This document shows positions 1 through 14,587 of a stretch of DNA of 14,587 nucleotides, piece after piece. The notes below the pieces were generated by a model. The model searched no databases. It saw nothing but the letters and a program-made list of their open reading frames with translations, and was not told the origin of the DNA. Each line of letters starts with the position of its first letter. The first letter of the stretch is position 1. The DNA comes from Desulfurococcales archaeon (GTDB lineage Archaea; Thermoproteota; Thermoprotei_A; Sulfolobales; Desulfurococcaceae). A program made the translations under genes and the position numbers. The DNA lies in NCBI GenBank assembly GCA_026985375.1, contig JALSQP010000055.1, forward strand, positions 1-14,587, in the 5' to 3' direction.

Positions 1-470
1 TCTTACTCGAAAATATGATTGATCCCGATAACGCACCTCGCATCATAAGATTTGTAGTTAGAGTAATCAATGACCAGCTCAGTAAACGATTAGGTAATTC
101 CTATACATCTTTTGCATCATCTTTTAAGATTATTGTTTCAAGAATGAATATTATCAGGAGATTCATTGTTTGTGCTTTAACAATTGTTTTTCAAATATTA
201 TTTGGCATTACAATTTATCTACTGGGCTTTAATGTTTACAACGTAAGTATAGCGGATGCTATAATTGCTTATTTCTTAGCCATAACAGCTAGCGCTCTAC
301 CTACGCCCGGTGGAGCTGGTACAATGGAATACGGTCTATCTATAACTCTTCCTCCAGGACTAGTTATTCTTTCACGCTCATTCATATATTATGTGACTAT
401 AATTATGGGGATTATTGTCTTATACCATAGCGGTATAAGAGAAATTATTGAAAAAAGTACCAGGTCTTGA
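1..470 (+). CDS. LPG-synthase-TM / UPF0104 family membrane protein, C-terminal part (5' end outside window)
   Basis: The frame is open from position 3 to the stop at 468-470, with no start signal before the in-frame ATG at 15, so this is the tail of a gene beginning upstream. The visible ~150 residues hold about three hydrophobic segments, encoded at roughly 150-240, 255-310 and 350-425. Between the second and third lies PTPGGAGTMEYG, which matches the conserved PTPGG-G-E signature of the lysylphosphatidylglycerol-synthase transmembrane domain family (UPF0104, flippase-like integral membrane proteins). In bacteria the domain acts in flipping or synthesis of aminoacylated lipids. Archaeal stand-alone members have no settled role, and some sit near glycosyltransferases. 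The family is likely; the substrate is unknown. A T-run at 488-492 follows the stop. Confidence 0.75.
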   Translation, partial: LLENMIDPDNAPRIIRFVVRVINDQLSKRLGNSYTSFASSFKIIVSRMNIIRRFIVCALTIVFQILFGITIYLLGFNVYNVSIADAIIAYFLAITASALPTPGGAGTMEYGLSITLPPGLVILSRSFIYYVTIIMGIIVLYHSGIREIIEKSTRS

Positions 471-484
471 TAAGTTTGCATAAA

Positions 485-493
485 ATATTTTTA
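485..493 (+). terminator. T-rich stretch after the membrane protein gene
   Basis: A run of five T (488-492) lies 18 bases after the stop at 470. Short T-runs commonly terminate archaeal RNA polymerase. No hairpin is present. The AT-rich stretch just downstream may also be part of the next promoter. Confidence 0.35.
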
Positions 494-500
494 ATTAACC

Positions 501-518
501 AATATAATAAGTGTTTAA
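501..518 (+). promoter_or_regulatory. Probable TATA element of the 540 gene
   Basis: AATATAATAA (501-510) followed by GTTTAAAG (511-518) lies about 30 to 40 bases before the ATG at 540. That fits an archaeal TATA box with a short leader carrying a weak SD-like GTTGAT (530-535 region). Which of the two AT-rich elements is used cannot be told by eye. Confidence 0.4.
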
Positions 519-539
519 AGTAAAATGAGTTGATATAAA

Positions 540-1157
540 ATGTCAAGTCAGATTTACTCCAAGAGTATTGTCTTGCTGAATTTGTCAGGATTTGATCTTA
601 TTGTGACTCCGGAAGTTGAAAACTTTATCCCCGAGTTTTGGCACACAAAAAAGACCGATGAATGGCAATACATAATACTTCCTAGGCGATCGGTCAGTTT
701 TCTCCAAGTATTCAAGATATTGTCAGACAATTGTTCAAGCAAACTTTGTTATTCACGCATATTCTTCTACGAACTACGAGATAGACCTGTAGATTTAGTC
801 TTAGAACCCATAGATACTAAGACATTCATCTTATATGGTTCAAATCCTCCATTCAAACGAATAGTCAGAAGAATACTTGCTAATCCTAAATATAGCAATA
901 CAGTTATGTTCATCGCTAAATTCAATGAGACAAAATATGATAAATACAGGAAGTCTGTGACAATAGCTCGTCGCATATTCATGGAATTATCGCCAGTAAC
1001 AATCAGTAGGGGGCTAGGCAGGTTATTGGGTGTAAAACTTGAAAACATAGGCGGCCGTATGAAAGTAACCCTATGCGTTAGCAGGGAAGGGATAAAATCT
1101 ACTGAGACTATGGGGGGAGTATCAGTTGATATAAGAAGTATAAATCAGTGTCTTTAA
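540..1157 (+). CDS. Hypothetical protein, 205 aa
   Basis: I do not recognise this protein. It starts at ATG 540 behind an AT-rich promoter-like stretch and ends at TAA 1155-1157. It is probably soluble: there is no signal peptide and no membrane-length hydrophobic stretch. The N-terminal ~100 residues alternate short hydrophobic strands with charged turns. From about residue 100 it turns strongly basic (PPFKRIVRRIL, then KYDKYRKS and ARR), which would suit nucleic-acid or phosphate contact, but no catalytic motif is visible. Three cysteines fall in the first half and two near the end, not paired as a metal site. It lies 94 bases before another unrecognised gene in the same direction and is probably transcribed separately. 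It is likely a lineage-restricted archaeal protein. Confidence 0.7.
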   Translation: MSSQIYSKSIVLLNLSGFDLIVTPEVENFIPEFWHTKKTDEWQYIILPRRSVSFLQVFKILSDNCSSKLCYSRIFFYELRDRPVDLVLEPIDTKTFILYGSNPPFKRIVRRILANPKYSNTVMFIAKFNETKYDKYRKSVTIARRIFMELSPVTISRGLGRLLGVKLENIGGRMKVTLCVSREGIKSTETMGGVSVDIRSINQCL

Positions 1158-1251
1158 TACGGAGCCCTACAAGTTTTATCCTTAACGCCATCCATTCTCA
1201 CATGGGTTCACAGTAGATTATTAAGTATTATTGATTAAAGGTGTCTAGTTT

Positions 1252-1545
1252 ATGAAGGAAATAAACATTGTTTTACACACCACTAGAACGAGTCACGGGA
1301 TAGTATTAGATAATATAGTTGGATTCGCGATTGAGTTACTTAGGAAAATATATGGTTTATCCATCGTATATAGCGTTCTTTATGATAATCCTGATATACC
1401 TTACTTAATTGTAGACAATATGCCTCCACTTTATCTGTACGAGCCGCCTGAAATTGATACTCTGATCAATATAGTAAGAGCCGTATATGATATTTATAGC
1501 ATTGAGTCAATACATAATGAAAGACTCGTGCCAAGTGAGATCTAG
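1252..1545 (+). CDS. Small hypothetical protein, 97 aa
   Basis: ATG 1252 is preceded by GGTG at 1240-1243 with an 8-base spacer, a good crenarchaeal ribosome site, so the start is well supported. The protein is acidic to neutral. It reads as alternating beta strands (INIVLHTT, LSIVYSVLY, PYLIVD) and helices (GIVLDNIVGFAIELLRKIYG, then a C-terminal helix around IDTLINIVRAVYDI), roughly a beta-alpha-beta-beta-alpha order. This loosely resembles a thioredoxin-like or ferredoxin-like small fold, but no CxxC or other active-site motif is present and I cannot assign a family. It ends 17 bases from the stop of the convergent cysteine-rich gene. Function unknown. Confidence 0.65.
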   Translation: MKEINIVLHTTRTSHGIVLDNIVGFAIELLRKIYGLSIVYSVLYDNPDIPYLIVDNMPPLYLYEPPEIDTLINIVRAVYDIYSIESIHNERLVPSEI

Positions 1546-1562
1546 CTAGAAATTATTCGTAA

Positions 1563-1961
1563 TTATAGTAGTTCCATATTAGCACCTATCTCGTAGAATG
1601 GACATTTATCCCAATAGAGGGTACATTTCTTGACAGTGCTTCTAGTTATGTATCTTTCAGTTATATAACAATAGGCTACATACATGTTGTCGCCGACTTT
1701 TATCAGTTTATAAAATGGGCAGTCTGAGTTCACAGGCTCCGACAATACGTGAACTAATGGATAATAGCCTTTACGGATCTCGACGCCCAAAGCCTCTGCA
1801 AGTCCTTCTTCATGGCCAGGTTTCTCGTGGAGTGGGCATGATGTGAATTTATTTGTTAGACAAATATCTTCAACTACAGGCTCAGGTGAAGGACTACCAT
1901 ATTTTGCAATTGTTCTTCTGCTGTAACATAATCCACTATTGTACCAAGGACACTTAGGCAT
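1563..1961 (-). CDS. Small protein with two four-cysteine clusters, 132 aa
   Basis: This 132-residue protein starts at ATG 1961 (complement). Its eight cysteines fall into two similar groups: C4, C12, C34, C42 in the N-terminal third and C81, C98, C113, C120 in the C-terminal third. The first and last cysteine of each group are followed by proline (CPWY and CPLH; CPFY and CPFY). This looks like an internal duplication of a C-x(7-16)-C-x(14-21)-C-x(6-7)-CP unit. Four cysteines per unit could bind one [4Fe-4S] cluster or one zinc ion each; the sequence does not decide which. There is no membrane segment and no known enzymatic motif. Similar cysteine-rich proteins of unknown function are common in Crenarchaeota. 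Its promoter region carries a TATA box flanked by short inverted repeats. Confidence 0.7.
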   Translation of the reverse strand: MPKCPWYNSGLCYSRRTIAKYGSPSPEPVVEDICLTNKFTSCPLHEKPGHEEGLAEALGVEIRKGYYPLVHVLSEPVNSDCPFYKLIKVGDNMYVAYCYITERYITRSTVKKCTLYWDKCPFYEIGANMELL

Positions 1962-1984
1962 GCCTAATCCCTTGCTGATTCCCT

Positions 1985-2022
1985 ATTAGACCCGTCTTTT
2001 TAATAGACTGTCATTGTCTAAT
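1985..2022 (-). promoter_or_regulatory. TATA box of the cysteine-rich gene flanked by ATTAGAC inverted repeats
   Basis: On the minus strand, TATTAAAAAG (complement of 1996-2005) is a good TATA box about 35-45 bases before the ATG at 1961. ATTAGAC at 1985-1991 and its exact inverse GTCTAAT at 2016-2022 flank it. A third near-copy, AATAGAC, lies at 2002-2008 and overlaps the TATA box edge. The arrangement would suit a repressor or activator site. The 7-base arms are short and the region is AT-rich, so chance is possible. Confidence 0.4.
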
Positions 2023-2126
2023 ATTCTTTTACAATTATTAAACACTTATGGATTTATGTAAAAATATTGCTGGATTTGGACTCTGTATAAGGGTATTTGA
2101 GAAAAGCTATATTTAGAGATAATGTG

Positions 2127-2136
2127 TTATAAAATA
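2127..2136 (+). promoter_or_regulatory. TATA box of the coiled-coil regulator gene
   Basis: TTATAAAATA lies about 50 bases before the preferred ATG at 2183. This predicts transcription starting near 2158-2160 and a leader of about 25 bases that contains GGTGA (2173-2177). Confidence 0.55.
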
Positions 2137-2182
2137 CCATGCAGAATATATCAGTTATATTAAAGTATGGATGGTGAAGAAC

Positions 2183-2806
2183 ATGAGCATGCAGGAAAAA
2201 ATCAATGAGATGGCTGAAGAAATAACAATTGATTTGTCACATATACCTTTGAGGCCAACAAGCAAGAAAGAGATACAACAGCTTGAGATGGCGCTAATTA
2301 TAGCAACGTTATACTCGCCTGAAGTGATAGAATTAATCAAAGATCCGATTGAGCGTGCAACATGGGTTGATAGTCTCGCAGTTGCTGCTGCCGCTTTAGC
2401 ACGATATAAGGCGGGCTACTCGATCAGGCAGATTGCTGATGAAGTGGGAAGAAGTGAAACAATGATAAGGGCTCATCTTGGCGGTAAGACAAAGGCTGGA
2501 AAACTAGTACTTCAAACATATGAGAAATTAAAGCGTGGCGAGTTAAAAATAGTTGTACCGTTCTTAAGAGTGCCAAAGACTATGGTGGAAGCTGACTTAC
2601 AGGCGATGCGGGAGGAAAAGAAGAAATTTGAAGAAGAGCTAAAGAGAACGAAGGAAGAACTAGAAAACCTGCAGAAGCAATACGAGGATCTCAAGAACAA
2701 GTATGGTCAGCTGATACACGAGAAGCAGGAATTAGAGGAGAAGCTTAACACGTTTACAGAAGCACTCAAGAAGATCAAGGAGATTATCGAGAACGTTACT
2801 CTTTAA
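2183..2806 (+). CDS. HTH transcriptional regulator with C-terminal coiled coil
   Basis: The preferred start is ATG 2183, because GGTGA at 2173-2177 is then an SD with a 5-base spacer; ATG 2171 would put the SD inside the gene. The protein is then 207 aa. Residues ~30-75 form helices. Residues ~78-102 read as a helix-turn-helix (GYSIRQIADEVGRSETMIRAHL), of the type that enters DNA through the segment GRSETMIRAH. A basic linker follows (KLVLQTYEKLKRGELKIVVP). From ~136 to ~203 a charged heptad-like coiled coil is dense in E, K and L, suggesting a dimer or oligomer. Archaeal proteins with this order are annotated as predicted transcriptional regulators. The target and ligand are unknown. The last 11 bases overlap the convergent gene at 2796. 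The gene has its own promoter, so it is probably monocistronic. Confidence 0.75.
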   Translation: MSMQEKINEMAEEITIDLSHIPLRPTSKKEIQQLEMALIIATLYSPEVIELIKDPIERATWVDSLAVAAAALARYKAGYSIRQIADEVGRSETMIRAHLGGKTKAGKLVLQTYEKLKRGELKIVVPFLRVPKTMVEADLQAMREEKKKFEEELKRTKEELENLQKQYEDLKNKYGQLIHEKQELEEKLNTFTEALKKIKEIIENVTL

Positions 2807-3131
2807 TCCTAATGCTTAGATGTATTTTTTCTGATTCATTGTCCTTTATCTGTATCTCGATCTTTGATATGTTTTGTAATTTGAAATCTTTATCCCTCTT
2901 CAATACTACTTGATACTTAAAACCATTAATACTTCCTACAACTCTGTACTCGTAGCCTTTAGAGGCGTCACTAATACTCTTTTTTATCAACTCGAATAGT
3001 GTATTTGGACTAATGTTAATTTGTTCATATGTAGCAATGCCAAGCCAAGTATTATTTCCTCTCCTCACCGTAAACTTCTGTATAATCTTTCCGTTCTCTC
3101 TATATATGGGTATCCCTATCTCCATTTTCAT
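2796..3131 (-). CDS. Small hypothetical protein, 111 aa, with perfect SD
   Basis: The start is placed at ATG 3131 (complement), 3 bases after GGAGGTGATC at 3135-3144, a full match to the anti-SD at the archaeal 16S 3' end. An upstream in-frame ATG at 3146 overlaps that SD and is unlikely to be the start; ATG 3125 is a second alternative. The protein (MKMEIGIPIYRENG...) looks beta-rich with one central helix (NTLFELIKKSISDASKG), roughly beta-beta-alpha-beta-beta, and is basic in the middle. There are no cysteines and no membrane segment. I recognise no family. A TATA-like element at 3166-3177 suits this start. Its 3' end overlaps the coiled-coil regulator gene by 11 bases tail to tail. The near-perfect SD suggests efficient translation. 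Confidence 0.7.
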   Translation of the reverse strand: MKMEIGIPIYRENGKIIQKFTVRRGNNTWLGIATYEQINISPNTLFELIKKSISDASKGYEYRVVGSINGFKYQVVLKRDKDFKLQNISKIEIQIKDNESEKIHLSIRIKE

Positions 3132-3134
3132 AGT

Positions 3135-3144
3135 GATCACCTCC
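3135..3144 (-). promoter_or_regulatory. Perfect Shine-Dalgarno sequence deciding the start of the 2796-3131 gene
   Basis: The complement reads GGAGGTGATC, ten bases fully complementary to the usual archaeal 16S rRNA tail. It lies inside the longer open frame beginning at 3146, so it argues for the downstream ATG at 3131. Confidence 0.75.
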
Positions 3145-3165
3145 ATTCGTGAACATATTTTTCCC

Positions 3166-3177
3166 TTTAAATATATA
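3166..3177 (-). promoter_or_regulatory. TATA element of the 2796-3131 gene
   Basis: The complement reads TATATATTTAAA, about 26 bases upstream of position 3144, so transcription would begin just before the strong SD. This gives a short leader and agrees with the start at 3131. Confidence 0.5.
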
Positions 3178-3205
3178 GATCACAGCTAATCTCTCTATAA
3201 AATTT

Positions 3206-3220
3206 TTGAAAAAAGAGCCC
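3206..3220 (-). terminator. T-run after the HtpX-like gene
   Basis: The complement carries six T in a row (3214-3209), followed by more A/T, about 27-32 bases beyond the stop of the protease gene at 3241. A T-run without a hairpin is typical of archaeal termination. Confidence 0.5.
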
Positions 3221-3240
3221 AGTGAAGAATCATTAGATGA

Positions 3241-4191
3241 TTATGTGTTCCTAAATCTATCCAAGAATTTTAGCCTCTTAGAAGGATGAGGATGTGAGCT
3301 AAATAATTCTTCTAGGAGACTAGGTTTAAACGACTTAACATACTCTATAAGATAATCTATATCATGTGTACTCACCATTATCGTGTTCTCGGGATCACTT
3401 ATCAGTAGCATCTTCAGCTGAGAAGCCTTGGCGATCTGCGACCTCATTCTCTCGGATAATCTGCCCGTAGCGGCGAGTATCTTGACTAGTGCTCTCTGAA
3501 GATAGTAAGCACCGTTTTTGACGGTCAGCGCTGAGTGCATGTCTGCATAATATTCCCGCAGTCTTGAAAGATAAAGTACACCTAGATTCAGAATGAATGC
3601 TACGATTGTGAGACCTAAGCCTATGGCCATTATCGCGATTGGGCCCAGATCGTTTTCATCTCTACGGCCGAGTCCATAAAACCATCCCCAACGGAGCATG
3701 ATGTTTCCTAACCACCATAGAATAGCGGGGAGTAGCCCTATCATCATCATTACCACGACATCCCTATGCTTTAGATGCCCTATCTCGTGTCCTATTACTG
3801 CCTCCACTTCCTTCGGCTCTAGTATTTTTAGGAGACCACGTGTAACCGCTATTCTATATCCTGTAATTATGTTACCATATGCAAATGCATTAGGTACGTC
3901 TATGTCTGCAAGCATAAGACGTGGTCTCTTGATACCGCTTTCCCTCGATACCCTATCTACGGCTTCACTAAGCCATGAGGGTGCCCTATTGTCATAAGGC
4001 TCGACATGATACATGGCATCTATTAGGTATGGGGAGATCAACCATTGTATAAAGTATATCATAGCTATTATTACGATGAGAGCTTCTATGCTTATGCCAC
4101 CGATTAATGGTGATATAGCCCATAGTATAAGTAGGCTCGCCCCCGTAACAATTAAGATTGATATGAGCATTGACACGTAGAGCTTCCACAT
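3241..4191 (-). CDS. htpX: HtpX-family (M48) membrane zinc metalloprotease
   Basis: This membrane-bound zinc endopeptidase probably degrades misfolded or damaged membrane proteins. Numbering from ATG 4191 (316 aa): hydrophobic segments at about 7-26 and 33-54, then the M48 domain with the zinc/catalytic motif HEIGH at ~135-139 (in GHEIGHLKHRD) and the third zinc ligand Glu at ~213 in SRLREYYAD. Two more hydrophobic segments fall between them (~148-168 and ~183-209). The C-terminal SSHPHPSKRLKFLD is the usual end of HtpX proteins. The frame reaches a GTG at 4245, but the divergent TATA box at 4249-4257 would place transcription start downstream of that GTG. The ATG at 4191 (MWKLYVSM) starts directly at the first membrane segment and has GGTG at 4202-4205, so I prefer it. 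In-frame TTG 4194 is possible. Confidence 0.9.
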   Translation of the reverse strand: MWKLYVSMLISILIVTGASLLILWAISPLIGGISIEALIVIIAMIYFIQWLISPYLIDAMYHVEPYDNRAPSWLSEAVDRVSRESGIKRPRLMLADIDVPNAFAYGNIITGYRIAVTRGLLKILEPKEVEAVIGHEIGHLKHRDVVVMMMIGLLPAILWWLGNIMLRWGWFYGLGRRDENDLGPIAIMAIGLGLTIVAFILNLGVLYLSRLREYYADMHSALTVKNGAYYLQRALVKILAATGRLSERMRSQIAKASQLKMLLISDPENTIMVSTHDIDYLIEYVKSFKPSLLEELFSSHPHPSKRLKFLDRFRNT

Positions 4192-4248
4192 CAACGGTAA
4201 ACACCGTAATACTCCACGATATCCTTTAGAATTACTCCTTTGCACCCC

Positions 4249-4257
4249 TTATAAATA
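4249..4257. promoter_or_regulatory. Shared, nearly symmetric TATA box between divergent genes
   Basis: TTATAAATA reads TATTTATAA on the other strand, so it can act as a TATA box both ways. Transcripts starting about 26 bases to each side would begin near 4228 (minus) and 4280 (plus). That suits the ATG at 4191 for the protease and the ATG at 4298 for the small protein, and excludes the outer frame starts at 4245 and 4262. Confidence 0.45.
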
Positions 4258-4297
4258 CTCAATGTTCAATCAGGATAACAGAAAACGGGTGATAGAT

Positions 4298-4600
4298 ATG
4301 TCTGAACTAGCTGTTGCAGTACTCGACCTTCAGGGCCGTCTAATAACATGTAGCTCCACCAGCTCGATGCCGTATTCGAAAATACAGAATGCAGTTAGAA
4401 TGGGCTACGACATATTCAGAACCATTGATTTCATTGTAAGAGAGCTAGGTTATGAGACGCCTAAAAACGTCAGCGTGAAGACTGAGGATCTAGAGCTGAC
4501 GGTATTCAGGCGTAGGGACAAAGTTGTCGTAGCAATGATATATGAGCCGAGCATACCAGTATCAATAAACAGTAATGCTCCTGCCTCCATGGAGGCCTAA
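4298..4600 (+). CDS. Small hypothetical protein, 100 aa, possible roadblock/longin-like fold
   Basis: The start is ATG 4298, with GGGTGAT at 4287-4293 as SD; the in-frame ATG at 4262 lies too close to the TATA box to be used. The protein begins with a strand pair (ELAVAVLDLQGRLITCSS). A helix follows (MGYDIFRTIDFIVRELG), then two strands (NVSVKTEDLELTVFRR and KVVVAMIYEP) and a short polar tail. A glycine turn after the first strand, one long helix and a closing hairpin resemble the second half of roadblock/LC7 or longin-type small domains, but no signature confirms this, so treat it as unassigned. It is divergent from the HtpX-like gene across one shared TATA box. It has no membrane segment and two cysteines at most. 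Confidence 0.65.
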   Translation: MSELAVAVLDLQGRLITCSSTSSMPYSKIQNAVRMGYDIFRTIDFIVRELGYETPKNVSVKTEDLELTVFRRRDKVVVAMIYEPSIPVSINSNAPASMEA

Positions 4601-4644
4601 ATACGAGTAGAACATTTAAAATATTTATCGATCCATCTGCTGAT

Positions 4645-5376
4645 TCAGCTCATAATGTTAAGGATTTTATTCGCATTAAACTCAATCATTCTAACAACAT
4701 ATTCGCGTTCAACGCCCCTTATGGAACTGATCAGCTCAATTGTTTTCCTAATAAGGAACGGATTGAGCTGAATCGACTTATACTTGTATGGGCCATCAGA
4801 TTCTGTGATCATTATTTTCAGCGGGGCTTTCTCAATTATCCTCTTATGTTTTTCTTGAATAAGTGCTGCAGGATTAATACCTATAAAGTAACCCATCGAC
4901 TCAATATCTTTTAACAGATCCACGGGACCGGTATACCAGTGGAAGAATGCTCTCTCTACATCATATTTTACGAGTAATTCGAATACTTCGCGCCAAGTCT
5001 TTGGGGTGTGGAGATTGTATATAAAATCATATGATCTACTTGCTTCTAGGAAAGCCTTAAAGATCTCGATCTGTTTACAAATTGTTTTGGCGACAAACAA
5101 TCGATCAAGGCCAACTTCTCCAATACATTTTATATTGTTCTCGATCGCCAAGTACACAAGCTTATAGGCGTCATTAATGTTGTATTTAGTGATCTCCCAA
5201 GGATGTATTCCAACGCAAGGTATTATTTTACCTTTAAACTTTTCCCCAATCTCAATATTCTTTATACTCGTACTAGGATCATCAGCAACAGATACAATCA
5301 AGATTTTATTGTTAATGAATTCGATGATAGTTTTTTCGTCATATTCGTGGGCGTGACAGTGCATATCAATGATCAT
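4645..5376 (-). CDS. TatD-type metal-dependent hydrolase (amidohydrolase superfamily)
   Basis: This 243-aa TIM-barrel hydrolase has the TatD metal-ligand set in order: HCHAH at 6-10, GIHPWE at 56-61, EVGLD with Glu ~87, the His of NLHTP at ~123, FHWYTG with His ~146, and TESDGPY with Asp ~194. TatD proteins are divalent-metal DNases or phosphoesterases in bacteria and eukaryotes. Many archaeal paralogues are uncharacterised, so the substrate is uncertain. Start ATG 5376 follows GGGAGGGAG with about ten bases spacing. It overlaps the end of the preceding unknown gene by 11 bases, so the two are very probably translated from one mRNA. Length and motif order are normal for the family and all ligands are present, so it is probably an active enzyme. 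Confidence 0.85.
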   Translation of the reverse strand: MIIDMHCHAHEYDEKTIIEFINNKILIVSVADDPSTSIKNIEIGEKFKGKIIPCVGIHPWEITKYNINDAYKLVYLAIENNIKCIGEVGLDRLFVAKTICKQIEIFKAFLEASRSYDFIYNLHTPKTWREVFELLVKYDVERAFFHWYTGPVDLLKDIESMGYFIGINPAALIQEKHKRIIEKAPLKIMITESDGPYKYKSIQLNPFLIRKTIELISSIRGVEREYVVRMIEFNANKILNIMS

Positions 5377-6088
5377 GGATAACTATCTCCCTCCCTTTTC
5401 CAAGCTTCCTGTAGGTAAGATCAAATTTCTCTGTCTCAATAAATAATTCATTACCACTAGTAAACACGTTTATCTTAATGTATCCTATGATACCTTTTAT
5501 GATCGATACTATAATATGATGTGACAAGAGACCACTCGTTATTAGATCAGCGAGTTTCCGGACAATATCGGTATCGCTGATGAAAAGTCTCAAGAAATTC
5601 TGTGCAGCATACGATAATGGTTTACCAGTACTGCCCGACAGGATTGTGAGCATGGAATATCGTGGCTCTAAGAATGGGATAAAAAACATGTGTGCACTGT
5701 GTCCGAGTAACGATTTAACGATCGATGAATAGTATGAAATATTTTGAAGAACACCTAGCTCTTTAGAACTGATATTATTCTCAAGAACGTATAAATTATC
5801 ATCAAATTTTCTCATGTATGCCTTAGTGTGAACACAATATATCTTCTTGCCTTCTAGGAAATCCGGAAAAGACCATAGAAAACCTTTGTCTTTACCCCAG
5901 ACAAGTTCTTGGAAGTTCTCGCCGGGACATATTATGTTGTCGGTAGCACTAATCACGAATAAGATGTTATATGAGGAGAGTTTATCAAGAACTAGTACGC
6001 TATCTGTAATGTATTTAGCTTCATTCATATTACATTTAACCGTATTGTTATTTACAATACAGATGTCATAATCTTCTAAATCATGCAT
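5366..6088 (-). CDS. Hypothetical protein co-transcribed with the TatD-like gene, 240 aa
   Basis: I do not recognise this protein. The preferred start is ATG 6088 (MHDLEDYDICIVNN), with GGTG and GGAG just upstream; the frame also reaches a GTG at 6100 that overlaps the GGTG. The N-terminal ~100 residues look like alternating strands and helices (YDICIVNNNTVKC, YNILFVISAT, GKKIYCVHTKAY), possibly a sugar- or nucleotide-handling alpha/beta fold. The middle is helical and hydrophobic (SSIVKSLLGHSAHMFFIPF and GLLSHHIIVSIIKGIIGYI), without clear membrane spans. The C-terminus is a beta meander (NELFIETEKFDLTYRKLG). Scattered cysteines show no metal-site spacing. Its last 11 bases overlap the TatD-like hydrolase gene, so a shared task is likely but cannot be named. 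Confidence 0.65.
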   Translation of the reverse strand: MHDLEDYDICIVNNNTVKCNMNEAKYITDSVLVLDKLSSYNILFVISATDNIICPGENFQELVWGKDKGFLWSFPDFLEGKKIYCVHTKAYMRKFDDNLYVLENNISSKELGVLQNISYYSSIVKSLLGHSAHMFFIPFLEPRYSMLTILSGSTGKPLSYAAQNFLRLFISDTDIVRKLADLITSGLLSHHIIVSIIKGIIGYIKINVFTSGNELFIETEKFDLTYRKLGKGREIVIHDH

Positions 6089-6149
6089 GGTGCTCCGCAC
6101 CGTATTCTTAATTTAAGCCCGATAATAATAACCTGTATGTCAGCTCGCA

Positions 6150-6209
6150 TCGGGATGATGAGTTTGCCGATTACCGTAGCTCGTGCGGAATCTCCCGAAA
6201 TCTGACCAA
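6150..6209 (+). ncRNA. C/D box guide RNA candidate, probably directing 23S rRNA 2'-O-methylation
   Basis: The gap between divergent genes holds a C box ATGATGA (6155-6161) and a D box CTGA (6202-6205), 51 bases end to end, the usual size of archaeal C/D sRNAs. The inner boxes are degenerate but well spaced: D'-like CCGT (6174-6177) and C'-like GTGCGGA (6183-6189). This leaves two 12-base guides, 6162-6173 and 6190-6201. Reversed and complemented they read TAATCGGCAAAC and ATTTCGGGAGAT. From memory, a conserved 23S rRNA segment reads AAC-(U/A)-(C/A)-GGCAAA, then about 15 bases later CUUCGGGAGAAGG. The guides would match it over about 8 (UCGGCAAA) and 9 (UUCGGGAGA) bases. By the N+5 rule both target a C. 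The terminal stem is weak (about 2 G-C pairs). The 3' end comes close to the SD of the next gene. Confidence 0.7.
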
Positions 6210-6220
6210 GGTGTTATTTG

Positions 6221-6886
6221 ATGGGTAGAAACCTGGTATTACTAGACTATGATCTAACTCTTATGGACAACATGATTGATTTCTATGAAGCTTTCTCTGA
6301 ATCTTTGAAAAGATTTGGTTGTGAACCAGTGTCTTATGATATATTTGTTAAACATGTATTGGCCGATAGTCTGCATAATCTTCTTCCTTCAGAAATACAA
6401 CCATTAGAGTTTTGGACATATTTCCGGAGGATATACCCTAGTAAATCGGGCTATCCTATGAGGGGAGTTAAGCGCTTTCTCATTGTATTGAAGAGCCTGA
6501 ACATACCGCTAGTTATTATCTCTGGAAGAGATTCTCATCCTCTTCTTTTATGGCTTGAGCTGGCGCGGTTCGGATTAAATAATTATGTAGATGAAATATA
6601 TACAATGTTTGATCTAAGGATGTATGGCGGTATCGAAGAAGAACTATTCGATAAGAGCTGGCTCATAAGAATGGTTATAAAGAGGTATGGTGTGGAACCA
6701 TCACACGCTATATATATTGGTGATTACAAGCAAGATTACATCAGCTGTTCTAAGGTAGGGATAAGATTCATCGGTATAACTAGGTATCGTGAAAGAGCTG
6801 AAACTCTCAGAAAACTTGGAGCTGAGATTGTGGTAAGCGACTTTGATGAATTATTTTGTTATCTAGACAAGATAATTCGTTTCTAA
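6221..6886 (+). CDS. HAD-superfamily hydrolase (phosphatase-like), 221 aa
   Basis: The start is ATG 6221, with GGTG at 6210-6213 as SD and a 7-base spacer; an in-frame TTG at 6218 is unlikely. HAD motifs are complete. Motif I is DYDLTLMD at ~9-16, with nucleophile Asp 9 and Asp 11. Motif II is ISGRDS with Ser ~101. The motif III Lys is ~145 in LFDKSW. Motif IV is GDYKQD at ~167-172. Between motifs I and II a helical cap of ~80 residues suggests the phosphoglycolate-phosphatase-like (subfamily I) branch. The substrate cannot be read from sequence; possibilities are phosphoglycolate, a sugar phosphate or a nucleotide. It probably acts in the cytosol. A guide RNA candidate ends just before its SD, so the two may share a promoter region. 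Confidence 0.85.
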   Translation: MGRNLVLLDYDLTLMDNMIDFYEAFSESLKRFGCEPVSYDIFVKHVLADSLHNLLPSEIQPLEFWTYFRRIYPSKSGYPMRGVKRFLIVLKSLNIPLVIISGRDSHPLLLWLELARFGLNNYVDEIYTMFDLRMYGGIEEELFDKSWLIRMVIKRYGVEPSHAIYIGDYKQDYISCSKVGIRFIGITRYRERAETLRKLGAEIVVSDFDELFCYLDKIIRF

Positions 6887-6952
6887 TTCATGTCATGACT
6901 AAAGATAGAAGATAAAATAAAGAGGACGGAGAAAATGGTTTTTCAATACTGA

Positions 6953-7246
6953 TCAGTAAACTATAGCCATATATCGGCCATCAGGCCCCATTGTTGCAAG
7001 TCCTTGTTCGATAAGTGTTGATAAGGCCTTCCTTATTTTGTCTTCGCTGGCAATGCCAGATAATATGGTGTGTATTTCCCTGAGATTCATTGGTCTTTCA
7101 CTGATTAATTCTCGGATTATCTCTATGAGTTCGTCCTCATTAGGCGCTGTCATCAGCACGATGTCGCTATCCTCGTGAAGTATCTTTAACCTGATCTTTT
7201 TCATGAAGTACTCTATTTCCTTGTCTGTTAAGCTGATATTGTTCAT
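6953..7246 (-). CDS. Small winged-helix protein, probable transcriptional regulator, 97 aa
   Basis: The start is ATG 7246 (complement), 6 bases after GGTG at 7253-7256; the longer frame from GTG 7255 begins inside that SD. The N-terminal ~45 residues form one or two helices (LTDKEIEYFMKKIRLKIL). From ~45 on the protein resembles a winged helix: DELIEIIRELISE, then MNLREIHTILSG, then EDKIRKALSTLIEQGLA as the recognition helix, and a short wing (TMGPDGRYMAIVY). No ligand domain, cysteines or coiled coil are present. It could be a DNA-binding regulator or a small winged-helix protein of another machine. The palindrome CGATC-TATT-GATCG immediately upstream of its SD may be its own operator. Confidence 0.6.
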   Translation of the reverse strand: MNNISLTDKEIEYFMKKIRLKILHEDSDIVLMTAPNEDELIEIIRELISERPMNLREIHTILSGIASEDKIRKALSTLIEQGLATMGPDGRYMAIVY

Positions 7247-7255
7247 GCTTTCCAC

Positions 7256-7269
7256 CGATCTATTGATCG
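7256..7269. promoter_or_regulatory. Palindrome CGATC-TATT-GATCG in front of the winged-helix gene
   Basis: A perfect 5-base inverted repeat with a 4-base centre directly abuts the SD of the 7246-start gene. It lies between two divergent genes. It could be an autoregulatory operator; no second copy is visible in the gap. Confidence 0.35.
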
Positions 7270-7281
7270 TCGCTTCTGTCT

Positions 7282-7314
7282 GGATAAGTTATATTGTATA
7301 GAACCGGATAACTT
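7282..7314 (+). promoter_or_regulatory. Promoter region of the radical SAM gene with near-direct repeats
   Basis: A TATA-like GTTATATT (about 7288-7295) lies about 50 bases before ATG 7343. GGATAAGTT (7282-7290) and GGATAACTT (7306-7314) are repeats differing at one base, spaced 24 bases apart, and they flank the element. They could be binding sites or chance in AT-rich DNA. Confidence 0.35.
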
Positions 7315-7342
7315 TTTTGGTAGTTTCATTGCATTGGTGTTT

Positions 7343-8665
7343 ATGGAGTTGCCGCGAGCAGCTCTGATACTGTATCGTACAAAGTTCGCTCGATACAGTG
7401 TAAACGTTATATCGGCAGTAGCTGATCTCGTGGATGATGTTGACGTCTATATAGTTGAAAACATTGAACCATCAAAATCAGCTAGTCTATTTGGTGCCTT
7501 GAAAGCAAGATATAGTATCGGTATAGTGGCTATTTCTCTAAACACTATTGCACTGGTAGATGATAATTTCCGTGCAAAGCTAGTTAGGTTGATTAGAACC
7601 GCAAAGATGAAAGGATTCATAACCCTAGCCGGAGGCCCCCATGCATCTGGGGATCCGCTGGGCACTCTGAACAATTTAGGCTTTGACTACGCTGTAATCG
7701 GTGAAGGAGAAGAGACGATCCGCGAGTTTCTCTCAGCAATAGTGAATTCTCTTGATCCACTTAGGGTTAAGGGTTTGTTCACCATTGTTGATGAAAAACC
7801 ATTATTTACTGGGCGGAGAGACAAGCATGTTGATCTAGATGATTATCCCCCATTCCCGTACTGGAGGCATCTGTATAATCCTATTGAGATAACTCGTGGT
7901 TGCCCTCATGGCTGTAAATACTGTCAGGTAAGTTATGTCTTTGGGGGGGAAATGAGACATAGAAGCATAAATGTAATCATAGAGCACATCGACATAATGC
8001 TAAGTGATGGGCTGAACGATGTAAGGTTTGTATCGCCAGACAGTTTGTCGTATGGGCTGAAATACTATAGGCGAGAACCAGCTTTGGGGATTATCGAAGA
8101 ATTATTTACTCGGATCCATAATGTCTTCAAGAAGCATGGGAGAGGAAAACTTTTCTTTGGGACCTTTCCAAGCGAGGTAAGACCAGAACACTTGACGAGA
8201 GAAGCCGCGAAACTATTGTCGCGATACGTGTCGAATAAAAACATTATTATGGGAGCCCAATCCGGGAGCAACAGGATCCTTAAGATCCTTGGACGGGGGC
8301 ATACTATTGAGGATGTATTTGAAGCGGTCGAAAACGCTACCAAATATGAGTTTCAGCCCGATATAGACTTCATCGTGGGCCTCCCGGTTGAAGAAGAAGA
8401 GGATCTTGTTCTAACACTTAGGGCTATCGAAAAGCTCGTAGAGCTGGGTGCACGGATACATCTCCATACTTTCATGCCATTACCAGGCACACCATACGCG
8501 TATAAGTCGCCAAAACAGGTGCCACAGTGGTTTAGGCGTGAAGTCATGAGGATCATAGGGAAGGGCGGAGGATATGGTCAATGGCTTAAACAAGAAGAAA
8601 TATCTCGTAAAATAGTCAAGCTAAGACAGGAGGGGATAATACTTCCAAGAATGCGGCTCAAATAA
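7343..8665 (+). CDS. B12-binding-fold / radical SAM protein, 440 aa
   Basis: The preferred start is ATG 7343, because GGTG at 7336-7339 serves as SD; the longer frame from TTG 7334 runs through it. Domain 1 (~1-130) is a Rossmann-like B12-binding-type fold with the typical segments IGIVAISLNT, TLAGGPHASGDP and YAVIGEGEETI. It lacks the DxHxxG motif used for base-off cobalamin binding, so cobalamin may not be bound classically. Domain 2 is a radical SAM barrel. Its motif CPHGCKYC (Cys ~187, 191, 194) binds a [4Fe-4S] cluster and SAM. The later IIMGAQSGSNRILKILGRGHT and DFIVGLPVEEEED are typical of archaeal B12/radical SAM families of the MJ_1487 kind, of unknown substrate. It probably acts as a methyltransferase or in ring or side-chain chemistry. 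Its immediate neighbours give no pathway clue. Confidence 0.8.
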   Translation: MELPRAALILYRTKFARYSVNVISAVADLVDDVDVYIVENIEPSKSASLFGALKARYSIGIVAISLNTIALVDDNFRAKLVRLIRTAKMKGFITLAGGPHASGDPLGTLNNLGFDYAVIGEGEETIREFLSAIVNSLDPLRVKGLFTIVDEKPLFTGRRDKHVDLDDYPPFPYWRHLYNPIEITRGCPHGCKYCQVSYVFGGEMRHRSINVIIEHIDIMLSDGLNDVRFVSPDSLSYGLKYYRREPALGIIEELFTRIHNVFKKHGRGKLFFGTFPSEVRPEHLTREAAKLLSRYVSNKNIIMGAQSGSNRILKILGRGHTIEDVFEAVENATKYEFQPDIDFIVGLPVEEEEDLVLTLRAIEKLVELGARIHLHTFMPLPGTPYAYKSPKQVPQWFRREVMRIIGKGGGYGQWLKQEEISRKIVKLRQEGIILPRMRLK

Positions 8666-8717
8666 GCGCCCGGCGTCATCACTTATTCAGTCCCGCCATA
8701 GTATATTTCATTGCCGC
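8653..8717 (-). ncRNA. Possible second C/D-like (K-turn) RNA, antisense to the end of the radical SAM gene
   Basis: On the minus strand GCGGC (8717-8713) and GCCGC (8657-8653) form a perfect 5-base stem. Inside it come bulge AAT, then GA-AA (8709-8706), facing TTGA (8661-8658). That is a K-turn geometry with tandem G-A pairs and A-U compensation at the usual U-U and G-C places. In the centre sits CTGA-ATAA-GTGATGA (8690-8676), a textbook D'-spacer-C' module. Both guides are 14 bases, longer than usual. One guide is self-complementary (CGCCGGGCG), and I cannot name an rRNA target. A plus-strand hairpin after the stop (AATAAG/CTTATT) is a competing reading. Confidence 0.3.
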
Positions 8718-8730
8718 GTGTATGTTACTG

Positions 8731-8738
8731 ATATATAT
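8731..8738 (+). promoter_or_regulatory. TATA-like element of the DUF167 gene
   Basis: ATATATAT about 50 bases before ATG 8786 would give a ~25-base leader carrying GGGTGA. The element is symmetric and could also face the minus strand. A second candidate, TATTATAC (8753-8760), lies nearer the gene. Confidence 0.35.
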
Positions 8739-8785
8739 TGGGTGAAATAAACCTATTATACCATGGATAACTGAGGGTGAATATC

Positions 8786-9103
8786 ATGCCTGAGCTAGAT
8801 GTGTTAAGAAGGATACTTAATGAGTCGAAAAAGGGGGTAATTGTACAAATATATGTCAAGCCAGGCTCTAACAAAGAGGAACTAGTTCTTGAGGGCGGCG
8901 AACTTGTGTTCTATACTACTGAACCTCCTGAGAAAGGAAGGGCAAATGCGGCATTGATCAGATACTTATCCAAAAGGCTGGGAATACCGGTTTCAAAGAT
9001 AGATATAGTGAGTGGTCAGCATGATAGACTGAAAATGATCCTTATCAAAGATGTGAAATTCGATGAGATAGTAGAGCTAATTAGTAATATTAAAGAGAAA
9101 TAA
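8786..9103 (+). CDS. DUF167 / UPF0235 (YggU-like) family protein, 105 aa
   Basis: The start is ATG 8786, five bases after GGGTGA (8775-8780); the longer frame from GTG 8777 lies in the SD. The family signature is clear: VKPGSNKEEL near the N-terminus, then the strand GELVFYTTEPP, then EKGRANAALIRYLSKRLGIP, and VSGQHDRLKMILI, where bacterial YggU has SG-x-x-S-R-x-K. The DUF167 fold is a small alpha/beta domain found in bacteria, archaea and eukaryotes. Its biochemical role is unknown, with suggested nucleic-acid or translation links in bacteria. Length is typical. It ends exactly where the convergent HTH/Zn-ribbon gene ends. Confidence 0.85.
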   Translation: MPELDVLRRILNESKKGVIVQIYVKPGSNKEELVLEGGELVFYTTEPPEKGRANAALIRYLSKRLGIPVSKIDIVSGQHDRLKMILIKDVKFDEIVELISNIKEK

Positions 9104-9430
9104 CTACGTCTTTTCTCTTATTATGAATCTGGGTGGAGCTATTCTTTCGCTCTTACATCGTGGGCATTTGCTTGGTTTTCGCGGTTTTTTCAAGTCCTTG
9201 AACAGATAGCCGCACTTTATACAATATGGGGGCACCATGACTATTTCGAGGCGTCCATGACTTTTCCGGTTAAGTGTTTTGGCGGCATGTAGAATCGCGT
9301 CATAGACTAGGCGTCGATCACTCTGTCTAAGCCCAAGCAGAGCTATAATATCGTCTACTGTTAGGGGTGTTTTAGTGTTTTTCAGCACTTCTATTATTTT
9401 CTCGCGAAGAGTAAGATCGTCGGATATCAT
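9104..9430 (-). CDS. Predicted transcriptional regulator, HTH fused to Zn-ribbon (COG3357-like)
   Basis: This 108-aa protein starts at ATG 9430 (complement), preceded by AGTGAT as a weak SD. Residues ~6-55 form a winged helix (REKIIEVLKNTKTPLTVDDIIALLG, then a helix after DRRLVYDAILHAAKTL). Residues ~65-100 form a zinc ribbon with C70, C73, C89 and C92 (PYCIKCGY and SKCPRCKS). This order matches archaeal COG3357, predicted transcriptional regulators with HTH and Zn-ribbon, widely conserved but little studied. It may bind DNA or interact with the transcription machinery. Its stop codon directly abuts the stop of the DUF167 gene, so the transcripts meet tail to tail. It is divergent from the threonine ammonia-lyase gene across a ~60-base gap. 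Confidence 0.8.
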   Translation of the reverse strand: MISDDLTLREKIIEVLKNTKTPLTVDDIIALLGLRQSDRRLVYDAILHAAKTLNRKSHGRLEIVMVPPYCIKCGYLFKDLKKPRKPSKCPRCKSERIAPPRFIIREKT

Positions 9431-9491
9431 GGATTATCACTGGAAACTATTTCTAACAATTGAATCCTTAATATTGATTGGTGGGAAATAG

Positions 9492-10754
9492 ATGAGTTCC
9501 GAGGATGTGAATAGACTAATCGATAAGATATACGATTACAGCCTTGAGGCCAGGGAAATAATTTCTCGGTATGCCCACAAAACGCCTCTAATAACAAGCT
9601 ATACACTGTTAGGTATTGTTGGTCGTAACGTCTACTTGAAGCTCGAGAATCTACAGAAAACAGGTAGCTTTAAAGTTAGGGGGGCAATCTACAAGGTTTA
9701 CAAGATCATAGAGGAGGCGCGATCCAAGGGCGAGGAGGTAAAAGGAGTAGTAGCGGCTAGCAGCGGCAATCATGCACAGGGAGTGGCGTACGCAGCCAAA
9801 GTATTCGGGTTGAAAGCCGTCATAGTCATGCCGAAAATAACCTCAGCCACAAAAGTCAATGCAACTAGAAGTTATGGTGCGGAAGTTGTTCTTCATGGCA
9901 ATATATATGATGAAGCCTATGAGAAAGCGCTGGAGATCGCTCGGGAGAAAAATTACGTGTTCGTGCATCCTTATGATGATCCATATGTCATTGCTGGACA
10001 AGCTACAATAGGCCATGAGATAATGGACGAACTAGCCTCTCCTGGGTGTGTGCTCGTACCAATAGGGGGTGGAGGCCTAATCTCTGGTATAAGTATAGCG
10101 GTCAAGAAAAGAAATCCTGATACAAAGGTAATAGGGGTTCAGCCAAAGAATGCGCCAGCAATGTATAAGCTCCTAACGAGGAGCCTAGAAAATTATAGAC
10201 CTAAGCCATCAATAGCTGATGGGGTCGTAGTGAAGATGCCAGGTCAGATAACGAGTAAGATCGTGGAGAAACTCGTAGACGATATAGTATTAGTAGATGA
10301 GGAGGATATATCATATGCTATCAACTTCCTGCTCGAGAGAGCCAAGATAGTGGCAGAAGGAGCTGGTGCTCTACCAATCGCCGCATTGCTCTCGGGAAAA
10401 TACGCTCCACTAAAGGAACCAGTTGTATGCGTAGTCAGCGGAGGAAACATCGATCCAACACTGTTGTCAAGGATCATCATGCATGAGCTAGCGAAAGACG
10501 GAAGATTAGTCTCCCTAATAGGCGAAGTAGACGATAGGCCGGGAGAACTGGGCAAGGTGATAAAACTACTAGCTGAACATATGCTAAATATTGTTGATAT
10601 AAGACATGATCGCTGGGATCCCGCCTTACTGCCATCGAAAGCAAGAGTTGAGATAATAGTGGAGGCGAAAACACTAGATGATGTAGTGAAGGCTCTAGAA
10701 GAGCTCAAGAAGAAGGGATTAAAGTTCAGGGCGAGAAGTGGGCTAGTGAAATAG
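9492..10754 (+). CDS. ilvA: Threonine ammonia-lyase (threonine dehydratase) with C-terminal ACT domain
   Basis: This PLP enzyme converts L-threonine to 2-oxobutanoate and ammonia, the first step of isoleucine synthesis from threonine or of threonine breakdown. ATG 9492 has GGTGGG at 9480-9485 as SD. The 420 residues contain the PLP lysine K61 in LQKTGSFKVRGA, SSGNHAQG (90-97), the phosphate-binding glycine loop GGGG (192-195) and SGGN (316-319), as in fold-type II enzymes. From ~338 to ~412 there is one ACT domain (VSLIGEVDDRPGELGKV), which usually senses amino acids. A single ACT copy is shared by the short biosynthetic/catabolic class (about 400 residues). It is not the longer two-ACT bacterial IlvA, so allostery by isoleucine is not certain. 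The C-terminal 12 bases overlap the convergent HAD gene. Confidence 0.93.
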   Translation: MSSEDVNRLIDKIYDYSLEAREIISRYAHKTPLITSYTLLGIVGRNVYLKLENLQKTGSFKVRGAIYKVYKIIEEARSKGEEVKGVVAASSGNHAQGVAYAAKVFGLKAVIVMPKITSATKVNATRSYGAEVVLHGNIYDEAYEKALEIAREKNYVFVHPYDDPYVIAGQATIGHEIMDELASPGCVLVPIGGGGLISGISIAVKKRNPDTKVIGVQPKNAPAMYKLLTRSLENYRPKPSIADGVVVKMPGQITSKIVEKLVDDIVLVDEEDISYAINFLLERAKIVAEGAGALPIAALLSGKYAPLKEPVVCVVSGGNIDPTLLSRIIMHELAKDGRLVSLIGEVDDRPGELGKVIKLLAEHMLNIVDIRHDRWDPALLPSKARVEIIVEAKTLDDVVKALEELKKKGLKFRARSGLVK

Positions 10755-11387
10755 TTTTTTCAAATACTCAGGAATTTCGATTAGGTCCTCAATAACATAA
10801 TCAGCATATCTGCAAGCCATTCCACATGGGTTCACCGCGAAGGAGACGCCTACATTTCTGAATATAGTGATATCCCATGAACTATCACCGACATAGGCAG
10901 TCTTATTCATATGGATCCCATAATTTTCTCCGAGCTCACGCATAATCTCCAGCTTTTTGTCAGGAGGAACTCTTGGTACTCCACCTGGGATAAGCTCGTC
11001 GTCAATGAATAGCAGCTCATTATAATAACATTCACTAATACCCAGCTCGCGGCATACGCGTCTGACTAGTAAATCAACACCACTGCTGATAACGATCAGT
11101 TTAAAGCCGTCTTCTTTTAACATCTCAACTACTCTTCTAGCAGAGCTCCTTATTCTAACACCAGATAAAGCCTTGACTACATCTTTCTTCGTAATAGGTC
11201 TGCCGTAACTGTGGATCATTAGTGCTATATCGATCTTCATCCAGTCCAAGTAACTAATTAAACCCCGCTTATACAGGTCAGCGAAATAACTATTGTCTCT
11301 GCTCCCGAAGTACTCGTGTAGCACACCCCAACTGCTATGCTCAACGGTTAGTACGCCATCACAATCAAAGAACACTAATCCTTTCAA
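10743..11387 (-). CDS. HAD-IB phosphatase, phosphoserine-phosphatase-like
   Basis: Motifs of a phosphoserine-phosphatase-type HAD enzyme are complete. Motif I is DCDGVLT, with both aspartates. Motif II is VISSGVD. A Lys in PPDKKLEIM and motif IV GDSSWD follow, then the FAVNPCG segment. The cap between motifs I and II is helical. Substrates may be phosphoserine or another phosphomonoester. The start is uncertain: the frame reaches GTG 11399, but that GTG is part of GGTG. If GGTG (11397-11400) is the SD, TTG 11387 (M-KGLVFFDCDGVL, 214 aa) follows with a 9-base spacer and puts the motif at its usual distance from the N-terminus. It overlaps the upstream unknown gene by 23 bases, which implies coupled translation. 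It also overlaps the threonine ammonia-lyase gene tail to tail by 12 bases. Confidence 0.8.
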   Translation of the reverse strand: MKGLVFFDCDGVLTVEHSSWGVLHEYFGSRDNSYFADLYKRGLISYLDWMKIDIALMIHSYGRPITKKDVVKALSGVRIRSSARRVVEMLKEDGFKLIVISSGVDLLVRRVCRELGISECYYNELLFIDDELIPGGVPRVPPDKKLEIMRELGENYGIHMNKTAYVGDSSWDITIFRNVGVSFAVNPCGMACRYADYVIEDLIEIPEYLKKLFH

Positions 11388-11967
11388 GGCTTGACGCACC
11401 AGATGTACTCATTGATGAAACGATGTTTTTGATGTAGTCTAGTAGCTCATCAAGTGTTTTCGCATTGTATTTCAATTTAATTGTGCCGGATACATTGTAT
11501 GTAGAACCACCTATCTCTATGACGAGCTCTACATCGTCTAGCTTGAGAGAAACTCTGTTATCCTCAATACCTATCTTTGCTCTCGGAAACTCTTCCCTCA
11601 AATTCTCAACAATATTTTCCGGCGTTAGCGGTTTTTCCTCGCTAGCAAGATTGGGGAGTACCTCGTCAATAGCCTCCACAACACTTGGGAGCTCAGAATA
11701 TAGCTTCTTGGTCTCGATAAGTATCTCCTTGAGAACGTCCAGCTTGCTGGCTGATTTAAACAGAGATACTACAAGCTTGAAGTCTGCGCTCTTCAAGTAT
11801 TTAGCGAGATTTTCGGGGTTACCACCGAAGCTACTGAAATTATATTTTTCTTCGGCCTTTGCAATCATTTTTCGTACTTCGTCGATAATGCTAGCGACAC
11901 TTTTATTGTTCGAATACTCCGCCAGCTTAGAGTTCACAATATGTCTCAGAAAATCCGGGTACCTCAT
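11365..11967 (-). CDS. Hypothetical protein upstream of the phosphatase gene, 200 aa
   Basis: I do not recognise this protein. The preferred start is ATG 11967 (MRYPDFLRHIV), preceded by GGGAG with a 5-base gap. The longer frame from TTG 12042 passes through an AT-rich, promoter-like region and is less likely. Residues ~1-130 look all-helical and charged (KSVASIIDEVRKMIAKAEEKY and VLKEILIETKKLYSELPSVVEAIDEVLPNL). Residues ~135-195 look like a small beta sheet with a closing helix (KIGIEDNRVSLKLDDVELVI, YNVSGTIKLKYN, TLDELLDYIKNIV). There are no cysteines and no membrane segment. Gene overlap with the HAD phosphatase suggests the two are made together. A structural or regulatory partner role is only a guess. 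Confidence 0.65.
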   Translation of the reverse strand: MRYPDFLRHIVNSKLAEYSNNKSVASIIDEVRKMIAKAEEKYNFSSFGGNPENLAKYLKSADFKLVVSLFKSASKLDVLKEILIETKKLYSELPSVVEAIDEVLPNLASEEKPLTPENIVENLREEFPRAKIGIEDNRVSLKLDDVELVIEIGGSTYNVSGTIKLKYNAKTLDELLDYIKNIVSSMSTSGASSLERISVL

Positions 11968-12040
11968 ATTTTCTCCCTGCGGTGATAAGAGTGTTGAAGA
12001 CTCTAATAATGCTGACTGATCAATATAATTATGCATAAAC

Positions 12041-12049
12041 AATATAATA
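12041..12049 (+). promoter_or_regulatory. Candidate TATA element for the TRAM gene
   Basis: AATATAATA about 55 bases before GTG 12099 predicts transcription starting near 12070, with a leader of about 29 bases. The same AT-rich block serves the divergent gene at 11967, probably through a separate TATA around 12018-12029. Confidence 0.4.
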
Positions 12050-12098
12050 TCCTCTGACTATTAGATACAGGGAAAAACGAAAGTTATGGGATGCATTC

Positions 12099-12404
12099 GT
12101 GGCTAGACATAGAGCTCGTAAACATCGTTGGAATCCCTATACAAGCGAAGTCCAAAGATTCAGCGTCTATCCTCGTATACAGGTACCAAAAGAGAAATCG
12201 ATCAGGATAGGCGAAGAGTTCGTCGTTAAGATCAATGATGTTGACGAAAAAGGAAGAGGCATAGCAAGATACCAAGGACACCAAGTAATAATATATGATG
12301 CGAGCTTAGGCTCGAAGGTACGGGTTAAGGCGATCAGAAAGATCGGTGATACGATCTACGCGGAAATAGTTGAAACACTCAGTGAAACTGATACGGAATA
12401 CTAG
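12099..12404 (+). CDS. TRAM-domain RNA-binding protein, 101 aa
   Basis: The start is GTG 12099; no in-frame ATG precedes it and the upstream SD is weak (GGGATG). The first ~25 residues are very basic (MARHRARKHRWNPYT). They are followed by a TRAM domain at ~32-93: a beta barrel with GEEFVVKINDVDEKGRGIARYQGHQVIIYDASLG and SKVRVKAIRKIGDTIYAEIV. TRAM is a small RNA-binding fold shared with tRNA-modifying enzymes. Stand-alone TRAM proteins in archaea act as RNA chaperones in some methanogens. The basic tail may add unspecific RNA contact. Here it is divergent from the 11967 unknown and runs toward an unknown protein 30 bases downstream, possibly in one transcript. Confidence 0.85.
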   Translation: MARHRARKHRWNPYTSEVQRFSVYPRIQVPKEKSIRIGEEFVVKINDVDEKGRGIARYQGHQVIIYDASLGSKVRVKAIRKIGDTIYAEIVETLSETDTEY

Positions 12405-12434
12405 ATCTGTCACTACCAATATAACGGGGTTACT

Positions 12435-12788
12435 ATGCAGCGCGGAGCCAACTTTATAAAACAGGTCATTAGGGAATTCGGTGTAGACAAGGTATCGGCG
12501 CTATTTTCCGGAGAACCACTTGTTTCTGCTGATGCATGGAAACTAGTAGATATAGCACGTAGGCATAAATATTGGGTAGAATATGAGGACGAGGAAGGCG
12601 ATCCTCCCCAGTGCTATGTTCTTGTTATAGTCGTTGATGATAAATACATACTAGTGCTTGCAAGAAGTAATGGAGAAAGCATGGCATATATGTATGAGAA
12701 AGAAAGTGTCAACATGGATGATGCAAAACGTTATGCACAAGAGATATTCAATGAGTGCTGTTTACAGCTATTAGGATCCCCTGCGTAG
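12435..12788 (+). CDS. Hypothetical protein, 117 aa
   Basis: I do not recognise this protein. ATG 12435 follows GGGGTT with a short spacer; no stronger start is visible. The N-terminus is helical (NFIKQVIREFGVDKVSALFSG). The middle is a beta sheet (HKYWVEYEDEEGD, QCYVLVIVVDDKYILVLARS, ESMAYMYEKES). The end is a helix containing a cysteine pair (EIFNECCLQLL). The overall alpha-beta-alpha order resembles a small ligand- or nucleic-acid-binding domain, but no motif supports a family. It lies 30 bases after the TRAM gene and could be in the same transcript. The following HD gene begins 80 bases later behind its own promoter-like element. Confidence 0.65.
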   Translation: MQRGANFIKQVIREFGVDKVSALFSGEPLVSADAWKLVDIARRHKYWVEYEDEEGDPPQCYVLVIVVDDKYILVLARSNGESMAYMYEKESVNMDDAKRYAQEIFNECCLQLLGSPA

Positions 12789-12808
12789 ATATAGTATAGT
12801 AGAAGCAG

Positions 12809-12844
12809 AATATTAGAATCCTAAAAACTAATATTATTTTTAAG
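12809..12844 (+). promoter_or_regulatory. Inverted repeat next to the TATA box of the HD-domain gene
   Basis: AATATTAG (12809-12816) and CTAATATT (12828-12835) form a perfect 8-base inverted repeat with an 11-base centre. ATTTTTAAG (12836-12844), a TATA-like element for the gene at 12869, follows at once. The same stretch is a stem followed by five T and could end the preceding transcript, but the A/T stem would melt in a hyperthermophile, so an operator is the better guess. Confidence 0.4.
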
Positions 12845-12868
12845 CCGGGGAATAAAGCGTGATGTTTT

Positions 12869-14278
12869 ATGGGATCTATAGGGTTTATGAGGGATCCCAT
12901 ATACAACTACATTGAGTATGATAAATCGCTGGAAAAACCGGTGATGGATTCCGCTCCTATGCAGAGACTAAGGTTTCTTCATCAGCTCCAACTATCCTAT
13001 CTAGTATATCCGGGCGCTGAACATTCAAGATTTCAACACAGTATAGGCGTAATGCACTTAGCGGGTCTTTTCGCTAAGAGCTTACTCCAGGGGATTAGCA
13101 AGGAATCTGTTATAGAGGGCTATAGGGCCGAAGAACTCATCAAAGCAACACGTATCGCAGGCCTCCTACATGATATAGGTCATGGGCCGTTCAGTCATGC
13201 CTTTGAGGAGGCGATCTATTGGGCTTATGAACATAGCCTGAACATCAAGAACCATGAAGAAGCAGGGTACAATATAATAAAGAACACTGAGATCAAGGAT
13301 ATCCTTGAGGAGAATGGACTGCTCGATATTGTTCTCCAACTATTATCCAATAAGCAGCTCGAAGAACCCATACTCAAACTTCTAAGGAAAACTGTGAAAG
13401 AATGGATATATCCCGCTGATATACTGGATTTCCTCATACGTGATAGCTACTATACAGGTACAAGAGAGTACGGGCTAATAGACTATTACAGGCTTATAAG
13501 GCTCAGCCACGCCTCCCCCTTTGAGCCGGGAAACATAGTTTTAGAGCTAAGGGCGAGAGGAGCACTAGCCTCGTATCTTAGATCCCGTATAGCAATGTTC
13601 GAAAATGTGTACTTCCACCCAGTAACACTGGTATTCAATAAGGCTGCAATAGAACTGTTAAGAATAACCGATGATATAAGTGGCGGTATATATAAAGAAG
13701 CAATTAATTCCCTCGGAAAAGGGGATCCAACAAAATATCTCTCCCTCAACGATTACGAGGCATTGAAACTAGCTTCTAGCTATTGTGATGAGGATAAACG
13801 GATAAGTAAACTGTATTCAAGCATAGTCAATAGGAAGCCTCTATGGAAGCTCTTGTACGAGGAAAAATACGTTTTATCACCGATCAATCTGAGGGGACCA
13901 GCATCCATATTATTCAAGAGAAGAACTGCAATGGAATTCAGAAACAGGATAGAAAAAGCGGTGCGCGAGGAAATTATCGATAAAGGACTAAAGTATAAGG
14001 ATACGGAGGACTTCTGGGTAGCAATAAACACTCTTCGTCCTGTTCCACCATTTCCTGTTGGTAGAATAACATTCATTGATATCTCGAACAATATCACTAA
14101 ATCACTTGATATACCTCATCTCCTCGACGAGGACGGTATATTGTTTAAACTATTAATCAGAGTCTACGGCCCCGCCGATCTTAAGAAGTCTTCTGATAGG
14201 TTCAAATATGTAGAAGCCGTACGTGATGCTGTTAAAAAAGAACTTGAACCTAGCGCTTTGGGAGAAATAACCATGTAA
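12869..14278 (+). CDS. HD-superfamily phosphohydrolase (COG1078, SAMHD1-like)
   Basis: This metal-dependent phosphohydrolase is related to dNTP triphosphohydrolases. ATG 12869 has GTGAT at 12859-12863 as SD. The N-terminal signature is clear: DSAPMQRLRFLHQLQL, then LVYPGAEHSRFQHSIGVMHLA with the first metal His (~57), then GLLHDIGHGPFSHAFE with the HD pair (~101-102). The final Asp lies in PADILDFLIRDSYYTG (~184-192). All HD ligands are present. The C-terminal ~250 residues are the family's helical extension. COG1078 enzymes hydrolyse dNTPs or (p)ppGpp-like or other phosphate esters; the archaeal substrate is open. Length (469 aa) is normal for archaeal members. It converges on the adenosine-specific kinase gene with a 15-base gap and no shared operon. 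Confidence 0.88.
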   Translation: MGSIGFMRDPIYNYIEYDKSLEKPVMDSAPMQRLRFLHQLQLSYLVYPGAEHSRFQHSIGVMHLAGLFAKSLLQGISKESVIEGYRAEELIKATRIAGLLHDIGHGPFSHAFEEAIYWAYEHSLNIKNHEEAGYNIIKNTEIKDILEENGLLDIVLQLLSNKQLEEPILKLLRKTVKEWIYPADILDFLIRDSYYTGTREYGLIDYYRLIRLSHASPFEPGNIVLELRARGALASYLRSRIAMFENVYFHPVTLVFNKAAIELLRITDDISGGIYKEAINSLGKGDPTKYLSLNDYEALKLASSYCDEDKRISKLYSSIVNRKPLWKLLYEEKYVLSPINLRGPASILFKRRTAMEFRNRIEKAVREEIIDKGLKYKDTEDFWVAINTLRPVPPFPVGRITFIDISNNITKSLDIPHLLDEDGILFKLLIRVYGPADLKKSSDRFKYVEAVRDAVKKELEPSALGEITM

Positions 14279-14293
14279 ATGCATAAATACTAA

Positions 14294-14587
14294 TTACATC
14301 TTATAACCGATCTTTCTCAGGAACTCTTTCCGCTCCTTCTTATCCTCTTCTGTCTCAACACCGACTGGCGGATACCCGTCCACTATTCCTATGATGGCTC
14401 TGCCCTGATCGGTCTCGGCCACTATGACTTGTATGGGGTTCGCGGTCGCAACATATAGTTCTACAATTTCCTGAACATTCTTTAGCTGATTCAGGATGTT
14501 TATTGGCCAAGCATTTCTAATGAAGAGCACAAAAGTATGGCCTGCACCGATCTTTAGAGCCGCCTCGACGGCTTTCTTGATGAGCTC
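14294..14587 (-). CDS. Adenosine-specific kinase (DUF355/COG1839), C-terminal part, truncated by window edge
   Basis: The frame is open from the window edge at 14587 to the stop at 14294, so the gene starts outside the window; an in-frame ATG at 14530 is internal. The visible end reads [17 protein letters not shown], then a helix, then [31 protein letters not shown] and finally [12 protein letters not shown]. This is the characteristic C-terminal half of archaeal adenosine-specific kinase / DUF355, a small (about 160 aa) enzyme that phosphorylates adenosine and possibly other nucleosides. All typical C-terminal segments are present. The gene is convergent with the HD phosphohydrolase, so no operon link is implied. 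Confidence 0.88.

Follow-up and report, generated by a model that had tools for sequence, protein, structure and literature searches.

A probable C/D box sRNA with two guides facing one 23S rRNA hairpin region, kept before a HAD-phosphatase gene across an archaeal family

The closest described counterparts of the element analysed here are the archaeal C/D box sRNAs of S. acidocaldarius, I. hospitalis and Pyrobaculum (PMC4644070; PMC7994747). Box order, guides of about 12 nt, a length of 51 nt, a terminal kink-turn with a short stem, two guides on nearby sites of one rRNA and an adjoining protein gene are common to those sRNAs and to ours. Archaeal C/D sRNA guides are described as evolving at an accelerated rate, their gene neighbourhoods as variable, and most archaeal sRNAs as overlapping or adjoining genes, with a 5′ overlap lowering transcription of the downstream gene (PMC7994747). 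Our element departs from its counterparts in having degenerate D′/C′ boxes, where 24 of 39 sRNAs show C-G instead of U-U, in keeping both guides near-strictly across a whole family, and in holding a fixed place before one gene. Two of its features, the constant HAD neighbour and internal boxes that lack the U-U of a kink-turn, exceed what is routine for such sRNAs. A second, looser parallel is the L7Ae mRNA, which L7Ae controls through a kink-turn beside the Shine-Dalgarno (SD) sequence (PMC5539422). Our locus likewise has a kink-turn in a likely 5′ leader beside an SD, but here it belongs to a full C/D sRNA whose rRNA guides are conserved. Among the papers matched for Desulfurococc- or Staphylothermus, none bears a title on this sRNA.

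The window, by which we mean the whole 14,587-nt stretch of DNA analysed, contains the following features at and around the element.

6108..6133, + strand: A+T-rich stretch (TTAATTTAAGC, ATAATAATAA), a weak candidate for the promoter of the sRNA-HAD unit
6152..6153, + strand: GG, 5′ arm of the short terminal stem, its pairing kept between genera
6154-6156, + strand: GAT, kink-turn bulge, right after the GG arm
6155..6205, + strand: C/D box sRNA body, 51 nt, read from the sequence and from homologues (38 of the family's 40 genomes, that of the window among them)
6155..6161, + strand: C box ATGATGA, canonical, near-invariant in 16 genera
6162..6173, + strand: guide 1 (D′ guide) GTTTGCCGATTA, 12 nt, pairs with 23S UCGGCAAA(U)
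6169, + strand: G, fifth base from D′ (guide 1)
6174..6177, + strand: D′ box CCGT, degenerate; CTGA at the equivalent place in G017 and G037
6178-6182, + strand: 5-nt loop between D′ and C′
6183..6189, + strand: C′ box GTGCGGA, degenerate, covarying with D′
6190..6201, + strand: guide 2 (D guide) ATCTCCCGAAAT, 12 nt, pairs with 23S UUCGGGAGA
6197, + strand: G, fifth base from D (guide 2)
6202..6205, + strand: D box CTGA, canonical
6206..6207, + strand: CC, 3′ arm of the terminal stem
6209..6213, + strand: SD-like AGGTG of the HAD gene, 3 nt past the D box
6221..6886, + strand: HAD-superfamily phosphatase gene (Pfam HAD_2, 1.5e-15; gene order), starting at ATG 6221, with TTG 6218 possible too

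Direct reading bears out the C box ATGATGA, the D box CTGA, the 51 bases and the two 12-base guides of the first-pass annotation. Taken alone these boxes prove nothing, since their number is within chance: the pattern TGATGA-N(33-47)-CTGA occurs twice in the window against a mean of 0.80 in shuffles, and at least twice in 40 of 200 shuffles. The second C/D-like box pair, at 10435-10479 on the minus strand, lies within a coding region and is of chance-level frequency. The covariance search suggested by the same annotation brought no confirmation, as no Rfam family reached its gathering score and the best C/D matches had E values of 0.25 and worse. Membership in the C/D sRNA families sR60 (15.8 bits against a gathering score of 50) and sR11 (13.9 bits against 39) was rejected; the weak likeness is limited to the C box and the first guide bases, and the alignment leaves the remainder of each model out. 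An argument from folding was likewise dropped, because free-strand folding of three stretches was no better than shuffles (z of -1.13, +1.02 and -1.42, the first being a predicted long hairpin). Such an unremarkable fold is expected for an RNA shaped by protein but lends the sRNA no support.

With the boxes no better than chance, the reality of the sRNA was settled by comparison. It is present in 38 of the 40 genomes of the window's family (f1), the window's own counted. An exact pattern made of the C box, the guide 1 core and the guide 2 core matched 33 of 229 class genomes, namely 33/40 in f1 and 0/189 elsewhere, and its reversed control matched none. The D-guide pattern matched 34/229, gaining G042 (f1) and G171 (f2) and losing G034; it is not fully specific, its reversed control having matched three of the 229 (G000, G034, G212). 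Diverged copies were read upstream of the HAD gene in G013, G017, G037 and G051. Neither of the two remaining f1 genomes counts as a negative: the HAD gene lies at a contig end in G039, and a HAD match is absent in G040. Outside f1 the exact patterns matched 1 of 189 class genomes (G171), an absence that rests on exact patterns, which miss diverged copies as they did in five f1 genomes. Across the phylum (250 genomes), the D-guide pattern gave 14 matches, 12 of them in f1 and two, in G374 and G385, without guide 1; we take these two as chance because the reversed control matched 4 of 250 (G000, G212, G291, G380).

When one sRNA per genus is aligned (16 genera), only the boxes and guides stay alike, and the loop and flanks have diverged; the C and D boxes are near-invariant, with variants in g9 and g13. 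The terminal stem beside the C/D kink-turn changes in a compensating manner. With G-U counted as a pair, the 16 genera together form 37 bp, whereas swapping the 5′ and 3′ flanks between genera gave a mean of 14.8, and none of 20,000 such permutations reached 37; repeated with randomly picked representatives, the test gave permutation fractions of at most 0.008. The stem of any one sRNA is short: that of the window has 2 bp, and 5 of the 37 genomes examined have 0 bp. The box frequency and the Rfam result would both fit a spacer between divergent promoters that resembles a C/D sRNA by chance, but the presence of the sRNA in 38 of the 40 f1 genomes, a conservation confined to boxes and guides, and compensating stem changes contradict this reading, which can practically be dismissed.

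The homologue of G013 (L076), upstream of the HAD gene, has the boxes ATGACGA (C) and CCGA (D) and a 32-nt internal loop that is apparently capable of forming a hairpin. Outside the family, G171 (L120 1505, f2) has one C/D sRNA, which shares the D guide (11 bp in our reading) and the type of D′/C′ boxes but has a different D′ guide that by hand count pairs over 6 bp only. No HAD match was found within 3.1 kb around it, and it may be an ancestral copy or a transfer. Inspection by eye of the 200 bases upstream of the two best non-f1 HAD homologues (G026 and G027; the weaker G022 and G024 were left out) found no C/D sRNA. Loss of the target as the cause of sRNA absence in other families was considered and rejected, the whole target being intact in L003 (f5), L007 (f7), L013 (f3) and G171 (f2). 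Three genomes, L002 (f9), L012 (f11) and L009 (f2), have a changed D target, with a loop reading TTCGGAAGA or CTAGGGAGA, and gave no match to the sRNA pattern; L004 (f3) has a change within the D′ target.

The window's own assembly (990,945 bases, 69% complete) gave no 23S match, and the 23S rRNA of the same-genus genome G001 was used as pairing reference in its place. Its target region reads ...GGGAACTCGGCAAATTGGCCCCGTAACTTCGGGAGAAGGGG..., and each guide finds a single best place in this 23S: guide 1 pairs over 8 bp, or 9 with G-U (TCGGCAAA), and guide 2 over 9 bp (TTCGGGAGA), the starts of the two matches being 21 nt apart. Among 20,000 shuffles of each guide, those of guide 1 gave an 8-bp match 1,948 times and those of guide 2 a 9-bp match 218 times, and in none did both matches fall within 40 nt of each other. 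We also moved a pair of 12-mers, arranged like the two guides, along both window strands, requiring 8 bp per 12-mer and both within 40 nt. Ten of 29,094 positions matched: five at the sRNA, four on the reverse strand overlapping the guide 2 bases, and one elsewhere. These results uphold the earlier proposal that the guides resemble neighbouring pieces of a conserved 23S region (UCGGCAAA and UUCGGGAGA), which are indeed adjacent in the real 23S sequences of relatives, and that such a double guide is unlikely by chance; two guides to nearby rRNA sites, which it had called a known archaeal pattern, are described as such in two papers, both of which list helix 61 of domain IV as a hotspot (PMC4644070; PMC7994747). 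The complementarity itself is modest, at 8-9 bp per guide, and we count this against the double-guide reading.

By the N+5 rule the predicted target cytidines correspond to E. coli columns 1672 and 1694. The first is the C of CUCGGC (column 1672, where E. coli has A; its position was counted by eye on the printed sequence) and the second the C of UUCGGG, equivalent to E. coli C1694. In our reading of the sequence, one lies before a CCCC/GGGG hairpin (CUCGGCAAAUUGGCCCCGUAACUUCGGGAGAAGGGG) and the other inside its loop. The two target segments are intact in all ten readable f1 genomes (G001, G008, G009, G010, G014, G018, G017, G034, G035 and G041), and a search for them in G013 and G037 gave no match.

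The register of both guides is kept in most of the sRNAs. Counting the 38 f1 sRNAs and that of G171, the fifth base before D is G, opposite the target C, in 34 of 39; it is C in G011 and G031 and A in G036, each a one-base slip of the D guide, and C in G017 and G037, whose D guides have decayed, although G017's own target is intact. On the other side, the fifth base before D′ is G in 35 of 39, a count that depends partly on where we set the degenerate D′ boxes. The four g8 genomes have A there; their D′ box, ATGA, is set one base later, which shifts the register by one. Our placing of D′ is supported by the CTGA found at that place in G017 and G037. The sRNAs of these two genomes (L078 and L077, respectively) form a natural guide-loss variant, with a mismatched D guide (CTCCCACGA), a canonical D′ box and a near-canonical C′ box.

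From the sequence, its conservation, the co-varying terminal stem, the complementarity, the register and the gene order, we conclude with high confidence that the element belongs to the archaeal C/D box sRNAs and carries two guides for a single 23S hairpin region; it would work along the following lines. The sRNA would be transcribed as the first element of a transcript running into the HAD-phosphatase gene, and be cut or trimmed out of it. Its terminal C/D kink-turn would nucleate an L7Ae-Nop5-fibrillarin particle, in which the D′ and D guides would pair with 23S rRNA before, and in the loop of, the short hairpin CUCGGCAAAUUGGCCCCGUAACUUCGGGAGAAGGGG. Fibrillarin would thereby be positioned for 2′-O-methylation of the cytidines at column 1672 and C1694. 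Since both guides could hold one hairpin region simultaneously, the particle probably doubles as a folding chaperone in 50S assembly.

The first-pass annotation had called the internal boxes degenerate. This holds, but the degeneracy is patterned, D′ and C′ changing together. A canonical kink-turn has U-U at the D′2-C′5 pair. The boxes are correctly spaced yet degenerate, with paired changes, and are near-canonical in G013, G017 and G037. Counted as genomes rather than independent events, the D′2-C′5 pair of the 39 sRNAs is C-G in 24, U-A in 6, G-A in 5, A-A in 3 and G-C in 1, and U-U in none; at D′1-C′6, the four g8 genomes have A-U and the other 35 sRNAs C-G. Within the C-G class of 24, the next C′ base, opposite G, is U (10), C (8) or A (6), so that the sheared A-G pair is replaced by G-U or G-C in 18. 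In most of f1 the internal motif thus looks, on sequence, like a short ordinary stem.

These counts invite a narrower form of the preferred explanation, in which the D guide alone directs methylation and the D′ guide is a pairing, or chaperone, arm beside an internal motif that is no L7Ae-binding kink-turn. The complete lack of U-U at D′2-C′5, with C-G in 24, and the 18 C-G sRNAs whose C or U opposite G removes the sheared G-A point this way. Against it, the D′ guide is conserved about equally with the D guide, its register keeps the fifth-base G in 35 of 39, and the near-canonical D′/C′ boxes of G013, G017 and G037 make a D′-side function plausible ancestrally. We regard this restricted version as a possible but rather unlikely alternative. 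The natural variants at one pair (C-G, U-A, G-C, G-A and A-A), facing one fixed target, make it testable whether D′-guided methylation needs a canonical internal kink-turn.

The double-guide sRNA also stands out for its neighbour. The product of the downstream gene has a general phosphatase signature only, and is 67-95% identical in five same-genus relatives. In all 38 cases the sRNA is followed by the HAD gene, within about 250 nt in 37 and at 2.1 kb in G036; the gene's likely start codon, chosen by us where several in-frame starts exist, is at most 36 nt from the D box in 33 of 38, the exceptions being G014, G044, G034, G051 and G036. The first-pass annotation had called the position next to the HAD SD unusual. 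What stands is that the place shortly before HAD is kept in most of f1; nearness as such is ordinary, sRNAs at most 25 nt from genes being common in archaea (PMC7994747). With guides and neighbour gene both held over 16 genera, the locus makes a good case for asking what selection keeps, and its place shortly before a start codon makes a coupling of guide-RNA assembly and translation testable.

The HAD gene is probably co-transcribed with the sRNA. As the upstream gene is divergent in the window, a shared promoter upstream of the sRNA is probable. TATA-like scores in the A+T-rich flanks are mostly not above shuffles, the best in the window reaching only the 81st percentile, and we make no promoter claim from the window alone. 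The four g8 genomes have a clear TTTAAAA 33 nt before the C box (-33), with TATA-like scores at the 0.97-1.00 percentile, and G013, G171 and G044 score at 0.94-0.95. With AGGTG only 3 nt past the D box, a mature sRNA and an intact HAD leader would hardly come from the same RNA molecule.

In another reading, the element would serve chiefly as a leader acting in cis on the HAD mRNA: L7Ae or a whole C/D particle would bind the kink-turn immediately ahead of the SD and block translation, guide function being secondary or absent. A kink-turn shortly before the start (at most 36 nt from the D box in 33/38), the SD-like match 3 nt past the D box in the window, and the precedent of Sulfolobus L7Ae, which represses its own mRNA via an SD-masking kink-turn (PMC5539422), are all in keeping with it. 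A pure leader, however, would have no use for two segments whose complementarity to 23S persists over 16 genera, and in several members no SD-like match lies 30 nt or less from the D box. The sRNA is also kept where HAD is distant, which argues against a leader role as the main function: 2.1 kb and an intervening ORF separate the two in G036, the aligned HAD start is at least 78 nt away in G014, G044 and G034 (G044 offers an in-frame GTG at 25 nt as well), and the aligned residue 5 of HAD lies about 187 nt off in G051. We therefore consider a leader of this kind very improbable.

A bolder reading gives the transcript two mutually exclusive fates. Assembly of the C/D particle on the sRNA, immediately ahead of the HAD ribosome-binding site, would yield the guide RNA and remove or block the leader, and failure of assembly would let the phosphatase be made; the internal kink-turn would now be a paired stem and the particle asymmetric. 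The precedents of 5′ overlap and of the L7Ae kink-turn make a two-fate model for HAD reasonable by analogy, if unproven, and as a whole we rate this combined proposal as unlikely. If it were true, HAD output would serve as a readout of how much C/D protein is available or how much rRNA maturation is needed, and the staying together of sRNA and HAD across the family would be explained.

The order TatD-like gene, unknown divergent gene, sRNA, HAD, 100-aa gene and B12/radical-SAM gene is largely kept in 20 loci, five of which are the same-genus relatives (G001-G005) that show the same order. The unknown divergent gene is unmatched in 5 of the 20 (L029, L032, L033, L035, L039), TatD in the short locus L031, and the radical-SAM gene in L033, where it possibly lies past the end. 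The ORF between sRNA and HAD gene in G036 (L046 174-1460; L128) encodes 428 aa on the opposite strand and has a sub-threshold Pfam match to a Cas12f1-like TNB domain (20.7 bits against a cut-off of 26.3); we suspect an IS605/TnpB-type insertion. A further HAD-superfamily gene lies in the window at 10743-11399 on the minus strand. The 100-aa protein, encoded at 6953-7255 on the minus strand and without a Pfam or NCBIfam family, is 57-99% identical in the 19 other loci compared and more conserved than its neighbours.
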